This document shows, one piece after another, positions 1-64,000 of a stretch of DNA of 64,000 nt. Position 1 is the first letter of the stretch; each line of letters starts with the position of its first letter. Origin of the DNA: Hahella sp. KA22 (GTDB lineage: Bacteria; Pseudomonadota; Gammaproteobacteria; Pseudomonadales; Oleiphilaceae); contig NZ_CP035490.1 in assembly GCF_004135205.1 (NCBI RefSeq), positions 4,321,644-4,385,643 of the forward strand. Reading direction: 5' to 3'. The notes below the pieces were generated by a model. It searched no databases. It was given only the letters and a program-made list of their open reading frames with translations, and had not been told where the DNA came from. The position numbers and the translations under genes are program-made.

Positions 1-732
1 ATGCTCAACTCCTATTCAGGATGGGCGGCTGCGGCGGCGGGTTTCATGCTGTCCAACGATCTGTTGATCATCACCGGCGCTTTGGTAGGCTCTTCAGGGG
101 CGATTCTCTCCTACATCATGTGTAAGGCGATGAACCGCTCCTTTATCAGCGTCATCGCGGGCGGTTTTGGTAATGACCCCGCGCCTGAAGACGCAGATGC
201 GGAGTATGGCGATCCTCAGGAGATTAATGCGGAAGGCGTGGCGGACATGCTGAAAGGCTCGCACTCGGTGATCATCACTCCCGGATACGGTATGGCGGTG
301 GCTCAGGCGCAGCATCCTATCTATGAAATCACGCAAAAGTTACGTGAGCATGGCGTGGAAGTCCGTTTCGGCATTCATCCTGTGGCGGGTCGTCTTCCCG
401 GTCATATGAACGTACTGCTGGCGGAGGCGAAAGTCCCTTACGACATCGTCCTGGGCATGGACGAGATCAACCAGGATTTCCCGGAAACAGACACTGTCCT
501 GGTGATCGGCGCTAATGACACCGTGAATCCCGCCGCGTCGGAGAATCCAGGGAGTCCATTGGCGGGCATGCCCGTGTTGGAAGTATGGAAAGCGAAGAAC
601 GTCATCGTATTCAAACGCAGTATGAATGCTGGCTACGCCGGAGTTCAGAATCCGCTGTTCTTCCGCGATAACGCCTTTATGTTGTTCGGCGACGCCAAAG
701 CCAGCGTCGACGCTATTCTGAAAGCGATTTGA
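1..732 (+). CDS. pntB: NAD(P) transhydrogenase subunit beta, C-terminal part (5' end outside window)
   Basis: The reading frame is open from base 1, so the first ATG is probably internal. The 243 residues begin with the last membrane helices (a Gly/Ala-rich stretch with LIITGALVG and [11 protein letters not shown]), then a linker, then the soluble NADP-binding domain [46 protein letters not shown] and the terminal [17 protein letters not shown] are family hallmarks. PntB works with PntA in the inner membrane, coupling proton entry to hydride transfer from NADH to NADP+. The full family protein is about 460 residues, so roughly half is here. pntA should lie immediately left of the window. Confidence 0.95.
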
Positions 733-740
733 TAACGCAC

Positions 741-780
741 TCAGCTCAACAGGCGCTTAACGGCGAACCTGTTGAGCTGA
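741..780. terminator. Hairpin between convergent genes
   Basis: A perfect 13-bp inverted repeat (TCAGCTCAACAGG and its complement) with a 14-nt loop lies between the converging pntB and MerR-type genes. There is no long U tract on either side, so it may be a weak or bidirectional terminator or an mRNA 3'-end stabiliser. Confidence 0.55.
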
Positions 781-807
781 TCCGGTGCTAGAAATACATC
801 ACGTCAT

Positions 808-1641
808 TTAGGCGATAGTCAGATAGATATCCACTTGCGAGTCTGGGCTGTCAGGGCCCGTGAATCGTCTATCGTAAAGCTCAAAGTCAGGGCCCTCGAT
901 TCTTTCCAGATTGCTTTCCGGCAGGTCTCGGGAGCAGGCTTTGCGGAAGGTGGCGTTGAGCCCCGCAACCGGTCCTGTGTGAGTCAAAACGGCGTAACGC
1001 GCCGCCGCCACCTCAACAGACACCATGCCCTCAGGAACCGGACTCCCCGACGCCACTTCCACGCCGGCGATATAACGGAACTCGCCGTCTTCCAATGGCA
1101 GGCACAGACCGTAGGACGCTTCGTAATTAACCCGGCCGCGGATTTCATCCTCTCTGGGTAGATAACGTCCCCACAGCATGGGTATAGAGTCCCTGACGTC
1201 GCTGCTGCGATACTCCATTCCGATAAGAGTGAATGCGGGAAGCTCTTTGACTTGCGGTTTTACTGCAGCGCCTTGTGTCGAATTCATACTATTGTTCTCC
1301 ATAATGGGTTGCTTCAGGTATATCAGCAATTCATTGAGAAGCTTGCGTTTATCTTCGATTTCCCGCTCCAGCCCGGTGGCGTGCACGCACAGCTTGTTGC
1401 GTAATACATGTTCATCGCTCAACGCCCCCTGCTCCTTGAGACTGCGAATGCTTTCCAACGGCACGCCCATGTCGCGCAGCCATAAAATGCGTTGCAGCTC
1501 GTCGATTTGCGATGGCGCATAATAGCGATATCCATTTTCACGACCGTATACCGCTGGATGAAACACCCCAGCGCTCTCATAATGGCGTAATGTTTTGGTG
1601 GATACATCGAATAGACGGGCCATCTGCCCAATCGTCAGCAT
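808..1641 (-). CDS. MerR-family regulator with GyrI-like effector-binding domain
   Basis: The 277-residue protein has an N-terminal MerR winged helix (about 1-70: LTIGQMARLFDVSTKTLRHYE, then GYRYYAPSQIDEL), a helical dimerisation segment (about 75-115) and a C-terminal GyrI/SOUL-like small-molecule domain (about 135-277), the layout of BmrR/BltR-type multidrug-responsive activators. The ATG at 1641 is preferred over an in-frame TTG at 1662 because MLTIGQ is the normal family N-terminus. A MerR-type promoter lies upstream (1687-1708), suggesting autoregulation. No efflux gene is adjacent, so the target and inducer are unknown. Confidence 0.85.
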   Translation of the reverse strand: MLTIGQMARLFDVSTKTLRHYESAGVFHPAVYGRENGYRYYAPSQIDELQRILWLRDMGVPLESIRSLKEQGALSDEHVLRNKLCVHATGLEREIEDKRKLLNELLIYLKQPIMENNSMNSTQGAAVKPQVKELPAFTLIGMEYRSSDVRDSIPMLWGRYLPREDEIRGRVNYEASYGLCLPLEDGEFRYIAGVEVASGSPVPEGMVSVEVAAARYAVLTHTGPVAGLNATFRKACSRDLPESNLERIEGPDFELYDRRFTGPDSPDSQVDIYLTIA

Positions 1642-1686
1642 GTTATTTCTCAACTCCGTCAATGAATGCTCACCCCCAGCTTGAAG

Positions 1687-1708
1687 CTTTCCCCAAGGGT
1701 AAGGTCAA
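1687..1708 (-). promoter_or_regulatory. Putative MerR-type operator/-35 element
   Basis: On the minus strand a TTGACC -35 element is followed by the dyad CTTaCCC-ttg-GGGaAAG inside the spacer, the usual position of a MerR-family operator. A matching -10 at 19-bp spacing is poor (CAAGCT), so the promoter assignment is tentative. It lies 46-67 bases upstream of the MerR-type gene start. Confidence 0.45.
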
Positions 1709-1900
1709 GCGTGGCCCAACAAGAACAAATCCATCATCAACTTTTATATACCAAACGGAACTCATCCCAAAGCACTAATAAAACACCCTATTTGGCTTAA
1801 TGATAGCTTTAAGTAGATGTTTTATTTTATTGATTCATAGAGCAAGGACCGCCGTATCTCCGTCCGTCAAAGCAAAGATGATTTATTGGGGGAATTCCAA

Positions 1901-2455
1901 ATGCATTTAAACAACATCACTCGCATTCTGTTGCTGACCGGAGCCGTATCTCTGGTTGGTTGCGGCGGCTCTGGCGGGAGCGGCGGAGATAACGTCGCTG
2001 ACGACGGCGGAACCACTACCCCTTCCGATTGCCAGATGACGGACTTGGACAAGCAATTGCTCAAGGCGCACAACGAGGCCCGCGCGCAAGCGCGTTCCTG
2101 CGGCGATGAAAATTACGGCAAAGCTCCCCCGCTGACCTGGAACTGCAAACTCGCCGCCGCCGCCAGCGCTCACAGCAAAGATATGGCGGACAATAACTTC
2201 TTCAGCCACACCGGCTCCAACGGCCTCAGCGTAGGCGCGCGCGTAAAATCACAAGGGTACTTCTATCAACGCGTTGGAGAAAACATCGCCGCCGGATACG
2301 GTTCCGTCTCGCAGGTCATGAAAGGCTGGCTGGACAGTCCAGGTCACTGCGCCAATATCATGAGCAAAGGTTATACAGAAATGGGGGCCGCCAAAGTCGA
2401 CGCATCCGACGCAGACTACCCTTCTTATTGGACGGCGGTTTTCGGACAGAGATAA
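1901..2455 (+). CDS. CAP/SCP-domain secreted lipoprotein
   Basis: The 184-residue protein has a lipoprotein signal (basic n-region, hydrophobic core, lipobox LVGC with Cys21), a short Gly-rich linker, and a CAP domain (about 48-184): LLKAHNEAR, NNFFSHTGSNG, VGENIAAGYGS, GWLDSPGHCANIM, YWTAVFGQ. ATG 1901 has a GGGGGA Shine-Dalgarno with about 7-nt spacing; a TTG at 1886 would sit in front of that site and is rejected. The CAP domain is closely similar to the one at 10194-10613. The function of bacterial CAP domains is mostly unknown; the location should be outer membrane or extracellular. Confidence 0.9.
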   Translation: MHLNNITRILLLTGAVSLVGCGGSGGSGGDNVADDGGTTTPSDCQMTDLDKQLLKAHNEARAQARSCGDENYGKAPPLTWNCKLAAAASAHSKDMADNNFFSHTGSNGLSVGARVKSQGYFYQRVGENIAAGYGSVSQVMKGWLDSPGHCANIMSKGYTEMGAAKVDASDADYPSYWTAVFGQR

Positions 2456-2864
2456 CATTCATCACGCCAACGTCGTCACAGTAAATTCATAACGAAACAG
2501 TTTTTCGGCGAAACATATTAATAATTAGGCCAAAAGCACTAAATTAATTTAATGTTTTTGGCTTAATGATCCCCCAATAGATATGTTTTATCCTCATCAA
2601 CTCTCTATTTATATCTCTCTAATTACCTGTTTTTAAATACGATATCTCTAATATCGTCTCAACATCATTCGTTTACGATTAGTTTGTTGAGTTTAGTTTA
2701 AAAGAAGTAATTCAATAACACATAAATACACAAATAATTACATATAAATTGGCGCGCCTTCACATTTTATAATTGTTGTCACGCCGCTTATAGCACGCGT
2801 TTCTACGACAACGTAATATTGCGTGCTTTTTGATCAACGCCAATGTAGAAAACGAGGAAATAAG
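2456..2864. other. AT-rich intergenic region before the M60 protease gene
   Basis: About 400 bases are distinctly AT-rich compared with the flanking genes, with no convincing ORF. The strand-asymmetric A/T runs at 2640-2760 probably hold the promoter of the large protease gene, but no clear -35/-10 pair can be assigned. The Shine-Dalgarno GAGG at 2854-2857 belongs to the next gene. Confidence 0.4.
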
Positions 2865-5800
2865 ATGTTGCGGTTTCATCCTTTAGCCGGATCGATACTC
2901 CTGGCAAGCGCCATCGCTTTGACCGGCTGTGGGTCAGACGACGACGCCAAGATCGGCGGTAATAACAGCGGCGGCGACAACGGATCAGCAGTTGACGGCG
3001 GAACAACCTCCGGCGGAAGCGATACCGGAAACGGCGACACTAATAGCGATGACTCCAATGGTAGCGGCGACGCCAACGACGGCGAGTCTGATGGAGACAG
3101 CGCGACAGATGGCGACTCCACTGGCGGAGACTCTGTTGATGGCGCAGGCGGCGATGACGACGACGCCAGCAGCGACAGCGACGATACCAGTGATGGAGAT
3201 GACGCCTCTGACGATAGTTCCAGTGGGGACGATACAGGCAGTGATGACGACACAGGTAGCGACGACTCTGACGACGATAGCTCAGGCAGCGACGCCAACC
3301 AGCCCCCCACTATTTCCGGGACGCCCAGCCCATTAGCCAAAGAAGGCGACCCCTTCAGCTTCACCCCCACTGTTAACGATATAGACGGCGACACCCTTAC
3401 ATTTCAGCTAGTGAACGGCCCATCCTGGATGAGCATCAACGCTAACACCGGCAAAGTTACGGGATCTCCCAGCGCAGATGACCTGGGCATGGCGAAAGGC
3501 ATTGTCATTCGCGTATCTGACGGGGAAAAAAGCGCCGATTTGAAGTTTGATCTGGAAATCGCCTTCAATCCCGTGGAACAGGCCATTCGTACAGGCGACG
3601 CACTGGTCGTCGAAAACAGCCGCGATCTCGCATCCGCCGCGTTGCGCACGATTGAAGCCAACCGCACCCGCTACAATCAAGCCCGCATTGATCTGTTCCA
3701 GCTGAATACCGATGGAACCGCCAAAGGCGATAGCCTCACCGCCATTGATTGGGACCCTACTCACGACGCCGCGCAGATAAGCGCCATGTTTGGCGAAAAC
3801 GAAGCCATTCTGATATCCAATGCGGCCAATGAAGGCAAAACGGTTTATAACCGCGGCTTTGGCGTTATCGGCGAAGATGATGCGCGCTATATGGTCCTTG
3901 GCGGTAACCCCATGCGCGAACGCGGCAGCGCCAATGAGCAAATGCACCAATTTATGCAAAACGCGATCGTCTGGCTGACTGGTAGAAATAATTTCGACGC
4001 ACAACCGCTTAAGCTGGTCATGGCGCAAATGGATGAAAGCTACTGGTTTCATGACGCCACCGGCGTGCGCAAGTGGCTGGACCAGCGCTATGGCGAAAAC
4101 GTCAGCTACAACGCGCAGGGAGATTGCGATGGTTCCAAACTGGCGGACTGCCTCAATACAAATCCGGACTTGCTGATCATTTCCCAAAAAAGCGATGAAG
4201 CGGATGTTGACGCCATCACTGCGACGGTAGCCGCCGCCATGGCGAAAGGGACGCCAGTGCTGTATCTGCACTGGGACGGCAATTTGACCAGCTTGGGAGG
4301 CAAACTTTTCACGCTGTTTAACGTGTCCTACCAGGAAGACAACTACTGGAAAAGGCTCTATCTAAGCGGTTATGACTCCATCGACGACATGGGCAAGATC
4401 CCGGAGAGCGTCACACACGTTAAAACCATGCTGACTCACTTTGAAAACGAGGATTACGCTTTCGACTGGTCCGCCTGTGATGGCGAGAACTGCTCCGCCG
4501 TCAGCGGCCTGAATGCCGGTTTCTTCGAAGGCGCAGACGAAGTGCGCAGCATCATGTCCAACCTGGACAAGAGTAAGATGGATATCTTCGCCAACGAAGG
4601 TAAGCGCTATCAAAAGTTGCTCGCGTTATTGGGCGACCACTACCGCGCCAGCGCCACCTATCCTATGGACAAGATTACGACGGAAGATAATGCGTTCCTG
4701 AAATCGCTGTACGCGGACTACTCGGTCTACAACTACCGCGCGCTGAATCCCGCACAAAAGGATATGGGCAATTTCAGCCGCAGCAACTTCGATCATGTCT
4801 CAACCGTCACCAAGACCATAGACATGGAAAGCAAACGCTATTTCCGCGCCGCCGGCGTTTACGCTTTGCCTGGACACACGGTCAAGGTGACTCGCCTGGA
4901 CAGCGCCGACGTGGCCACCTCTATCTTTGTCAACACACAGCGTTCCGGGGCCACCCATCAGTTTGAGAAGAACGGCTATACCCGTCCGAAATTCCTGCAG
5001 ACGCCGAAGTTCAGTATAAAATCCGGCGAGAGCATTACCTTCACCTCCGCTTACGGAGGCCCGGTGCAGATTGAGTTTGGCGGCAACGGCAAGAACGTTT
5101 CTTTCCGATTCGAGAATGTGGGCGAACATCCCTTCTGGAACGGCGAAGAAGACAACGCCAGCTTTGAACAGGCCTTGGCTCAGGGCGACTACGATTGGGC
5201 GGAACTCGTCACGCCAGGCTTCGAAGTCCACTCCAAGCTGGATAAAATGCGTAAGTCCATGCAGGACGAAAACTGGAAAACCGGCGCGGCTCTGGCGGCG
5301 GGAACCATGCGCTACATCCATAACTTCCCGCACATCCTGGCTGGCTTCAAAGGACCCGGCATTGACGTAGTGGCGGAAATACATGACTTCGCGGCGGCGC
5401 ACAGCCTGGAAATCGAGCATATCGATATCGTTAAGCACATGAACGCGGATCAGGCCACCTGTGGTTATGGCTGCTCAGGCAACCCATATGACGCCTATTG
5501 GGAATTCAGTCCGATTGGACACGGCGACATTCACGAATTAGGGCATGGCCTGGAGCGCGGCCGTTTCCGCTTTAACGGCTGGGATGGACATGCAAGCACT
5601 AACCCTTACTCCTACTACTCGAAGTCGCATTACTACATTGATACCGGCAAAAATCCGGACTGCCAGTCTTTGCCTTTCGAAAGTATGTTCAATGTGCTGC
5701 GCGACTCCGTCAGTGAATCCAACCCACAGGCCTACGTGCAAAGCAAAAAATTAACCGGCTGGTCCAACGGCGCTGGAATCACGGTGCAAATGATGATGAC

Positions 5801-6197
5801 CGCTCAGGGCGAAGGCAAATTGAATGACGGCTGGAATTTGCTGCCCAGACTGCACATTCTCGATCGCAACTTCAATTCGGCGTTAGCCAGCGAGGAAGCC
5901 TGGTCAGCGGCGAAAGCTAATCTTGGCTTCTCTCAATACAGTCTGGATGAAGCAAAAAGCATCAACAGCAATGACTGGATGACGGTGGCGGTCTCCTACG
6001 CTACAGGCCTGGATTTCCGTGATTACCTGTCCATGTGGGCGTTGCCGTTTAGCGCCAAGGCCTCAGCCCAGGTTGCCTCCTTCAGTCTGCCTGTGGCCCC
6101 GCGTAAGTACTATGCGTCTGGCGGCGACAAGTTCTGCTATGGCCTGGATAAACCAAGCATTCTCGTAGACGGCGTGCAAACCTGGCCAAGCCTGTAA
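2865..6197 (+). CDS. M60-family zinc metalloprotease lipoprotein (SslE/AcfD-like)
   Basis: A 1110-residue lipoprotein. The signal ends in a lipobox (ALTGC). Next come an extremely acidic Ser/Asp/Gly linker (about 25-145), a putative Ig-like (He_PIG/cadherin-type) domain (about 147-240) and a long middle region. The C-terminal peptidase carries HELGH (His890, Glu891, His894) with a downstream Glu, the gluzincin signature of M60/enhancin-like enzymes. M60 enzymes such as E. coli SslE and V. cholerae AcfD act on mucin-type glycoproteins and are surface-exposed; a role here in degrading host or animal glycoprotein is inference. ATG 2865 has GAGG at 7-nt spacing; the in-frame upstream start at 2823 would hide the signal peptide. 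Confidence 0.88.
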   Translation: MLRFHPLAGSILLASAIALTGCGSDDDAKIGGNNSGGDNGSAVDGGTTSGGSDTGNGDTNSDDSNGSGDANDGESDGDSATDGDSTGGDSVDGAGGDDDDASSDSDDTSDGDDASDDSSSGDDTGSDDDTGSDDSDDDSSGSDANQPPTISGTPSPLAKEGDPFSFTPTVNDIDGDTLTFQLVNGPSWMSINANTGKVTGSPSADDLGMAKGIVIRVSDGEKSADLKFDLEIAFNPVEQAIRTGDALVVENSRDLASAALRTIEANRTRYNQARIDLFQLNTDGTAKGDSLTAIDWDPTHDAAQISAMFGENEAILISNAANEGKTVYNRGFGVIGEDDARYMVLGGNPMRERGSANEQMHQFMQNAIVWLTGRNNFDAQPLKLVMAQMDESYWFHDATGVRKWLDQRYGENVSYNAQGDCDGSKLADCLNTNPDLLIISQKSDEADVDAITATVAAAMAKGTPVLYLHWDGNLTSLGGKLFTLFNVSYQEDNYWKRLYLSGYDSIDDMGKIPESVTHVKTMLTHFENEDYAFDWSACDGENCSAVSGLNAGFFEGADEVRSIMSNLDKSKMDIFANEGKRYQKLLALLGDHYRASATYPMDKITTEDNAFLKSLYADYSVYNYRALNPAQKDMGNFSRSNFDHVSTVTKTIDMESKRYFRAAGVYALPGHTVKVTRLDSADVATSIFVNTQRSGATHQFEKNGYTRPKFLQTPKFSIKSGESITFTSAYGGPVQIEFGGNGKNVSFRFENVGEHPFWNGEEDNASFEQALAQGDYDWAELVTPGFEVHSKLDKMRKSMQDENWKTGAALAAGTMRYIHNFPHILAGFKGPGIDVVAEIHDFAAAHSLEIEHIDIVKHMNADQATCGYGCSGNPYDAYWEFSPIGHGDIHELGHGLERGRFRFNGWDGHASTNPYSYYSKSHYYIDTGKNPDCQSLPFESMFNVLRDSVSESNPQAYVQSKKLTGWSNGAGITVQMMMTAQGEGKLNDGWNLLPRLHILDRNFNSALASEEAWSAAKANLGFSQYSLDEAKSINSNDWMTVAVSYATGLDFRDYLSMWALPFSAKASAQVASFSLPVAPRKYYASGGDKFCYGLDKPSILVDGVQTWPSL

Positions 6198-6239
6198 AAC
6201 TTTACTCGTCTTCCTCAGCGAAGATCAGGTAATCAATAA

Positions 6240-6261
6240 AGCGGCGCTATGCGCCGCTTTT
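6240..6261 (+). terminator. Rho-independent terminator after the M60 gene
   Basis: AGCGGCGC-TAT-GCGCCGCT is a perfect 8-bp GC-rich stem with a 3-nt loop followed by TTTT, 42 bases after the stop codon. Confidence 0.88.
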
Positions 6262-6637
6262 CATTTCAGATGCGCCTACGCAAGTGTCCGATAAAGCACA
6301 CAACCGTCAGAAAATTTACAAGGTTAAGTTTAAGAAACTGGCTTTTTCTGTCAGGTTACACTGACATGTAAAAGCGCCAACGCTCTCTGCGTGTAACTTT
6401 TTAATCCTTTATTTTCAATAATATAAAAAGACTTCGTTAAGTAATTTCATATGTCTGCTTTCCCAGACTCCTCCCTTCGTATGTCAGTAAATTTTACGGA
6501 TTAGGCAATACGGACTACTTAATGACAGGCTGTCACATTGAAAAATAAGGTTAATTGGGTTTTGGCACAACCAATGCGTGAGAAAGCGGTGATGTACCCA
6601 GACCTACTTACCCCAATTAGAAAAAAAGGAGTTGGTT
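6262..6637. other. Intergenic region before the PEP-CTERM gene
   Basis: About 375 bases without a credible gene; it is AT-rich at 6400-6440. The only assigned element is the AAGGAG ribosome-binding site at 6626-6631. A short ORF at 6538 overlaps this site in another frame and is not supported. Confidence 0.35.
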
Positions 6638-7375
6638 ATGACCTCAAGAATAAAGCACGCCCTTACAGCGCTGTCTTTGAGCGTAGCCGCAGTCAGCGCA
6701 CATGCCGTTACTATCAACGACGGATATAACGGGGCCGGCCTCTCATACAACGCCGACGTTTTTGGCGATCCCAATGTCTACCAAGTCGACCGTATGGAAG
6801 TTACCTACGACAGCGACAACCTCTATGTATCCGTATTCACAAACTTTTTCGAAGGCGCGGACTCATACGGGCACAAGTATGGGGATCTCTTTATAAGCGT
6901 CGATGGCTGGAGTCCTTTCGGTAACGCAGCAGATCGCTACAAAGACGATGACATCACCAACGGTGAAAAGTGGGAATTCGCTCTGGACACCTCCACTGGC
7001 GATCTTTACAGCCTGTCCATGGTTGATTACATGGATCAACTAGTCAGCTCCGGTACCAGCAGCAGCGTTCGAAAAAACCAGGAAGTCGCAGTTAACACCA
7101 GCAAAGCCACTTTAGTGGCGGGTGAGACTTCAAGTGCAGATTTAAGCGGCGTCAGCACAACAGTTGGAACCATGGGCGTATTGTCATTCACGTTAACGCT
7201 GGCTGACCTCGGCATCACAGACCTGAGTTCTTCCACAGCACTAGGTCTACGTTGGGCCGCCACTTGCGCTAATGATGTTATTGAAGGCGGATTGAGCGTT
7301 CCAGAACCAGGCACACTGGCGATGCTGGGATTGGGGCTTGTTAGCTTAAGCCTTTCCCGCCGTAAAAAAGCCTGA
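6638..7375 (+). CDS. PEP-CTERM sorting-domain exported protein
   Basis: The 245-residue protein has an N-terminal signal peptide ending near AHA, a secreted domain of unknown fold (about 25-215), and a C-terminal VPEPGTLAMLGLG segment followed by a hydrophobic helix and the basic tail SRRKKA. This is the tripartite PEP-CTERM signal processed by exosortase (EpsH family), typically linked to extracellular polysaccharide. ATG 6638 follows AAGGAG with 6-nt spacing. The gene stands alone; no exosortase or glycan gene is in the window, so the enzyme must be encoded elsewhere if it is present. Confidence 0.88.
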   Translation: MTSRIKHALTALSLSVAAVSAHAVTINDGYNGAGLSYNADVFGDPNVYQVDRMEVTYDSDNLYVSVFTNFFEGADSYGHKYGDLFISVDGWSPFGNAADRYKDDDITNGEKWEFALDTSTGDLYSLSMVDYMDQLVSSGTSSSVRKNQEVAVNTSKATLVAGETSSADLSGVSTTVGTMGVLSFTLTLADLGITDLSSSTALGLRWAATCANDVIEGGLSVPEPGTLAMLGLGLVSLSLSRRKKA

Positions 7376-7502
7376 TTTCTGCAGATTAATACAATAAGTC
7401 GATAAGAACAGGGTGACAGGTGTAAGGCGCAGCGGAGAGTGTAGAGTTTTTTTACACTCTTGTTACACCCCTCCCGACTACAACCGAACAGGGACGTTTT
7501 AC

Positions 7503-7994
7503 TTACTCCGTGACAAACTCCGACACCAGCGCCAGCGTGTCGTTCTCTCTACCGATGAAAATCGTCGCTTTCCACAGCATACGTCCGGTAATACACACGG
7601 GCAGGTATCCCTCCCCTTGAAATGATCCGTCCGCCATCCGCGTTAGTTTGGTCTGATTAAGCCCCATGTACATATCGGCGCCCTCAAAGTCGACTCGGAC
7701 CCGCTCCGCCTCTATGCCTTGTAATTGAAGGTGAATAGGAAATGCCCGCGCGGGATGAATCGGCTCATCGCCAAATGAAAAGCGCACATTGCCTACATCG
7801 ACTGGAAGGCTGCACTGACCTTGCTCAGTCGCGCATTCAGTGACTTGTATAAAACGGATATTCTTGAATTGGTCGATATCGAGAGCGCCGGAACTGGGAA
7901 GCCATTGCCGCACCAGACCTAACGACGCCAGAAGCAACACCAGGGCGAGCAATGCTGCGCCCCTCACCCAATAACGCTTGAACTGCAACGTCAA
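7503..7994 (-). CDS. Membrane-anchored hypothetical protein
   Basis: About 163 residues: a basic N-terminus and one transmembrane helix (about 12-30, LLALVLLLASLGLV), then a soluble, probably periplasmic domain with two Cys in CATEQGQC and a late Cys in PVCITGRML. I do not recognise the family. No ATG is available; TTG at 7994 or at 7988, the latter with a GAGG about 8 nt upstream, would serve. It lies convergent to the PEP-CTERM gene and divergent from the PCu(A)C gene. Confidence 0.65.
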   Translation of the reverse strand: MTLQFKRYWVRGAALLALVLLLASLGLVRQWLPSSGALDIDQFKNIRFIQVTECATEQGQCSLPVDVGNVRFSFGDEPIHPARAFPIHLQLQGIEAERVRVDFEGADMYMGLNQTKLTRMADGSFQGEGYLPVCITGRMLWKATIFIGRENDTLALVSEFVTE

Positions 7995-8195
7995 AACCTC
8001 ATTCGCGCTGATGATGGGAAGGATATGGCCGCGCAGTGTGCCTTTCGGATCAGAAATTGTCCAGCGACAATTTGACGCATAACTCCGCGTTAACGCTACA
8101 TTTTCTCAGTGTGCGCACTGTGTTAGGCTTGGACTCCGATTGAGTCTCCTGATTGATAGCCGCCTGAACCCCGTAACCGCACCTGAAATCTCTCA

Positions 8196-8663
8196 ATGAT
8201 GATGAAAAAAAGCCTGATCCAAGCCCTTCTCGCCACCACCCTGATGTCCTCGCCAATGCTTGTCTCTGCGCAGAATGAAAGCGCGCAGACGGTTGAAGCC
8301 AACAACGCCTGGATTCGTTTTACACCGGGAACCATTCCCATGGCGGGCTATTTCACGCTCAACAATCCATCCGACCAGACGGTCACTATTACCAGCGCGG
8401 AGAGCGTGGACTTCGGCCATGTCATGATGCATCAGACAGTGAATGACGACGGTCAGATGAGTATGCAACACATGGGAGAAGGCCTTGCCGTGACGGCAGG
8501 AAGCCAAATCTCGTTCGCTCCCGGCGGCATGCATCTGATGTTGATGCAGCGTCAGCGCCCGCTGAATCCCGGCGACCATGTCAACGTCACCCTGAATCTT
8601 GCCGATGGCGGCGCGGTTTCCGTGGAATTCGAGGTCAAACCTATTTCCTACGAAGGCCCCTGA
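8196..8663 (+). CDS. PCu(A)C-type periplasmic copper chaperone
   Basis: 155 residues with a cleavable signal peptide (cleavage near VSAQ) and a cupredoxin-like PCu(A)C (DUF461) domain. The Met/His copper ligands are visible: HVMMHQ, then MSMQHM, then PGGMHLMLM, the usual H-M-X10-M-X21-H-X-M pattern. Family members carry Cu(I) to the CuA site of cytochrome oxidase or act in periplasmic copper handling. ATGs at 8196, 8199 and 8202 cannot be separated. The copper theme recurs at 21.7-28.9 kb. Confidence 0.9.
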   Translation: MMMKKSLIQALLATTLMSSPMLVSAQNESAQTVEANNAWIRFTPGTIPMAGYFTLNNPSDQTVTITSAESVDFGHVMMHQTVNDDGQMSMQHMGEGLAVTAGSQISFAPGGMHLMLMQRQRPLNPGDHVNVTLNLADGGAVSVEFEVKPISYEGP

Positions 8664-8749
8664 CACAATCCTGTTCCCCCGCCTTTCGTTCAAGCGTATA
8701 GGCGTATCCTTGTCTACACTGGATAGGAATGCGAACAAGGGAGTTGGAC

Positions 8750-9280
8750 ATGCAGCGCCTCGCCATATGGGTTTTCGCCCTTGCCCTGCCCGGCTGTGCG
8801 GGACAAGGATACTCCAATACACACCGCCCCCATGTGGATATGGCGGTGCATCCCGCCTGGTATGACGGCGAGCGCATTTACTACATCACCACAGACGTCT
8901 CTGATCGGGATATGGCGGAGATGATGCAGGCCAATTACGCTCCCCGCTTGAGAGACGCAATTCCAGATTACCCTAAGCCGCCTCAGGTCCGCACCGTACT
9001 GGAAAGGGTCTACCGGGTCCGTAATGTCGACCAGCCCAGTATATTTCCCTCCGCGCCAAAGCCCTTAGGCTCGCAAAGCGTCAACATACAATACAGTCCA
9101 TTGTGGCTGATGTATGAAGTCGTCTGGAAAACGGGCGTCGCTCCTGTAGAGCTTAAATCCGAGGAACAGATTTTCGTGGCGGAGAGTCAGGGAAAGCTGG
9201 AGATACATCGCACCGACATTGTGGTGAACTGCCCTGTGGTGCGTTATCAGGGTAAGCGCATTGACCGCTATGAATGGTGA
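8750..9280 (+). CDS. Hypothetical lipoprotein
   Basis: 176 residues with a short lipoprotein signal (lipobox ALPGC, Cys16). The mature part starts with HVDMAVHPAWYDGERIYYI and has the motif SPLWLMYEVVW in the middle. ATG 8750 follows AAGGGAG; the upstream in-frame ATG at 8729 would put charged residues before the signal. I do not recognise a function. The gene starts 87 bases after the PCu(A)C gene on the same strand and may be co-transcribed. Confidence 0.72.
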   Translation: MQRLAIWVFALALPGCAGQGYSNTHRPHVDMAVHPAWYDGERIYYITTDVSDRDMAEMMQANYAPRLRDAIPDYPKPPQVRTVLERVYRVRNVDQPSIFPSAPKPLGSQSVNIQYSPLWLMYEVVWKTGVAPVELKSEEQIFVAESQGKLEIHRTDIVVNCPVVRYQGKRIDRYEW

Positions 9281-9285
9281 TCCGT

Positions 9286-10050
9286 TTATTCCAGCATGCC
9301 CGCCTGCGACTTCAACGCATCCATGTCCAGGATCTGTATTTCACCATAGGACGTGGCGATAAGCCCTTTCTGCTCCAGCTCCTTAAGTATCTGGTTAACC
9401 GTTTGTCTGGACACCCCCAGCATCATGCCCAATTGCTCCTGCTGAATGTGTATCACGCGTCGCGCCTGCCCGCTGAAGTCGCCATAACCTTCCGCCATCA
9501 CCACCAGCCTGCGCGCTAATCGCAGAGGCGCCGGCAGCAGGGTGGCGTCTTCCACCGCGCGAAACGCCAGGCGCAGTTTGAAGCAAAGCAGCACGCCGAA
9601 GTCCCGCCAGAAATGCGGCTTCGCCGCCAGCAGAGATTCCAGTCCTTTTTGCGACAAATGCAACAAGGTTGTCGGGGTTTCCGCCAAGGCGCTGTGAGTA
9701 CGGTCCAGTCTGTCAAACAGGGCGATTTCTCCGAACCAGTTGGGAGGCTCCACAAACGCCAGAATCGCCTCTTTGCCATTTTCATTGACGCCAGTGACTC
9801 TTAACGACCCTTTCACCACAGCGTAAATACCGGCGGGCTTGTCGCCGCGTCGAAACAGAAATTCCCCCGATCGAAGCGTCTTAATTTGCGCCAGATTCAG
9901 CAGGTCGGTCTTTAAATCTTCTGGAATAGCGCGAAACCAGGCTCCGCGGTTTAGCAGGTCGTAATACTCGTGGGTGGACGGCTTGTCAGGCATGGCGCAG
10001 CGCTTATTATTGTGGGGTGATGGCAATGAAATTTTGCGCGATTCAGGCAC
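9286..10050 (-). CDS. Crp/Fnr-family transcription regulator
   Basis: Up to 254 residues: cyclic-nucleotide-binding-like beta-barrel (about 40-155, with LRSGEFLFRRGDKPAGIYAV and GEIALFDRLDRTHSA) and a C-terminal Crp-type winged helix (LGMMLGVSRQTVNQILKEL). No FNR-type N-terminal cysteine cluster is present, so it is not an oxygen sensor of that kind. The ligand is unknown. The annotated start is GTG 10050; an ATG at 9993 (MPDKPSTHEYYD) is an equally plausible start and neither has a strong Shine-Dalgarno. Confidence 0.88.
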   Translation of the reverse strand: MPESRKISLPSPHNNKRCAMPDKPSTHEYYDLLNRGAWFRAIPEDLKTDLLNLAQIKTLRSGEFLFRRGDKPAGIYAVVKGSLRVTGVNENGKEAILAFVEPPNWFGEIALFDRLDRTHSALAETPTTLLHLSQKGLESLLAAKPHFWRDFGVLLCFKLRLAFRAVEDATLLPAPLRLARRLVVMAEGYGDFSGQARRVIHIQQEQLGMMLGVSRQTVNQILKELEQKGLIATSYGEIQILDMDALKSQAGMLE

Positions 10051-10140
10051 AGATCTTACAAAACTTCGATATCAATTGCGCGCTTATCGTTGGAAAGTCC
10101 GCCGCAAAGGGCCGGTAATCAGGAAAGGAGTGGTAACAAG

Positions 10141-10181
10141 AGAAAAAGACCGCGCCGCAGGAGGGTCCAGGCGGCGCGGTG
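10141..10181 (-). terminator. Rho-independent terminator after the protease/CAP gene
   Basis: On the minus strand ACCGCGCCGC pairs with GCGGCGCGGT across a 12-nt loop and is followed by CTTTTTCTC. It starts 13 bases after the CAP-domain stop codon. Confidence 0.88.
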
Positions 10182-10193
10182 TGAAGGCTGGAC

Positions 10194-10613
10194 TTATTCC
10201 CCGCCGAACACGGAGGTCCAATAATGCGGATAACTGGCCGAGGACGTGCTCACTTTCTTCGCGCCCATTTCGGTGTACTCCGCTCCCATGATATTGGAGC
10301 AATGACCCGGGCTCTTCAGCCACCCAGCCATAACTTGCTGTGTAGACTCATAACCCGCTGCGATGTTCTCGCCTACGCGCCAGGAGTTATAGCCTTCCGC
10401 GCGAGTGCGATCGCCAACCTGCGAACCATCAGAACCGGTATGGCTGAAGAAGTTGTTGTTCACCATATCTTCAGTGTGCTTGGTCGCCGCGGCGCCCAGC
10501 TTACAGTTCCATACCAGAGGCTCTGCCGCCGGGAAGTAGGCTGAACCACAGTTACGGCCCTCGCTACGCGCTTTATTGTGCGCTTCCAGCAGGGCTTTTT
10601 GCGATTCAGTCAA
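10194..10613 (-). CDS. CAP domain, C-terminal part of a frameshifted protease-CAP fusion
   Basis: The CAP domain covers all 139 residues (LLEAHNKARS, NNNFFSHTGSDG, VGENIAAGYES, GWLKSPGHCSNIM, YWTSVFGGE). The nominal TTG start at 10613 is not a natural gene start: the same frame continues upstream through DPT-type repeats (...TNPDDCELTES) as far as the 8-bp repeat unit at 10834-10841. Adding one base there gives 10194-12472 as a single 760-codon frame. It is therefore best read as the C-terminal domain of the trypsin-like protein upstream. It is a close paralogue of the lipoprotein at 1901-2455. Confidence 0.8.
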   Translation of the reverse strand: MTESQKALLEAHNKARSEGRNCGSAYFPAAEPLVWNCKLGAAATKHTEDMVNNNFFSHTGSDGSQVGDRTRAEGYNSWRVGENIAAGYESTQQVMAGWLKSPGHCSNIMGAEYTEMGAKKVSTSSASYPHYWTSVFGGE

Positions 10614-12472
10614 CTCGCAATCATCTGGATTAGTAGGGTCTGTGGGATCTGTAGGATCGGTTGGATCTGTAGGGTCGGTTGGATCTGTGGGGTCGGTTGG
10701 CTCACCTGGCTCGTTAGGATCATTAGGGTCATTTGGATCTGTCGGAAATCCAGGATCGTCCGGATCGATTGGATCAGTTGGATCAGTTGGATCAGTTGGA
10801 TCAGTTGGATCAGTTGGATCAGTTGGATCAGTTGGATCGTTGGATCTGTTGGATCTGTCGGATCTGTCGGATCTGTCGGATCTGTCGGATCTGTCGGATC
10901 TGTCGGATCAGTTGGATCAGTTGGATCGGTTGGATCGGTTGGATCTGTCGGATCAGTTGGATCAGTTGGATCAGTTGGATCAGTTGGGTCCGTTGGATCT
11001 GTCGGATCAGTTGGATCGGTTGGATCTGTCGGATCAGTTGGATCGGTTGGATCGGTTGGATCGGTTGGATCGGTTGGATCTGTCGGATCAGTTGGATCGG
11101 TTGGGTCCGTTGGATCTGTCGGATCGGTTGGATCGGTTGGATCGGTTGGATCGGTTGGATCGGTTGGATCAGTTGGATCAGTTGGATCAGTTGGATCAGT
11201 TGGATCAGTTGGATCGGTTGGATCGGTTGGATCGGTTGGATCGGTTGGATCGGTTGGATCAGTTGGGTCCGTTGGATCAGTCGAGTCATCATCATAAGAG
11301 GCGGTCAACGTCACGCCGCTATAGCGCAAATAGCCGTGCAGCATGATGTGATACACGCCAGGTCTCACCACCAGATCGTCACAGACCTCTTCATTGCCAT
11401 TTTTGTAGGGACGGCAATCGTATTCGGTCAGGGTTGGATCTTCTTCCGCTCTGACGTACAGGTCAACGTCTCCACGACCGCCTTCGATCTTAACGGAAAG
11501 ATGCTTGGCGCCTTCAGGCACTTCAATGGTGTAGTACACCTTGCTGTCGGATACGCCGCTCAAATCGTCGATTGGCTTACCGTTGCCCAGCACATTATCG
11601 TCGTCGCCATCGCCATCATCGGGGCCGTCTGGATCATCCGGATCGCCGGGATCAGGCGTGTCGCCGCCGACATAGGAGGCTACCCAGTCTTTGAAGCTGG
11701 GCGCGGCGGTGTATACGCCGTATTTTCCTGGTCTTGCGCAACCATCGCCCCAGCTTACGATACCCAGCTGACGGAACTCGCCGGCCTGGTTAACAAACAA
11801 AGGACCGCCGGAGTCGCCCTGACAGGAGTCTTTCCCACCCTGCTCCAACCCCGCGCACAGGTTATAGTCATAGATAGCGCCGTCGCCGTAGGCCATGCGA
11901 CACTCATCGAGAGTCACTACCGGCACATCCACTTTCTGCAGGACGTCCGGAGAGCCGCCGCCTTCGCGCAATGCGCCCCAGCCAATCACTGTCACATCAC
12001 TGCCGGGCATAATGTCATTCGGGTCGCCCAGAGTAATACGGGTGTACTTCTCGTCCACTTTTTCCGACAGCTTCAGCAAAGCGATGTCATTTTCCAGAGT
12101 CTGTTCATTAAACTCCGGGTGATTGATCACCTCCACCACTTGGATTTTCTGTGCGTCGCGCATGTCGTTCTGATCGTGAAGACCGATGACGGCTTTGAAG
12201 CTTTCAGCGGAAATGCCGGCGGTACAGTGGGCCGCGGTGAGCACATAATAATCATCTATTACCGACGCGCCGCACCACTGGCCGCCGTTGTATTGCAGAT
12301 ACACCATAAAGGGAAATTCGCCCTCGGCGGCGTCTTCACCGCCGACGATCTTGGGCGTCAAATTGCGATATACGCTTAGATCTTCCGGCGCGCTTGGGTT
12401 CGCGTAGCTCGCGCCGCTAAAGGTGAGGCCGGCAATCATCCCTGCCAGCAGGTTCTTTTGAAACGGTTTCAT
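10610..12472 (-). CDS. Secreted trypsin-like serine protease with PPC domain and DPT repeat; frame lost in the repeat
   Basis: 620 residues as it stands. Signal peptide (about 1-24), S1 protease with activation site IVGG at 42-45 and catalytic triad His82 (TAAHC), Asp129 (ENDIALL) and Ser221 (GDSGGP), then a Pro/Asp-rich linker, a bacterial pre-peptidase C-terminal (PPC) domain (about 293-395) and about 50 DPT repeats. After the short unit at 10834-10841 the frame turns into an IQL repeat and stops at 10610, while the true frame runs on into the CAP domain. Secreted by the general pathway, probably with type II export. The PPC domain resembles that of the M28 aminopeptidase at 29245. Confidence 0.9.
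   Translation of the reverse strand: MKPFQKNLLAGMIAGLTFSGASYANPSAPEDLSVYRNLTPKIVGGEDAAEGEFPFMVYLQYNGGQWCGASVIDDYYVLTAAHCTAGISAESFKAVIGLHDQNDMRDAQKIQVVEVINHPEFNEQTLENDIALLKLSEKVDEKYTRITLGDPNDIMPGSDVTVIGWGALREGGGSPDVLQKVDVPVVTLDECRMAYGDGAIYDYNLCAGLEQGGKDSCQGDSGGPLFVNQAGEFRQLGIVSWGDGCARPGKYGVYTAAPSFKDWVASYVGGDTPDPGDPDDPDGPDDGDGDDDNVLGNGKPIDDLSGVSDSKVYYTIEVPEGAKHLSVKIEGGRGDVDLYVRAEEDPTLTEYDCRPYKNGNEEVCDDLVVRPGVYHIMLHGYLRYSGVTLTASYDDDSTDPTDPTDPTDPTDPTDPTDPTDPTDPTDPTDPTDPTDPTDPTDPTDPTDPTDPTDPTDPTDPTDPTDPTDPTDPTDPTDPTDPTDPTDPTDPTDPTDPTDPTDPTDPTDPTDPTDPTDPTDPTDPTDPTDPTDPTDPTDPTDPTDPTIQLIQLIQLIQLIQLIQLIQLIQSIRTILDFRQIQMTLMILTSQVSQPTPQIQPTLQIQPILQIPQTLLIQMIAS
10628..11288 (-). repeat. 9-bp tandem repeat encoding Asp-Pro-Thr
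   Basis: The core unit on the minus strand is gatccaact or a close variant. About 50 nearly perfect units occupy 10834-11285, followed by a more degenerate stretch (DPN, DPD, EPG variants) down to about 10628. Unit variants form higher-order blocks, a sign of past duplication. One unit at 10834-10841 is 8 bp long and breaks the reading frame. All long ORFs in the other frames of this tract are low-complexity shadows. Confidence 0.95.
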
Positions 12473-12908
12473 AGTTCTATCAGTTCATTGGCGATTGGTG
12501 TTAATAACATCAGGCAGCTTCTTCTAGATTATTCAACAACTGCTACCTGCTTGATTCTGAACGCTAATTTCGGGACACAATGACGCTCCCGCAACAGCAA
12601 ACCAAATCGGCGCCCAGCCTGACCAAGCTAACACGCTCACAAAGAGGCCTACAATTCGGACAGATATGCTAGGAACCAGGGCCTACCCGCGGCGTCTGTG
12701 AGAGTATCGGCAAGACTAGAAACGACAGGGGTTTCAGCCAGGGTCGATACAAATGAGACTAGACTCTAATGCATCGAATAAGCGGCGAAATCTGATAAGA
12801 AAAAGGGATATGCAACTATGTGATTGTGTCTCGGGTTTTCGGCGATATGTGACTGATGAAAAAGAGAAAATTGCTCGTTACGAACAATTGTTGAGGAAAT
12901 GTTTGTAA
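12473..12908. other. Intergenic region upstream of the serine protease
   Basis: About 435 bases with no supported gene. It should hold the promoter of the protease gene near 12480-12560, but I cannot assign elements. Confidence 0.3.
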
Positions 12909-12933
12909 AGACGCCGCCCAGATGGCGGCGTCT
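12909..12933 (-). terminator. Terminator hairpin after the beta-propeller gene
   Basis: AGACGCCGCC pairs perfectly with GGCGGCGTCT across a 5-nt loop; on the minus strand it is followed by TTTAC. It lies 16 bases beyond the stop codon at 12949. Confidence 0.75.
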
Positions 12934-12948
12934 GGTACGGAAAGCGGA

Positions 12949-14229
12949 TTATCCCTGTACTGGGTCCAAGCTGTTCAACACGGATTGCGGGGCTTTCCCC
13001 ATCCGGGAGCGTTGTGGGAACTCGCCCACGGGAATGCGGGCGGCTTCTTGGGTCGTGTCGTAGTCAAACACACCAACCGTGCCCTCCACGCTATTGGAAA
13101 CGAAGCAGTAGGAACCGTCGGAGCTAGTCGTCGCCCAATATGGAAGATCGTAGCCATCCATAATGCGATCCGTCGCCAGGGTTTCCGTGGAAATGATCGC
13201 GACATAGTTATCGATGGTTCCCGCCAGACAGAGTTTCTTACCGTCGCCGGATAGCGCCAGACCATGGTGCGCCGAGTTTTTCGGGAAATCGTCATAATTG
13301 GGATAGTTAGCTTTGCCGAATTCGCTGGCGGGCATTTCCACCGTATGAGTAATAGCGCCCTGCTCCAGATCCACTTTCACAAATCCACGCAGATAGGAAA
13401 GCTGGGCGTACAGGGTTTTCTCATCCGGCGTAAACACATTGGGACGCACTCCCTGGGGAAACTTGATGGTGCGCAACAACTGCAGGGACTCCGCATCGAC
13501 AATGCGCAATGAACGCTCCCCTTTCATGAAGTTCAAGGCGTGAGGCAGCAATACGTTGCCGATACTGGTGTTGTAAATGCGCTTGCCGTCTGGGGAGAAA
13601 TCGTTTTGATGAGGAAAGTCTCCTGTGGCGAATTCGCCTGTGCGTCTGCCGGTGACGGCGTCTATCAGAAAGGCTTTCTTGGATGTGGAATCTGATACAA
13701 CCAGCGTCCCTCCATCAGGGGAAAGCGCCGCGTGGTCCGCATGAAACCCCGGCGCCGGATGCCGCCACAGCATGCGATGTCCCGGCGCGGTGAGATCGAA
13801 TGCCGCCACATCGCCCAAGTAGCCGCGGGATACATACAGCACTGTTCCGTCGGGGGACAGGAAGACATCGTCAACATTGCGTTCGCCGCCGTTTTCATTA
13901 ATAAACGCATCGTACAGCAGCTTCAGAATGCCCATCTCGCTGATGCGTTCCTCTTTATCTTCCGTCACATTCACCGAACCCAGATTGAGAAAGGTGTATG
14001 GGTCGATAAAGCTTACCGTCCCGCTTTGCGCATTCCCCACTAATAGCACATCCCGCATTTCCGAAGCGGCCGCTGGCGCCTCCGCCCTCGCTACACCAGA
14101 AACGCCCAGCGCCAACGCAATAGCCGTCACGCTTAACGCCAGTTTCTTGAATCGCCTCTTCAGGCCACTGCCACGACTATTCCCCTTGGCGTTTACCGCC
14201 CTCACCAGACCCGTTTTATTCTTGCGCAT
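12949..14229 (-). CDS. Exported YVTN/YncE-like beta-propeller protein
   Basis: 426 residues. The N-terminus is long and basic, followed by a hydrophobic signal segment ending VARAEA, then seven-bladed propeller repeats recognisable from recurring units such as VFLSPDGTVLYVSRG, AALSPDGGTLVVSDS, DFSPDGKRIYNTS and ALSGDGKKLCLAG. This is the YncE/cytochrome d1-like 40-residue repeat family, mostly periplasmic and of varied or unknown function. ATG 14229 follows AAGGAG with 8-nt spacing; the upstream ATG at 14253 lies before that site and is rejected. It is transcribed alone. Confidence 0.85.
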   Translation of the reverse strand: MRKNKTGLVRAVNAKGNSRGSGLKRRFKKLALSVTAIALALGVSGVARAEAPAAASEMRDVLLVGNAQSGTVSFIDPYTFLNLGSVNVTEDKEERISEMGILKLLYDAFINENGGERNVDDVFLSPDGTVLYVSRGYLGDVAAFDLTAPGHRMLWRHPAPGFHADHAALSPDGGTLVVSDSTSKKAFLIDAVTGRRTGEFATGDFPHQNDFSPDGKRIYNTSIGNVLLPHALNFMKGERSLRIVDAESLQLLRTIKFPQGVRPNVFTPDEKTLYAQLSYLRGFVKVDLEQGAITHTVEMPASEFGKANYPNYDDFPKNSAHHGLALSGDGKKLCLAGTIDNYVAIISTETLATDRIMDGYDLPYWATTSSDGSYCFVSNSVEGTVGVFDYDTTQEAARIPVGEFPQRSRMGKAPQSVLNSLDPVQG

Positions 14230-14977
14230 CGTTTCAGCTCCTTGATCTTGCATGCTTTATTAGGTCTTTCCTGGTACGGCTCACCTCTCCAGTAATGATG
14301 TAAAAGAGCTCTTTAACAGAAAGCGAAAACCACCGCCGCCCGATATGAACAGGGTTCAAATAAGCTCAACCCGACTAACACTAACTGCACTCAACAAAGT
14401 GATACTGTCGCCTTTCCGACTTTTTTTGGCGGAGCGATACAGTTCAGGAGCGATTTGCGCCTGATTTGAGATTGCCCTTCGCCGACTCTGTAGCAGATTA
14501 CCGTTTGAGAGATCTCTTGTTTGACTATTAACTCTTGTTAATTCATATTATTTCCGGGATTTCAATCAGCAGTGTCATCATGTATGCGAAGGGAAACGCA
14601 ATGCCAGCACGTCGAAGAATCACTCCACTTCTTGTTTTATCACTCATCCTCGCCAGTAAGTTCGTGACGGTGAGTCTCAGCCATATCCGAATCCGGCAAT
14701 AATATTGCCAAACATCAAAGCGCACAAAAAAGCAACGTCTACGAAACGATCACCCACATTAGAGTTTTTTTCTAACTAACCAATATCGTTATTCATAGAA
14801 AAAGTTGCTTATTTATAGTGTTGCACAGGAGACGAAGATCTAATAAAGCCGTCTTTCCCCTGGAAAATATGTTTGTGAACGGTTCTAAGGAGGCGCCTCA
14901 ATATAGATTGGACTGAATGGACAAAGGCGTAACGCCGAAACCTTTGATTAACTTTATTCAGCTAATTATTTAACAAT
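14230..14977. other. Long AT-rich intergenic region
   Basis: About 750 bases between divergent genes; base composition becomes AT-rich from about 14500 onward, continuing into the next two genes. A 33-codon ORF (ATG 14601, with AAGGG upstream) encodes a signal-like hydrophobic peptide but has no further support. I see no RNA gene or repeat. Confidence 0.35.
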
Positions 14978-15604
14978 ATGGAAAATATAAAAATTTTAAT
15001 AGCCGATGATCATCAAGTATTTCGGCAGGGGCTAATTTCTCTTATTAGCAATAACTCAGACATAGAGATAGCGAATGATTGTGATAACGGCACAGAGGCA
15101 TTAACTTTTATTGAGAATCTTAAACCAGACATTGCTATTTTAGATGTTTCCATGCCGGGGATGAATGGTCTTGAAGTTATGTCACATGTTTTGGAGGAAG
15201 GTCTCAACACCCGAATTATCTTTCTCACTATGCATAAAGAAATTAAGATCATCGACCACGCGATGGCTCAAGGAGCATCAGGCTATTTACTTAAAGACGA
15301 AGCGTTTGAGCATCTTTTGAGCGCTATCGAGCTGGTTTCACAAGGCAAAATATATCTTTCTATAGAACTGAATAGCGAATTAGCCACCTACCGGTCAAAC
15401 AGATCCCATGAAGGTTTAACCGCGAGAGAAGCGGAAATTGTCCACTATATTTCCAATGGGCTTTCCAATAAAGAAATTGCAAAAGAGTTACATATTTCAC
15501 CAAGAACAGTCGATACGCACAGAACGCGACTCATGAGAAAATTGGGGCTACACCGAGCTACTGATTTAGTGCGGTATGCTATTAAAGAAGGATTAGACAT
15601 ATAG
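14978..15604 (+). CDS. NarL/FixJ-family (LuxR-type) response regulator
   Basis: 208 residues. Receiver domain (about 3-120) with the acidic pair Asp10/Asp11, phosphoacceptor Asp56 (AILDVSMPG), Thr84 and Lys106, then a LuxR-type helix-turn-helix (about 142-205: LTAREAEIVHYISNGLSNKEIAKELHIS). No histidine kinase gene is adjacent, so it is an orphan here. The gene is much more AT-rich than most of the region, as is the following gene, suggesting acquisition by transfer. It is followed directly by a terminator. Confidence 0.92.
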   Translation: MENIKILIADDHQVFRQGLISLISNNSDIEIANDCDNGTEALTFIENLKPDIAILDVSMPGMNGLEVMSHVLEEGLNTRIIFLTMHKEIKIIDHAMAQGASGYLLKDEAFEHLLSAIELVSQGKIYLSIELNSELATYRSNRSHEGLTAREAEIVHYISNGLSNKEIAKELHISPRTVDTHRTRLMRKLGLHRATDLVRYAIKEGLDI

Positions 15605-15612
15605 TATCAAAA

Positions 15613-15644
15613 AGATGCAGCCTGATTCAGGCCGCATCTTTTTT
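15613..15644. terminator. Bidirectional terminator between convergent genes
   Basis: AGATGCaGCCTGA pairs with TCAGGCcGCATCT (one internal mismatch), with A runs on the left and TTTTTT on the right, so it can serve both the response-regulator gene and the minus-strand gene at 15652. Confidence 0.85.
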
Positions 15645-15651
15645 AAGGATT

Positions 15652-16071
15652 CTATTCGGACTCTGGCTCTAACTCCATACCATTTATACTTCCAAGCCTG
15701 GATAGAAAAAAGCAACCCGTGATACTAGCCGCATCGTTTCCAGTATTTTGCATAACACCAGTAAAATTATTTACACCTGTATTTTTAGCTGCATAGACCG
15801 TATTGTATGTATTATTACTCTGATACTGAATAATCAGCACATGATCAAGCTTAACTTTCTTCTCCAAATACCTGCCTGATCCACCCCCTGAAGTTGCGAA
15901 CACGCCTTTACTTTCGGAGGCGTCGCTGGATTCTTCCGTAAACGTTAAAACTGACGCCTTATTAGTGCCATCGCACCCATAATCATAAGTCAAGGTCCAT
16001 TTTCCAGACATGTCCGCCATCGCGGATGAAGACAAAAAAGTCATAGCAATCATTGCAAATAATTTTTTCAT
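15652..16071 (-). CDS. Small secreted hypothetical protein
   Basis: 139 residues with a clear signal peptide (MKKLFAMIAM..., cleavage near AMA-D). The mature part begins MSGKWTLTYDYGCDG and contains two Cys that could form a disulfide (DYGCDG and ITGCFFL). AAGGAG lies 9 nt before the ATG. The sequence is AT-rich like the regulator beside it. I do not recognise the family; the start resembles small beta-barrel domains of exported proteins. Confidence 0.7.
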   Translation of the reverse strand: MKKLFAMIAMTFLSSSAMADMSGKWTLTYDYGCDGTNKASVLTFTEESSDASESKGVFATSGGGSGRYLEKKVKLDHVLIIQYQSNNTYNTVYAAKNTGVNNFTGVMQNTGNDAASITGCFFLSRLGSINGMELEPESE

Positions 16072-16343
16072 AAGAAACTACTCCTTTAGCAGTTAAAGTG
16101 GCGATATAACATTTAATTCACTCCCTTTAAGCTACAAGTGCTTTTTGAATTAAATGGCGCGACTTGAACTTTATCCTGTGAGTCAGACCTTGTATTTCGA
16201 GTGAATACTGTATTTAGTGTAAGGAAGATGCTCTAAGTATTAATCAGATAAGTAGCTTCTTCGGAGTAACTATCACTTTATTTGACCGCTTTTAACGGGC
16301 CGCTGAGGCAACGAATTGAGCCTGCTTTATAGAAGGCTGACAT

Positions 16344-16991
16344 TTACGACTGGCGGATCACAATAATCGATAAATCATCCGCCAATGCCCCACTTTTATT
16401 GCGCGCCAAATCAGCAAACTGCGACGCCGTCGCACCGGCGGAGTTCACTAACTGTTTGATGTGCGACCAAGGGGCGTAATTGAAAAAACCGTCGCTACCG
16501 ACGACTAATACTCCCTGGAGAATCATCGGACCAAAGCCGATAGGAACCGCTTCGCCGCTCCCTAACAGAGGCTTACGTCTTTGCAGTTGCGTCAATTCAT
16601 ACACAAATTCCGGATGAAACAGCCAACATTGAGAGTCGCCGACACTGGCGCCAATCACTTCGCCATTGGTGACTTTACCAATCGCCGCCGTCGTCTCACC
16701 CAAAGGGGACATAGCCGCGATTTCCTGATCCCAACGCCGCAAATAACACTCAAGCTCATCTGGTGAATGCAGGTCTTCTTCAAGCAACTGTGAAAATGCA
16801 TCGGCCACATAGTCTGAAGCCTCTTTTCCGCCGGCCCCATCAGCGACGCAGAACCAGATGCAACCGTCTTTTTCGTGTACAAAAAGAGCATCCTCACCGT
16901 GCGCGGACTGGGCTTCAAGGTAGTGGGAAAAATCGAACGGGGAGAATACATCCATGATGGCGTTATACTCTGGAATGTGGTTGAATTTCAT
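16344..16991 (-). CDS. PP2C-like serine/threonine phosphatase
   Basis: 215 residues with the PPM/PP2C metal-binding motifs in order: VADGAGGKEASD, GETTAAIG, GASVGDSQCWL, VGSDGFFNY and the terminal DDLSIIVI. Such proteins dephosphorylate Ser/Thr targets, often opposing Hanks-type kinases or acting in type VI secretion or partner switching. No kinase is adjacent. The start may be ATG 16991 or ATG 16955; neither has a clear Shine-Dalgarno. Confidence 0.82.
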   Translation of the reverse strand: MKFNHIPEYNAIMDVFSPFDFSHYLEAQSAHGEDALFVHEKDGCIWFCVADGAGGKEASDYVADAFSQLLEEDLHSPDELECYLRRWDQEIAAMSPLGETTAAIGKVTNGEVIGASVGDSQCWLFHPEFVYELTQLQRRKPLLGSGEAVPIGFGPMILQGVLVVGSDGFFNYAPWSHIKQLVNSAGATASQFADLARNKSGALADDLSIIVIRQS

Positions 16992-17098
16992 AGATTTTTC
17001 ATAGTGATAGTATAATCGCCGCCTAACGGACTTTTCTCTTAAAGCTTGGCAATATCGCCAAGGAAGAAGCTCGGCTTAATACTTAGATGGACTAACTT

Positions 17099-17560
17099 AT
17101 GAAACTGGATATTCAGGAATACGCCAACAAAAGCGTACTTTGCTGGCTGGCTACATCAAGTCTTGAGGGAGAACCCAATGTCTCGCCGAAAGAGATTTTC
17201 CTCGCCCTGAATCCCACAACATTATTAATCGCCAACATCGCCTCTCCCATCAGTGAACGCAATATCCGCGCTAATCCCAGAGTTTGCGTCAGCTATATCG
17301 ATGTCTTTGAGCAAAGAGGCTGCAAAATAAAAGGCGATGCGCGGGTAATCGAGCCTGCAGCTCCAGAGTGGAATGACTATCTGAACCAACTTAAAACCCT
17401 GGCGGGAGAGAGCTTCCCCATTAAAAACATCTTTGAAGTCAGCATCTCCAGATCCGCCAATATTCTCGCCCCAAGCTACCTGCTTTTTCCTGAGGTAAAC
17501 GTTGAACAGCAGATTGAAAGCGCGAAGAAGGCCTATGGGGTGAAAGTTGAGGCAGATTGA
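17099..17560 (+). CDS. Pyridoxamine 5'-phosphate oxidase-like flavin-binding protein
   Basis: 153 residues with the split beta-barrel FMN-binding fold of the PNPOx-like superfamily: LCWLATSSLEGEPNVSPKEIFLAL near the start, then NPRVCVSYIDVFEQRGCKIKGDARV. The size is typical of stand-alone family members, whose substrates (FMN, F420, haem) vary and cannot be settled here. It is divergent from the phosphatase gene. Confidence 0.8.
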   Translation: MKLDIQEYANKSVLCWLATSSLEGEPNVSPKEIFLALNPTTLLIANIASPISERNIRANPRVCVSYIDVFEQRGCKIKGDARVIEPAAPEWNDYLNQLKTLAGESFPIKNIFEVSISRSANILAPSYLLFPEVNVEQQIESAKKAYGVKVEAD

Positions 17561-17688
17561 CTTGCAACCTTGATATCTGATGAACCTCTCACCTATCCCA
17601 TCCGCCAGATCACATTTGCCTGCAGCTTTTTGTACCATTCGCCTCTGCAGTAAAGACAAGCGGCTAAAGGAGTTAGACAGAATCAGTT

Positions 17689-18150
17689 ATGGCGATAATA
17701 CTCGGGATTCATTCAAATGTAGCTTCTGGAGAGTATACCAGCGGTCACGCGTGGATATCTGTAACTGAAGCAGGTATAACCACCCGTTATGGCTTATGGC
17801 CTGACGCTCATCCCAAAACAGTGGACAATGGAGTTGGCACTGATATAAGGAAGAATATGGAGCCTCCCACAGGAGTTGCAAATCGCTATTATCAGCTAAC
17901 ACCAGAGCAGACCAATACACTCAGGAACTTACTACTTCAGAATGTAACATGGACCTATACCAACACCTGCGCCTCCTGGGCCAGCGAAGTGGTCTATCAG
18001 GCTACAGGAAAAGATGTTGACGCTGACGACTGGGGCGGTTTTGAAACGCCACGAGAGCTGGGAACAAATATCGTCCTTTTAGAGGCCAAAGATCCCACAA
18101 GTAAAACCAAGCCCAAAATTCTCAAAAATGCTGGATTAAGTTCATGGTAA
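17689..18150 (+). CDS. Putative permuted NlpC/P60-like cysteine hydrolase (candidate effector)
   Basis: 153 residues without a signal peptide. A conserved-looking His in SGHAWIS (His20) precedes a Cys in TNTCASWASEVVY (Cys94): the His-then-Cys order of permuted NlpC/P60 (LRAT/YaeF-like) amidases, and TCASWASE resembles the catalytic NC-x-x-W/F-A helix. Assignment is by motif only. The gene overlaps a downstream lipoprotein gene by 7 bases (ATGGTAA), the arrangement of an antibacterial effector with a periplasmic immunity protein. Upstream AAGGAG is 16 nt from the ATG, unusually far. A housekeeping hydrolase is the alternative. Confidence 0.55.
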   Translation: MAIILGIHSNVASGEYTSGHAWISVTEAGITTRYGLWPDAHPKTVDNGVGTDIRKNMEPPTGVANRYYQLTPEQTNTLRNLLLQNVTWTYTNTCASWASEVVYQATGKDVDADDWGGFETPRELGTNIVLLEAKDPTSKTKPKILKNAGLSSW

Positions 18151-18449
18151 GAAAAGCCCTGCTAATACTGTCAGTACTAACAATGATCACAGGATGTAAC
18201 ACTGAAATGAAACCAATAGATAAGCAGAGTTTGGAAGCTAAACTCGAAGATAGCATCAATAATTCAGCGGAGTCCTGGTGGTATGCTGGAACCAAAGATG
18301 GCAAGCATGTAATCGCCATAAAGAGGCCCATGTCAGAAGAGCTATTTGCTATAGACTCTCAAAGCCTTGAAATTACAATTCCCGAGTTCGCCTTCACCAG
18401 TGACGAAGGCAGTTGGGTGAACATTAAGGCGACAGATTTTAAGTTCTAG
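18144..18449 (+). CDS. Small lipoprotein, candidate immunity partner
   Basis: 101 residues with a lipoprotein signal (VRKALLILSVLTMITGC, Cys near 18) and an acidic mature domain rich in Ser/Glu that ends in WVNIKATDFKF. The start overlaps the end of the preceding hydrolase gene, so translation is probably coupled. A small periplasmic lipoprotein paired with a signal-less cell-wall hydrolase fits an immunity role, but no family is recognised and this is inference. Confidence 0.65.
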   Translation: MVRKALLILSVLTMITGCNTEMKPIDKQSLEAKLEDSINNSAESWWYAGTKDGKHVIAIKRPMSEELFAIDSQSLEITIPEFAFTSDEGSWVNIKATDFKF

Positions 18450-18460
18450 GACTGGCCGTT

Positions 18461-18770
18461 TCAGGCCCAATCACACACAAATTCCCACTCCTTTTCAAAT
18501 CCTTGGGCGGTCAAATAACCACTGATGATCGTCATCAGCCTTTCCACCCAAAATGGGACGTTAGCATCGTAGAGTTTTCCTACTCTCGCCATCAGCAATG
18601 GACTGGTCCAGCATCCACCAGAAGAACTCTGCTGCTCCAGTTGCTTGCTCCGGCGCCACCACCGATGCGGCGCCTTGTGAAAGGCCGACGACAAAGGGGT
18701 CGCCGTATCGTTGGGCATAATGCTCCATGACTTTTTGAGCGGGTTCATCCCGACCACTGAAATCTATCAT
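18461..18770 (-). pseudogene. Frameshifted small hypothetical gene
   Basis: Two overlapping frames together make one 102-residue protein: MIDFSGRDEPAQKVMEHY...SIADGES in frame one, then KLYDANVPFWVERLMTII...FVCDWA in frame two. Removing one A from the AAAA run at 18575-18578 joins them exactly. As written, frame one stops at 18561. The start overlaps the end of the LprI-like gene upstream (18767), as in an operon. Either a real inactivating insertion or a sequencing error; the family is unknown. Confidence 0.6.
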
Positions 18771-19477
18771 TTCGCACCACTCAAAACCTGCAACGCTTTC
18801 GGCGACTCAATGGCGAAACGATCTTTTGCGATAGAGCCTCTGGCGCCACAGTAATAGGTACGGCAGGCGCCGTCGACATCCTCGAACACTAAAGATTCAT
18901 CTTCCAGATAAATGCGGAAAACACATTGTCCCACATCCAGGTCACGATATTCGTACACGCCGCTTTTCGCCTGCAATGCTTCACCTTCGACGTTACAACT
19001 GTGACCATTCGCGTGATTGGACTCGTAGGCGAACTGCAGCACGCCGCCATTATCGCTGTTGACCTCCAGATAGTCGGGAACCTGCGGCGCATCTACCTCG
19101 CCCACCAGTTGGCGCTCATATCTAGCGCGGAATAAGCCCTGCGCGCCGCTTAACTTGCCGAGCAGCTCAATGCGTCGCTCATAGGCGTTGCGCAGGCAGT
19201 CTACGTCTACACACAGGTTGCGCGTCTCTTTCAACCACAGTGTCTGGCTGAATTTTATCTCTTTACCGAACTGAGACTCTCTGGCCTGCTTGTATGCGGC
19301 GGCCAGCTGCTCGTCCAAGTTAGACAGGTTTTCGTCTTCGCATATCAGCGTTTCAACGCTGGACGAAGCTTGAGCGCAATCAAAACTGGCCGCGGCGCAT
19401 ATCGCGCCGTCAAAACACAGGAACGCTGCGCCGACGGATACAAGTCCAGTCCTGCGTAGCTTAGAAATCAATTTCAT
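18767..19477 (-). CDS. Exported protein with LprI-like (DUF1311) domain
   Basis: 236 residues. Signal peptide (LISKLRRTGLVSVGAAFLCF..., cleavage near CAAA), then an LprI/DUF1311 Cys-containing helical module: FDCAQASSSVETLICEDENLS, LDEQLAAAYKQA and LCVDVDCLRNAYERRI. The C-terminal half (about 120-236) has further Cys pairs and no recognised family. LprI-type domains occur in periplasmic proteins, some inhibiting lysozyme. The ATG at 19477 lies inside the upstream Nudix gene end; a TTG at 19510 would add residues before the signal. Confidence 0.78.
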   Translation of the reverse strand: MKLISKLRRTGLVSVGAAFLCFDGAICAAASFDCAQASSSVETLICEDENLSNLDEQLAAAYKQARESQFGKEIKFSQTLWLKETRNLCVDVDCLRNAYERRIELLGKLSGAQGLFRARYERQLVGEVDAPQVPDYLEVNSDNGGVLQFAYESNHANGHSCNVEGEALQAKSGVYEYRDLDVGQCVFRIYLEDESLVFEDVDGACRTYYCGARGSIAKDRFAIESPKALQVLSGAK

Positions 19478-19988
19478 GTAAGCTGAATTTACCTTTATCC
19501 AAATCTTCAAAAAACCGCATCAGTCCATATTTTACGGTATAGAAGCCCACCTCATCCCAAGGCAGATCATCTTTATTAAACAATTGCGTCTCGGAGGTCT
19601 CAGGACCATGAGGGCCGGTATCCTTCAACTCCGCCAGATACAGCATATACACCTGATTGGCGTGCGGCAGATTGGCCACCAGAAACAGATCCTGCATCGC
19701 CACGATAGCGCCGGATTCCTCCATGGTCTCCCGTTTTGCAGCGTCCCGGGTGCTCTCACCATTCTCCATAAATCCCGCCGGTACAGTCCACATTCCCAAC
19801 CGCGGCTCAATAGCCCGCTTGCATAACAGTACTTTGTCGCCCTGGTACACCAGACAACCGGTTACAACTTTTGGATTCTGATAATGAATATAACCGCACT
19901 GACCGCAGATATGACGGGGATGACTATCGCCGATGGGAGTGGCCAGACTGACGGAGCATCCGCATTGATTGCAGTACTTAATCTCCAC
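19461..19988 (-). CDS. Nudix hydrolase with N-terminal zinc ribbon
   Basis: 175 residues. A zinc ribbon (CNQCGCSV ... HICGQCG) precedes a Nudix domain whose box is complete: GFMENGESTRDAAKRETMEESG matches G-x5-E-x7-RE-x2-EE-x-G. The ribbon plus Nudix arrangement resembles NudC-type NADH pyrophosphatases and ADP-ribose pyrophosphatases, but the N-terminal NudC domain is absent, so the substrate is open. It overlaps the next gene by 17 bases, suggesting an operon through 18461. Confidence 0.9.
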   Translation of the reverse strand: MEIKYCNQCGCSVSLATPIGDSHPRHICGQCGYIHYQNPKVVTGCLVYQGDKVLLCKRAIEPRLGMWTVPAGFMENGESTRDAAKRETMEESGAIVAMQDLFLVANLPHANQVYMLYLAELKDTGPHGPETSETQLFNKDDLPWDEVGFYTVKYGLMRFFEDLDKGKFSLHEIDF

Positions 19989-20218
19989 TGAACTACACCT
20001 CTCATGATGAGTATTAAGTCGCTTGAGACTGACTGGAATTCAACCAAAAATCAATCTCGGCAAGTATTCACACTCTCTCTGCGGCCGGCATTGTAGCGGG
20101 TGGCGAACTGGCAAGCCCGTAGTTTAAATATATGGGTTTGGGGGATTTGATTACGTTGTTTGATCTTTCCTGATCTACCTCAGCCATTGCTTTGGTCTCG
20201 CTCGAACGTCTTCCCAAC

Positions 20219-20581
20219 TTAGATTACGTCCCTCCCCATACGCAGACGACAAACCCCGTAAACGCCATAGACACATACGACGCCTATCAGAGGCGCAAGA
20301 AGTACTTTCGGATTTGAAAAATCAGTTTGGACCCATTTAGTAACGATGGGAATTGCGAGCACGGCAAATACGGAAATGCCTAATATGTGTACAGACACTG
20401 GCGTTCGTGAGTTTTTAAAATACTTCATTCTGCGCAGTAAACTACTGGCGCTAATGGCGAACATTCCCCAAAACACAAATATCAGACCTAAATAAGTCGC
20501 TTCCCTGGTGCTGTGAAGTCCAAAAACCGCCCCCGCTACTCCCAATACACTTATGACAACAAAAAATACCGCTAAATACAT
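20219..20581 (-). CDS. Small integral membrane protein
   Basis: 120 residues with four predicted hydrophobic helices (about 2-22, 29-48, 65-83, 95-112) separated by short basic loops such as RRMKYFKNSRTP. I recognise no family or function. It stands alone between the Nudix and cytochrome genes. Confidence 0.65.
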   Translation of the reverse strand: MYLAVFFVVISVLGVAGAVFGLHSTREATYLGLIFVFWGMFAISASSLLRRMKYFKNSRTPVSVHILGISVFAVLAIPIVTKWVQTDFSNPKVLLAPLIGVVCVYGVYGVCRLRMGRDVI

Positions 20582-20730
20582 GTGCTACCGACCCACTTTC
20601 CCTTATCACTGTCTTCCAATTCAGCCGTAGCGTTTCCAGTTCAATACTTCACCGCGCCAAGCTGCTATGGGGGCGGCATTGTAGCGATTAGCGGCGTCAT
20701 AGTCCTGCTGTTTATAAGAATTCCTGAGAC

Positions 20731-21159
20731 CTAATTACGGTCGTCGATTTCTCTCCATTGCTGGTAGATATCGTCCGGCCACAGGCTTTGGAAATAGGCG
20801 ACTAACGCCAGCTTCTGCTCCTTATTGAACTTGTCGCCAAAGGCCGGCATTACACCTCCTACCGGCGCACCGCCATTTTCGATCGTCGCTAACAGGGTTT
20901 CCATGGGATGATGCCACGCATGCGCCGTTCCGTTCAGCGGTGGGGGCGGATAATGTCCATTGGCGTCCGGCTTCTTCCAATTCTCCGCCAGCCCTTGGGC
21001 GCGACGCCCATGACACATGCCGCAATTCGCTTCAAACAACGTTTTTCCTGCTTCCGCCTGAGCTTTGGTGTACCAACGGCCGGTGTCTGTTTGGGTTTCT
21101 GAGCAAGCGATTAGTAACAACAAGGCTAACAGGCTGACGACTTTTATTGCTTTTCTCAT
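20731..21159 (-). CDS. c-type cytochrome lipoprotein
   Basis: 142 residues with a lipoprotein signal (lipobox LLIAC) and one haem-binding CGMCH motif. The sixth ligand is probably the Met in GGVMPAFGDKF; the C-terminal helix LALVAYFQSLWPDDI is typical of class I cytochrome c. The haem domain is the right size for a single mono-haem cytochrome, likely an electron carrier anchored to the outer leaflet of the inner membrane or to the outer membrane. GGGGGA lies just before ATG 21159, so the ATG at 21171 is rejected. Confidence 0.88.
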   Translation of the reverse strand: MRKAIKVVSLLALLLLIACSETQTDTGRWYTKAQAEAGKTLFEANCGMCHGRRAQGLAENWKKPDANGHYPPPPLNGTAHAWHHPMETLLATIENGGAPVGGVMPAFGDKFNKEQKLALVAYFQSLWPDDIYQQWREIDDRN

Positions 21160-21225
21160 ACTTTCCCCCATCGCGCCATTGATAGAGCCCCGTGCTCAAT
21201 TTTTATAAACGGCCAACTCACAACC

Positions 21226-21636
21226 TCATCTCTTCGCATAAACCTGCAAGGCGGAGATATAAGCCGTCTTGTCGAAGTAGAAAGGGCCGGTTCTTTTCAT
21301 CCAGTCATTCTGGCTAAAGCCTTGTCCCGGGTCTGACTCCCATCCAATGTCGCTCCATTTTATTTGGTCGCCCAGATCCTTCACCTTTACCGTTACTGCG
21401 CCACAGCCCAAGTCCGCACAACAACCGCACAAATAGAGGGGAACGCGTCCTGACGCCAGACATGAAGGCATTCTTAGTAGTAGCTGCTTCGCATAATCAA
21501 GGTCAACTTCAATAGCGCTGAAGCCGTCATTTATCCCTAGATGTTTCGCCAATCTGATATTGCCGATCTTGTAGTCAGCAAAGGACCGGGCCTTGTCTCT
21601 AGAATTTGGAGCGCTGTATATTTCCAATGTGTGCAT
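21226..21636 (-). CDS. Hypothetical protein with Cys cluster
   Basis: 136 residues, soluble, starting MHTLEIYSAPNSRDKARSF. A striking CGCCADLGCGA motif (about residues 70-80) is followed by VTVKVKDLG and IKWSDIGWESD. I do not know the function; the Cys cluster could bind metal. It is transcribed alone or with the cytochrome gene downstream. Confidence 0.68.
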   Translation of the reverse strand: MHTLEIYSAPNSRDKARSFADYKIGNIRLAKHLGINDGFSAIEVDLDYAKQLLLRMPSCLASGRVPLYLCGCCADLGCGAVTVKVKDLGDQIKWSDIGWESDPGQGFSQNDWMKRTGPFYFDKTAYISALQVYAKR

Positions 21637-21747
21637 GATAGGTTAGACGCATTAGCTTGCTTTAAAAAACGGCTTTCAGCTTATCATCTTTCACTAAGGC
21701 AGGCTCATAGCAAACGCGCATCCTTGCGCCATATCGCGAGGGCGGCC

Positions 21748-22224
21748 CTACTTCACCGTCACATCGCCGTGCATGCCCGCTTCATAGTGGCCCGGTAAGT
21801 TGCAGGCCATTTCGAAAGTTCCCGCGCTGGCGAAAGTCCAGACGATTTCGCGGCTTTCGCCGGGCTCCAGGGAGACGGAGGCTCCGTCGTCGTGCTTCAT
21901 GTCCGGCATGGCGCGCATCATTTCGCCATGGGCGCGATGCTCCTCTTCCGTGCCCAGGGAGAATTCATGGCGCACTTGTCCCATGTTGGTAATCACCAGT
22001 TTCACGGTTTCTCCCGCTTTGACTTCAATAGCTCCCGGCTCGAACTTCATGGCGTCGGTGGCTTTTATCTCGATAGTGCGGCTCACCTTGGCGGCGTCGC
22101 CAGGAGCGCCGGCTGGAGAACCTTTTGACTCGTGATGGTGGGAGTGGTCATGGCCGCCTGACGCGGCGACCGTCATACTGGCGCCCATCAACAGAGCGCC
22201 GAACATCCAGTTTTTTACTGACAT
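21748..22224 (-). CDS. Cupredoxin-like periplasmic copper-binding protein
   Basis: 158 residues. Signal peptide, then a His-rich segment (GGHDHSHHHESKG), then a cupredoxin domain (about 50-158) with the type I copper ligands: His in GQVRHEFSLG, Cys in MACNLPGHYEAGMHG, plus His and Met of the same loop. The frame is open upstream to 22740 but that part reads antisense to the efflux pump, so ATG 22224 is used. It follows cusA by 96 bases and completes the copper cluster, probably buffering or oxidising Cu in the periplasm. Confidence 0.88.
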   Translation of the reverse strand: MSVKNWMFGALLMGASMTVAASGGHDHSHHHESKGSPAGAPGDAAKVSRTIEIKATDAMKFEPGAIEVKAGETVKLVITNMGQVRHEFSLGTEEEHRAHGEMMRAMPDMKHDDGASVSLEPGESREIVWTFASAGTFEMACNLPGHYEAGMHGDVTVK

Positions 22225-22319
22225 CTTTTTCTCTTCTTGCTTCGTTTTACTTAAGGTTTTGTTCAAAGTATTAATCGATCCAGTCGTCCCTGCGGACATG
22301 ACATCAGGGATGTTAAGAC

Positions 22320-25300
22320 TCATACAGATCTTCCCGTCGGCAGCCCGGTTCGCTTCCATAGAAAATACAACGCCGGTATCACCAACAGCGCGAGCGCCAA
22401 TGTGCTCAGCATACCGCCGATCATGGGGCCCGCGATGCGCTGCATGACTTCTGAGCCCGTCCCTTCGCCAAGCATGATGGGCACCAGTCCCACCACAATC
22501 GCCGCAACGGTCATCATAATCGGCCTGACGCGCATGCCCGCACCCTGCATCACTGCGTTCAGCAGATCCTCGCGATTCAACGCCCGTCCCTCTTCCACCG
22601 CCTTCTCCCGCATGGCGGAGAAAGACTGATTCAAATACACCAGCATCAACACGCCAATCTCCACCGCCACGCCAGCCAGGGCGATAAATCCAACACCGAC
22701 GGCCACGGACAGGTTGTAATTGAGCAGGTACAACAGCCATACGCCGCCTACCAGCGCAAACGGCAGCGTGCCCATAATGATCAATACTTCAATGAAATTG
22801 CGGAAGTTCATGTACAGCAACACCACGATGATCATCAACGTCAGCGGAACCACCAGCGTCAGCTTTTCCTTGGCTCGCAGCATATACTCGTACTGGCCCG
22901 ACCAAGCAATGGAATAACCCGGAGGTACTTCCACCTGCTCCGCCACGACCTTCTGCGCCTCGGCCACGTAGGAACCAAGATCACGACCTTCAATGTCCAC
23001 CAGGGTCCAGCCGTTAAGGCGGGCGTTCTCACTCTTGATTGCAGGGGGGCCGTCATCGATATAAATATCCGCCACATCCGCGAGAGCGATACGTTGCCCT
23101 GACGCAGTGACGACCGGCAGCAGCTTCAACTGCTCAACGGAATCCCGATAGGCCTGCGGATAACGAATATTTACGGGAAAACGCTCCAGCCCTTCCACCG
23201 TTTCCGTCACATTCATGCCTCCCACCGCCGCGCTGGTGACATCCTGAATGTCCGCCACCGACAAGCCATAACGCGCAGCGTCGGCGCGACGGATATCCAC
23301 TTTCACATAGCGGCCGCCCGCCACTCTTTCTGAGTACACGGATGCGGTTCCCGACACCTTTGGCAACACCTGCTCCAGGCGCTTGCCTATCTTCTCTATT
23401 TCCTTCAGATCCGGGCCGGAAACTTTCACGCCTACCGGAGTTTTGATGCCCGTAGACAACATATCGATGCGCGTCTTGATCGGCATCACCCAGGCATTGG
23501 TAAGGCCGGGCAATTTCACCAGTTTATCCAGTTCTTTACGCAGACTATCCGGCGTCATGCCCGCCCGCCATTCTTCCCGCGGCTTGAGCTGGATAAAGGT
23601 CTCGATCATGGTGAGCGGCGCGGGGTCCGTGGCGGTGTCCGCCCGACCGATCTTGCCGAACACGGAAACCACTTCAGGCACAGTGCGAATAAGCTTGTCC
23701 GTGCGCTGCAGCACTTCCCTCGCCTCTTCGATGGACACGCCAGCGTAGGTGGTGGGCATGTACATCAGGTCGCCCTCATCCAGCGGCGGCATGAATTCCG
23801 CTCCGAGCTTGTTCACCGGCCACAGCCCCACCGCCAGGATGACGACGCTGAACAAAATCACCAGCAACGGATGTTTCAGCACGCCTTTGATCACCGGACG
23901 ATACATCGCCGTCAGCAGACGATTGAGGGGATTTTTATGCTCAGGCGTCACCTTGCCACGGATAAAATACCCCATCAGCACAGGAACCAGAGTGATCGCC
24001 AGTCCGGCCGCCGCCGCCATGGCGTAGGTTTTGGTGAACGCCAGGGGGGCGAACAACTTGCCCTCTTGCGCCTCCAGCGTAAACACCGGCAGGAAGCTCA
24101 TAGTGATGATCAACAGGGAAAAGAACAGCGGCGGCCCCACTTCCGACGCTGCGTCCGCAATGACTCGCCAGCGGTTTTCAGCGGTCAACGGCGTGCGCTC
24201 CATGTGTTTGTGCACGTTCTCCACCATGACAATAGCGCCGTCCACCATAGCGCCAATGGCGATGGCGATACCGCCCAGGGACATAATGTTGGCATTGATG
24301 CCCTGGTGCTGCATGACGATAAAGGCCACCAGTATCCCGATAGGCAGACTGACGATGATCACCAGAGACGAGCGCAGGTGGAACAGGAACACCGCACAGA
24401 TCAGCGTCACCACGATAAACTCTTCCAGCAGTTTCTCGTACAGGTTGTGCACCGCTCTTTCGATCAGGTGGGAGCGATCATAGGTGGGAATGACTTCCAC
24501 GCCATCAGGCAGGCCTTTCTTGAGTTCTTCCAGTCGCTCTTTGACCCCTTCTATGGTCTTTTGCGCGTTCTCACCGAAACGCATGACGATCACGCCGCCG
24601 ACCACTTCACCTTCGCCGTCCAGCTCGGCAATTCCTCGACGCATCTGTGGGCCGATAACGATATCCGCCACGCCCTCCAGCAATAGCGGCGTGCCGTTGA
24701 CATTCAGGCCCAGGGGAATCTTTTTCAGCTCATCGATACCCTGGATATAGCCGGTCACCCGCACCATGTACTCTGCTTCCGCCATCTCAATGACCGAGGC
24801 GCCGCTCTCCCGGTTGCCCTTCTGGATGGCGGTCTTGATATGAGCCAGCGGCACGCCGTATGCGCGCAGGCGATTCGGGTCCACTTGCACCTGGTACTGT
24901 TTCACCATGCCGCCGACGGTCGCCACTTCCGACACGCCGGGCACTGTTTGCAGCTCGAATTTCAGGAACCAGTCCTGAATCGCGCGTAATTGTCCGATGT
25001 CGTGACCGCCGCTCCGATCCGTCAAAGCGTAGGCGTAAACCCAGCCCACCCCGGTGGCGTCCGGCCCCAATTGCGGTTTGGCGGCGGAAGGCAGTTGTCC
25101 CGATACCTGACTCAGGTATTCCAGTACCCGCGAGCGCGCCCAGTACAAGTCGGTTCCGTCTTTAAATATCACGTAGACATAGGAGTCCCCGAAGAACGAA
25201 AAGCCGCGCACGGTCTGCGCTCCCGGCACTGACAGCATGGCGGTGGTCAGCGGATAGGTCACCTGATCCTGCACCACCTGCGGCGCCTGCCCCGGATAGG

Positions 25301-25454
25301 AGGTCTTGATGATGACCTGCACGTCGGACAGATCGGGAATAGCGTCGATGGGGGTGTTGCGCAGGGAATGCCAGCCCCAGCCCACCAAAATAAAAGTCGC
25401 CAGCAATACGAAGAAACGGTTGACGACCGACCAGCGTATGATGGCGGCGATCAT
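22320..25454 (-). CDS. cusA: Cu(I)/Ag(I) efflux RND transporter, inner-membrane pump
   Basis: 1044 residues, normal for heavy-metal RND pumps. Hallmarks: N-terminal FFVLLATFILVGWGWHSL helix, DLSDVQVII, the TM4 region GAMVDGAIVMVENVHKH with charged relay residues, and the C-terminal helices. The Met pairs used by CusA for Cu(I)/Ag(I) are visible in PAPLTMIETF and WVMPIKTRIDMLSTGI, favouring Cu/Ag over the Czc type. It forms the CusCBA tripartite complex with the two upstream genes and overlaps cusB by 4 bases (ATGA). Confidence 0.94.
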   Translation of the reverse strand: MIAAIIRWSVVNRFFVLLATFILVGWGWHSLRNTPIDAIPDLSDVQVIIKTSYPGQAPQVVQDQVTYPLTTAMLSVPGAQTVRGFSFFGDSYVYVIFKDGTDLYWARSRVLEYLSQVSGQLPSAAKPQLGPDATGVGWVYAYALTDRSGGHDIGQLRAIQDWFLKFELQTVPGVSEVATVGGMVKQYQVQVDPNRLRAYGVPLAHIKTAIQKGNRESGASVIEMAEAEYMVRVTGYIQGIDELKKIPLGLNVNGTPLLLEGVADIVIGPQMRRGIAELDGEGEVVGGVIVMRFGENAQKTIEGVKERLEELKKGLPDGVEVIPTYDRSHLIERAVHNLYEKLLEEFIVVTLICAVFLFHLRSSLVIIVSLPIGILVAFIVMQHQGINANIMSLGGIAIAIGAMVDGAIVMVENVHKHMERTPLTAENRWRVIADAASEVGPPLFFSLLIITMSFLPVFTLEAQEGKLFAPLAFTKTYAMAAAAGLAITLVPVLMGYFIRGKVTPEHKNPLNRLLTAMYRPVIKGVLKHPLLVILFSVVILAVGLWPVNKLGAEFMPPLDEGDLMYMPTTYAGVSIEEAREVLQRTDKLIRTVPEVVSVFGKIGRADTATDPAPLTMIETFIQLKPREEWRAGMTPDSLRKELDKLVKLPGLTNAWVMPIKTRIDMLSTGIKTPVGVKVSGPDLKEIEKIGKRLEQVLPKVSGTASVYSERVAGGRYVKVDIRRADAARYGLSVADIQDVTSAAVGGMNVTETVEGLERFPVNIRYPQAYRDSVEQLKLLPVVTASGQRIALADVADIYIDDGPPAIKSENARLNGWTLVDIEGRDLGSYVAEAQKVVAEQVEVPPGYSIAWSGQYEYMLRAKEKLTLVVPLTLMIIVVLLYMNFRNFIEVLIIMGTLPFALVGGVWLLYLLNYNLSVAVGVGFIALAGVAVEIGVLMLVYLNQSFSAMREKAVEEGRALNREDLLNAVMQGAGMRVRPIMMTVAAIVVGLVPIMLGEGTGSEVMQRIAGPMIGGMLSTLALALLVIPALYFLWKRTGLPTGRSV

Positions 25455-27085
25455 TGCGCGCCCTCCGCCGGCATGGCGCCATCATGATCCATGTCGTGAT
25501 CCATCTGCATGTCCGCTTCCATTTCCGCTTGCATCTCAGCGTCCTTGGCTGCGTCTTTTGTATTCATAGTCTTAGCGGTGGGAGCGGCGGCGATGATATC
25601 CAGCGCCGTCACCTGGAAGTCGGAAGGGCTGCTGCGGGTAATTTCAAAGCGCACGCGTTGACCGGGCGCGACATCATCCAGGGACAAACCGTCGACTGTC
25701 GTAAAGTCCATGTCCATGGAGGGCCAGTTCCACGCCTTCACCGGGTCGTGGGAGATATTCAGCATGCCGTGGCCCGCCATCACACTGTTGATGGTACCCG
25801 TCGCCCACACCGTACTTGGCGCTGCATTTTGTTGCGCGCTTTTCTTAGAGGATTCCAACGCCGCCAGCGCCACATCGACTTTGGACTCCGAATCGATCAG
25901 GAACTGTCCCGAGATCACCACTTGATCTCCCGCCTTGAGTCCTTCCAGCACTTGCACGCGATCATCCGCCTCCACGCCCAGTTTCACGAACGCGGGACGA
26001 TAGCGGCCGTCGCCTTCAGCCAATACCACGCGATCATGGCTGCCGGTGCGGATCACCGCTTCTCGGGGCAAAGACAATGCCTGCTCATCAATCTTAGCGC
26101 GCAGAGTGAGATTGGCGAACATATTCGGTTTCAATGTCAGGTCCGGGTTAGGAAACCGCACGCGCACCCGTAGAGTACGGGTTTTGGCGTCCAGCACCGG
26201 ATACAGATAATCCACTTTGCCTTCCCATGCGCGCCCCGGCGCCGCCGCAACCTGCATAGTCACCGGCTGCCCGGCTTTCACCCAGCCCGCCTGACGCTCA
26301 AATACCTCTGCGATCACCCACACCTGCTCCAAACCGCCGATAGACATCACCTCCGTGGCGGGTTTGATAAACATGCCTTCCCGCACCATCAGGCTGTCCA
26401 CCACCCCGCTCTGGTCCGCATAGACGCTGATGCGCTGATCCACGCTACGGCGTTTCTCCAGCCGGTTAACCTGAGAAGCGTTGAGGCCGAGCGCCAACAA
26501 GCGCTCGCTGGAAGCTTTGAGTAAAAGGCGATTATTGCTGCGAAGCGCCGCCAGATATTCCTCCTGCGCATTCACCAGCGCGGGAGAATAAATTTCATAG
26601 AGCTTTTGTCCCTTGCTGACCGGGTCGCCGCTGGACTTCACATTCAGCGCTTCAATCCAGCCCTCCACGCGACTGTGCACATGGGTCAGACGATCTTCAT
26701 CAAACGCTACATAACCTACCGTATGAATGGGCAACAGCAGTTCGCCCTTCTCGACTGGGGCGACGCGCACGCCCAGATTGTGCTCCACATTTGGACTGAT
26801 GGTGACGCCGCCATCATCGTTCTGGCCCTGAGCGTCTTCTTCATAGACCGGCACAAGATCCATGCCCATGGGAGACTTGCCGGGTTTGTCACGACGGTAG
26901 TTAGGGTCCATGGGCGCCACCCAGTACAATGGCTTCTTCTCGCCACCCGCCTCCGCAGAGGCCATGTCCATCTCACCCATCTCACCCATCTCACCCAATA
27001 GCCCAGTCATCGCGGGATGCCGACTGGCGAACCATCCGGCGACAAAGGCAACGATAATAAAAACTAAACTGATCACTAAACGCAT
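25451..27085 (-). CDS. cusB: Cu(I)/Ag(I) efflux membrane-fusion protein with fused CusF domain
   Basis: 544 residues. An N-terminal membrane anchor is followed by a short Gly-Glu-Met repeat and a heavy-metal-binding motif (YWVAPMDPNYRRDKPG ... PMGMDLVPVYEE). The periplasmic adaptor core (about 90-410) has barrel-sandwich and beta-barrel domains. A CusF-like domain (about 428-505) follows, with Cu-site residues in WNWPSMDMDF, then a Met/Asp/His-rich tail (MQMDHDMDHDGAM). In E. coli CusF is a separate protein, so this is a fusion. It links CusA to the outer-membrane channel. Confidence 0.93.
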   Translation of the reverse strand: MRLVISLVFIIVAFVAGWFASRHPAMTGLLGEMGEMGEMDMASAEAGGEKKPLYWVAPMDPNYRRDKPGKSPMGMDLVPVYEEDAQGQNDDGGVTISPNVEHNLGVRVAPVEKGELLLPIHTVGYVAFDEDRLTHVHSRVEGWIEALNVKSSGDPVSKGQKLYEIYSPALVNAQEEYLAALRSNNRLLLKASSERLLALGLNASQVNRLEKRRSVDQRISVYADQSGVVDSLMVREGMFIKPATEVMSIGGLEQVWVIAEVFERQAGWVKAGQPVTMQVAAAPGRAWEGKVDYLYPVLDAKTRTLRVRVRFPNPDLTLKPNMFANLTLRAKIDEQALSLPREAVIRTGSHDRVVLAEGDGRYRPAFVKLGVEADDRVQVLEGLKAGDQVVISGQFLIDSESKVDVALAALESSKKSAQQNAAPSTVWATGTINSVMAGHGMLNISHDPVKAWNWPSMDMDFTTVDGLSLDDVAPGQRVRFEITRSSPSDFQVTALDIIAAAPTAKTMNTKDAAKDAEMQAEMEADMQMDHDMDHDGAMPAEGAQ

Positions 27086-27088
27086 GGG

Positions 27089-28369
27089 TCACTCCTTGAA
27101 GGACAGGCTATCGATGGGGGATTCCGCGGCGAAGAAGTAATCGAGTCTGGCCAGCGCCGCGCGGCCGTCGATATCAATGCGTAGCTGTTCCAGCCTGAGC
27201 TTCTGTACGGTCAGGTAGGCGCGCATCACTTCTGCGAAGTCCGCCGTATCCGACTGATAGGAAGATAACGCCGATTCAGCCTGGCTTAGCGCCTGGGGCG
27301 TGATCTGCTCCACGTACAGACGACCGCGCTCCTGCGCCTGCCGCCAGTGGCTGAACGCCACTTGCGCCTCCGCATCCATCATGCGCAACATCTCCAGCCG
27401 TCGGCTGCGGCTCGCTTCCTGATTGCGCACGGCGGCTGAGACGCGGCGATCCTGTCGCTGTCCAGTGAATAAGGGAAGTTGCACGCTTACCGCAGCGGAG
27501 AAAAAGTCTGCGCGCGCGGAGCCGTCCATGTTTTCGCCGTCGCGCCAGGCGTAGCCGACGTCCACGCCCCAGGATGGCTTATAAGACTGCTGCGCCAGCG
27601 CCGCATTGGTGGCGGACATATCCACTTCCGCATCCAGGGCTTTCACCGCCGGATGCGCCAGCAACGCGCTTTCCAACGCGCCGACATGGGGCGCATTCAA
27701 TTCCGGCAGCGCCGCGTCCAGCTCTCTGCTCATCGCCTCGGGACCGACCCAGCGAGCCAGGCGCGCGCGGGCTTCATCCTCTTTCTGGCGAACGTTGATC
27801 AAGCGATCATTAAGCTGGCTCAACTCCAGATCCGCACGCAATACGTCCTGCTGTTTACTGCGTCCGACGCTATACAGGGACTGTGTGACTTCCTGCAGTT
27901 GCTGGAACAGCCCTTCATCCTGTTGATAGACATCCTGCGCCTGCTTCCAGTACAACGATTCCAGCCAGGCCAGACGCACTTCGCGGCGCACCTGATGAGC
28001 GCGATCCTGGGCCATCCAGCGTTGTGCGACGGCATTTTGCTCGCCGCGACGGCGGGATAACGCCAACGTGTCTCCCGCCGGAAATTTTTGTCCCAGCCCG
28101 ACGCGAAATTGCGTCATGGGTTCCTGGTCGGTGGCGAAGGTGTCTGTAGGCAGGTTCAAGGCGCCCAGAGACAGGCTTGGGTCCGGCAATTGTCCGTCCG
28201 CCACCGCCATGTCTTCACTGGCCAGGGATAACTGTTGCAGACGCGCGATATCCGCGTCTCTTTGCACCGCCAGGGTTTCCGCCTGCGACAGAGTCAGGCT
28301 CTGCGCAGACGCGGCGACGCTCCAACCCAACAGCAGGCCGGATAGAAACAGGTTTTGCAACGGCTTCAT
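27089..28369 (-). CDS. cusC: TolC-family outer-membrane channel of the copper efflux system
   Basis: 426 residues: signal peptide (LFLSGLLLGWSVAASAQ) and two outer-membrane efflux protein (OEP) repeats of long amphipathic helices, as in CusC/CzcC. ATG 28369 has GGAG with 8-nt spacing; an in-frame TTG at 28381 is rejected. It lies 3 bases upstream of cusB, and is the channel subunit of the tripartite pump. Confidence 0.9.
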   Translation of the reverse strand: MKPLQNLFLSGLLLGWSVAASAQSLTLSQAETLAVQRDADIARLQQLSLASEDMAVADGQLPDPSLSLGALNLPTDTFATDQEPMTQFRVGLGQKFPAGDTLALSRRRGEQNAVAQRWMAQDRAHQVRREVRLAWLESLYWKQAQDVYQQDEGLFQQLQEVTQSLYSVGRSKQQDVLRADLELSQLNDRLINVRQKEDEARARLARWVGPEAMSRELDAALPELNAPHVGALESALLAHPAVKALDAEVDMSATNAALAQQSYKPSWGVDVGYAWRDGENMDGSARADFFSAAVSVQLPLFTGQRQDRRVSAAVRNQEASRSRRLEMLRMMDAEAQVAFSHWRQAQERGRLYVEQITPQALSQAESALSSYQSDTADFAEVMRAYLTVQKLRLEQLRIDIDGRAALARLDYFFAAESPIDSLSFKE

Positions 28370-28489
28370 GGGAAGCTCCAATCTCGATGATCATGTCGTG
28401 CGACGCAGCGACAGCCGGCCGCAGTTCCAAAGCCGGGGCGCGGAAAATCCCGCCGTCACGCCAGCTATGCGAGCAATTGAGAAAAGGCG

Positions 28490-28933
28490 CTATTTAAGAT
28501 AGGTACAGTGGATGTCTTGCAGGGAGGGAGGTTTGGTGTCGAGCTTGTGTTCACGGTAGCGGGCGCGACACACTCGCACCACGCGCGCGATCAACACCAG
28601 CCAGAAAATGAAAATGGCCGCCGCCAGAATCAGCTTCAATATCTGCGAAGGCTGCGCACCCGTGGTGGAATCATGCTCATCGCAGCAGTCCATAGAGAAC
28701 GCGCCGTCCGATGTCTGAGCAACCTGCTTGCCAGCGATGTCTTTTCCAGACAACGACACAGCGCCGCCGTGATGCTGATGTTCATGCCCGCTTTGCAGCT
28801 GCGGCGCCCCCTGAGACGCTCCGGCAATCGCCGTCGACGCGCCAGCGCAGGCGACAAAGCTGGCGCAAAGCAGCCACAGGGCCAGCAATGGCTTTATCAA
28901 CCAGCGATATCGTTGCGGGAAACGGCTAAGCAT
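28490..28933 (-). CDS. Small membrane protein leading the copper operon
   Basis: 147 residues: N-terminal signal-type helix (about 14-32), a metal-ligand-rich stretch GHEHQHHGG, a Cys pair in FSMDCCDEHDS, then a second transmembrane helix (about 98-118) and a basic cytoplasmic tail. His and Cys clusters and the position as first gene of the copper operon argue for copper binding or sensing at the membrane. I recognise no named family. Confidence 0.75.
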   Translation of the reverse strand: MLSRFPQRYRWLIKPLLALWLLCASFVACAGASTAIAGASQGAPQLQSGHEHQHHGGAVSLSGKDIAGKQVAQTSDGAFSMDCCDEHDSTTGAQPSQILKLILAAAIFIFWLVLIARVVRVCRARYREHKLDTKPPSLQDIHCTYLK

Positions 28934-29033
28934 GGGGTAAGAATGGATCTCTTTCTAACTTCTACTGATTAGTAACTATCACTAACTAAACTAATAGTTT
29001 CGTTCTGAGAGTCACATGGGCAAACTGGGGCCA

Positions 29034-29064
29034 ATGGTACCCTTTATGTGCGCACATATGTCAA
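29034..29064 (-). promoter_or_regulatory. Candidate MerR-geometry promoter of the copper operon
   Basis: Minus strand: -35 TTGACA (29059-29064), a 19-bp spacer, then -10 TACCAT (29034-29039). The perfect palindrome ATGTGCGCACAT (29046-29057) lies within the spacer. A 19-bp spacer with an internal dyad is the layout of CueR/MerR-activated metal promoters, although the palindrome is not the usual CueR box. It lies about 100 bases before the first gene of the operon. Confidence 0.45.
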
Positions 29065-29181
29065 CTTAAAAACTTGATTTATGGAGCAAAGTTAATGGGA
29101 AAGTCATCAATCTGAATGCAGTTCTCAATTTTCCGTGCAGGTGGCGGGCGGGCGCAATTGGCGCGTGACGAATCCGACAGA

Positions 29182-29215
29182 AAAAGTGACCGCGGAGAAG
29201 TAGCCTCCGCGGTCA
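29182..29215 (-). terminator. Rho-independent terminator after the M28 aminopeptidase gene
   Basis: TGACCGCGGAG pairs with CTCCGCGGTCA across a short loop, and on the minus strand is followed by CTTTTTCTG. It lies 30 bases beyond the stop at 29245. Confidence 0.9.
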
Positions 29216-29244
29216 GACGGCATTAAGCCGTCGCTGGGGTCTGG

Positions 29245-30801
29245 TTACTTCAAAGGAGTATAGGTCACTTTCAGGTTATAGTTGGAGGTTGCGCTGCTGT
29301 AACCGCGCACCATCACATAGGCTTCCTCCTTCCCTGCCGGAACCTTGAGATCACAGGTTTCGTCAGAGCCGCCTTTGTAGGGGCGACAGTCGTAGTTGCG
29401 GGTGGTCGGCGCTGCGCCGAAACGCACATACAGGTCAGCGTCGTTCGTACCGCTCATCACTGCGCTGAAGTCCGTGCCCGGCTCTACTTTGAACGGCCCA
29501 TGATTATCCGCCTGGCTACGACCAACGCTGCCGCTGAACTCTTCGGTCACGGGATCTTCAGGATCTGGATCAGGGTCAGGTCCGGGATCGTCGCTGAAGT
29601 TCCCCTTGGCCAGTTCCGCCACATACGCCGCCGCCAGTTTGCCGAAGCCCACGGCGTGATTAGCATTGCCGCCGCTCTTGTCCAGCGTGTCCTGAGCGGA
29701 GTGAATGTGAGGGTTGGAGCCGTTAAAGGTTGACTCAAACGGGAACGACGCCGCGTAGCCCTGGTTGGTCCAGGAGGCGTGGTCGGAACAGCCATAGCCG
29801 CACTCACTGTATCCCACGGTGATTGTCGGCTGATAGGTGGTGACCAGGTCCGCCAGGAAGTCGTTCTGACCAGAGTTGGTGTAGTCCTGCATGATATAAA
29901 TATCGCCGCTGGAGCCTTTGTAGTTGGTCATGTCCAACTGCAACACGCCCACCACGTTCTTGCCTTGGCTGCTGTAGGACTGAGCGATCGCCTGTGAGCC
30001 GCGCAGACCTACTTCCTCCGCCGCATAGGCCATGAACGACACAGTGCGATCCGGCTTATAACCAGCTTCCATCGCCGCCTTGATGACGGACGTCAGCGTC
30101 GCGATGCCGGAGGCGTCGTCGTCCGCACCGGGAGCGCGGGTGCCCTCGCCAGTGCCGAAGCCTGCGGTAGAGTCCTGATGTCCGCCGAGCACCACGATTT
30201 CATTGGGTTTGGTTTTACCCTGAATGGTCAGGATGACGGACGGCTGACGCCAGCTGTGAGTGAAAAACTCCACCGTCACATCGCTGCGCGAGCCCGCCAG
30301 GGCCTGCCACTTATCCTTGATCCACTGGGCGCCCTGCAGACCGGTCTGGGTGGTGTAATAACGGTTGGTGAAGTTGGCCAGGCTCTCGATGGTGGCGCGG
30401 ATATCCGACTCTTTCACCTTGCCCTGCATGGCCGCCACCACCTCCGCGTTATCAATGCTGTAATCCACTATCCGCGGCGCGATGGCGGGCGCCATTAACG
30501 AATCATACAACGCCGCGCTTTGCGCGGATTCCTGAGAGGCATGCGCGATGAAACCGCCACACCGATTCAACTCGTGGTGCATCATCTGTGAAATTTCGGG
30601 AATCCGATCTTCGCTCACTAGAAACGCGGACACGCCATTAGCGGTAAAAGTTCTCGCCCGATTCGCTTCGATCACCTCCGGAAAATGCCGCTTAATGGCC
30701 GCAAAGCCATCGGCGTCCGTAGTGATCCATACATCATCTGCAAGAGCGAGTTGCGACGCCGCCAGCAGTGCCGGTACGGTCAGTCGTAGGTACTTGTTCA
30801 T
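29245..30801 (-). CDS. Secreted M28-family leucyl aminopeptidase with PPC domain
   Basis: 518 residues: signal peptide (cleavage near LALA), propeptide, M28 zinc aminopeptidase (about 130-395) and C-terminal PPC domain (about 415-518). The two-zinc ligands are recognisable: GGHQDST, GADDDASG, YAAEEVGLRG, LQLDMTNYKG and SDHASWTNQGY, matching the Vibrio (Aeromonas) proteolytica aminopeptidase. It trims N-terminal residues from peptides outside the cell; PPC domains are often removed after secretion. GGAGAT lies 6 nt before the ATG. It shares PPC type with the trypsin-like protease at 10.6-12.5 kb. Confidence 0.93.
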   Translation of the reverse strand: MNKYLRLTVPALLAASQLALADDVWITTDADGFAAIKRHFPEVIEANRARTFTANGVSAFLVSEDRIPEISQMMHHELNRCGGFIAHASQESAQSAALYDSLMAPAIAPRIVDYSIDNAEVVAAMQGKVKESDIRATIESLANFTNRYYTTQTGLQGAQWIKDKWQALAGSRSDVTVEFFTHSWRQPSVILTIQGKTKPNEIVVLGGHQDSTAGFGTGEGTRAPGADDDASGIATLTSVIKAAMEAGYKPDRTVSFMAYAAEEVGLRGSQAIAQSYSSQGKNVVGVLQLDMTNYKGSSGDIYIMQDYTNSGQNDFLADLVTTYQPTITVGYSECGYGCSDHASWTNQGYAASFPFESTFNGSNPHIHSAQDTLDKSGGNANHAVGFGKLAAAYVAELAKGNFSDDPGPDPDPDPEDPVTEEFSGSVGRSQADNHGPFKVEPGTDFSAVMSGTNDADLYVRFGAAPTTRNYDCRPYKGGSDETCDLKVPAGKEEAYVMVRGYSSATSNYNLKVTYTPLK

Positions 30802-31208
30802 TAAGTATCTCCATTACTTAGAAGCCATTCCTACCACTACAGCCGGTCAACCACGGTCAGTGGGCCGCCGCAAGGAAAAGCAAACGTTTTATTAGGCCTA
30901 TTTAGTAGTTATAGAGCCCGGGTTTTGCCCGGTCGCTCACGCCAGTGACCTGCCGGCCGGTAAGCCTGCGACCACTGATCAAAAAACACTCTAGTAACGG
31001 ATCGTCAGTTTCTCAATAGTCCCTACAACCTAAATTCAAAATTTGAGGTAAGAAACATGGATTAAGCTGATAACTATGGGCTTGCAAGGGTGTGACAAAA
31101 TGTCGCATATTGCTTTTTTAAAGTGTTTTTATATCAGTAAGTTGAGAGCCATTAAAAACATATGACGCACATTTGACGCCCAGAAAGCTAACGACAGGAG
31201 CAAGTGAA
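30802..31208. other. Intergenic region
   Basis: About 400 bases with no gene. A GC-rich part (30910-31000) is followed by an AT-rich part that probably carries the promoter of the small gene at 31209. I see no att-like repeat, but an attachment core cannot be recognised without the other prophage end. Confidence 0.3.
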
Positions 31209-31403
31209 ATGTACTGGCTGTGGATTATTTTGAGCGTTCTTTTATGCAGTGCGATAGTGTTCTCGGCTGTTTTTTACTTCAAATTCTTGCGAGTGCCGAA
31301 AAACTGTGAGAATTGCGGAGGCAGGCCGGTAGAAACAATGGAAGATGGGATATGGATTTGTGGGCATTGCCTGAAGTACTGGGAAGACATGAAAAATCCC
31401 TAA
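31209..31403 (+). CDS. Small membrane protein with zinc-ribbon motif
   Basis: 64 residues: one N-terminal transmembrane helix (about 3-26) followed by a short cytoplasmic zinc ribbon CENCGG...WICGHCLKYW. ATG 31209 has AGGAG with 8-nt spacing. The gene is the last one before the prophage and on the opposite strand to it; whether it is host or phage-borne is unclear. Function unknown. Confidence 0.72.
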   Translation: MYWLWIILSVLLCSAIVFSAVFYFKFLRVPKNCENCGGRPVETMEDGIWICGHCLKYWEDMKNP

Positions 31404-31413
31404 CTCCTACAAC

Positions 31414-31448
31414 GAGCAAGCGCCAATGCTCACATGGCGCTTGCTCAT
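31414..31448. terminator. Strong hairpin at the left prophage boundary
   Basis: GAGCAAGCGCCA pairs perfectly with TGGCGCTTGCTC over a 9-nt loop. No U tract follows on either strand. It lies between the stop of the 31209 gene and the stop of the last prophage late gene, so it can end both transcripts. Confidence 0.6.
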
Positions 31449-31458
31449 ATGATGGCAC

Positions 31459-32469
31459 TCACCCCAAAGCGAGCCCGTCACTAATGACAGTATAGTCATC
31501 CCCTATATTGATCAAGCTACGCAGAATTTTAGTGAAGGTTTCCTGAACCAAGTTCCCGTCTTGGTCATAATTCACAACACGTCGCCACATATGCAGATAA
31601 GCAACCCCATCCCATGCCGATGCGTTTCCTTCTATGTAACCGATAAAGTCATCCGTGGCTGCAAATGACAGGCAGCGCTCAAATTGAGTAGGAGTTAAAT
31701 CAGGATCAGACAGCAGCTTAATCAGTGCTCCAGTGGTAGAATTATAAACAGCAATTTGCGCGCTGGTCGTGTCCGGCACGTACAGCCTATCCTCAGTCAC
31801 GGCATAGACCCCTAAACCAGGCACGTTTGCCGTAACACTAAAACCAATCCCTCCAGCCATCGTTATTTGGGTAATCTTAGGTGCCGATGAGCTATCAACA
31901 AATGTGCTGAACACATATAAATAACTGTTGTTAGCCCTGAGATCTGTAGCCTGCTCAGGAGATGAGTAGAAAAGAGGGATTGTCCCAGCTGATGATCCAG
32001 TATGATTGTAGGACTCTATATCTCCGTCATAAATTAGGAAGAAATTACTTTCATTTACCGCATAGCGATTGAGATAAAGAGGATCGGAAGAAATAAAGGC
32101 AGACGATGTTCCGTTTTTTATATACATGGTATCGCCATAAAGCAACCACCACAGATCGTTGTTGACACGGCGCAGGCCAACCGCAGTACCCAACTGATCA
32201 GCTAAATCAACTGGCGTTTCTACAACCTCCTCTTTGCTGTTATAGGTATTCACATATACATCAAGCTCAAAGGAGGTACTGCCGGCGCCATTTAAGATAT
32301 AGGCTAAGTATGCGGTTTCCTCCGCAGTCGACGGCGCAGTGTTTGGCGCGCCCCTTCCAACTCCACGACCAGGCCCAATAGGAGTGGAAACAAGGTTACC
32401 TAACCCCGACGCCTTATTGCGCGGGTGCCTAATAAGCCTATTCAAGTCACGTTGAAGACGGTTAGACAT
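31459..32469 (-). CDS. Prophage tail-tip/virion protein, family unknown
   Basis: 336 residues, last gene of the phage late operon. The start is basic and Gly/Pro-rich; the rest is beta-rich and resembles a propeller or fibre domain (repeats such as NNDLWWLLYGDTMYI and NNSYLYVFSTFVD), rich in Tyr/Trp/Asn/Thr. Its position after the tail genes suggests a distal tail or receptor-binding protein. ATG overlaps the preceding stop (TAATG). Confidence 0.65.
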   Translation of the reverse strand: MSNRLQRDLNRLIRHPRNKASGLGNLVSTPIGPGRGVGRGAPNTAPSTAEETAYLAYILNGAGSTSFELDVYVNTYNSKEEVVETPVDLADQLGTAVGLRRVNNDLWWLLYGDTMYIKNGTSSAFISSDPLYLNRYAVNESNFFLIYDGDIESYNHTGSSAGTIPLFYSSPEQATDLRANNSYLYVFSTFVDSSSAPKITQITMAGGIGFSVTANVPGLGVYAVTEDRLYVPDTTSAQIAVYNSTTGALIKLLSDPDLTPTQFERCLSFAATDDFIGYIEGNASAWDGVAYLHMWRRVVNYDQDGNLVQETFTKILRSLINIGDDYTVISDGLALG

Positions 32470-32891
32470 TAAAGGGCGGTTTCCTGAAGTTCATTGGTTT
32501 GCAAACTAAGCTCTGTTGAAAGGCCAACTGTTCCAGTAGTGTCTTCAATCCTGCAGTGAACAGGGATTGCATTCGGCACTCCGCTACTGACGCTTGAACC
32601 GATCGACAACGGAGCGCCAGCAACCGCTGTATCCAACCCTGCGGATGATAAAGCCAGTTTAACTTCCGAGGCCTCATGTCCCAAACCAGGGTTGGCGTCA
32701 GCAATGCTGAGAACTATATCATCAACTCCCGGATCGCTCGTGGCTTCAAATATGCTATTTGACGCAACACTTCCTAAGTAAAAAACCACGTCCACTGGCC
32801 CCGTTGAACCATCAGCTTTCTGGTTAACTGATAGCTGAGACAGCTCAGTTGTCAGAGCAGCGTCCGCATACGCCTTTAATGTAACGCTCAT
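32469..32891 (-). CDS. Prophage structural protein, unknown
   Basis: 140 residues, acidic, Ser/Ala-rich and beta-rich (MSVTLKAYADAALTTELS). No family recognised; it lies between the large tail protein and the terminal virion gene with overlapping stop/start, so it is likely part of the tail tip or an accessory decoration protein. Confidence 0.62.
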   Translation of the reverse strand: MSVTLKAYADAALTTELSQLSVNQKADGSTGPVDVVFYLGSVASNSIFEATSDPGVDDIVLSIADANPGLGHEASEVKLALSSAGLDTAVAGAPLSIGSSVSSGVPNAIPVHCRIEDTTGTVGLSTELSLQTNELQETAL

Positions 32892-32898
32892 TGGTCAC

Positions 32899-35421
32899 CT
32901 ATAATGCTGTAATGTTGAGCAAATCGTTTGGAATTGATATTTCGTAGGTGATACTGACATTGGTATCTACCGGATCAGTGGCGGCCGCCTCAATCTCAGG
33001 AGTATCCAACACGAACCGCTCTGAGTAGATAGGCTGGCTGGTATCTGGTGGTTGATAGTTACCAACATAGCCAGACCATGCTTCATTATCTTCTGTTGAA
33101 TATGCTCCGCCGCCTAAGTGGGTAGGCAGAATTGTTGATAAGTTAGGAGACGAATCAGGCTCGTTATAATAGTTAATTGGCTCCATGCTCCAAACCGAAT
33201 CTGACATCAAGCTGGATTTACGCCGATAGCAGGATATCTCAATCTCTGACAACGCACTGCCTTTATCCAAGCTCAATACATGGCGAACTTTAGACACCTT
33301 GCCTCGCGCATTTACAGTCAACGAATTTAGCTCTACATAATGCACCCGATCCAACCAAGGCTTGATGATACATTCAAAAGACACTGTATTAAGTCGGTGG
33401 CTCGCCAGTATTTCTGCTCTTGCCAAAGCTGACGCACATTCCAAGGCATCACTAAGATCAGAAAACGTTGAAAGCGGCCACACCTTATCCTTACCTATGT
33501 TGGCGGCAGGCTCAGTTGGTGTTTGGGAAAAGTCTGTAAAGCCTGTGTATTCAGACTCAACGTCAATAACATAGGCTCGCGCTTCACTACGCTCCCCGAT
33601 CAGATTAATTTCAGGAGTGCATTGGACTGTCAGGCTGTAATTTTCCGTATAGGACTGCTCCCAACGCTTAGCAAGAGTCATGTTCAGCCCCCACACAAGA
33701 TAGGCACGCAATTGTTCATCAATTAGCCAGCTTGTACCTTTCCCACTCCCGGTATTGACATAACCTGATGGCTGAAGCCGATCGTAGCTGATTGAGCTGA
33801 CTACCCTCCACCCTGACGAGTCAACCGCTGATTGCACCATGTCGTTGTTGGGCAGTGTGTGGTTTTTTGTCGTTAAGAATTGAGAAAACGAATGAGGAGC
33901 AGTCCAAGTGAATCCGGTGCGCCTCTCCCTTAAAACCGGAAACCTATTACTAAGGCTGATGTCTACTCTGTTGATGAGTTCGCGTCTCGATGCCAACTCA
34001 ACCTGAACTGAGTCGACAACATAATCATCAATCACTGAATACGCACCACCAACCTCCCACGGCGTCACCTTGGGTATACCTAACAAATCCAGATCCAAGC
34101 TTGCAGGCACAGTGGACATAACATCATCAATGTACTGGGCATTACTATCAGGCTCACCAAAAACGGACTTATGCCATTTACCGCCCGTCAGCGCTAGCGC
34201 TTGATCCAAAGTCGTGCGATCGATAAAGCTTTGAAAAGCATCTGTACAAACCAAAGACAAAAGCCCCGTCCCAATATCATATGTAGGTAATTCCACCTCA
34301 CCGTGAAACAGTAAAAACTCTGAACCTGCGGACAAATAATAAATATCCACTGAATTAGCAATATACTGATCAGGATCAACAGGCCCCGAAACAGGAAGTA
34401 TATTTAACTCTGCTACTCTGGCCGCTCCCTCTTCCCCGTCAACAATAATGTCACCCACTAAACGATCGCTAATGTCGGCACCGTCCATCACAACTCGAAC
34501 AGCCCACTGAACACCACCTGAACCGTAAACATTGATTGCAATGGGAATCGAAACCGAGCCCGCACCATCTACCCCAATAGATACAGGAAGAGAAAATACA
34601 CCAACCTCATTAAACACATTAATTGAGACAGGCAGGGAAAGCGCCCCAATATCAGGGGTCACATCAATTTCTAAAGGAAGGGAAAAATCACCAATTGTGA
34701 TAACTGGCGGGGCTCCTACCAGTTGTTGAAATATACCTCCGTTATATAATGACTCGACTTCTACCTGAGATAATCCACGATCCCAAACCCCCAAATCGTC
34801 GATAACTCCATTAAATACTTGAGAGCCACCGTGACTATAGTTACCCACGCAAATGTAACCGAGGTAAGGTATGACTGAATCCGTGGTTACTCCTGATAGC
34901 AAATTAACGCCGTCGACATAAAGCGTCATGATGTTGCTACTTTTGGTAAGAACAATCTCAGACCACGTGTTTATTGGCATTGTTAACGATGATTCTAGAT
35001 AATCTCCGTTTGTCGTCTGCGCAAAAAACTTATTCGTATCGGTCAATCCGATTCTAATCTGATTTGACAACAAGGTCACAATAAACGAGTAGTGACTCCC
35101 GTAACCATCGCCACGCCTTTTTGCCAGAACCCGGACAGTCCAATCTGAGTAAACAACTCCCGCATCAACCGTCACAGGACTAATTTCAGCCGGTGCCGAA
35201 TCGTGTTCTGTCGCTCCATACCGACTGGGCTCAAAGCCCTTATACAGCGCCCCAGGCACAAACAAGGCTGCCAATTCGGCAGCACTGTATTGTCCCAAAT
35301 AGTTCCAATACTCTACTTCCCATGGTCCGCCAATCTCATCGGTTACTGAGTCATCATCCAGCTTAAAATGATGCCGCAGACCGTCAGCCACAGCAGTTGT
35401 ATAATCCGCGTAATACCCCAT
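32899..35421 (-). CDS. Prophage tail protein with LamG-like domain
   Basis: 840 residues. A concanavalin/LamG-type domain (about 15-230) is followed by four consecutive 15-residue repeats (about 243-302, ending in forms of SLPVSINV). Then comes a hub-like region with GFTWTAPHSF and CTDAFQSFIDRT, and a C-terminal beta-rich part. The LamG fold suggests glycan binding; the middle region may form part of the baseplate hub. It corresponds in position to the distal tail/central fibre genes of lambda-type phages. Confidence 0.72.
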   Translation of the reverse strand: MGYYADYTTAVADGLRHHFKLDDDSVTDEIGGPWEVEYWNYLGQYSAAELAALFVPGALYKGFEPSRYGATEHDSAPAEISPVTVDAGVVYSDWTVRVLAKRRGDGYGSHYSFIVTLLSNQIRIGLTDTNKFFAQTTNGDYLESSLTMPINTWSEIVLTKSSNIMTLYVDGVNLLSGVTTDSVIPYLGYICVGNYSHGGSQVFNGVIDDLGVWDRGLSQVEVESLYNGGIFQQLVGAPPVITIGDFSLPLEIDVTPDIGALSLPVSINVFNEVGVFSLPVSIGVDGAGSVSIPIAINVYGSGGVQWAVRVVMDGADISDRLVGDIIVDGEEGAARVAELNILPVSGPVDPDQYIANSVDIYYLSAGSEFLLFHGEVELPTYDIGTGLLSLVCTDAFQSFIDRTTLDQALALTGGKWHKSVFGEPDSNAQYIDDVMSTVPASLDLDLLGIPKVTPWEVGGAYSVIDDYVVDSVQVELASRRELINRVDISLSNRFPVLRERRTGFTWTAPHSFSQFLTTKNHTLPNNDMVQSAVDSSGWRVVSSISYDRLQPSGYVNTGSGKGTSWLIDEQLRAYLVWGLNMTLAKRWEQSYTENYSLTVQCTPEINLIGERSEARAYVIDVESEYTGFTDFSQTPTEPAANIGKDKVWPLSTFSDLSDALECASALARAEILASHRLNTVSFECIIKPWLDRVHYVELNSLTVNARGKVSKVRHVLSLDKGSALSEIEISCYRRKSSLMSDSVWSMEPINYYNEPDSSPNLSTILPTHLGGGAYSTEDNEAWSGYVGNYQPPDTSQPIYSERFVLDTPEIEAAATDPVDTNVSITYEISIPNDLLNITAL

Positions 35422-35422
35422 G

Positions 35423-35953
35423 TCAAACCTGCTCCCCTACCATCTCCCATGACGTTGTAATGCCCGACATGTCGGTGTTTTCTGCCGGCGGATCGGAGAA
35501 AATTAAACTCATAACCGGGAACCAAAAAACCTGATAGCGAACAGCACCGGCAACTGGTGTGATTGTGCAGTCGCCATTTACCGCGACCGAAAGCTCCGCA
35601 TCCTGCCGGCTCCCGTCGATCATGATCGCATGTGCATAGGGCGCATAATTCGCCTCCGCCCTGCGATCGGTATCAGCTCCAATAACGATATCGCCGACCC
35701 CGCCAACTATCGACAACGGCGCGATGCTTGCCAGCAATACGGCGCCTGAAAAGTCCACAGATTGAAGGCCGGGGGGATACCATCCCGACCCGCTGACAGT
35801 TACGCGGTATTTGCCCGACCAGAGCGTCTGCTTGATCGCTGTTGCGGCAGGCCCGACCCGATGAGTCGCAGAACGCTCAAGGCGCTGATAGCTGACGCTC
35901 AGGTCTAGCCGTGCATCAACCGGGATTTCAACTCCGTCGATAATCAAACTCAT
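35423..35953 (-). CDS. Prophage tail protein, unknown
   Basis: 176 residues, beta-rich (SLIIDGVEIPVDARLDLSVSY). Located immediately downstream of the tape measure gene (4-base overlap), the usual position of minor/distal tail proteins. No further family recognised. Confidence 0.68.
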   Translation of the reverse strand: MSLIIDGVEIPVDARLDLSVSYQRLERSATHRVGPAATAIKQTLWSGKYRVTVSGSGWYPPGLQSVDFSGAVLLASIAPLSIVGGVGDIVIGADTDRRAEANYAPYAHAIMIDGSRQDAELSVAVNGDCTITPVAGAVRYQVFWFPVMSLIFSDPPAENTDMSGITTSWEMVGEQV

Positions 35954-38301
35954 GTCTGCTTTCGCCCTGTTTTAAGCGCCTGAATTTGCACTGCGCGGCG
36001 CAAATCTTTGGTAGTGTTTGAGTCAGCTGTCATGGAGTAGCTGCGACCATCCAGGTTAAGCGTTACCGGATTACCTGACGGCGCCGGCGCTTTTGTCTGC
36101 ACCAGTCCACCAGTCGCAAAAGCCGGCAATCTCCGCCGGCGTAACTCATCAAAGAAGTCGCGCCCAAAGTACCGGACCACACTCGCAGGCATGACATACT
36201 CACCATTAGACAGGCGCGCCAATATGCTGTCGCTCGTGGCTGTACCCGGCCCTCTGATAAAGCCGCCTTGTGCAAAGCCAGGCGCGTTAACGTCGCCACC
36301 ATCGAGATCAATCCCGCCAGGCTGCTGGAGCACCACGGGCACGACAATCGGGTTTTCGCGGACAATCCGCTTTATGTCTTCGATCAACGCGCGGGCGCCT
36401 TCCAGGCTGCCGACCTCATCGAAGTCGAAGGTAATAGAGCTGATGAGGTTGATCTGCGACTGGATTTGCTGAACGGCCTTTTTAGCTTGGTCAATAGCTT
36501 TGGCATTGGAAGTTAATAAGCTGTTGGCGGCGCTGGTTTGCACTTCCTGCGCCTTTTTGAGCGCCCCTTCTAAGGCGATCCCGCTGGTTTCTCCCGCTTC
36601 AGCGATCTGCTCGACGATGTCTTTCGCCTTAAGAGACTCCTCGATCGCTTTTTCAAAGTTGCCCTTATCGAGTTCCTTCTGCGCCTTGCGGATCTGGTTA
36701 AACAAGTCGATGAAATTCAGGTCGCCGCTATCTTTTCCAGCGTTGCGGATCTTGTCGAAGGCCGCCCTAAACTCATCGCCGGCTTTCTGAACCTTGCTTG
36801 CTGACCGATCAAGCGACTTTTCGGACTCGGCAAGAATCTTCTTTTGCTGGACCAGGTAGCTATTTAAAGCCGCCAGCTCATTTTTCAGCAGACGGTCTAT
36901 CTGCTGGTTGTAGTAGGCCCTGGCACGAACTGCCGCTGACAGCCCTTTCGTCTGACTGTCCGCCGCGTCCTCAGTGGCCTCAGCAATGTCCTTAGATGCC
37001 TGCTCTATCTTCTTGTTGATCTCATCCATGCTGGTATCAACTGAGTCGATAAAGTTGGAGATGATGACCTCTAATGCCACCAGCAGAGCTCCGACAATAG
37101 TGGCTATTTTCAGCCCACGTAACGCCAAGGTTAGGGCGCCTACACCCCGCGCAGCGACCAGCGACGCAGCGCCAACCGTATACAGGGTATTCGCAAACGT
37201 GGCCAGCTTGATCGCGACAAGAACTTTGGCCATGGTCACCGCCGCCTCGACGATCGTGTCGAAGTTTTCGGCCAAGAACAAAGCGCCATCAGCTAGCTTA
37301 TCAAGCTGCGGCGCCAAGCGTATGACCGCCGCCGTAAGCTTGAGCTGGAGAGTTTTGCTGACGATCGTCAGTTGATCGTTCAGGTTTTCCGCGTTATGTA
37401 GGATCTCTTCCGGGATGATAATGCCAAGGTCATCCGCCTGCCTTTTCAAGTCCTGAAGCTTGTCACCGATTTGGACCAGCGCAACACCCTCAGAGTCAAA
37501 CAACTTCATGGCCAAAGCGTTGCGGATAGTGACGTCTTCGACCTTGGCCAACTTGTCGATCGCCTCGTCAAAGACTTCGTTCACCGGGCGTAGACTACCA
37601 TCGAGGTTGGCCACATTGATCTGTAAGGCCTTGATCGCGTCCTTAGCCTCTCCTGTGCCCTGCGCGGCCTCTCCAATCCGGCGTCCGAAGCGTTGAAACG
37701 CCTGGTCAAATGTTGTCGTGGCCACACCAGACAGCTCAGCCGCAAACCGGTATCGCTGCAATTCATCCGTCGCGAGACCAAGCCGGAGAGACGTTTTTGC
37801 AATGTTATCAGCAGCAGATACAGCGCTTTTCGCCAAAGCCGTCAGGCCTCCACCACCTAAAGCGATCCCGCCCAAAGTGGTGACAAGGCCGGCCGTTTTG
37901 TTGGCTGCAATCTGTGACGACAGAGCCACGCCTTCCATGTCGCGGCGGATAGCAGTGAGGCCTTTTGCACTTACATTTCGCACGGATGTCGACAGCCTGT
38001 CAGCGCTGCCGCTCGCAAGCTTTGCCGCGGCGTTAATTGCAACGATGTCGCTTCGCACCCGCGCCAGATTGTCTGCAGAGTCGCTAACGCCACGCAGCGC
38101 CACCACCAGGCTTTTCGTTCCGCCGGCAGCTCGCTTGGCGGCCCCAGGAATTGAGTCAAACTCACCAGTTATCCGGACAAACCCCTTGCCGGCGGCATCA
38201 GCCATCTGGTTGACAGATTTCTTAAGGGCCTTGGTGGCGGCGTCTAGTTCGCTCTTAAAATCAGCGTTATCGCCAACGAGCCGGAGCTTGACGTCACTCA
38301 T
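35950..38301 (-). CDS. Phage tail tape measure protein
   Basis: 783 residues, largely alpha-helical with coiled-coil segments (MSDVKLRLVGDNADFKSELDA, and about 420-640) and a strongly hydrophobic stretch (about 345-425) typical of tape measure proteins, which set tail length and enter the host membrane on DNA ejection. It follows the tail tube and tail chaperone genes, as in lambda (V-G/T-H). ATG 38301 overlaps the end of the predicted frameshift extension of the chaperone gene by 8 bases. Confidence 0.88.
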   Translation of the reverse strand: MSDVKLRLVGDNADFKSELDAATKALKKSVNQMADAAGKGFVRITGEFDSIPGAAKRAAGGTKSLVVALRGVSDSADNLARVRSDIVAINAAAKLASGSADRLSTSVRNVSAKGLTAIRRDMEGVALSSQIAANKTAGLVTTLGGIALGGGGLTALAKSAVSAADNIAKTSLRLGLATDELQRYRFAAELSGVATTTFDQAFQRFGRRIGEAAQGTGEAKDAIKALQINVANLDGSLRPVNEVFDEAIDKLAKVEDVTIRNALAMKLFDSEGVALVQIGDKLQDLKRQADDLGIIIPEEILHNAENLNDQLTIVSKTLQLKLTAAVIRLAPQLDKLADGALFLAENFDTIVEAAVTMAKVLVAIKLATFANTLYTVGAASLVAARGVGALTLALRGLKIATIVGALLVALEVIISNFIDSVDTSMDEINKKIEQASKDIAEATEDAADSQTKGLSAAVRARAYYNQQIDRLLKNELAALNSYLVQQKKILAESEKSLDRSASKVQKAGDEFRAAFDKIRNAGKDSGDLNFIDLFNQIRKAQKELDKGNFEKAIEESLKAKDIVEQIAEAGETSGIALEGALKKAQEVQTSAANSLLTSNAKAIDQAKKAVQQIQSQINLISSITFDFDEVGSLEGARALIEDIKRIVRENPIVVPVVLQQPGGIDLDGGDVNAPGFAQGGFIRGPGTATSDSILARLSNGEYVMPASVVRYFGRDFFDELRRRRLPAFATGGLVQTKAPAPSGNPVTLNLDGRSYSMTADSNTTKDLRRAVQIQALKTGRKQT

Positions 38302-38467
38302 TCTTCGAATGCTCCTTTACAGCGGCCACATAGATCGACCATGGATAAGAAAGAACATTTGCATGTCCTAACGCCACCAAACGAACAATATTGGTTTCTA
38401 GATCCCGTATTATTCGCTGGGGAGTTGAATGCGGACGTCCGCGCCGATCACGGCCGCCCGGAACTGA
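38294..38467 (-). CDS. Predicted -1 frameshift extension of the tail assembly chaperone (T-like)
   Basis: No start codon exists, but the -1 frame from the T8 slippery run at 38467-38474 is open for 57 codons to a TGA at 38294-38296. The residues include LETNIVRLVALGHANVLSY and the ending AAVKEHSKNE, resembling T domains that bind tape measure proteins. Slippage at T-TTT-TTT would yield a 144-residue fusion with the 87 upstream residues, analogous to lambda gpGT. This reads in the same position and manner as known siphophage chaperone pairs. Confidence 0.7.
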   Translation of the reverse strand, partial: SVPGGRDRRGRPHSTPQRIIRDLETNIVRLVALGHANVLSYPWSIYVAAVKEHSKNE

Positions 38468-38727
38468 AAAAAAAGCGGGTTAGCCTCTTTGCACTTATCG
38501 ATAACCTTAACCAATTCGCGCGGGGTGAACTGGTTAAGCTCGCTGACGTCCAAAGTGGTCATGAACGCAATCTCGGACGTGATCATCTGTTGCTCTTGAA
38601 ACAGAAGGCCGTCGACGAGATTCGTTTGATTAGAGCTTGCCATCATGGTCAGCCACTCCCGGATATCACCGACAGTCAACTCCCTGACTGCTATCTCCCT
38701 TTCACGCACTGTCACTGAGTAGGTCAT
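38410..38727 (-). CDS. Tail assembly chaperone (G-like)
   Basis: 105 residues (MTYSVTVREREIAVRELTVGDIREW), acidic helical protein between tail tube and tape measure genes, with GAGGG 5 nt before the ATG. Near its end the codons CTT TTT TTT (38467-38475) form a heptameric slippery site T-TTT-TTT. Ribosomes that do not slip make this product; the remaining 18 codons end at 38410. Lambda-type phages need a fixed ratio of the two products to assemble the tail. Confidence 0.82.
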   Translation of the reverse strand: MTYSVTVREREIAVRELTVGDIREWLTMMASSNQTNLVDGLLFQEQQMITSEIAFMTTLDVSELNQFTPRELVKVIDKCKEANPLFFQFRAAVIGADVRIQLPSE

Positions 38728-38742
38728 AAGCCCTCGATGGTG

Positions 38743-39486
38743 TTACGCCGCTACTTTCTGCGTCCGGCGGAAGTATTGGGATTTGGTGGTTTTGCTGGAG
38801 TCGATCAACACCGAGCCGGAGATATCAAACGACGCGAAGTCGTCAGAGATTACGCCAACCTCTTGGGCCGGAGACGGCTTGAATTTCCAGATATCGATGA
38901 TAAACGGGAGACCACTTTGCGCATCGTTCACGCCATCAATGATCATTTCGAAGGTTTTGCCGGAGTTTTTCAGCGAGTCTACATAGGTAGCGGCAGCTTT
39001 GGTGTAATCAACCTCCAACGCCATCGCATCAGCAATGCCCCCACCTTCTACAATCTCGATACCGGCTGCAGTGATTGTGTAGTCAGTGCCTTCCGCCAAA
39101 ACCGTAGGACCTGCAGTATCAGTAACCGTCACGGTTTGAGTCGTGTCGATCATAAACGCGGTTCGCAGCAATCCTGAGTCTTTTCCGGTCACTGCCTCGG
39201 CTGCAACAGCGGCGCTTGCCTCTGTAGAGGTATCCCCGTAGAGCACCATCGCCAGGTTGGCGCTGTTAAAGTCGTGCAACGTCAGCGCAAGGCTTACCGC
39301 TGTAATTCGTTCCAGTTTGTTCGCCTCGCCACCGCCACCACGATAGTTACGAAGCGACTGCGACTCAGAATCTATACCAAAGTTAGCCGCCGAAATATTG
39401 CCAAGCTCGTAAAACGGTCCTGTCGTGCCCGCTTCACGCACCCAAAACTTGCCAGATCCAATATAGGACTCGTCTCTGTAACCCAT
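38743..39486 (-). CDS. Major tail tube protein
   Basis: 247 residues: an N-terminal beta-sandwich typical of tail tube proteins (GYRDESYIGSGKFWVRE... GNISAANFGIDSESQSL) and a C-terminal ending KTTKSQYFRRTQKVAA. It sits between the tail terminator and the chaperone, as lambda V. A DTTQTVTVTD segment in the middle may be a small surface insertion. Confidence 0.83.
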   Translation of the reverse strand: MGYRDESYIGSGKFWVREAGTTGPFYELGNISAANFGIDSESQSLRNYRGGGGEANKLERITAVSLALTLHDFNSANLAMVLYGDTSTEASAAVAAEAVTGKDSGLLRTAFMIDTTQTVTVTDTAGPTVLAEGTDYTITAAGIEIVEGGGIADAMALEVDYTKAAATYVDSLKNSGKTFEMIIDGVNDAQSGLPFIIDIWKFKPSPAQEVGVISDDFASFDISGSVLIDSSKTTKSQYFRRTQKVAA

Positions 39487-39500
39487 TATTTACACTCCGC

Positions 39501-39947
39501 TTATAGACTACTGTGCCGCTGCACATGAGGAATTCTGATTGTCACCATGGCAATTACCACGGCGCCGCTGTCTGATGATTCAATGCCGGACGACTCCGCG
39601 AAAACTCGGTCTATCCTGGCAAGTCCTGTTAAGTAAGTTTTGTCTTTGAGTACTGCGCGGCGAATATCCTGTTCTAACTTCATGGCTTCGCGTTGCGCGT
39701 TCTGGCTGGTCAGGCGTTTATGAGCCTCGACCAAGACAGAAAGCTCGTCGAGCTGCGCGTGTGGCGATTGATCCGCGATAGTCTGCCCAGCATAGGCAAC
39801 CACCGCCGTCACGCCCTCATCAAGGTCATCATTACTGACGTTGTAAGGCGCTTCTTCGACGTGAGAGATAGTGTTTTCATACTCTCCGCCGGCGACAACA
39901 GCGCCAAGCTTAGTCACGATCGCTTCTATGATTGCCTCTGCCGTCAT
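39501..39947 (-). CDS. Tail terminator-like (minor tail U-type) protein
   Basis: 148 residues, with a helical start (MTAEAIIEAIVTKLGAVV) and a beta-rich end (AVVIAMVTIRIPHVQ), in the size and position of lambda gpU-type tail terminators, which end tube growth and join the head. Overlaps the preceding gene by 4 bases. Confidence 0.68.
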   Translation of the reverse strand: MTAEAIIEAIVTKLGAVVAGGEYENTISHVEEAPYNVSNDDLDEGVTAVVAYAGQTIADQSPHAQLDELSVLVEAHKRLTSQNAQREAMKLEQDIRRAVLKDKTYLTGLARIDRVFAESSGIESSDSGAVVIAMVTIRIPHVQRHSSL

Positions 39948-40528
39948 CGCCTGCCCCTGCTTTGCCTCAAATACCGGTTGATCTCTTTTTGCATCTGATC
40001 ACTGATATATGGATCGACCTGCTCGCCGACATTGCCTTTCACGTTTTGGTATACCTGGGAAATTGACGGCGCATAGCGGACATTAATTTTCCGGTTACCC
40101 GTCTTATAGCGCGGCCAGCGCCCGCCCTGTTTTGGCTGCGCTACTGCGATCGCCTCCACCCGGCGATTACCGGCTTTAAGCGTTGTAACAAAGCCACCGC
40201 GAATAAGCTTCGCCGCGCCCTTCTTCACGCGCACTTTCACGCCGCGTTTTAAAACCCGATGCGGGTAACGCGTCATAAGTGTTCCCCTACGTGGGGTCTT
40301 GATTTCCGCCGCCAGGCGATCCGGGTTTGCCTTAATCAGCGTCATACGCTCTTTGACGTAGTTAAGCTTCAGGTTAACTTGGCCCCGGATCTCTCGATTA
40401 GACAACGTTGCGGCTTTTGACAGTCCCTTGTTCAGAGCCCGCACAGTCATCAGGTCGGCTTCTTTCTTGAGCCCTTCTAACTGCCTGATGGCCGTATCTG
40501 CGCCCTTAATATCGAGCTTAAACTTCAT
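39944..40528 (-). CDS. Minor tail protein Z-like
   Basis: 194 residues, basic (many Arg/Lys), with the gpZ-type start MKFKLDIKGADTAIRQLEGLKKEADL and NREIRGQVNLKLNYVKERM. Lambda Z acts with the tail terminator in joining and DNA positioning. Overlap with the upstream gene is 4 bases. Confidence 0.75.
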   Translation of the reverse strand: MKFKLDIKGADTAIRQLEGLKKEADLMTVRALNKGLSKAATLSNREIRGQVNLKLNYVKERMTLIKANPDRLAAEIKTPRRGTLMTRYPHRVLKRGVKVRVKKGAAKLIRGGFVTTLKAGNRRVEAIAVAQPKQGGRWPRYKTGNRKINVRYAPSISQVYQNVKGNVGEQVDPYISDQMQKEINRYLRQSRGRR

Positions 40529-40818
40529 TGATCTTTAAGCCTGTATGCCGCCACAAATCGGTTTTTCCGCACTTCATCACCCAAAACATAGCTACCGCCA
40601 GACTCCATCACTAACGCCTGACCTTTGCGGGGCGTAATTTCGGAAAGAAGGAACTCAGCAACCTGTTCCCGGACGTGTGAGATAGACTCATAGCCGACCA
40701 ACTGGACGACTTCCTCTTTCACGATGGCGTTACAGTCAACGCCGGCCAGAGCGCCAGGCTCCGCGCGATGCGCAAAGACATCAGCAATCATTTGGCCGGC
40801 GTCGCCTGGAAAGCCCAT
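40525..40818 (-). CDS. Head-tail joining protein (FII-like position)
   Basis: 97 residues; MGFPGDAGQMIADVFAHRAEP. Position between capsid-region and gpZ genes matches head-tail connectors such as gpFII. The homology itself is not certain. It overlaps the previous gene by one base (TGATG). Confidence 0.65.
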   Translation of the reverse strand: MGFPGDAGQMIADVFAHRAEPGALAGVDCNAIVKEEVVQLVGYESISHVREQVAEFLLSEITPRKGQALVMESGGSYVLGDEVRKNRFVAAYRLKDQ

Positions 40819-41009
40819 CAGTCGTCGTCGCCGACGTTGACCTCTGGCGCCGCCGGCTTAGGAACAACCTCCTCCAAAGCCTGCTGACGTTTTTCAATCC
40901 ACGCTTGGCTTGCCTCGAATTCAGTGCCGGCGGGGATTACATGACGCCCTTTTTGATCAATGTCGACGATGCGATGCTTAGCCTTCACCTTGACCTTTTT
41001 TGCAGCCAT
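40818..41009 (-). CDS. Small prophage protein (FI-like position)
   Basis: 63 residues, basic N-terminus (MAAKKVKVKAKHRIVDIDQKG) and acidic tail (EVNVGDDD). ATG 41009 follows GGAG with 7-nt spacing; the upstream ATG at 41021 lies before it. It occupies the position of lambda FI, between the capsid and connector genes; the homology is uncertain. Confidence 0.62.
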   Translation of the reverse strand: MAAKKVKVKAKHRIVDIDQKGRHVIPAGTEFEASQAWIEKRQQALEEVVPKPAAPEVNVGDDD

Positions 41010-41071
41010 AGTGTTCTCCAATAATTGAGTTTGGTTAGGATTTCAGCGACGAGAAAGGGAGGGGAGCCGCC

Positions 41072-42079
41072 TTATAGCACTTTGATTTTTGCTGTTCCGT
41101 TGATGCGCTTCGGCACAGTCAGAGGAGAGCTTTGTGTCATGAGATATTCAAGGGGAGGATCTTTCTCAGCCCAGTTTTTCGGAAAATACCGCGCCGGCAT
41201 ATATCCCGCCTCACCGTCAAGAATAGCCCCAAACGCCTGAACACCTTCCACTGCCATTGAAACCAGGATAATTTCGTCGTCAGGGATGTACAGTTTTTGC
41301 GCTCCGCTCTCGTCTGTGTAATAGCCTTGATAGCTCCAAACTTCTGGGCCTGCAGACCCCAAACGGCCTTTGTAATCAGCCAAATTAACAGTTGGAGCAG
41401 TCTCAAGCTGAGTGGAGCTACCACGGCGGGTTTCCATGAGTTCCTTGATGTCTGCGTGCTTCATAAACGCGTTAATAGCTCCACGCCCGCCAATCACGTA
41501 GTTGCACGGCGCTTTCATGATCGCAAAAATATCTTCCAGATCCTCTTTGGGTGTGGACGTGCTCTGATCCCAAGCGGCCGCCCCACCTGATACATCCACC
41601 GTCAAGTTAGGGTCGCGCCCAAAATCAACGACTGATGTCGGATACTTCTCACCTGATACGATAATCTGACCGGTACGCAAAGCAGAAGCCGCCATCCACT
41701 CCATACGCCGATCAATTGAGTCCATTTGGCTATTTAAAATGTCAGCGCGAATGGCGTTCATTCGTTGGGCTGGCGTTAAAGTTCCGCCAATAGGCTCTCC
41801 TGCTCGCCGCTTCAAAGGGCGGTTTGGCAGTACGGGTGTTTTAGGTTTGATGTAGGCAGCCTTGAATTTTTTCAGAGTTGATCCGCGCTCTTTCATCACC
41901 TGCCCAGCTACAAGAGGGCTGACGAATGGAGCAATGCGGACGTCTTCATCAATGGCGTCGAAGTCGATCTCATCCGTATCGAACATTATTTCTTCGGTGA
42001 AAAACAAGCTCAACAGAAACGGAATATTCCGATCCATTTCCTGCATTACCGAAAGGAGCGTTGAAGTATCATAGCTCAT
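41072..42079 (-). CDS. Major capsid protein (lambda E-like)
   Basis: 335 residues, with the E-family features near the N-terminus (FLLSLFFTEEIMFDTDEIDFD, RIAPFVSPLVAGQVM, FKAAYIKPKTPV) and the later GRLGSAGPEVWSYQGYY. The size matches lambda gpE (341 residues). It forms the icosahedral shell together with the decoration protein upstream. Confidence 0.88.
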   Translation of the reverse strand: MSYDTSTLLSVMQEMDRNIPFLLSLFFTEEIMFDTDEIDFDAIDEDVRIAPFVSPLVAGQVMKERGSTLKKFKAAYIKPKTPVLPNRPLKRRAGEPIGGTLTPAQRMNAIRADILNSQMDSIDRRMEWMAASALRTGQIIVSGEKYPTSVVDFGRDPNLTVDVSGGAAAWDQSTSTPKEDLEDIFAIMKAPCNYVIGGRGAINAFMKHADIKELMETRRGSSTQLETAPTVNLADYKGRLGSAGPEVWSYQGYYTDESGAQKLYIPDDEIILVSMAVEGVQAFGAILDGEAGYMPARYFPKNWAEKDPPLEYLMTQSSPLTVPKRINGTAKIKVL

Positions 42080-42134
42080 TAATTTGTCTCCAAAACTGTT
42101 TATCTATCAGGACGGCGCTGTTTCCGCCGTCGGG

Positions 42135-42497
42135 TTAATAGGCTGTTTTCAATGTGATCGGCGTTTTATCAAACGCCGCCGCTTTTTGGAGATCGGTATA
42201 ACCCGCGCCCCAGGTCAAAGCCGCTTGATCAAAATCGCCACCAGTGTAATAAGCACACGTTGCGGCACCGGAAGTTGCGTCTACGTCAAAACCCAGGATG
42301 CCGATAGGCACCTCAGAGCCGTCTCCGGCCGCCGCAGCGGCCATTTTTAGCTCACCCGTTGCCGTTACGCGGCCCACAACAGTCCCGCGCGTCCGATTCT
42401 CACCGCTTGCAAGGATGCCTGACGCGGTCGAAACCAGTCCGCCAAGCAACAGGGTGTCCGGTGTATAGACTTCAGTCTCTGATCCTGCATGATCCAT
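42135..42497 (-). CDS. Head decoration protein (lambda D-like)
   Basis: 120 residues; the family-like start SETEVYTPDTLLLGG and small Gly/Ala-rich beta-tulip composition match lambda gpD/SHP-type head stabilisers. It stands directly between the protease/scaffold gene and the major capsid gene, as in lambda. Confidence 0.85.
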   Translation of the reverse strand: MDHAGSETEVYTPDTLLLGGLVSTASGILASGENRTRGTVVGRVTATGELKMAAAAAGDGSEVPIGILGFDVDATSGAATCAYYTGGDFDQAALTWGAGYTDLQKAAAFDKTPITLKTAY

Positions 42498-42536
42498 GTA
42501 CTATGCCCTCTCGTTAATGGTTTGCATTCGCTACGG

Positions 42537-42908
42537 TTACGCGCTGCGCCTGGCTTTACCTGTCGCCGCTCGGAAATCAGACAGGATGGTTGCAGCTTCG
42601 TCCTGCTTGTCGCCTGTAGGATTTGATGTGTCCGCGCCAACTTTCGGCTGCTCAGTGTTGCCCATCGCTGCATCAAGCAGCCCCTGCGGCACACTTCCAG
42701 ACGCCGCAGTTTTCGGTGCCTTATCGAGCGCCGCTGACGCTTGATCTGCTGGCATGCTGGTTTCAAATGCGAAGTATTCGGCCAGCTCGCGACGTTCTGC
42801 GGCGGCTTCGCTTTGTAGGATTGATTTAATCCGTCCACGCTCCTCAGTAGCAGCTTGTGTGCGCTCTTTGGCAACGTCGGCGACGGGTTGCGTTTGTTCG
42901 GTTGTCAT
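42537..42908 (-). CDS. Nested scaffold protein (Nu3-like), internal start
   Basis: From an in-frame ATG at 42908 (MTTEQTQPVADVAKERTQ) a 123-residue helical, Gln/Ala/Glu-rich protein would be made, with the composition of prohead scaffolds. GGGGTC lies about 9 nt upstream. Lambda Nu3 is nested in C in the same way. Supported by composition, position and a plausible ribosome-binding site only. Confidence 0.5.
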   Translation of the reverse strand: MTTEQTQPVADVAKERTQAATEERGRIKSILQSEAAAERRELAEYFAFETSMPADQASAALDKAPKTAASGSVPQGLLDAAMGNTEQPKVGADTSNPTGDKQDEAATILSDFRAATGKARRSA

Positions 42909-43817
42909 GTAAACGACCCCTTTTTTACTGTTGGTTTTCAAGTACTCACTGAAGATGCCGACGGCTTCGTGACCGTTGACGATTTCGTGCGCAAAGCCGA
43001 CATCAATCGCACCCTGCCCACGATATACTTGGGCCTCGGTAGACATTACCGCCTCAATCGATAGCCCAGTGTTGGTTGCAACTATCCCCGCGAACTGTTC
43101 ACGGAGCGTGTGCATCTCTGCCTGAAAGCGAGATAGTGTTTCCTCCGGCAGGTCTTCGTAGGGATTACCCTCTGCCTTGTACTTGCCGGAATAGATCAGC
43201 GTGACTTTACGCCCCATGGCCGCAAGCTCTTCCTGCCGGCTGACGTGAGCCATGATCACGCCCACGCTACCGGCGACGCCTGATTGAGTAATCAGGCGGC
43301 GGCTGGTGGCGCTTGCGATCGCGAAACATGCGCTGCAGGCCATGTCATAAGTAAGCGACCAGATAGGCTTTTGCTTCGCATAAGCGGCGATCATGGCCGT
43401 TGTGTCAAAGCATCCAGCGACCTCGCCGCCAGGCGAATCCATATCAAGCAATATTCCCCTTACTTCTGGGTCGCCGATCGCATCGACTATGCGTGCAATC
43501 AAACCGTCGTAACCGGTCATGCCGCTGGTCGGTCGCAAGTAGCCGAACTTATGGACCAACGTTCCCGATACAGGAATGATCGCGACCCCATCCACGACTT
43601 GGTAAGGGCGTTCGCGCGTTCGGTTTGGCCCATAACTGGCCGCCTTGGAACGCATTTTTTCGCCTAATATCACCTCGCCGTCTGGGGCTTTGATTTCGAC
43701 GATACCCAGACGACTACTTAGCGCAGAAAAGAAGGTCTTTGCGTAAGCAGGCTCAACCGCCAAAGGGGTGTTGAATACCCGACTGGCCAAGTTCGCGTAA
43801 TTTGTATTTGCTGGCAT
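42537..43817 (-). CDS. S49-family head maturation protease with scaffold domain (lambda C-like)
   Basis: 426 residues. The N-terminal S49/SppA-like protease (about 70-290) carries LDMDSPGGEVAG and ACFAIASATSRRLI with VAGSVGVIM around the catalytic Ser, and YSGKYKAEGNPY for the catalytic Lys. The C-terminal part (about 304-426) is acidic, Ala/Gln-rich and helical, like the scaffold encoded by Nu3. An internal ATG at 42908, preceded by GGGG, could express it separately. Matures the prohead and then is removed. Confidence 0.87.
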   Translation of the reverse strand: MPANTNYANLASRVFNTPLAVEPAYAKTFFSALSSRLGIVEIKAPDGEVILGEKMRSKAASYGPNRTRERPYQVVDGVAIIPVSGTLVHKFGYLRPTSGMTGYDGLIARIVDAIGDPEVRGILLDMDSPGGEVAGCFDTTAMIAAYAKQKPIWSLTYDMACSACFAIASATSRRLITQSGVAGSVGVIMAHVSRQEELAAMGRKVTLIYSGKYKAEGNPYEDLPEETLSRFQAEMHTLREQFAGIVATNTGLSIEAVMSTEAQVYRGQGAIDVGFAHEIVNGHEAVGIFSEYLKTNSKKGVVYMTTEQTQPVADVAKERTQAATEERGRIKSILQSEAAAERRELAEYFAFETSMPADQASAALDKAPKTAASGSVPQGLLDAAMGNTEQPKVGADTSNPTGDKQDEAATILSDFRAATGKARRSA

Positions 43818-43828
43818 GGTGACTCCAT

Positions 43829-43852
43829 AAAAAAACCCGCCGGCGGCGGGTC
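43829..43852 (-). terminator. Intrinsic terminator inside the head operon
   Basis: On the minus strand ACCCGCC-ggc-GGCGGGT (tight stem) is followed by TTTTTTT, between the portal gene (stop at 43858) and the S49 protease gene (start 43817). A terminator within an operon of essential head genes implies read-through by an antiterminated polymerase. Confidence 0.8.
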
Positions 43853-43857
43853 TGTTT

Positions 43858-45426
43858 CTAGGCGGCTTCGCGTTCGTCCGGAGCCATGTTGGTTACTCGC
43901 ATCCAGGACGGCGGTGGCAAGCCAGCCTCTTGGCGTTCGCGGACCTCTCGAATCTGTTGCTGGAATATTTCCTGATAGTCTTCGCCCATCAGCGCCAGCT
44001 CTTTTTCGTAGGTCGACAAACCGCTGTCGATTCGCAGGACTGCTTCTTTGACTTCCTTCAATCCGTCGATCGCGACGCGGCCGGAACCGATCCAAGTGCA
44101 GTTACACCAGGACGCCTTTCCATCGTAGAAGGATTTCGCGCCCTTCGGCGGTACGATCACGCCACGGCTGAAAGCTTCTTCAAGCCACAACGCGAATATC
44201 TTTGTTGCAAACCGGGCGGCAATCACCTTCCGGCGCCCCATGAAGTAACGCCACCCGTCCAACATCGAGGCGCGAGCCGAGCTATAGGTGGTTTTGCTGT
44301 AATCGCGCGCCAACGCCTCAAACGGAACGTTCAAGCCCGCAGCAATCCAGCGCAATATACTGGCTTCCAGCTCCGCAAACCCGTTGTCCGCATTTGAGGA
44401 CGTCATCAGGTTAAGCTTTTCGCCTGGCATCAGGTGCGGGATCTTCACCCCATTCATACGGATGTTAGCGCCGGCGTGGTAGTCCAACATGGACATCATC
44501 CATTTCTGCAGGACATCCTCGCCACCATCACCGCCGATGATTTCAAAAGCGGCGGAGCTATCCATTTCGGATTCGATTACAGCGGCATACATGGCGTTAA
44601 CGATGGCGTTTTGGAGCTTGGTGTGCTGGAGCTTGCCTAGCATGTGCATTTGCTCCATCACCGCCAAAAAGCGGTTGGCACCACGGGTTTGACCGTCCTC
44701 GGTTGGCTCAAACACATGGAGAAACTGTTCGCGCCCCCAGCTTGTTTCTCGCGGGATCTCGCGCCAGGTACTGCCCATGCCATCGCCAAACATATAACCA
44801 GGCACGGAAGTGTCTCGAACGTTGTACGATCTCGCCGCACCATATCTGTCGACGTTAACGCCCCCGCGCAAACGGTTGGTGTCCATCAAATTATGAGGAT
44901 TACTCACCCGATGTGGGGTAATAGTCTTAATGCAGGTCTTGAAAAGGCTGCCTGGCCGGTATTCCCATTCCGCCGAGGCCATTATTTCGCCCTTTGTCGT
45001 ATGGGTCGCAATCGCTTCGCGAATCAGCATCGTAAAGGTGCGCTTGCGCTCCGCATCGAGGTAGCAATGCACGTCATCTTCTGCGTATTCCGTCCAGGCC
45101 TGCTCAATATCCCGCGCCAAACTGGCCGCATCCTCTTCTGACATCCCGAGCCGTTGCCAGCGTGGCTTGTATGACAAGCGGAACAGGTGACCGACGATGT
45201 TATCAACATGGAGTTGCACGCCGTTTGACGCAATACCGTGATTCCGCGCGAGGTCATCGGCGCGCGCATTGCCCATTTTCAGGGTCGGTAACAGGGCGGC
45301 GTCTGCCGTTTGGGCCATCGGATTCCAATTGACCAACTGGTTGCCGAAGCCTGCGCCCGCGCCGGTATATACCGACGACATTGGCCGGCCTTTCGCGTCT
45401 AAAATCCGCACACTGGTGTCGTTCAT
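43858..45426 (-). CDS. Phage portal protein (lambda B-like)
   Basis: 522 residues, with LQLHVDNIVGHLFRLSYKP and GLNVPFEALARDYSKTTYSSARASML, conserved in lambda-type portals. The dodecameric ring forms the DNA entry vertex and motor docking site. ATG overlaps the gpW gene stop by 4 bases. Confidence 0.88.
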   Translation of the reverse strand: MNDTSVRILDAKGRPMSSVYTGAGAGFGNQLVNWNPMAQTADAALLPTLKMGNARADDLARNHGIASNGVQLHVDNIVGHLFRLSYKPRWQRLGMSEEDAASLARDIEQAWTEYAEDDVHCYLDAERKRTFTMLIREAIATHTTKGEIMASAEWEYRPGSLFKTCIKTITPHRVSNPHNLMDTNRLRGGVNVDRYGAARSYNVRDTSVPGYMFGDGMGSTWREIPRETSWGREQFLHVFEPTEDGQTRGANRFLAVMEQMHMLGKLQHTKLQNAIVNAMYAAVIESEMDSSAAFEIIGGDGGEDVLQKWMMSMLDYHAGANIRMNGVKIPHLMPGEKLNLMTSSNADNGFAELEASILRWIAAGLNVPFEALARDYSKTTYSSARASMLDGWRYFMGRRKVIAARFATKIFALWLEEAFSRGVIVPPKGAKSFYDGKASWCNCTWIGSGRVAIDGLKEVKEAVLRIDSGLSTYEKELALMGEDYQEIFQQQIREVRERQEAGLPPPSWMRVTNMAPDEREAA

Positions 45427-45632
45427 CCAGTTACCCCCGCAGGCCCGCGCCGGCTGCGCGTCGTCAGACCGAGTTGTGACTCAAGACCTGCGATGTATGC
45501 GCGCAGCTTTGCTGCGTCCGCCGGCTTGTAAGTAGCACTGTAGTTGTCGTGTTGGACCTGCACGACTGATTGCCCGGTCAGGAGCTTGTTTAACGCTGCG
45601 CGTGCGGCGTCTAAATCTGCTTGCGTAGCCAT
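45423..45632 (-). CDS. gpW-like head-tail joining protein
   Basis: 69 residues, MATQADLDAARAALNKLLTG then VQVQHDNYSATYKPADAAKL: the gpW family that closes the head and accepts the tail. ATG 45632 overlaps the terminase stop (TGATG). The longer in-frame start at 45662 lies inside the terminase gene. Confidence 0.85.
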   Translation of the reverse strand: MATQADLDAARAALNKLLTGQSVVQVQHDNYSATYKPADAAKLRAYIAGLESQLGLTTRSRRGPAGVTG

Positions 45633-47689
45633 CAGGTAGCCCTCTGTCCTAATGATCCCCATCCTCCAGACTTACTTTCGCCTGCATGCTTGACTGATAC
45701 GCCAGCAGACGGCTTTTCATCCGGTTGGGTCGGTATGGTTATTGGTGATAGCAGGTCTACCTGCTTCAAATTCGCCTCAATATTGTCCCAGTCAGCTGGC
45801 TTTTTGAGCTGTATTCGCAGCACTCTTGCCGCGTGGAGCGCGTAAACTTCGCAGTCCAACGCTTCGTTCCGAACGCCGGCCTTCTTTTGCCAAACCTTTT
45901 TACCAAGTTGGCGCCGACTGGGCGCCTTAATCTCGCTTAGTACCTGCGCGTAATAGTCTGAGCGCACGTCTTTATAGTTGTGCATTCGACCAGGACCAAT
46001 CCCGCTCAATTTCAGGCGCGCAGATATCAGGTCTTTCGCCTTTTGTGTACCGACGATATAGACCTGCAGCCCATATTTAGAGGCCTTTGTCTGGCTGTTC
46101 ACGTCCACTTTGCGGGGAGGCGTGACAATCTCGCGATCACTGGCTTGCTTAGTGTTCTCCGAGTCGCCCTTGATCGCCATAATCTTCGCGCCGAGCTTTT
46201 TCCGACTCCGGACATAGTGGTAAACGGCGTCATTCGTGGCGCCGTCTGAACTATCAATGCCGGTTGCAGAGATTCGCAGGCCAGCGCCGGACGCATGCTC
46301 ATAGACCCCGAATAAAACCGTATCCAGTTCTTTCCAAACTGCATCGTTTTTATCGGTGCAAGCCGTTTGCGCAGCCAGCTCACCCCAATAAACGAGGAAG
46401 CTTTCTTCGCCTCGGCCCCACGCCCGAATGATGACAGCCAGACGATCATGCTGGACGTCAACGCCCATCGTCAGAATCAGGCCTCCGACAGGTATGCTTT
46501 TCTCTGGATACTCCAGCGCTTTGGCTTCTAGTTCGTCCTCATTGGCCGAATCGGTTTCGTACTCATAAGACAAGCCCAAAGTGGAGTTGACGAAAACAAT
46601 CATATCCCCGTCGTCTCCCTGTTCCTTCTTGTGCTTCGCCTCCAAGTACTTTGTCAGCAGATTTGCAAACCGGGAGCCTGGGAAAGGCGCATACAGCTCG
46701 TTGATATAAAATCCGGCTGTCCCTGAAAAATCAGCCTCAGCAACCCATACGCCGTTTTTAACGTTCCGGTTCTTCTGGTTATCATTCCAGACGCAGGTGC
46801 AATGCGGGCAAACATAGAACGCCGACTCAGGAATGATCTTCCCAAAGACTTCATGGCTGCGGCTTTCGTCCTCATCCCATCTGATATTGTCCCAAGACAG
46901 TACATGAGACTCGCCGCACTCATGGCAAGGGATGTAAAACTTGCGCTGATCACTGTTTTTGTAACTTTCATCAACGCGAGAAACGCCCTTGACCGTAGGC
47001 GTCCCCCCGAATATCACTTTCCGGCGATCGTAAGTCTTGGCCCTTTCTTCCAGGAGCTTAATTGAGTCGCCCTGGCCGAATACGTTCGTGTTGCAGTCGT
47101 CCGGTTCTTCAACGGCCACCACCGGCGCCGAAGTCGACTTGACGTTATCTGGAGCGTTCGATGCAACCAACGACAAAAACCCGCCGGGGAAGTTCTTCTG
47201 ATCTTGGCGGTTGCCAGCCTTTCGACTGGTTGTAACATCCACCAGATCCCGCAGCACTGGTGTAGCGGTGATCATCGGGTTGAACTTTTGATCCAAGTAC
47301 TTTTTGATCGTTTTTTCTTTCGGAAAAAGCAACACAATAGGACAAGGATCGGTGTGGATTCGTCGCCCAAGATAGTTATTCCAAAACCCATCAGTGTAGG
47401 CGACCTGAGCTGATTTCTTTACAACCAGCTTTTTCACTCGGGGATCATCGACCGCGTCCATGATACCTTCAATCCAAGGCGTCAGACGGGAGTTATATTT
47501 CCCCGGGCGGGCTGACTGTTCTTTAGCAAGCCAACGATACTTATTCGCCCAATCCTTCGTCGTCATCTTCGGCGGAGGCTGAAACTTCAGCAGTGACTTC
47601 GCTATCACTCTCCGCGTATTGCTCACCAAGCGCAGCCAAATGGGTGAGCGCTTGTCTAGAATGTTCGTCGAGAATGTCTGGTTCAACAT
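45632..47689 (-). CDS. Terminase large subunit (GpA family)
   Basis: 685 residues. N-terminal segment (about 18-60) aligns in pattern with lambda gpA (WANKYRWLAKEQSARPGKY). The ATPase follows with the Walker A-like VVKKSAQVAYTDG (about residue 90), and the C-terminal nuclease carries GVDVQHDRLAVII. The start at 47689 overlaps the small subunit by 149 bases; an ATG at 47566 would shorten that to 26. The longer form keeps the Nu1-binding N-terminus and is preferred with moderate certainty. It cuts cos and drives DNA packaging. Confidence 0.88.
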   Translation of the reverse strand: MLNQTFSTNILDKRSPIWLRLVSNTRRVIAKSLLKFQPPPKMTTKDWANKYRWLAKEQSARPGKYNSRLTPWIEGIMDAVDDPRVKKLVVKKSAQVAYTDGFWNNYLGRRIHTDPCPIVLLFPKEKTIKKYLDQKFNPMITATPVLRDLVDVTTSRKAGNRQDQKNFPGGFLSLVASNAPDNVKSTSAPVVAVEEPDDCNTNVFGQGDSIKLLEERAKTYDRRKVIFGGTPTVKGVSRVDESYKNSDQRKFYIPCHECGESHVLSWDNIRWDEDESRSHEVFGKIIPESAFYVCPHCTCVWNDNQKNRNVKNGVWVAEADFSGTAGFYINELYAPFPGSRFANLLTKYLEAKHKKEQGDDGDMIVFVNSTLGLSYEYETDSANEDELEAKALEYPEKSIPVGGLILTMGVDVQHDRLAVIIRAWGRGEESFLVYWGELAAQTACTDKNDAVWKELDTVLFGVYEHASGAGLRISATGIDSSDGATNDAVYHYVRSRKKLGAKIMAIKGDSENTKQASDREIVTPPRKVDVNSQTKASKYGLQVYIVGTQKAKDLISARLKLSGIGPGRMHNYKDVRSDYYAQVLSEIKAPSRRQLGKKVWQKKAGVRNEALDCEVYALHAARVLRIQLKKPADWDNIEANLKQVDLLSPITIPTQPDEKPSAGVSVKHAGESKSGGWGSLGQRAT

Positions 47690-48065
47690 CTATATCGTAA
47701 CGAGCATCCAATTCGGTTTTTAAAATGTGATTGCTATCAAGCAAGGTTGTTTTGATAGCGGTGACGACCTGTTCAAGCAGCGCCTCAAGCTCACTTGCGG
47801 GCACCAGCTCCCCGAGGTCACGACCTAAAGCCAGGGTTTCCCGCTCCGCCCTGATGCGATCCAGTCTGTCTCGGGCTGATTCGAATTTCGCTCCGGATAA
47901 CGCCCGATCCTTCAGGAAATTGAAAACGGCAACCGTGTCGTATTGATTCGAAGCCCCCCGCCCTGCATCCAACACAATCGGAAAGTCGGGGTCTTTTTGA
48001 TACTGGGTGAAGGTCCGCTCACTGATGCCGAATATGTCAGCAAGTTGTTTCTTGTTTACCTTCAC
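47541..48065 (-). CDS. Terminase small subunit (Nu1-like)
   Basis: 174 residues: N-terminal winged-helix (MKVNKKQLADIFGISERTFTQYQ), central coiled helices and an acidic C-terminus. Matches lambda Nu1 in size and gene order, directly before the large subunit. It recognises cosB. Confidence 0.83.
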   Translation of the reverse strand: MKVNKKQLADIFGISERTFTQYQKDPDFPIVLDAGRGASNQYDTVAVFNFLKDRALSGAKFESARDRLDRIRAERETLALGRDLGELVPASELEALLEQVVTAIKTTLLDSNHILKTELDARYDIDVEPDILDEHSRQALTHLAALGEQYAESDSEVTAEVSASAEDDDEGLGE

Positions 48066-48182
48066 AACGCCCCCGAAATAAAAGGAAGGAAGGCTAAGGC
48101 CATCCTAAATCTGCAAAAAACGCGGACTCTACGCACCCTCACAGGGGGCCGGCCGGGGAAGGACCCGCAGCCCCTTTGGCGG
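48066..48182. other. Candidate cos region
   Basis: The 117 non-coding bases before the small terminase gene include a GC-rich dyad centred on GGCCGGCC (48147-48154) flanked by G and C runs (within 48143-48158). Lambda-type cos sites lie just upstream of Nu1 and contain such dyads, and purine-rich GGAAGGAAGG at 48082-48091 could hold small-subunit sites. The cohesive overhang cannot be defined from sequence alone. Confidence 0.4.
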
Positions 48183-48536
48183 CTAGCCGCTGACGTAAAA
48201 CCGCGTTTGACCTGAGATATTCACCCCACGCACGGCCGTAGCCTTGGAAGTGATCTCCAGATCATCAGGCGTAGCGCTCACATCGCCATGAGGCCATGCC
48301 CGCGCGAAGGGCGCTCCACTTTCGATCACGCTTATCGGCGCAGTGGTGTATTCGACACGACCTTGCGCACCAGCTCCTATCTCCATGCCGACTAGAAACC
48401 CGTCATGGCCAGGCGGCAATGTGATCCATTCACCATTACCCGCCGCCGTCAACGTCTCTTCAAAGTAATAACGCTGCTGCCTTACCTGGCGCTTTGCCCA
48501 ATTTGCATCGCTGGTATCTACTGGCAACTCAATCAT
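48183..48536 (-). CDS. Prophage protein of unknown function, before cos
   Basis: 117 residues, MIELPVDTSDANWAKRQVRQQRYYFEE. Soluble and beta-rich, no recognised family. AAGGGGG precedes the ATG, and the start overlaps the gene upstream by 4 bases. With the next two genes it forms a block between the spanins and terminase. Confidence 0.62.
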   Translation of the reverse strand: MIELPVDTSDANWAKRQVRQQRYYFEETLTAAGNGEWITLPPGHDGFLVGMEIGAGAQGRVEYTTAPISVIESGAPFARAWPHGDVSATPDDLEITSKATAVRGVNISGQTRFYVSG

Positions 48537-49762
48537 GCGACCCCCTTAAATACAGGTCTGAATATGTCTCTGAACACAGGCCTTGTAATGTTTGATACTT
48601 CCAAGTCACCGCCTTCCCCAACAGTGAGCGTCACCATCCATGTTGCAGTCACTCCGTTGTTGTATATCTTCTGGAACGTGACCTCGAAAACTGTTCCCTC
48701 TGGCGTTCCTAACTCCGCCTCGACGACGTCATTAACGTCTAAGACCAGGTTGTCTTGGTCTACCCCTGTTACACCTGCCTTGAGCAATAGGTTATAGGTT
48801 GCTGACGTATCCAATAACGGAAAGGGAGGCGGCTCAAACCAAGGCTCATTACCACCGCCCTGCCCAGCAGCGAACGAGTTATCATTTGCGCTGGTGCCTG
48901 GCGCAGGGAATTCTTGTGTGTGCGTTTGGGTATGTTCGACAGGGTAGTCAGCTTGGTTTACACCATCGCTAACGCGCAAGGTCTTACTGCCTGAGCTTTC
49001 AGCACCCGGCGCGCGAACGGTTATTTCCTCGTCTGACGGGTCAGACTCCAATATCGTCCAAGCCTCCCCACCCACAAACGACACTGACGTTATTGCCGCA
49101 GTAAAACCGGTCAGGGCAATGGTTGCTTGGATATACTGCGAGCTAACGCCCTCGACTGCCGCCGTCGTCACACCCGTAACCGCAAATCCGCTAATTGAGT
49201 AACTAACGTAATCCGGCTGGGCACCCGCCCCGCTGGCGGAATAGTTGATTAACCGAATCCCGATCTGGCCGACAATCGCCAACACTCGCTCAGAATTGGG
49301 GATGACATCCTCTGCAGCGCCAACATTGATTTGCCATCCAGTCCCAGTATCCTCCACTGTGACTAAGGGATAATCCTCACCCGCATTCGTCGATACCGCG
49401 TAAGTCCCTAGCAATGTCGCGCCACTTGACGTAAACCGATACCACTGCAAGTCCTGATTGTTCCAACGCAGGTGGTAGTATGCGTCATCGGCTGACACCT
49501 GCGTTTGTATGCACCATGCAATGCCGCCATCGCCATTGGTCGTGGCGAAGTGACTTTGCATCTGCATTGACATGCCAGGCTCGCATTCAATCTCAACCAC
49601 TTTGGTTAAGTGCGTGCCCGAGGTAGCGCCGTATACCCGACCCTCTGCGTTGATTGTCGCGCCAGAGCTGCCGGTGTAGGTGTGCTCGCTGTCAGATTCG
49701 TGGCTGGTTAATGCTGTCCCCGCCGTGTCAGTAAAGGTGTCCGCATATACCAAAGTCGCCAT
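48533..49762 (-). CDS. Prophage virion protein, probable fibre/appendage
   Basis: 409 residues, Thr/Ser/Gly/Ala-rich and beta-rich. The N-terminal half looks like a jelly-roll or concanavalin-type domain (YHLRWNNQDLQWYRFTSSG); an Ig-like segment (about 205-265, ITVRAPGAESSGSKTLRVSDG) follows. ATG 49762 lies in a TGATG stop-start with the gene upstream. Position between lysis genes and terminase is unusual for a virion protein; a receptor-binding accessory is the likeliest guess. Confidence 0.6.
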   Translation of the reverse strand: MATLVYADTFTDTAGTALTSHESDSEHTYTGSSGATINAEGRVYGATSGTHLTKVVEIECEPGMSMQMQSHFATTNGDGGIAWCIQTQVSADDAYYHLRWNNQDLQWYRFTSSGATLLGTYAVSTNAGEDYPLVTVEDTGTGWQINVGAAEDVIPNSERVLAIVGQIGIRLINYSASGAGAQPDYVSYSISGFAVTGVTTAAVEGVSSQYIQATIALTGFTAAITSVSFVGGEAWTILESDPSDEEITVRAPGAESSGSKTLRVSDGVNQADYPVEHTQTHTQEFPAPGTSANDNSFAAGQGGGNEPWFEPPPFPLLDTSATYNLLLKAGVTGVDQDNLVLDVNDVVEAELGTPEGTVFEVTFQKIYNNGVTATWMVTLTVGEGGDLEVSNITRPVFRDIFRPVFKGVA

Positions 49763-50889
49763 CACAGAACCCCTACAAACGTTGAATACAACGAAACGTC
49801 ATCATCTCCCATGAAATGGGCGTACTGCGGCCCAGACATTGTCCCTGTGTACTTGGTCTTAACCGTTACATCTGTCCCCCACGCAGCGAATGGACAATCG
49901 CAAAACTCCGTAACGTCTTCCCAATTCGCCGCATCAGCAATAACTATCCGCTTAGGGCTGCTAGCTAAATAAACCGTATCCATGCGGACATCAGTCTGAT
50001 CAGGCGTACCGAAGCCGTTTACAGGCTGACTCATCCACCCAGGTATACGGCAATGCGTCCACTGAGCCGAATCACCCGCCGCCGCGCCTTTGAATATCGG
50101 AATAGCCTTCTCGTATCTCCAACGCCCGTTAGGGTTGGAAATCTCCAGTATCAACGTTCCGTCAACTGTCGCGGGGTTCACCGGATCAGCTTTTGCCCAT
50201 ACGGTAAGCAACATCCACTGATCCCATACCCACCACTCTGGTGGAGTATTAGGAGTCCCGCCGCCCAACTGAACAGCCGTCATCAGCACATCAATATCGT
50301 TGCCGTCCACGGTGATTGCGCTAGCGCCAACGTGGCTATAAAACACCACATCAGATTCTGACGTCGAGTTATTCTCATTCGCCCAAATCAGCTTCATGCT
50401 GCTGCCTGAGCCTAAATAGCGATAGGCAGCATTGGCCGTTGTACCTTCTTGCGGAGGTATACCCGAGTCAGGAAACATAAACGCCGCTGACGCGTACAGC
50501 TCAGTGATCCCGCCCCCGAAATCCGTATTAAAACGGCTGGCGATATAGTTCTGATTGCCTTCCGCTTCCTCGCCGTAAACTCTACAGGCTAGCGCACCCA
50601 CGCGGCCGCCATTGATGTACTTAGGAGCGTCTACACCCGCCCCAATCACGCTGAAAAAGCCGTTCGTGCCCGTTGCAGCCGGTACGGTATTGCCGTCTGA
50701 GCCCTCGTTAAAATCCGCATAATTAAACAGTGTTGGAGCCGCACCAAAGTCGGGCCCGGTTAGAGTAAGGTCCGCATCAAGAGCTAACGAGTAACTGCCC
50801 ACAATGCTCATGGCCGAGCTGAACGAACCAACGCCGACATCGCCGTTACGATCCTGATGCGTCGCCGTGTCCGGTATTATCCACGCCAT
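49762..50889 (-). CDS. Prophage virion protein, probable carbohydrate-binding
   Basis: 375 residues, MAWIIPDTATHQDRNGDVG, followed by a beta-rich jelly-roll-like body (ELYASAAFMFPDSGI, WVWDQWMLLTVWAKADPV). The fold resembles glycan-binding domains, but no family is certain. ATG 50889 overlaps the Rz1 stop (TAATG); the upstream ATG at 50901 lies inside the Rz1 gene and is rejected. Confidence 0.6.
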   Translation of the reverse strand: MAWIIPDTATHQDRNGDVGVGSFSSAMSIVGSYSLALDADLTLTGPDFGAAPTLFNYADFNEGSDGNTVPAATGTNGFFSVIGAGVDAPKYINGGRVGALACRVYGEEAEGNQNYIASRFNTDFGGGITELYASAAFMFPDSGIPPQEGTTANAAYRYLGSGSSMKLIWANENNSTSESDVVFYSHVGASAITVDGNDIDVLMTAVQLGGGTPNTPPEWWVWDQWMLLTVWAKADPVNPATVDGTLILEISNPNGRWRYEKAIPIFKGAAAGDSAQWTHCRIPGWMSQPVNGFGTPDQTDVRMDTVYLASSPKRIVIADAANWEDVTEFCDCPFAAWGTDVTVKTKYTGTMSGPQYAHFMGDDDVSLYSTFVGVL

Positions 50890-51167
50890 TATTGCGCCCA
50901 CTCCCGCAACGCCGACTTGTCCGCGTTACACATGCGCAATGACGCAATCAACCGCTCGATATAAACAACTAGGTCCGCATTCGTCGAACCAGTGAATGCG
51001 GGAATGTCGCACGGCTGCATTAAAACCTCGGGAGGAAACTGCTTAATTGTCTGCGTCTGAGTGATCAGCCGTGTCCGCGCGCAACCGGTTTGCAATATCA
51101 TCAGGCAGACGAGCGCGAGCCCACTCGCGATTGTTTTCATTCGCAAGCGTGACTTGGAGCGCATCAT
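50889..51167 (-). CDS. o-spanin lipoprotein (Rz1-like)
   Basis: 92 residues with a lipoprotein signal (lipobox LQTGC) and a mature part with short Pro-containing linkers. It begins inside the Rz gene in another frame (overlap 51043-51167), the classic embedded Rz/Rz1 layout, with GAGGG 6 nt before the ATG at 51167. It bridges the outer membrane to Rz to finish lysis. Confidence 0.78.
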   Translation of the reverse strand: MMRSKSRLRMKTIASGLALVCLMILQTGCARTRLITQTQTIKQFPPEVLMQPCDIPAFTGSTNADLVVYIERLIASLRMCNADKSALREWAQ

Positions 51168-51417
51168 TATCAGCCCTCAATTGTTTTGCTATGGATTGCT
51201 GCGCCTGGTTTCGGCGGCTTATAACGTCATCCCTGCGTTTCATCTCCCGCGCCAGCTCATTGATTCGCGCCAGGTCGGCAACGTGCTGGCTTTCGTACTG
51301 ATCAACGGCGACCGTCAGCGTTTCGTTTTCCGCCTTCAGCGCTCTGTTCACAAAATAGAAATAAGCAATGGCCAGCGCCATCGCCAAGATGACGCCTACC
51401 ATTGCCTTTAAAATCAT
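51043..51417 (-). CDS. i-spanin (Rz-like)
   Basis: 124 residues: N-terminal signal anchor (MILKAMVGVILAMALAIAYFYF) and a long periplasmic coiled coil (about 25-95) with hydrophobic heptads. Follows the holin with a 4-base overlap. Acts with the o-spanin to fuse the membranes. Confidence 0.8.
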   Translation of the reverse strand: MILKAMVGVILAMALAIAYFYFVNRALKAENETLTVAVDQYESQHVADLARINELAREMKRRDDVISRRNQAQQSIAKQLRADNDALQVTLANENNREWARARLPDDIANRLRADTADHSDADN

Positions 51418-51737
51418 GCCTTACCTTTGACCTGCGCCGCCGCTTTGATAACCCATTCAACCGCCCGCAAGCCGCCCAACGATCCCAATGCGCCAAACAT
51501 AAGCATTTGCAGGTCAGACATGCCCTGCAGCGCCCCCGCTGCATAAAGCGCTACCGCTCCAATAGCGGTTAAAATCAACTCACCCAAAAACTTTTTCCTG
51601 TCGAAAGGCTCCTGCGACACCAACGTGCGCGCAACGAAGCCCGCAACGAACAGCACCAGCACCGTCCAGAATTCTTTACTCGTCCATATCGATGAGGTTT
51701 CAGCAGCCCTTTGAGCTAACTCGCGTTCATCCGGCAT
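51414..51737 (-). CDS. Putative holin
   Basis: 107 residues with two to three hydrophobic helices (about 24-40, 55-75, 80-95), a short charged N-terminus and a basic tail. It lies between the endolysin and Rz genes. ATG 51737 has GGG at good spacing; the upstream ATG at 51743 is too close to it. Forms the hole that releases the endolysin. Confidence 0.72.
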   Translation of the reverse strand: MPDERELAQRAAETSSIWTSKEFWTVLVLFVAGFVARTLVSQEPFDRKKFLGELILTAIGAVALYAAGALQGMSDLQMLMFGALGSLGGLRAVEWVIKAAAQVKGKA

Positions 51738-51749
51738 TTTCATTTCCCA

Positions 51750-52169
51750 TCACCGATTGAAGTACCATGCCCGGACGTCAAAACTCGGACATGCTTTATG
51801 GACATCTGGGAAGTCACGATGACCACGCAACTCACTCCCGGGAAACCGCGCCAACAAGCCAGCTAGAACAGTACGCAAGGCGTTCTTTTGCGCCTCCGTG
51901 AAGTTGTCTTCAGGCGTGAACTCGTCATCCACTCCGCCAATTAGACACACGCCAACCGAGTCACCGTTATGACCGCGCACATGTGCGCCAACAGACATCA
52001 GGTCGCGACCGTTTTGCACAGTCCCGTCCCGCTTAATAACCAAGTGGTAACCAATATCCGACCACCCTTTATCCTTATGCCATGCGCGGATAGTCTCCGC
52101 GTCAACGTCCATTGATGCCGGCGTGGCCGAGCAATGCACCACCACAAATCGCGTTGCTTGTCGCTTCAT
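51750..52169 (-). CDS. Endolysin: N-acetylmuramoyl-L-alanine amidase
   Basis: 139 residues of the T7 lysozyme-type amidase_2 fold. Zinc ligands are visible in RFVVVHCSATP and LRGHRDFPDVHKACPSFDV. Cleaves the amide link between muramic acid and the peptide stem. ATG 52169 follows CGGAG at 6-7 nt; the upstream ATG at 52184 lies before it. First gene of the lysis cassette. Confidence 0.88.
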   Translation of the reverse strand: MKRQATRFVVVHCSATPASMDVDAETIRAWHKDKGWSDIGYHLVIKRDGTVQNGRDLMSVGAHVRGHNGDSVGVCLIGGVDDEFTPEDNFTEAQKNALRTVLAGLLARFPGSELRGHRDFPDVHKACPSFDVRAWYFNR

Positions 52170-52183
52170 GGTTTCTCCGGGCA

Positions 52184-52208
52184 TAAAAAAACCCGGCTGA
52201 ACCGGGTT
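52184..52208 (-). terminator. Terminator just below the late promoter (tR'-like)
   Basis: Minus strand: AACCCGG-ttca-CCGGGTT stem followed by TTTTTTT, 15 bases before the endolysin ATG and about 50 bases after the predicted late start site. It must be passed to express every late gene. Confidence 0.88.
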
Positions 52209-52264
52209 AATGTAAGGTTTATCTACACTCTTGCTGAACGCAGTTGCGACAGCCTACGTGAAAA

Positions 52265-52293
52265 ATACTAATTCTTGATCAAAACGCCGTCAA
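52265..52293 (-). promoter_or_regulatory. Late promoter (pR'-like)
   Basis: Minus strand: -35 TTGACG (52288-52293), spacer exactly 17, -10 TAGTAT (52265-52270). Transcription should start near 52258 and meet the terminator at 52208 after about 50 nt. The lambda pR'/Q-site/tR' arrangement is similar; the Q-binding sequence cannot be identified by eye. Confidence 0.65.
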
Positions 52294-52400
52294 CTCACTG
52301 TTTTTAAATAACTTTTTAAGACCTTACCGTAAGAGTAACTAACGGCCTTTTAAGCCGCACAACTGTTGAATGCGCCCTTAACTGTAGCAGTACAAAATAT

Positions 52401-52721
52401 TTACTTTCCGACTATGCCGGCATTGATCAAAAGCAACCGCCAGGCAGCATAAGGAATTCCCCGAGCGTTCTCCGGCGTCTTCTCTGGGTCTGCTGTCCAC
52501 TTCCGGACGGTCCTGGACCCCGCATTGGTTGTTTCGCCCACTCCCGCTATCTGAGCTACTTCTGACCCCGTCCACCCAGTCGCCGCCATCAGATCCCGAA
52601 GGTCTCGCCACGTCGGCGGCTCGTAGCCTGGTTCAGCAAACCTCAAAGCACAAGCCCGCCCTTTTATGTCGCTCAAACTAGCGCTGTTGCCTGTTGTATA
52701 TTGTGCGCGTATCTCTGTCAT
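52401..52721 (-). CDS. Small regulator with HTH-like region, prophage
   Basis: 106 residues. The middle part LRDLMAATGWTGSEVAQIAGVGETTNAGSRTVRKW has the feel of a degenerate Cro-type helix-turn-helix. GGGAGG lies 8 nt before the ATG. It precedes the late promoter and may regulate it. Family unknown. Confidence 0.62.
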   Translation of the reverse strand: MTEIRAQYTTGNSASLSDIKGRACALRFAEPGYEPPTWRDLRDLMAATGWTGSEVAQIAGVGETTNAGSRTVRKWTADPEKTPENARGIPYAAWRLLLINAGIVGK

Positions 52722-52788
52722 AGCTTAGGCCTCCCAAGCTTTTACACCTTGATCGATTGAAACAAAGGGGCCTCTCGGCCCCTCTCAC

Positions 52789-53238
52789 TTAAAGCATTCC
52801 TCGCTCCGCCATGCTAACCGTTGGCCCAGCTCCAAATATAAAGTGGTCCAACACTCTCACGTCAAACAGAGACAAGGCATTCATCAACGCGTGAGTAATA
52901 TCCTTGTCAGCCAACGATGGATCTGTCTGCCCTGACGGGTGATTATGAGCAAAGATGACGGCCACCGCGTTGTGCATCAACACCGCCTTAGCCACTTCGC
53001 GAGGGTAGACACTTGCTGAAGAAATCGACCCACGGAACATTTCCTCAATAGCGATTACTTTGTGTTGGCTGTCCAGAAACACAACCATGAACACCTCATA
53101 CTCTAAGAGAGCAATCCGAGGACGCAGCAGGTTCATTGCTTGGATTGTGTCGATAATGGCGTCACCAAGCTTAACCTTGCGATCAATAATGGCGTTTGCT
53201 TGGTTGATAATGTTGATTTCGGATACTGAAAGCTTCAC
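52789..53238 (-). CDS. radC: RadC-like JAB/MPN domain protein
   Basis: 149 residues of the JAB1/MPN+ fold with the metal motif [16 protein letters not shown] after AVIFA, as in RadC/YeeS. It lacks the N-terminal helix-hairpin-helix region of chromosomal RadC, the short form common on prophages and islands. GTG start at 53238 follows AAGGAG. Actual activity of the RadC family is unresolved. Confidence 0.85.
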
Positions 53239-53289
53239 TAATTGTCTCCTTTTTTGGGTGTCGGGGCTTGATCAGCCCACAAAACGAAT

Positions 53290-53310
53290 AATAGGCCCAA
53301 TGGGCCTATT
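53290..53310. repeat. Near-perfect palindrome upstream of radC
   Basis: AATAGGCCCA-a-TGGGCCTATT: 10-bp arms around one base. It lies 52 bases upstream of radC and could be an operator or, as RNA, a small hairpin. No U tract follows. Confidence 0.4.
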
Positions 53311-53356
53311 TGTAAAGTATTTTCTCTAAAAAAACAGATTACTACAAAACATAAGA

Positions 53357-54043
53357 TCAGCCGCTATCTCTGTAACGTTTTATTAACCTAATATCATCTT
53401 CATTTTGTTGTTTTTCAATCTCATGAGCTTTATCTATTGACTCCAATGAGTAGATGCAATTCAGAAGCTTTATTGTTGCATCGACTATTCCATTTAATTT
53501 AGCTTTCCCACCTATTAAGTCTATCTCTCCCCCAGACAATGCCACAACAACAACTAAAACAGATAAAGATCCTTTAAGGCTAACTTTCAAAGGGCTATTG
53601 TAATTAATAGATGTAATTGTCAGCTTATGGTACGAACTGGCTAACTTCCGATGATCAAAAATACTTATACGATTATCGTAAGACCGGTTCATGATCTGTG
53701 TGGCACTGTAACTTAGTGTCGGAGACTCAGTAATCACTCCCCGATCACAACCAAGTAACTCCTCTCGAACATACTGGCTAGCAGCAATATCTAGATGCTC
53801 ACAGGTCTTCTTACATAGTCTGGCAAGTTCATCCATTGATTCTAGAGGGCGATCTAATCGCTCTTGAATCTTGGGCTCTAAAAATAAAATCCCAGAGCCA
53901 GTATCAACAACTGCCCTAAGAGCTGCTCCATACACATAGGTAAAGGCGTTTAAAAAGAGCGTAAATTCCTCAGCATCAAAACCATCCGAGGACTCGGTGA
54001 AGTGAAGTGAGACATAGTCCAAGGTTTCGACTTTTGTCGCCAT
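53357..54043 (-). CDS. AT-rich hypothetical gene (possible moron)
   Basis: 228 residues. Mostly soluble; a hydrophobic patch at about 172-195 (SVLVVVVALSGGEIDLIGG) may contact a membrane. Starts MATKVETLDYVSLHFTESSDG after GGAGG with 7-nt spacing; longer in-frame starts lie inside the Q-like gene. Markedly more AT-rich than the phage genes around it, and not a recognised family: a candidate cargo gene inserted between radC and Q. Confidence 0.65.
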   Translation of the reverse strand: MATKVETLDYVSLHFTESSDGFDAEEFTLFLNAFTYVYGAALRAVVDTGSGILFLEPKIQERLDRPLESMDELARLCKKTCEHLDIAASQYVREELLGCDRGVITESPTLSYSATQIMNRSYDNRISIFDHRKLASSYHKLTITSINYNSPLKVSLKGSLSVLVVVVALSGGEIDLIGGKAKLNGIVDATIKLLNCIYSLESIDKAHEIEKQQNEDDIRLIKRYRDSG

Positions 54044-54131
54044 TAGCATTCCTCCATCCCGACAACATAAAACCAAATTAAATATAGCACCCACTTCAGA
54101 ATTTATGCTCAAACAGAGAAGTTTTAGTCTT

Positions 54132-54503
54132 TTAGCGATTTGCCAATGTGCCTGACGGAAAATGATGCTGAAGCAACCCCGACATAATGCATTCACCCAT
54201 TCTCAGCAACTCCCTGGCCGCCCCATAGCTCCGCCCTAAATCCCTGGCTATGACGCGGATCTCGCGCCGATCGATGTAAGCCCACTTAACCGCTTTACCC
54301 TCAAATGGTTGAACTCGGCTTAGAAGCGCCAAGGCCTTATCGACGATCAGCGCCTGGTCGTCTGTCAGCATTTCTGAGCCGTCGTATTCATCAAGAGGAG
54401 AATCTACTCGCTCATAACGCGGCAGCACGCCCCCAGCTCTCACCCAACGCCCGTATCGAACCAGCCAGTCCCGTGTAACATCCAGCAAGATTGAATCAGT
54501 CAT
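54132..54503 (-). CDS. Antitermination protein Q-like
   Basis: 123 residues matching the Phage_antitermQ pattern: LVRYGRWVRAGG early, then MLTDDQALIVDKALALL, then IRVIARDLGRSYGAARELL. Its position upstream of the lysis genes is that of Q. It would modify RNA polymerase at the late promoter to ignore terminators, which fits the terminators at 52184 and 43829. ATG 54503 follows GAGG. Assignment by motif and position. Confidence 0.7.
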   Translation of the reverse strand: MTDSILLDVTRDWLVRYGRWVRAGGVLPRYERVDSPLDEYDGSEMLTDDQALIVDKALALLSRVQPFEGKAVKWAYIDRREIRVIARDLGRSYGAARELLRMGECIMSGLLQHHFPSGTLANR

Positions 54504-54509
54504 ATTCAC

Positions 54510-54918
54510 CTCAGTTCCGTTCGTTCTTCCTTGCTTATTACTAATCCTTATAAAAAATATTTATGTGCAGAGTTTTAATTAAAATGTTCAGGGTTAACGG
54601 TTATATGTGCAGGGTTCGCCGAAAAATGTGCAGGGTACATATTCCGGCAAGCCACTGTTAACACTATACAAATCACTGTTACGTGCAGGGTGTGCAGGGT
54701 GTCGTCCTCGCGCATGGGAAGTAAAAAAAAGAATCAGGGGGGTAAGCTAGAACTACTTTTATAATCTCCCGCGTATGCGCGCCCGCGAGAACCCTGCACA
54801 CCCTGCACACGACTACCCAACACAATGATTTTAAAGAACAATTACATGTTAAAGGTTTGAACAAACCCTGCACATTTACGCCTAAACCCTGCACAAAAGA
54901 CACTTAACCCTGCACAAA
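54510..54918. repeat. Iteron-like array, candidate replication origin
   Basis: Eleven 10-bp sites TGTGCAGGGT, exact or with one mismatch. Four forward sites start at 54564, 54585, 54606 and 54627, every interval 21 bp. A forward pair starts at 54682 and 54691, a reverse pair (ACCCTGCACA) at 54791 and 54800, each 9 bp apart. Three reverse sites start at 54865, 54886 and 54907, again 21 bp apart. AT-rich DNA flanks the left array (54550-54585). It lies directly downstream of the primase-helicase stop. Phage origins commonly have such phased iterons; no initiator is known here. Confidence 0.75.
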
Positions 54919-57396
54919 TCAGAATGAATCATCCCTATGAAGCCCAGAGTCCTGTCTGAATTTGACGACGCAATTGCCTAACCATTGCTGCCGACTAATC
55001 GATCGATCATGACCATCCTCATCAACAACGAAGAACATATGCTGTCGAGCCGATATCGATGTGCCTTCAATGAACCGCTCGCGGGATTTTTGCTCTTTAA
55101 CCGACAGCAGCAGAGAGAACTTTGTCTGCGTCAGCGATCGTTCGCCCTCGCGGCTGCACCATCGCTTATAGACCTCATACAGGTCTGTCGTGATACAGCT
55201 CATATACGGAGCTTCCAACAGACCATCACGCCAAGCCTGATAGAACAGCTCAGTCCCGGATAAACCGAAGTGAATCAACCTGGCCTTATCGTCCGTCATC
55301 AGTGGTTTGGTGTGCTCATTAAAGCCTTTGGTGTTGTAGGCCAGCAGGTAGCCATAGAAGGCTTCGATGCCGCCGTTTTCCATTTCATTGCTGACAAGCT
55401 GCTGCAGGTGTTCCGGCAGTGTCGCCCGAGGCCACACTACAAGGAAACGACGATCGCTAGGCTCCAGGGGGAACGGCTGAAACTCGTTACTGAGAAATAT
55501 GCAGTTCATGTGGTTGGCTTCCTCCCAGCCCGACACGAACTTTTTCTCGATGCGCTGCGTCTTACCGGTAATCATATGCTTAATGGTGCCAAGGTGCGCA
55601 TATTTCTGGTCTCGGCTTAACACCTCTTCGAATACCGCGAATAACAACCGGTCCCGCCAATCCGTGTACTGGGATTCCAGCTGATGCTGCCCCAACACCG
55701 CGGCATATTTACCATAGAGCTGCCGGCAGATATCGGCAAACAGCAGCGACTTGCCCGAGCCGTGAACATCAGAATGAAACATCAGCGCCGTGTCCATCTT
55801 CGCGCCGACATTCTGGATCGGATAGGCAAGCCACTTCATAACCCAATCGATGACGTCCACGTCATCATTACACAGCCACCTGATCAGCTCCCGGATTGCG
55901 TCGCAGCGCCAAAATTCCGATTTGGGCGACGGCTTATGCGGCAACCCTTCGAAAATGTTGATGTGTGTTTTGGGGTCCGCGGTCATCGTCGGATCAAACA
56001 CCAGGCGATCAGAATCAACCTGGCGTCGTTGCGGATGCTTCAGCCACCAGTCGTAATCGTTCGGCATGGCCGCACGCAGGTTTTCCAGGGGTATTCGATC
56101 CTTGCGCTCCGTGTCCCAGGCGTCCTTGGTTGGGTAAATGTACACGTAGCGCTGAAGTATACGAAGGTCGCCCCCCTCCCCCCCGTTTTGAATGGCGGCG
56201 ACGTCGGCGCGGGTAATCACCCGCCGGCGCTCATGCTCTTTCCATTCGTTGTAGATCGACTTCCCGATCAGCTCGACAAACGCCGTCTTTTTGATCTCTC
56301 GGCGCTCCTGACAGTCCCAAAACTTAGTCTCGCCGGCGATGAGCGCATAGCGGTTAAGCACCTGCTCCAGATCGATGCTGACCACTTCACCATTCGCGCG
56401 CGACTCTTCCTCTAATGGGGGTGCGGGGGAAGCCGCGGCCAAGTTAAGTTCAGGGTTACTGAGAACGCCCGTCATTTGATGAGAGATAACATCAAGCCCT
56501 CTGACCAAATGCACATCGTTGTAGTCCAGCTTGGGGAAGTCTGGACGGAGACATTCGGGCATGCTCTCAATATCAGGGACGGTAGCAATAGCTCCCAATT
56601 CCTGCGCCGCCGCGATCGCCGCTGCTTTGCCTGGGTTATCCTCCGAACTGGCGTCATTATCCCCGGCAATGATCAACTGCACGTCGGGACGCAACTCACG
56701 TATGGCCTGCGCCGCCGGCAGCAGATTGCCACAATCAAACGCCACCAGCACCGGCCACTCGGTCGCCATATGCAATGAGGCCCCTGTCGCGTACCCCTCG
56801 CAAACTATCAGCGGACAGTCCGGATCAATCTTTCCGATTAAATGCCCCGCCCCTTTCTTGGACGTGCCCGTGAGAAACTTCTTACCGCCTTCAGAGTTGA
56901 TAAACTGCAGGCCGGTTAACACGTCGTCAGCAATGCGTCGTACAGGCACAACGACTGAACCGCGCGTATATCTCACCCCGAAGCCGGCGACGCCCTTATT
57001 GGAGAGGTACGGAGAGGCGCCGGAAAGCGGGAGCCCTTCCCATATCTGCGCAGATCTACGGCGAACCTTTTCCCGACTCGCTTCCTCTTTCGCGTCCATT
57101 TCAGCACGCCGCCGATCCAGGAAGGACTTACGCACTTCGCGTAACTCATCCTTGGACATAGCGGGATCGCTGATGTCGAAATAGAGGGTTTTATCGTCTA
57201 TGGATTGATTGCCGAAACGGCCTTGATAGGACTCTTTGCCAGAGTCAGCGGTGATTTTAAAGCAGATATACCAGCCAGATTTTTTGCCTCGACGGTCTCC
57301 GTCGACAGGACAAAGCACCAGGTCGCCGGACGTGTCCAGACTGTCAACAACCAGGCCGGCAGACCGTAACCGGTCTAACACCTCGTCAATGAGCAC
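54919..57396 (-). CDS. Phage replication primase-helicase
   Basis: 825 residues from GTG 57396 (an in-frame TTG at 57450 is the longer alternative, but AAAGGGGG precedes 57396 at good spacing). An N-terminal zinc-like/Toprim region has LIVCEGYATGASLHMA and LIIAGDNDASSEDNPG. A C-terminal superfamily 3-type helicase core (DUF5906-like) has Walker A HSDVHGSGKSLLFAD (about residue 545). Primase and helicase are joined on one chain, as in many temperate siphophages. The iteron array begins at its stop codon. Confidence 0.85.
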   Translation of the reverse strand: MLIDEVLDRLRSAGLVVDSLDTSGDLVLCPVDGDRRGKKSGWYICFKITADSGKESYQGRFGNQSIDDKTLYFDISDPAMSKDELREVRKSFLDRRRAEMDAKEEASREKVRRRSAQIWEGLPLSGASPYLSNKGVAGFGVRYTRGSVVVPVRRIADDVLTGLQFINSEGGKKFLTGTSKKGAGHLIGKIDPDCPLIVCEGYATGASLHMATEWPVLVAFDCGNLLPAAQAIRELRPDVQLIIAGDNDASSEDNPGKAAAIAAAQELGAIATVPDIESMPECLRPDFPKLDYNDVHLVRGLDVISHQMTGVLSNPELNLAAASPAPPLEEESRANGEVVSIDLEQVLNRYALIAGETKFWDCQERREIKKTAFVELIGKSIYNEWKEHERRRVITRADVAAIQNGGEGGDLRILQRYVYIYPTKDAWDTERKDRIPLENLRAAMPNDYDWWLKHPQRRQVDSDRLVFDPTMTADPKTHINIFEGLPHKPSPKSEFWRCDAIRELIRWLCNDDVDVIDWVMKWLAYPIQNVGAKMDTALMFHSDVHGSGKSLLFADICRQLYGKYAAVLGQHQLESQYTDWRDRLLFAVFEEVLSRDQKYAHLGTIKHMITGKTQRIEKKFVSGWEEANHMNCIFLSNEFQPFPLEPSDRRFLVVWPRATLPEHLQQLVSNEMENGGIEAFYGYLLAYNTKGFNEHTKPLMTDDKARLIHFGLSGTELFYQAWRDGLLEAPYMSCITTDLYEVYKRWCSREGERSLTQTKFSLLLSVKEQKSRERFIEGTSISARQHMFFVVDEDGHDRSISRQQWLGNCVVKFRQDSGLHRDDSF

Positions 57397-57474
57397 CCCT
57401 ACCCCCTTTATGCAACGTGCGGTTGTGTTCTGTTCGTTTTTCGCACACAATGAAGCCCTCTTAAGTGAGAAATT

Positions 57475-57516
57475 AAAACCCGCTGACTGTCTTGCCGGAC
57501 TCAGCGGGTTTTTTCG
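57475..57516. terminator. Bidirectional terminator upstream of the primase gene
   Basis: AACCCGCTGA pairs with TCAGCGGGTT over a 14-nt loop, with TTTTTT on the right and TTTT on the minus strand. It separates the MazG/membrane-protein genes from the primase gene and may partly block the early minus-strand transcript. Confidence 0.85.
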
Positions 57517-57635
57517 TTGTTACAGATACCCTCTGCGCTTCAGCGTCGCCGGATCAGCGCCGGCCGCAAGCATGACCTTCCGGTCTCGATCCCCTAACAG
57601 GCTGTATGCTTTGCGCACTACCCATACACGGATGG

Positions 57636-57860
57636 TCAGGAAGGACGACGACATGCTAATACCCAGTTTTTACCGTGCAGAATGAAAAACACTATGTTCG
57701 CGAAGACCGCCGAGTAGACGCCTGAGACAAGCCCCCATATCACAAAGGCTACCGCTGTCATTAAGCCGACCAATGGACCAGCTTTCGCGGTATGGCCGTA
57801 GCAATAGACGCTCAATAGCGACATGCCGAAAGCCACATATTCCAGCACCGAGGAAGTCAC
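57636..57860 (-). CDS. Small prophage membrane protein
   Basis: 74 residues with two or three hydrophobic helices (GFVWGLVSGVYS-like stretches). GTG 57860 overlaps the MazG stop (GTGA), so translation is coupled. Function unknown; could be a superinfection-type membrane protein. Confidence 0.6.
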   Translation of the reverse strand: MTSSVLEYVAFGMSLLSVYCYGHTAKAGPLVGLMTAVAFVIWGLVSGVYSAVFANIVFFILHGKNWVLACRRPS

Positions 57861-58252
57861 CAATACCCCTTTCCTGGCGTCCAAAATTTAACGACGCCAT
57901 CGCTCTCTCTTTTATAGAGATAGCCCTGGTAGCCGATTCTTGCGCTGACCTCATTCCACTTGCGTGTCGTAATGTCTCCCAGGTCAACACCTATACTCCA
58001 AGCCAACAAATCGAGGTACGTTTGAGCATCCGCCAACTCAAGAGCAAGCTTCTCGTGGACCTCACTCATAGCGAAATCACCCCGCTTAACCTTTTTCATA
58101 AGGTTTGCATACTCGCCCAGCTCACCATGCAAGGCCTGAAGCCAATCTGCCGGAGTCCAGTTTTCACAATGAGCCAATTGGCCTTTGGCATTCTTGAAAT
58201 GAGGCAGCCGAGCTATATTCGCCTTTCGGAGGTCATCAAACTTAAGCGTCAT
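57857..58252 (-). CDS. MazG-like nucleotide pyrophosphohydrolase domain protein
   Basis: 131 residues; MTLKFDDLRKANIARLPHF then the MazG-type helices LHGELGEYANLMKKVKRG and ELADAQTYLDLLAW, with the E-x2-E and E-x2-D metal-binding patterns. Phage MazG proteins hydrolyse nucleotides, perhaps altering (p)ppGpp or dNTP pools. ATG 58252 follows AAGGAG. Confidence 0.8.
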   Translation of the reverse strand: MTLKFDDLRKANIARLPHFKNAKGQLAHCENWTPADWLQALHGELGEYANLMKKVKRGDFAMSEVHEKLALELADAQTYLDLLAWSIGVDLGDITTRKWNEVSARIGYQGYLYKRESDGVVKFWTPGKGYW

Positions 58253-58375
58253 TTGGTACTCCTTTGTTAGCCTTTTTAGAGCGCTCGACTGACTCCAACT
58301 TGTAGACGAAGGGGTATAAACCATCGCCAGCCAAGCGCTTTAAAAAGGCCCCGATGGGGCAAAGCAGGGATTCGT

Positions 58376-58741
58376 TCAGGGCTGATGAAATGTCGGCATC
58401 GGCAGTAATACGTCCTGAGGCCGGAGAAACCCTTTGGTAAGGCTTTCAACCCAGGGCCCCGATTCCACCAACCCCAAGCGAGCCTTTAGCTGAAGGTTTT
58501 CATCTTGGAGCTTGGCAATACTGGTATTTAACTGCTCAATTACATCCAGCATTTCTGTATGCAGCTTCATATCGAGATGGCTTTGCTTTTCCAATTCCTC
58601 GACCTCGTCCTGAAGCAAATTACAAATCAGCACCAACTCTTTAATCCGCATATCCGTACGGTCTTCTGAGACAGCCTCAGTCTCACTCGGGGAAGCCGAT
58701 AGTCTTAAGGCGGCGGCGTTATCAGTAATGTAATCGCTCAT
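58376..58741 (-). CDS. Prophage coiled-coil protein
   Basis: 121 residues with one long heptad-rich coiled coil (about 30-90: MRIKELVLICNLLQDEVEELEKQ). AAAGGG precedes the ATG. No family recognised. Confidence 0.62.
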   Translation of the reverse strand: MSDYITDNAAALRLSASPSETEAVSEDRTDMRIKELVLICNLLQDEVEELEKQSHLDMKLHTEMLDVIEQLNTSIAKLQDENLQLKARLGLVESGPWVESLTKGFLRPQDVLLPMPTFHQP

Positions 58742-58756
58742 ACCCTTTCCCTTATT

Positions 58757-58831
58757 TGGACGCAGGGGCCGGATTCGAACCGGCGGCCTCCGGGTTATGA
58801 GCCCGGCGATCTACCACTGATCTACCCTGCT
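58757..58831 (-). tRNA. tRNA with CAU anticodon, initiator-like (tRNA-fMet-like)
   Basis: A complete cloverleaf with encoded CCA. Acceptor AGCAGGG pairs with CCCTGCG except the first base pair (A1 opposite G72). The D arm is GATC/GATC with a 7-nt loop, the anticodon arm CCGGG-CTCATAA-CCCGG, and the T arm GCCGG-TTCGAAT-CCGGC. An unpaired 1-72 and three G:C pairs above the anticodon loop are bacterial initiator-tRNA features; the anticodon loop equals that of E. coli tRNA-fMet. The alternative is a Met elongator or an Ile (lysidine) tRNA. Confidence 0.88.
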
Positions 58832-58836
58832 ATATC

Positions 58837-59034
58837 TCAACTAAAAAGTAGTGCGGCGGCCGGCACTGATCCCCGGCACAGAGTCGAGCGCCATTTTTCA
58901 TAGCAGACACGAACCAAATCATGCCATAGGAGGTCTATCGACCCGGTTGTCTCCATTCCCCGCGCATCAGCCTGCGCATTCACCACACATGAGAGCGTTC
59001 CGCCAAGGCCCTTTCTCACCCAGTCACACAGCAT
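58837..59034 (-). CDS. Small ORF, doubtful
   Basis: 65 residues, MLCDWVRKGLGGTLSCVVNAQ with SIDLLWHDLVRVCYEKW later. Composition is protein-like and it ends 6 bases before the tRNA. No good Shine-Dalgarno, and its start lies in the loop of a large inverted repeat. Support is weak. Confidence 0.3.
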   Translation of the reverse strand: MLCDWVRKGLGGTLSCVVNAQADARGMETTGSIDLLWHDLVRVCYEKWRSTLCRGSVPAAALLFS

Positions 59035-59064
59035 CCCTACCCTGGCGGAGCGCTCTCATGTGTG
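58984..59064. repeat. Large imperfect inverted repeat
   Basis: Arms of 25 and 24 bases (58984-59008 and 59041-59064) match except for one mismatch and one gap; the 32-base centre can form the loop. CATGAGAGCG in one arm faces CGCTCTCATG in the other. As RNA it would be a very stable hairpin. Confidence 0.7.
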
Positions 59065-59065
59065 A

Positions 59066-59089
59066 AGAAAAAACCGGCATCCTGCCGGA
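59066..59089 (-). terminator. Intrinsic terminator
   Basis: Minus strand: CCGGCA-gga-TGCCGG stem followed by TTTTTTCTTC. It follows the Cro-like gene by about 170 bases and should end its transcript, or regulate read-through to the tRNA and downstream genes. Confidence 0.78.
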
Positions 59090-59211
59090 ATCACACAAAT
59101 CGAGCCCGGTTACCTTCGTCCGGGAGCCCTTGCGGGCGGGTTAGCCATCCAGTTGCGCCGGGTAGCGTTGGCGGCCCTGAATGGGGCGACCGCCTCGGCC
59201 GGGGGTATTTT

Positions 59212-59229
59212 TATGTACAAACGTACATA
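59212..59229. promoter_or_regulatory. Palindromic operator-like site
   Basis: TATGTAC-AAAC-GTACATA: perfect 7-bp arms around four bases, 28 bases beyond the Cro-like gene stop. A DNA-binding dimer site is likely; the protein is unknown. Confidence 0.45.
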
Positions 59230-59256
59230 TACCAGAGGTAGTTAAAACGCCGCCGA

Positions 59257-59550
59257 CTAACTACTACAGTTGTTCCCAATGGGAACTGAGACGTTTAAAA
59301 TGCACTCTGGGGGTAGTTTCTCGGTATGAAAAAAGTCGGGGCGCAGGCTGCGCAACGAGATGTATTTTTCTGGCGTCAACTTCAGACTGAGCAAGTGCAC
59401 GCGCCGTGCCTTGTGGGGACCAAGCGTTTTGAAGCCCATACTTGCCTGATACAAGTACTCTCCGCTCGTCGGAGTTAGGGCGCATAGATCGCTCACTACC
59501 TGTCGATCTGTCGAAGCAAGCCAGTCTTTCAAAGATAGCGCATCACTCAT
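59257..59550 (-). CDS. Cro-like HTH regulator
   Basis: 97 residues. MSDALSLKDWLASTDRQVVSDLCALTP... is the start of a Cro/YdaS-type helix-turn-helix, followed by a variable tail. It is divergent from the CI-like repressor with 121 bases between them, the standard lambda switch arrangement. Only a weak Shine-Dalgarno is visible. No confirmed family. Confidence 0.7.
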   Translation of the reverse strand: MSDALSLKDWLASTDRQVVSDLCALTPTSGEYLYQASMGFKTLGPHKARRVHLLSLKLTPEKYISLRSLRPDFFHTEKLPPECILNVSVPIGNNCSS

Positions 59551-59601
59551 ACCGATTAACCATCGTCAGCTTTTGAAACATTCAACGACTGTCAGAGTAG
59601 T

Positions 59602-59614
59602 GGAAAGTATTTCC
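59602..59614. promoter_or_regulatory. Putative repressor operator
   Basis: GGAAA-gta-TTTCC dyad in the Cro-CI intergenic region. It is the clearest symmetric site there, but no repeats of it were found nearby. Confidence 0.35.
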
Positions 59615-59677
59615 TCTATCAAGCTGTTGTTAGGAATTTTTTGTCCAAACGACCGCTAAAGTGGCCAAGGCATGACA

Positions 59678-60361
59678 ATGGGAACACTAAATATAAGCGA
59701 GATACGGCGGATCAATTTGAGGAAGATCGCCGAAAAACATGTGAGCGGGCATGACCGGAAAGGTTACCAAGCACTAACTAAGAAGATAGGGTGCCACCAC
59801 TCATACTTATCTCAAATACTTAAAGAAAACCCTACAAAAGATATTGGACCAGGGTTTGCTCGGAAGGCTGAAAAAGCGTTAGGACTTGAACCGCACTCTT
59901 TGGATACACCACCATGGCTATCCAATCTTAAGGACAACATACCCGACCGCGAACAAACCATCCAGGAAGGCATCATCAAGGTTGCGGAGACCTTTCTGAT
60001 TACCACCACCCTCCCCGTAATGGAGGTTGTCAACGGCAATCTAAAGGAGACAGGACAAACTAGGCATATATTAGGCAACGCAAGCGATAGAGCATTTATC
60101 ACTCATGCTATAGATAGGTCTATGGAACCCATCATTAACCAGCATCAGCTCATTGCTGTTGACCCTGCTTTACCACTAGAAGACGGCGTGATCTGCTTAT
60201 ACTGGGATGGAGGCGGCGTTGTTATGGGTAAGTATTTAGGCCGGAATGGCGGAGAAATACATCCCGCCAACGAAGACCGTTACCGCCCCATCTACTTAAA
60301 CCAGGTCTCAGGCGGGAAGTACTTAGGCAGGATATTTAAGCGGCTCGAACAGGACTTTTGA
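59678..60361 (+). CDS. CI-like repressor with S24 peptidase domain
   Basis: 227 residues: N-terminal helix-turn-helix (about 10-70, ALTKKIGCHHSYLSQILKE) and C-terminal S24/LexA-like autoproteolysis domain with the catalytic Ser in DRSMEPIINQHQLIAV and the Lys region in GGGVVMGKYLGR. RecA-stimulated self-cleavage would allow SOS induction. AAGG precedes ATG 59678 at 7 nt; the upstream ATG at 59672 is too close. Confidence 0.88.
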   Translation: MGTLNISEIRRINLRKIAEKHVSGHDRKGYQALTKKIGCHHSYLSQILKENPTKDIGPGFARKAEKALGLEPHSLDTPPWLSNLKDNIPDREQTIQEGIIKVAETFLITTTLPVMEVVNGNLKETGQTRHILGNASDRAFITHAIDRSMEPIINQHQLIAVDPALPLEDGVICLYWDGGGVVMGKYLGRNGGEIHPANEDRYRPIYLNQVSGGKYLGRIFKRLEQDF

Positions 60362-60471
60362 CCGGCTGTTACCAAAAATAACAGGAAATTCAGTAGTACA
60401 ACCGATGCCGAACACCCCCAACATGGTCAAAAATCATACCACACAGTCAATAATCACGGAGATCCCGTGGC

Positions 60472-60918
60472 ATGGCCTCTGATAGGTGTAGAGGGGACAA
60501 TATAGTGAGATCTAAACGGGTTTTAGTAGTTGAAGACAACCCGGACGACATCGCGCTTATCAAGCGCGTATTGGACAGGAAGGACATACATTGCCAGCTT
60601 GAGTTTGTCGATAACGGCGCCAAAGCGCTTTACCAAGTGCAACAGGCGAAATACGACCTGATCATTTTGGACATAGGATTACCTATCGCCAACGGCTTTG
60701 AGGTTATGTCCGCCGTGCGTAAGCCTGGCGCGAATCAGCACACGCCTATTGTGATACTGACAGACAGCGTGTCCGACGATCGCGCCAAGCAGTGCATGGC
60801 TGCAGGAGCCTCCAGCGTTGTTGATAAATCCAGTAACAACGTCACTGACTTTTACGGTCGAATCTACGCAATTTTTTCATACTGGCTAACTGTTAATCAT
60901 TGCCAATTAGCCCGGTAA
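60472..60918 (+). CDS. Stand-alone response-regulator receiver
   Basis: Up to 148 residues: only a CheY-type receiver with VVEDNPDDIAL, phosphoacceptor Asp67 (IILDIGLP), Thr97 and Lys119, and no output domain. Similar to Rcp1-type receivers. A GTG at 60505 may be the real start (VRSKRVLVVEDN). Unusual within the early region of a prophage; could act on a host kinase. Confidence 0.82.
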   Translation: MASDRCRGDNIVRSKRVLVVEDNPDDIALIKRVLDRKDIHCQLEFVDNGAKALYQVQQAKYDLIILDIGLPIANGFEVMSAVRKPGANQHTPIVILTDSVSDDRAKQCMAAGASSVVDKSSNNVTDFYGRIYAIFSYWLTVNHCQLAR

Positions 60919-61036
60919 ACCAAGGTAATGCAGGTCGCGCCACCACTCAACTAGGTCTTTCGTTCTATTTGCCACACACCTGTCTATGTTAAAATTTACG
61001 TAAGCGTTGCACAGCGTAAGAAAAGGAGAATGGTTC

Positions 61037-61207
61037 ATGTCCGAGAAGCGAGTGATTAAAGAAAACGGCAAAGACATCATGGAAGGCTTGACCGCCGCAG
61101 AGATGGAAGAAATCAAACAGGCAGCTCTGCGGGTCCGGATGGACCGAGTTGCAAATGGGAGACCTAAGACCAAAGGGAAAAGGGTGTTTAAGCGATATGT
61201 CGGTTGA
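61037..61207 (+). CDS. Putative antitoxin partner of the YafO-type toxin
   Basis: 56 residues, MSEKRVIKENGKDIMEGLTA, with a charged, Arg/Lys-rich C-terminus (RPKTKGKRVFKRYVG). AAGGAG lies 8 nt before ATG 61037. The gene overlaps the toxin gene. It does not look like the YafN/Phd antitoxin; assignment rests on the pairing. Confidence 0.6.
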   Translation: MSEKRVIKENGKDIMEGLTAAEMEEIKQAALRVRMDRVANGRPKTKGKRVFKRYVG

Positions 61208-61601
61208 GGTATTTTTGGGCGAGGATGTTGAGCCAATACAGCACCTCCCAGCAGTCAAGCACCTGATTGAAGGTTTTAAACATTGGAAGAATACGGGCGA
61301 TCCCGGCAAGCTCTTTGGCCGGGACGTTATTACAAGAGACCCAAGGATCTGCAAGGAAGAAAAGGTCTACCACGCACACATACTTGAGGAAAAGGAATTC
61401 AAAATTAAGAGGATGCACCTCCGTACGGAGTATGATCGCACCAGCGACGCATGCATTTTTTATTGCCAAGGCCTTTGCCGCCCAGATTACTATTTAATCT
61501 TAGCTATCGTTTGGAATGATGCCCATTGGTTTCTTGATAACAGACATGACCAATTGCGCGCATATGGGAAAGAAGCGGAAGACTTCAGGAATGCAAACTA
61601 A
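61197..61601 (+). CDS. YafO-family mRNA interferase toxin
   Basis: 134 residues. Same order of motifs as E. coli YafO: GKLFGRDV, VYHAHI, TSDACIFYCQG, YYLILAIV, and the ending GKEAEDFRNAN. YafO cleaves ribosome-bound mRNA a little downstream of the start codon. ATG 61197 overlaps the antitoxin gene by 11 bases; the ORF is longer upstream but the start MSVEVFLGED is preferred. Confidence 0.82.
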   Translation: MSVEVFLGEDVEPIQHLPAVKHLIEGFKHWKNTGDPGKLFGRDVITRDPRICKEEKVYHAHILEEKEFKIKRMHLRTEYDRTSDACIFYCQGLCRPDYYLILAIVWNDAHWFLDNRHDQLRAYGKEAEDFRNAN

Positions 61602-61831
61602 TGCCTAAGCATACACACCCACCAGAATGGATAAAGTCTTCAAAGCCTGAAAAGGCTGGACAATACCTTGTCGCCATTGAGTATCCTATGGGCATGGGGA
61701 TCATAGCGTGCTACTACTACTCCCTTGTTGAGGGTTGGTCGCACCAGGACCCCAATGAAACTATCGTCGCTCATATGAGGCTTGATGATGCAATAGACGC
61801 TTTGCCCTCGCCTTGGGATGATGAGTCATAG
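61601..61831 (+). CDS. Small protein co-transcribed with the toxin
   Basis: 76 residues (MPKHTHPPEWIKSSKPEKAGQYLV) with an aromatic-rich centre ACYYYSLVEGW. ATG overlaps the toxin stop (TAATG). Weakly like the DUF551-type family of prophage proteins. A third member of the toxin operon with unknown role. Confidence 0.65.
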   Translation: MPKHTHPPEWIKSSKPEKAGQYLVAIEYPMGMGIIACYYYSLVEGWSHQDPNETIVAHMRLDDAIDALPSPWDDES

Positions 61832-61860
61832 AAAAATAGACACAATCACCGCCAATGAAT

Positions 61861-61883
61861 AACGGGCGTTATCGCCCGTTTTC
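61861..61883 (+). terminator. Terminator between convergent genes
   Basis: AACGGGCG-TTAT-CGCCCGTT perfect 8-bp stem followed by TTCC. It lies just after the toxin-operon stop at 61831 and faces the minus-strand gene at 61884. Confidence 0.82.
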
Positions 61884-62306
61884 CTATTCTCCGCCCGCCG
61901 TACCCAGCCGAAAATCATCCACCAACCCAGCCAGCCGCTTAACGAAATTTACGTCCATCGTCATCAGCATGCGGACCAGGTATTGAAAGTCTCCGTCGCT
62001 ATTCCAGCGCGCAAACAGATCATCCTGCAGCAACTGTTGCCCCTTGTGCCTGCTCGGACCTTGGACCCCTGCTAAAAACCAGATCGGCCACTGCTGGTAA
62101 AACACACACAACCGGGTCAGCTCCCCTAAGTCCGGCAGTTCAGACCGCTCGGTCAGCACCCACTTTGCATATTTAGACCGCTGCACACCGATAGCGTCAG
62201 CGACCTGCTGTTGCGTGTATCCATAGTAATCCTGCGCCTGGCGCAGTCTCAGTTTAAACCCTTCCCTGTCGAACTGAACGTCATCATGAAACAGTTCAGG
62301 GATCAT
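61884..62306 (-). CDS. XRE-type HTH regulator
   Basis: 140 residues: helix-turn-helix near residues 14-50 (RQAQDYYGYTQQQVADAIGVQRSKY), then a helical C-terminal part. Convergent to the toxin operon and divergent from the small genes to the right. Possible early repressor. Confidence 0.75.
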   Translation of the reverse strand: MIPELFHDDVQFDREGFKLRLRQAQDYYGYTQQQVADAIGVQRSKYAKWVLTERSELPDLGELTRLCVFYQQWPIWFLAGVQGPSRHKGQQLLQDDLFARWNSDGDFQYLVRMLMTMDVNFVKRLAGLVDDFRLGTAGGE

Positions 62307-62444
62307 TTTTTAACCCAATGTTATAGATCAGTACATTCCTATGGTACGACCACCGAGATTGTTAGGCCACGGAACATCCTCGGGTTTTGCAAAAATTTGA
62401 AATACCGTATAACAACGTTACGGAATTAATAGGAGTATTTACTT

Positions 62445-62606
62445 ATGCCAAAGGACCGAAAGGAACTGATTAACGAAATCACAACCATCCTTCACAAACT
62501 GACCGATATTGGCCTGTCTGAAATCCACACTCTTTGCGAACGCCAGCTTGAAATCGAGCAGCTGGTAAACGCATTTCATCGCGACCAGGACGACGCTCAG
62601 GACTAA
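62445..62606 (+). CDS. Small early-region protein
   Basis: 53 residues (MPKDRKELINEITTILHKLT...), amphipathic helical with acidic ending. AGGAG is 9 nt before the ATG. No family known. The ORF is shorter than 60 codons. Confidence 0.65.
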   Translation: MPKDRKELINEITTILHKLTDIGLSEIHTLCERQLEIEQLVNAFHRDQDDAQD

Positions 62607-62645
62607 TACCAGCTAGAAAAAAATAACAATCCCGTGGGGGCTCAG

Positions 62646-62804
62646 ATGGAGTTGATTGAAATCGACTTTGTTCAGCAAGTCGTTGCCGTAAAAAGCGGCG
62701 ACGACGTTTTGTTCATACCTATTACCGATCCCATAGCCGCCAATCTTCTTCCCGATCACGCCGTCATTTCATCTTTCATTATAGAAAATGACAATCAAAA
62801 ATGA
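62646..62804 (+). CDS. Small early-region protein
   Basis: 52 residues (MELIEIDFVQQVVAVKSGDD...), GGGGG 5-6 nt before the ATG. Acidic and probably soluble. Unknown. Confidence 0.62.
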   Translation: MELIEIDFVQQVVAVKSGDDVLFIPITDPIAANLLPDHAVISSFIIENDNQK

Positions 62805-62853
62805 CTTATAAATAGCCAAATTTAAATACCTTCCAATACTCTTACAGTCGTAA

Positions 62854-62882
62854 CATTCCAATACAGTCACAGTATTGGAATG
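62854..62882. promoter_or_regulatory. Inverted repeat covering the RBS of the LuxR-HTH gene
   Basis: CATTCCAATAC-agtcaca-GTATTGGAATG, perfect 11-bp arms. The right arm includes the only plausible Shine-Dalgarno (GGAA at 62877-62880), four bases before ATG 62887. A third partial copy TTCCAATAC occurs at 62831-62839. It may act as an operator or an RNA hairpin that hides the ribosome-binding site. Confidence 0.6.
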
Positions 62883-62886
62883 TCGC

Positions 62887-63336
62887 ATGGATATTAACGA
62901 CGCAATCAAAGACAGCAAAGTCGTTTTCGATGGCCGCGGTAAATACACACACAAGCAAGCCATCGTCATTCTGCTTTTGATCGCCCGGTATTCGACCGAG
63001 CGCATTGCCGCCGCCCTTGGCGTTAGTGTCCCCGCCGTTAAGCAACATCTGCAGGCCAGTATGCACAATGTCCGTGCAACAGACCGCACCGACATGGTTG
63101 CCCAGCTATTCATTAACGGCTATCTGCGCCCTCGCGCAGAGACTTCCGAGCCCTCTATTCGTGGCGTAAAGCGCTGGATAACCCTTTCTATTGTCATTTT
63201 CTTGCTGTTCAGCCCAGCCGCAATGCGGACGCAACAACGCGCCGCACCCAGGCCCACACGCACTGCGCAGGTCCGAATACAGCGCTCCGGCGGCAGGCCT
63301 AAAGACTACCTGTACACCAACGAATTAGTGGGGTGA
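62887..63336 (+). CDS. LuxR-type HTH protein with C-terminal transmembrane helix
   Basis: 149 residues. N-terminal half with a LuxR-like helix-turn-helix (STERIAAALGVSVPAVKQHL) and no receiver domain. A transmembrane helix (about 100-118, WITLSIVIFLLFS) is followed by an Arg/Pro-rich tail. A DNA-binding domain fused to a membrane anchor is unusual. Preceded by the inverted repeat at 62854-62882. ATG 62887 chosen over the frame start at 62875. Confidence 0.7.
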   Translation: MDINDAIKDSKVVFDGRGKYTHKQAIVILLLIARYSTERIAAALGVSVPAVKQHLQASMHNVRATDRTDMVAQLFINGYLRPRAETSEPSIRGVKRWITLSIVIFLLFSPAAMRTQQRAAPRPTRTAQVRIQRSGGRPKDYLYTNELVG

Positions 63337-63339
63337 GAG

Positions 63340-63681
63340 ATGGTTAATAAGAGCTTGATCAACGGCAACACATACACCATGCAGGAAGCCGCCGGCATCC
63401 TTGACGTCAACGCGCACAAGCTGTTCGCGCACTTGCGTGACCAGAATATTTTGAACGACGGCAACAAGCCCCACGCAACCTACATCCACCAGGGGTACTT
63501 CAAAACCAAGCGTACGTATTGGACCCATTCTCACCTGGGAGAACAGGAGTATGTGCGCCCACTGGTAACCGAAAAAGGCTTGAGGTGGCTCGATGGAATC
63601 GTCAAGCAAGCGCCCGCGGGAGTGGGCCTTCGAAATTGCAGCACTCCGGACTACCGCGGAGCGTTCAGCGCTACTGGCTGA
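63340..63681 (+). CDS. KilAC-domain antirepressor-like protein
   Basis: 113 residues of the KilAC/ANT fold: YTMQEAAGILDVNAHKLFAHL, then TYIHQGYFKTKRTYW and VRPLVTEKGLRWL. Phage antirepressors bind repressors or DNA to trigger lytic growth. Short as a stand-alone. Confidence 0.85.
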   Translation: MVNKSLINGNTYTMQEAAGILDVNAHKLFAHLRDQNILNDGNKPHATYIHQGYFKTKRTYWTHSHLGEQEYVRPLVTEKGLRWLDGIVKQAPAGVGLRNCSTPDYRGAFSATG

Positions 63682-63787
63682 AGCCCCGCCAGAGTGGCGG
63701 GAATTGATCAAAAAGCATGTGGAGTTGGCGTTTATTAAGCGTCGGCTCTGCAAAGAACGGAGAAAAGGAACATGGGAATCTGGGTAG
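63593..63787 (+). CDS. Small early-region protein (DUF7696-like)
   Basis: 64 residues, overlapping the antirepressor end in another frame. AERSALLAEAPPEWRELIKKHVELAFIKRR resembles a family of small phage proteins. GAGG is 8 nt before the ATG. Role unknown. Confidence 0.65.
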   Translation: MESSSKRPREWAFEIAALRTTAERSALLAEAPPEWRELIKKHVELAFIKRRLCKERRKGTWESG

Positions 63788-64000
63788 AAGTTGGCAACAC
63801 ATATACAGGCGAATGCCCTGGATGCAAAGAGACCGTCCAGATCGTTAACCGCAATCCCAATGACGACATCTGTTTTTGCCCGTACTGCGCAACCAGCTTG
63901 ATGGACTGTTTTGTCTTATCCGGTATTGAAGAAGGAATCGACCGATTAAGAGAGGCTGTCGGACGGTGGCGCATCCGCAATCTCGGAGATCGCCAGTCCC
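63772..64000 (+). CDS. Zinc-ribbon-containing protein, 3' end outside window
   Basis: At least 76 residues: MGIWVEVGNTYTGECPGCKET, with a zinc-ribbon CPGC ... CPYC. AAGGA precedes ATG 63772. The frame is still open at base 64000. Confidence 0.65.
   Translation, partial: MGIWVEVGNTYTGECPGCKETVQIVNRNPNDDICFCPYCATSLMDCFVLSGIEEGIDRLREAVGRWRIRNLGDRQS

Follow-up and report, generated by a model that had tools for sequence, protein, structure and literature searches.

Directly behind the primase-helicase gene of a prophage in Hahella sp. KA22 lies an array of 10-bp sites in two mirror-oriented arms, which raises the questions of what such an array does and which protein reads it. The window, that is the whole stretch of 64,000 nucleotides analyzed here, had been described in an initial annotation made from the letters alone, which proposed a novel iteron origin beside the primase-helicase gene and named a partition centromere and a multi-site operator as alternatives. 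The answer given below draws on the array itself, on its counterparts in related phages, on natural pairs of phages that differ in their iterons, and on the comparison with known origins.

The array and its prophage setting

The eleven-site layout given in the initial annotation was confirmed at all positions (Table 1). The array spans 54564–54916 and comprises eight exact sites and three with one mismatch: four forward sites start 21 bp apart and are followed by a forward pair 9 bp apart, and past the 90-base gap a reverse pair 9 bp apart is followed by three reverse sites that again start 21 bp apart. The paired ends of the two inner mirrored pairs sum to 109491 and those of the three outer pairs to 109501, hence the inner and outer pairs have different centers, with a total offset of 10 bp between the left and right arms. 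The window phage has six and five clear sites per arm, as compared to a 6+6 form; the doubtful twelfth site in Table 1 was called at a lax threshold only and is absent at a stricter one.

Matches to the 10-mer TGTGCAGGGT with at most two mismatches number 73 in the window, compared to a mean of 52.3 and a maximum of 70 in 100 shuffles. Scatter of the 10-mer over the host genome, which had been named in advance as fatal to the origin proposal, does not exceed chance: the 6.96-Mb genome, a single contig, contains 21 exact copies, eight of them in the array and 13 single and scattered, and about 13 are expected on both strands. In an 8-mer clustering scan over 254 scan windows, each of 500 bp, the mean score is 3.3 and that of the array is 10; higher values occur only over a 9-bp tandem repeat at 10626–11281, inside a trypsin-like gene. 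This repeat (73 copies, 84% matches) overlaps a 620-aa trypsin/PPC-domain ORF at 10610–12472 and lies outside the identified prophage genes. An Rfam search of 54400–55000 returned zero matches at gathering thresholds, and GC skew over the window has no turn at the array, gene direction dominating the signal.

Table 1. Coordinates of the array, its core and the adjoining gene in the window.
Feature	Position	Strand	Basis
Iteron TGTGCAGAGT, 1 mismatch, arm distal to primase gene	54564..54573	+	site search
Iteron TGTTCAGGGT, 1 mismatch	54585..54594	+	site search
Iteron, exact TGTGCAGGGT	54606..54615	+	site search
Iteron, exact TGTGCAGGGT	54627..54636	+	site search
Inner iteron CGTGCAGGGT, 1 mismatch	54682..54691	+	site search
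Inner iteron, exact TGTGCAGGGT; sixth site of distal arm	54691..54700	+	site search
Core between arms, 90 bases, presumed opening/loading region	54701..54790		function inferred
TTCCCATGCGCGAGG, window copy of TTTTCTCACGCGAGG-like element, 10/15 letters	54706..54720	-	motif scoring
13-nt purine-pyrimidine alternating CG/TA tract, primase side of core	54770..54782		sequence
Inner iteron, exact TGTGCAGGGT, arm adjoining primase gene	54791..54800	-	site search
Inner iteron, exact TGTGCAGGGT	54800..54809	-	site search
TGTTAAAGGT, 3 mismatches, doubtful candidate for a degenerate twelfth site in flipped orientation	54847..54856	+	lax caller threshold
Iteron, exact TGTGCAGGGT	54865..54874	-	site search
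Iteron, exact TGTGCAGGGT	54886..54895	-	site search
Iteron, exact TGTGCAGGGT, 2 bp from primase stop codon	54907..54916	-	site search
Primase-helicase gene, 843 aa, presumed initiator	54919..57450	-	family search, model
C-terminal 105 residues of primase-helicase, presumed iteron-reading domain	54922..55236	-	winged-helix model

Family searches identified the region as a prophage, with a lambda-type portal, terminase gpA, Nu1, an amidase, an S24-type repressor, a RadC-like protein and a Q-like antiterminator. Just beyond the Q-like gene, a 279-aa ORF (53357–54196) has no Pfam match at E 0.01, and its shorter form has no PHROG match. The array begins 2 bp past the stop of the primase-helicase gene, the product of which carries a Toprim_3 domain (residues 214–318) and a DUF5906 helicase domain (residues 559–668). 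A structure model of the 545-aa helicase part (mean pLDDT 82) matches the C-terminal region of NrS-1 (6k9c, E 2.6e-16), the SaPI5 primase-helicase (7ola, E 3.3e-8) and also the poxvirus D5/E5 helicases, and these domains and matches together mark the protein as a D5/SF3-like AAA+ helicase of the kind looked for in an initiator. The last 105 residues, modeled alone (pLDDT 86.9), consist of two helices, a two-strand wing and a final helix, and are predicted to form a winged helix. On its own, this C-terminal model found nothing significant in Foldseek against PDB folds (best E.24), and the C-terminus had no significant match to P4 alpha by hhalign (probability 6.9%, E.0053), to 7ola of SaPI5 by sequence (E.025), or to P4 1ka8 by fold or profile. 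Among the best 80 of 116 from GTDB genomes, Hahella sp. HN01 has the nearest relative, at 98% over all of the 545-aa query. In several relatives, such as L005, L051, and L062, the helicase ORF is about 550–585 aa long and the Toprim part is not in the same frame, so that two genes may encode primase and helicase separately.

Layout and iterons in relatives

In total, 157 loci were examined, namely 77 from IMG/VR, including the window (a protein search yielded 79 loci from the best 80 of 368 candidates), and 80 from GTDB genomes (alignment search, best 80 of 116, mostly Pseudomonas); L004, L036, and L060 were dropped because too little sequence follows the gene. Sites were counted with a de novo caller that had no prior knowledge of the iteron and that, by its design, is expected to yield about 0.25 false sites per region, the site matrices being trained on the same sites that they score. 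Extra sites from an earlier de novo caller with a lax threshold were excluded from the counts, as were isolated called sites 120–165 nt after the stop and all sites beyond 345, and array positions in L039 refer to the stop codon of the second ORF inserted there. At least eight iterons lie between -20 and +345 of the primase stop at 156 of the 157 loci, the exception being L058, where three weak sites follow an inserted small ORF. Six is the commonest count per arm: 69 of the 157 arrays are 6+6 and 48 more are 6+5 or 5+6, while among 75 representatives (<90% C-terminal identity) the 6+6 form occurs 29 times, and of the 150 arms 86 have six sites and 43 have five. In control windows from the same loci (n = 122), seed scores average 3.2 and peak at 5.5, a value that is exceeded by 152 of the 157 arrays and equaled by those of L059, L064, L152, and L153, with L058 at 2.5.

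The 77 IMG/VR-derived arrays, including that of the window, fall into 16 similarity clusters, hence the layout is common to arrays with little sequence likeness. The sequence of the iteron varies between phages, whereas the layout of the array persists; consensus iterons include TGTGCAGGGT, TATACAGGGT, TGTGTTGGGT, ACGCCACAGGT, TGGCACGGGT, TGCCCAGGGT, TGGTTAAGGGT, GGCCGGAGGG, and AAGTTGAAG, and an end in GGGT or GGT is common to many of them. Throughout the family, same-strand neighbors are mostly 8–9, 10–12, 19–22 or 42–44 bp apart, and same-strand distances within arms (n = 1330) have a period of 10.75–11 bp, with a mean resultant of.59 that is given without a null model. The 21-bp phasing can thus be regarded as one version of a helical-phase rule: the exact spacing stressed in the initial annotation applies to the window phage and its close relatives, but not to the family as a whole, in which other distances occur. 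Four published phage records, three from Pseudomonas and one from Moraxella, were compared as well; pAN, LPPA56, and Lodos have 12 sites each and Mcat9 has 8 in a weaker set; the examined stretches of these records carry no annotated origin.

A second ORF with the C-terminal domain of the primase is present at three of 160 loci (L003, L039, and L058). In L039 (7497–7958) and L058 (7527–7979), the domain recurs in diverged form in a small ORF located between the primase gene and the array. In L003, an ORF about 1.5 kb past the primase (9070–9762) encodes a Rha-like N-terminus (phrog_518) followed by the domain, in a copy that matches the one in the window at 59%; this fusion is possibly an iteron-binding regulator or a decoy. 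A close-relative search of IMG/VR for further Rha-type fusions returned only L003's own contig.

The probable reader of the iterons

The identity of the reader can be approached through phages that are nearly alike except in their iterons. The window and L003 have helicase cores that are 99% identical, while their last 69 residues are 60% identical and their iterons are TGTGCAGGGT and ACGCCACAGGT, respectively. Their DNA is 94.6% alike until 166 nt before the primase stop, after which there is no match of at least 60 bp until 372–407 nt after the stop, beyond the array, whereas in the control pair of the window and L083, which have the iteron in common, the DNA is alike throughout. In L006 and L084, the cores are 97% identical and the C-termini 38%, yet the arrays can be aligned: the iteron letters change from GTGCAGGG to ATACAGGG-like at most sites, and the sequence between the sites is kept. 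The product of the next gene, the Q-like protein, is identical at 109 of 123 residues (89%) between the window and L003 and at 106 of 106 (100%) between L006 and L084. Since the C-terminus and the iterons differ while the next gene is nearly constant, the winged-helix segment at the C-terminus of the primase, rather than the neighbor, most likely reads the iterons, as judged from sequence.

Pairs of loci, which are not independent of one another, were compared with L058 and L039 left out. In 718 pairs with core identity of at least.85 and C-terminal identity of at least.80, iteron identity is never below.89. In 188 pairs with the same core threshold and C-terminal identity below.65, it is at most.82 in 12 (L003 with the window and L083; L077/L079; L067 and L073 with L087; L005–L007 with L008 and L084; L146/L162), while in the other 176 the iteron is the same or nearly so (at least.88), nearly all of them being within the Pseudomonas GTGTTGGGT group. 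C-terminal divergence alone is therefore insufficient for a change of iteron. As the window and L005 also have their iteron in common despite 29% C-terminal identity, overall identity says little, and a small number of contact residues must be decisive. In partial Mantel tests, the C-terminus given the core reaches.27 and the core given the C-terminus.18, both with p about.001, so that the test by itself fails to single out the C-terminus.

These pairs also bear on the idea that the array serves the downstream Q-like gene (54132–54509) as a multi-site operator or for antitermination, bound by the product of that gene or by another regulator. The Q-like gene adjoins the array, and a similar small HTH-type gene was seen by eye in many of 20 relatives, but in some of the same 20 other genes lie downstream of the array (also by eye), and an operator of the Q-like gene was rejected because its protein is 89–100% identical where the iterons differ, which leaves this explanation very unlikely. 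Slightly less probable again is that the same sites are bound by the primase-helicase, or by an OBD-like paralog, mainly for control of its own synthesis or of copy number, with initiation taking place elsewhere. The second C-terminal-domain ORFs in L003, L039, and L058 would be in line with this, as would the fact that P4 has a separate copy-number protein, Cnr; however, such ORFs are rare among the loci, and the array lies downstream and not upstream of the primase gene. In addition, SaPI and PICI origins of the same plan drive plasmid replication (PMC6092414, PMC7581432). Neither of the alternatives named in the initial annotation finds support in these comparisons. Weakest of all is a partition centromere of an extrachromosomal prophage, for which phased repeat arrays are indeed typical, but which was discarded because no Par-type family was found among the 10 neighboring ORFs scanned, the position of the array is tied to the primase gene at 156 of 157 loci, and the iteron letters track the primase C-terminus.

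A probable phage origin of the pri-rep-ori type

The core between the arms would be the likely site of melting, rather than the AT-rich outer flank to which the initial annotation pointed. Averaged over the family, the AT content of core deciles ranges from.18 to.72, compared to.43 for the locus, with its peak in the middle and distal part; the core of the window has.49, as do its surroundings (.49), and its best 30 bp reach.63. The cores of the 75 representatives were compared with shuffles of single bases: they contain 4.0 CGCG per core (.4 in shuffles), their longest purine-pyrimidine alternation has a mean of 17.2 nt (6.8 in shuffles), and alternation reaches 12 nt in 63 of the 75 (1.5% of shuffles), being located on the initiator side. 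Z-DNA formation by this alternating tract is a guess based on its letters. A TTTTCTCACGCGAGG-like element with at least 11 of 15 letters is present in 39 of the 75 cores, and on the other strand in 13 of 75, compared to 1.3% of shuffles, an excess that is partly circular since TTTTCTCACGCGAGG was picked by eye from the cores and then scored. The element ends 2–10 nt from the distal arm in 48 of the 75 cores, and the copy in the window lies 3 nt from it by the array caller.

Among known systems, P4 alpha resembles the primase-helicase of the window as a Toprim primase fused to a helicase, and a tblastn search with the latter retrieves it (27.5% over residues 47–270, E 1e-7); P4 crr lies just past the alpha gene, as the array does past the primase gene. 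In the P4 record, ori1 consists of six annotated type 1 repeats, the fourth of which is flipped, and 71 of 91 six-site proximal arms have this strand pattern (27 among representatives). The spacing of these 71 arms differs from that of ori1 by a summed 3–12 bp (median 8), and random spacing comes within 10 in 0.4% of cases. This hints that one arm may equal one P4 ori1, although the 71 arms are mostly from related Pseudomonas phages and the polarity of the P4 repeats cannot be fixed relative to the iterons, so that homology of the arms is only suggestive. P4 differs in that ori1 and crr are about 4.6 kb apart and in that crr consists of two tandem copies instead of mirror arms. A P4-like phage satellite was ruled out by the packaging and capsid genes (lambda-type portal, terminase gpA, Nu1). 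The origin of phage lambda, like the array, is a phage origin of iterons with a central region; the lambda iterons form part of the O gene, and it is the host helicase that O recruits, whereas the array lies outside the primase gene, whose product has a DUF5906 helicase of its own, and a lambda-type origin was dismissed on these two grounds.

The pri-rep-ori of Gram-negative PICIs and of SaPIs, compared by description, also has an origin directly 3' of the initiator gene with two iteron sets around a core, and both features are found in the window. The C-terminal domain reads the origin in these elements, and Rep is thought to bind as two hexamers (PMC6092414, PMC7581432). In Gram-negative PICIs, two iteron sets are always found around an AT-rich region directly 3' of the initiator gene, and the origin segment drives plasmid maintenance in E. 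coli (PMC6092414). PICIs and SaPIs are satellites, whereas the prophage in the window has portal, terminase and lysis genes, and the AT-rich core of PICIs is clear on average in the family of the window, but not in the window phage. Cch2 of SCCmec, a D5-type helicase with a putative origin, has a C-terminal domain that in isolation binds to direct repeats past the end of its gene, but there are only three iterons and no mirror arms of six (PMC7581432).

The array is very probably the replication origin of a temperate phage, presumably read by the predicted C-terminal winged helix of the adjoining primase-helicase, and two facing hexamers would load across the core. This reading is the best supported because the same gene precedes the array at 156 of 157 loci, the iterons change with the C-terminus, and place and layout are like those of P4, SaPIs, and PICIs. 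The primase-helicase would bind the iterons via its winged-helix domain, each arm collecting subunits on one face of the DNA, presumably one per site and hence six per arm in the commonest layout. By analogy, two hexamers would then assemble facing each other over the core, the core would open and the helicases would move onto the single strands, after which the fused primase would lay the first primers and replication would probably proceed bidirectionally. By the same analogy, the best reading is that the origin works like the pri-rep-ori of P4, PICIs, and SaPIs; the iteron origin proposed in the initial annotation is supported, but as a variant of an already known class and not as a new one.

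More tentatively, and with somewhat more room for doubt than for belief, these arrays may constitute a widespread class of origins of complete phages, with six iterons per arm, one for each subunit of two head-to-head hexamers, an asymmetric core, in which the alternating tract is on the initiator side and the TTTTCTCACGCGAGG-like element opposite, and modular specificity. In such a core, the CG/TG-alternating tract would be prone to form Z-DNA. Modular specificity would imply that between the window and L003 the winged-helix end and the array were swapped as one block, and that between L006 and L084 the iterons were rewritten in concert. In the full-text literature, outside of which most subscription papers lie, no description of such origins was found for complete phages with this primase. 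What looks new is the 6+6 form in complete phages, the natural changes of specificity, and the combination of a CG/TG-alternating tract with a ACGCGAGG-like element in the core.

A rule for annotation follows: where a primase gene of this kind is succeeded by about 330 bp without annotation, these probably represent the origin. The finding bears on two long-standing questions, namely the loading of ring helicases at an origin as a pair that face each other, and the way in which initiator and origin can jointly acquire a new specificity without loss of function. Both become testable with unaltered natural sequences, as near-identical natural enzymes with different reading domains each lie beside a matching array, and such sets of enzyme and array occur in many phages of Pseudomonas, Hahella, and their relatives. 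If the proposal is true, these natural pairs could yield a recognition code between initiators and origins.
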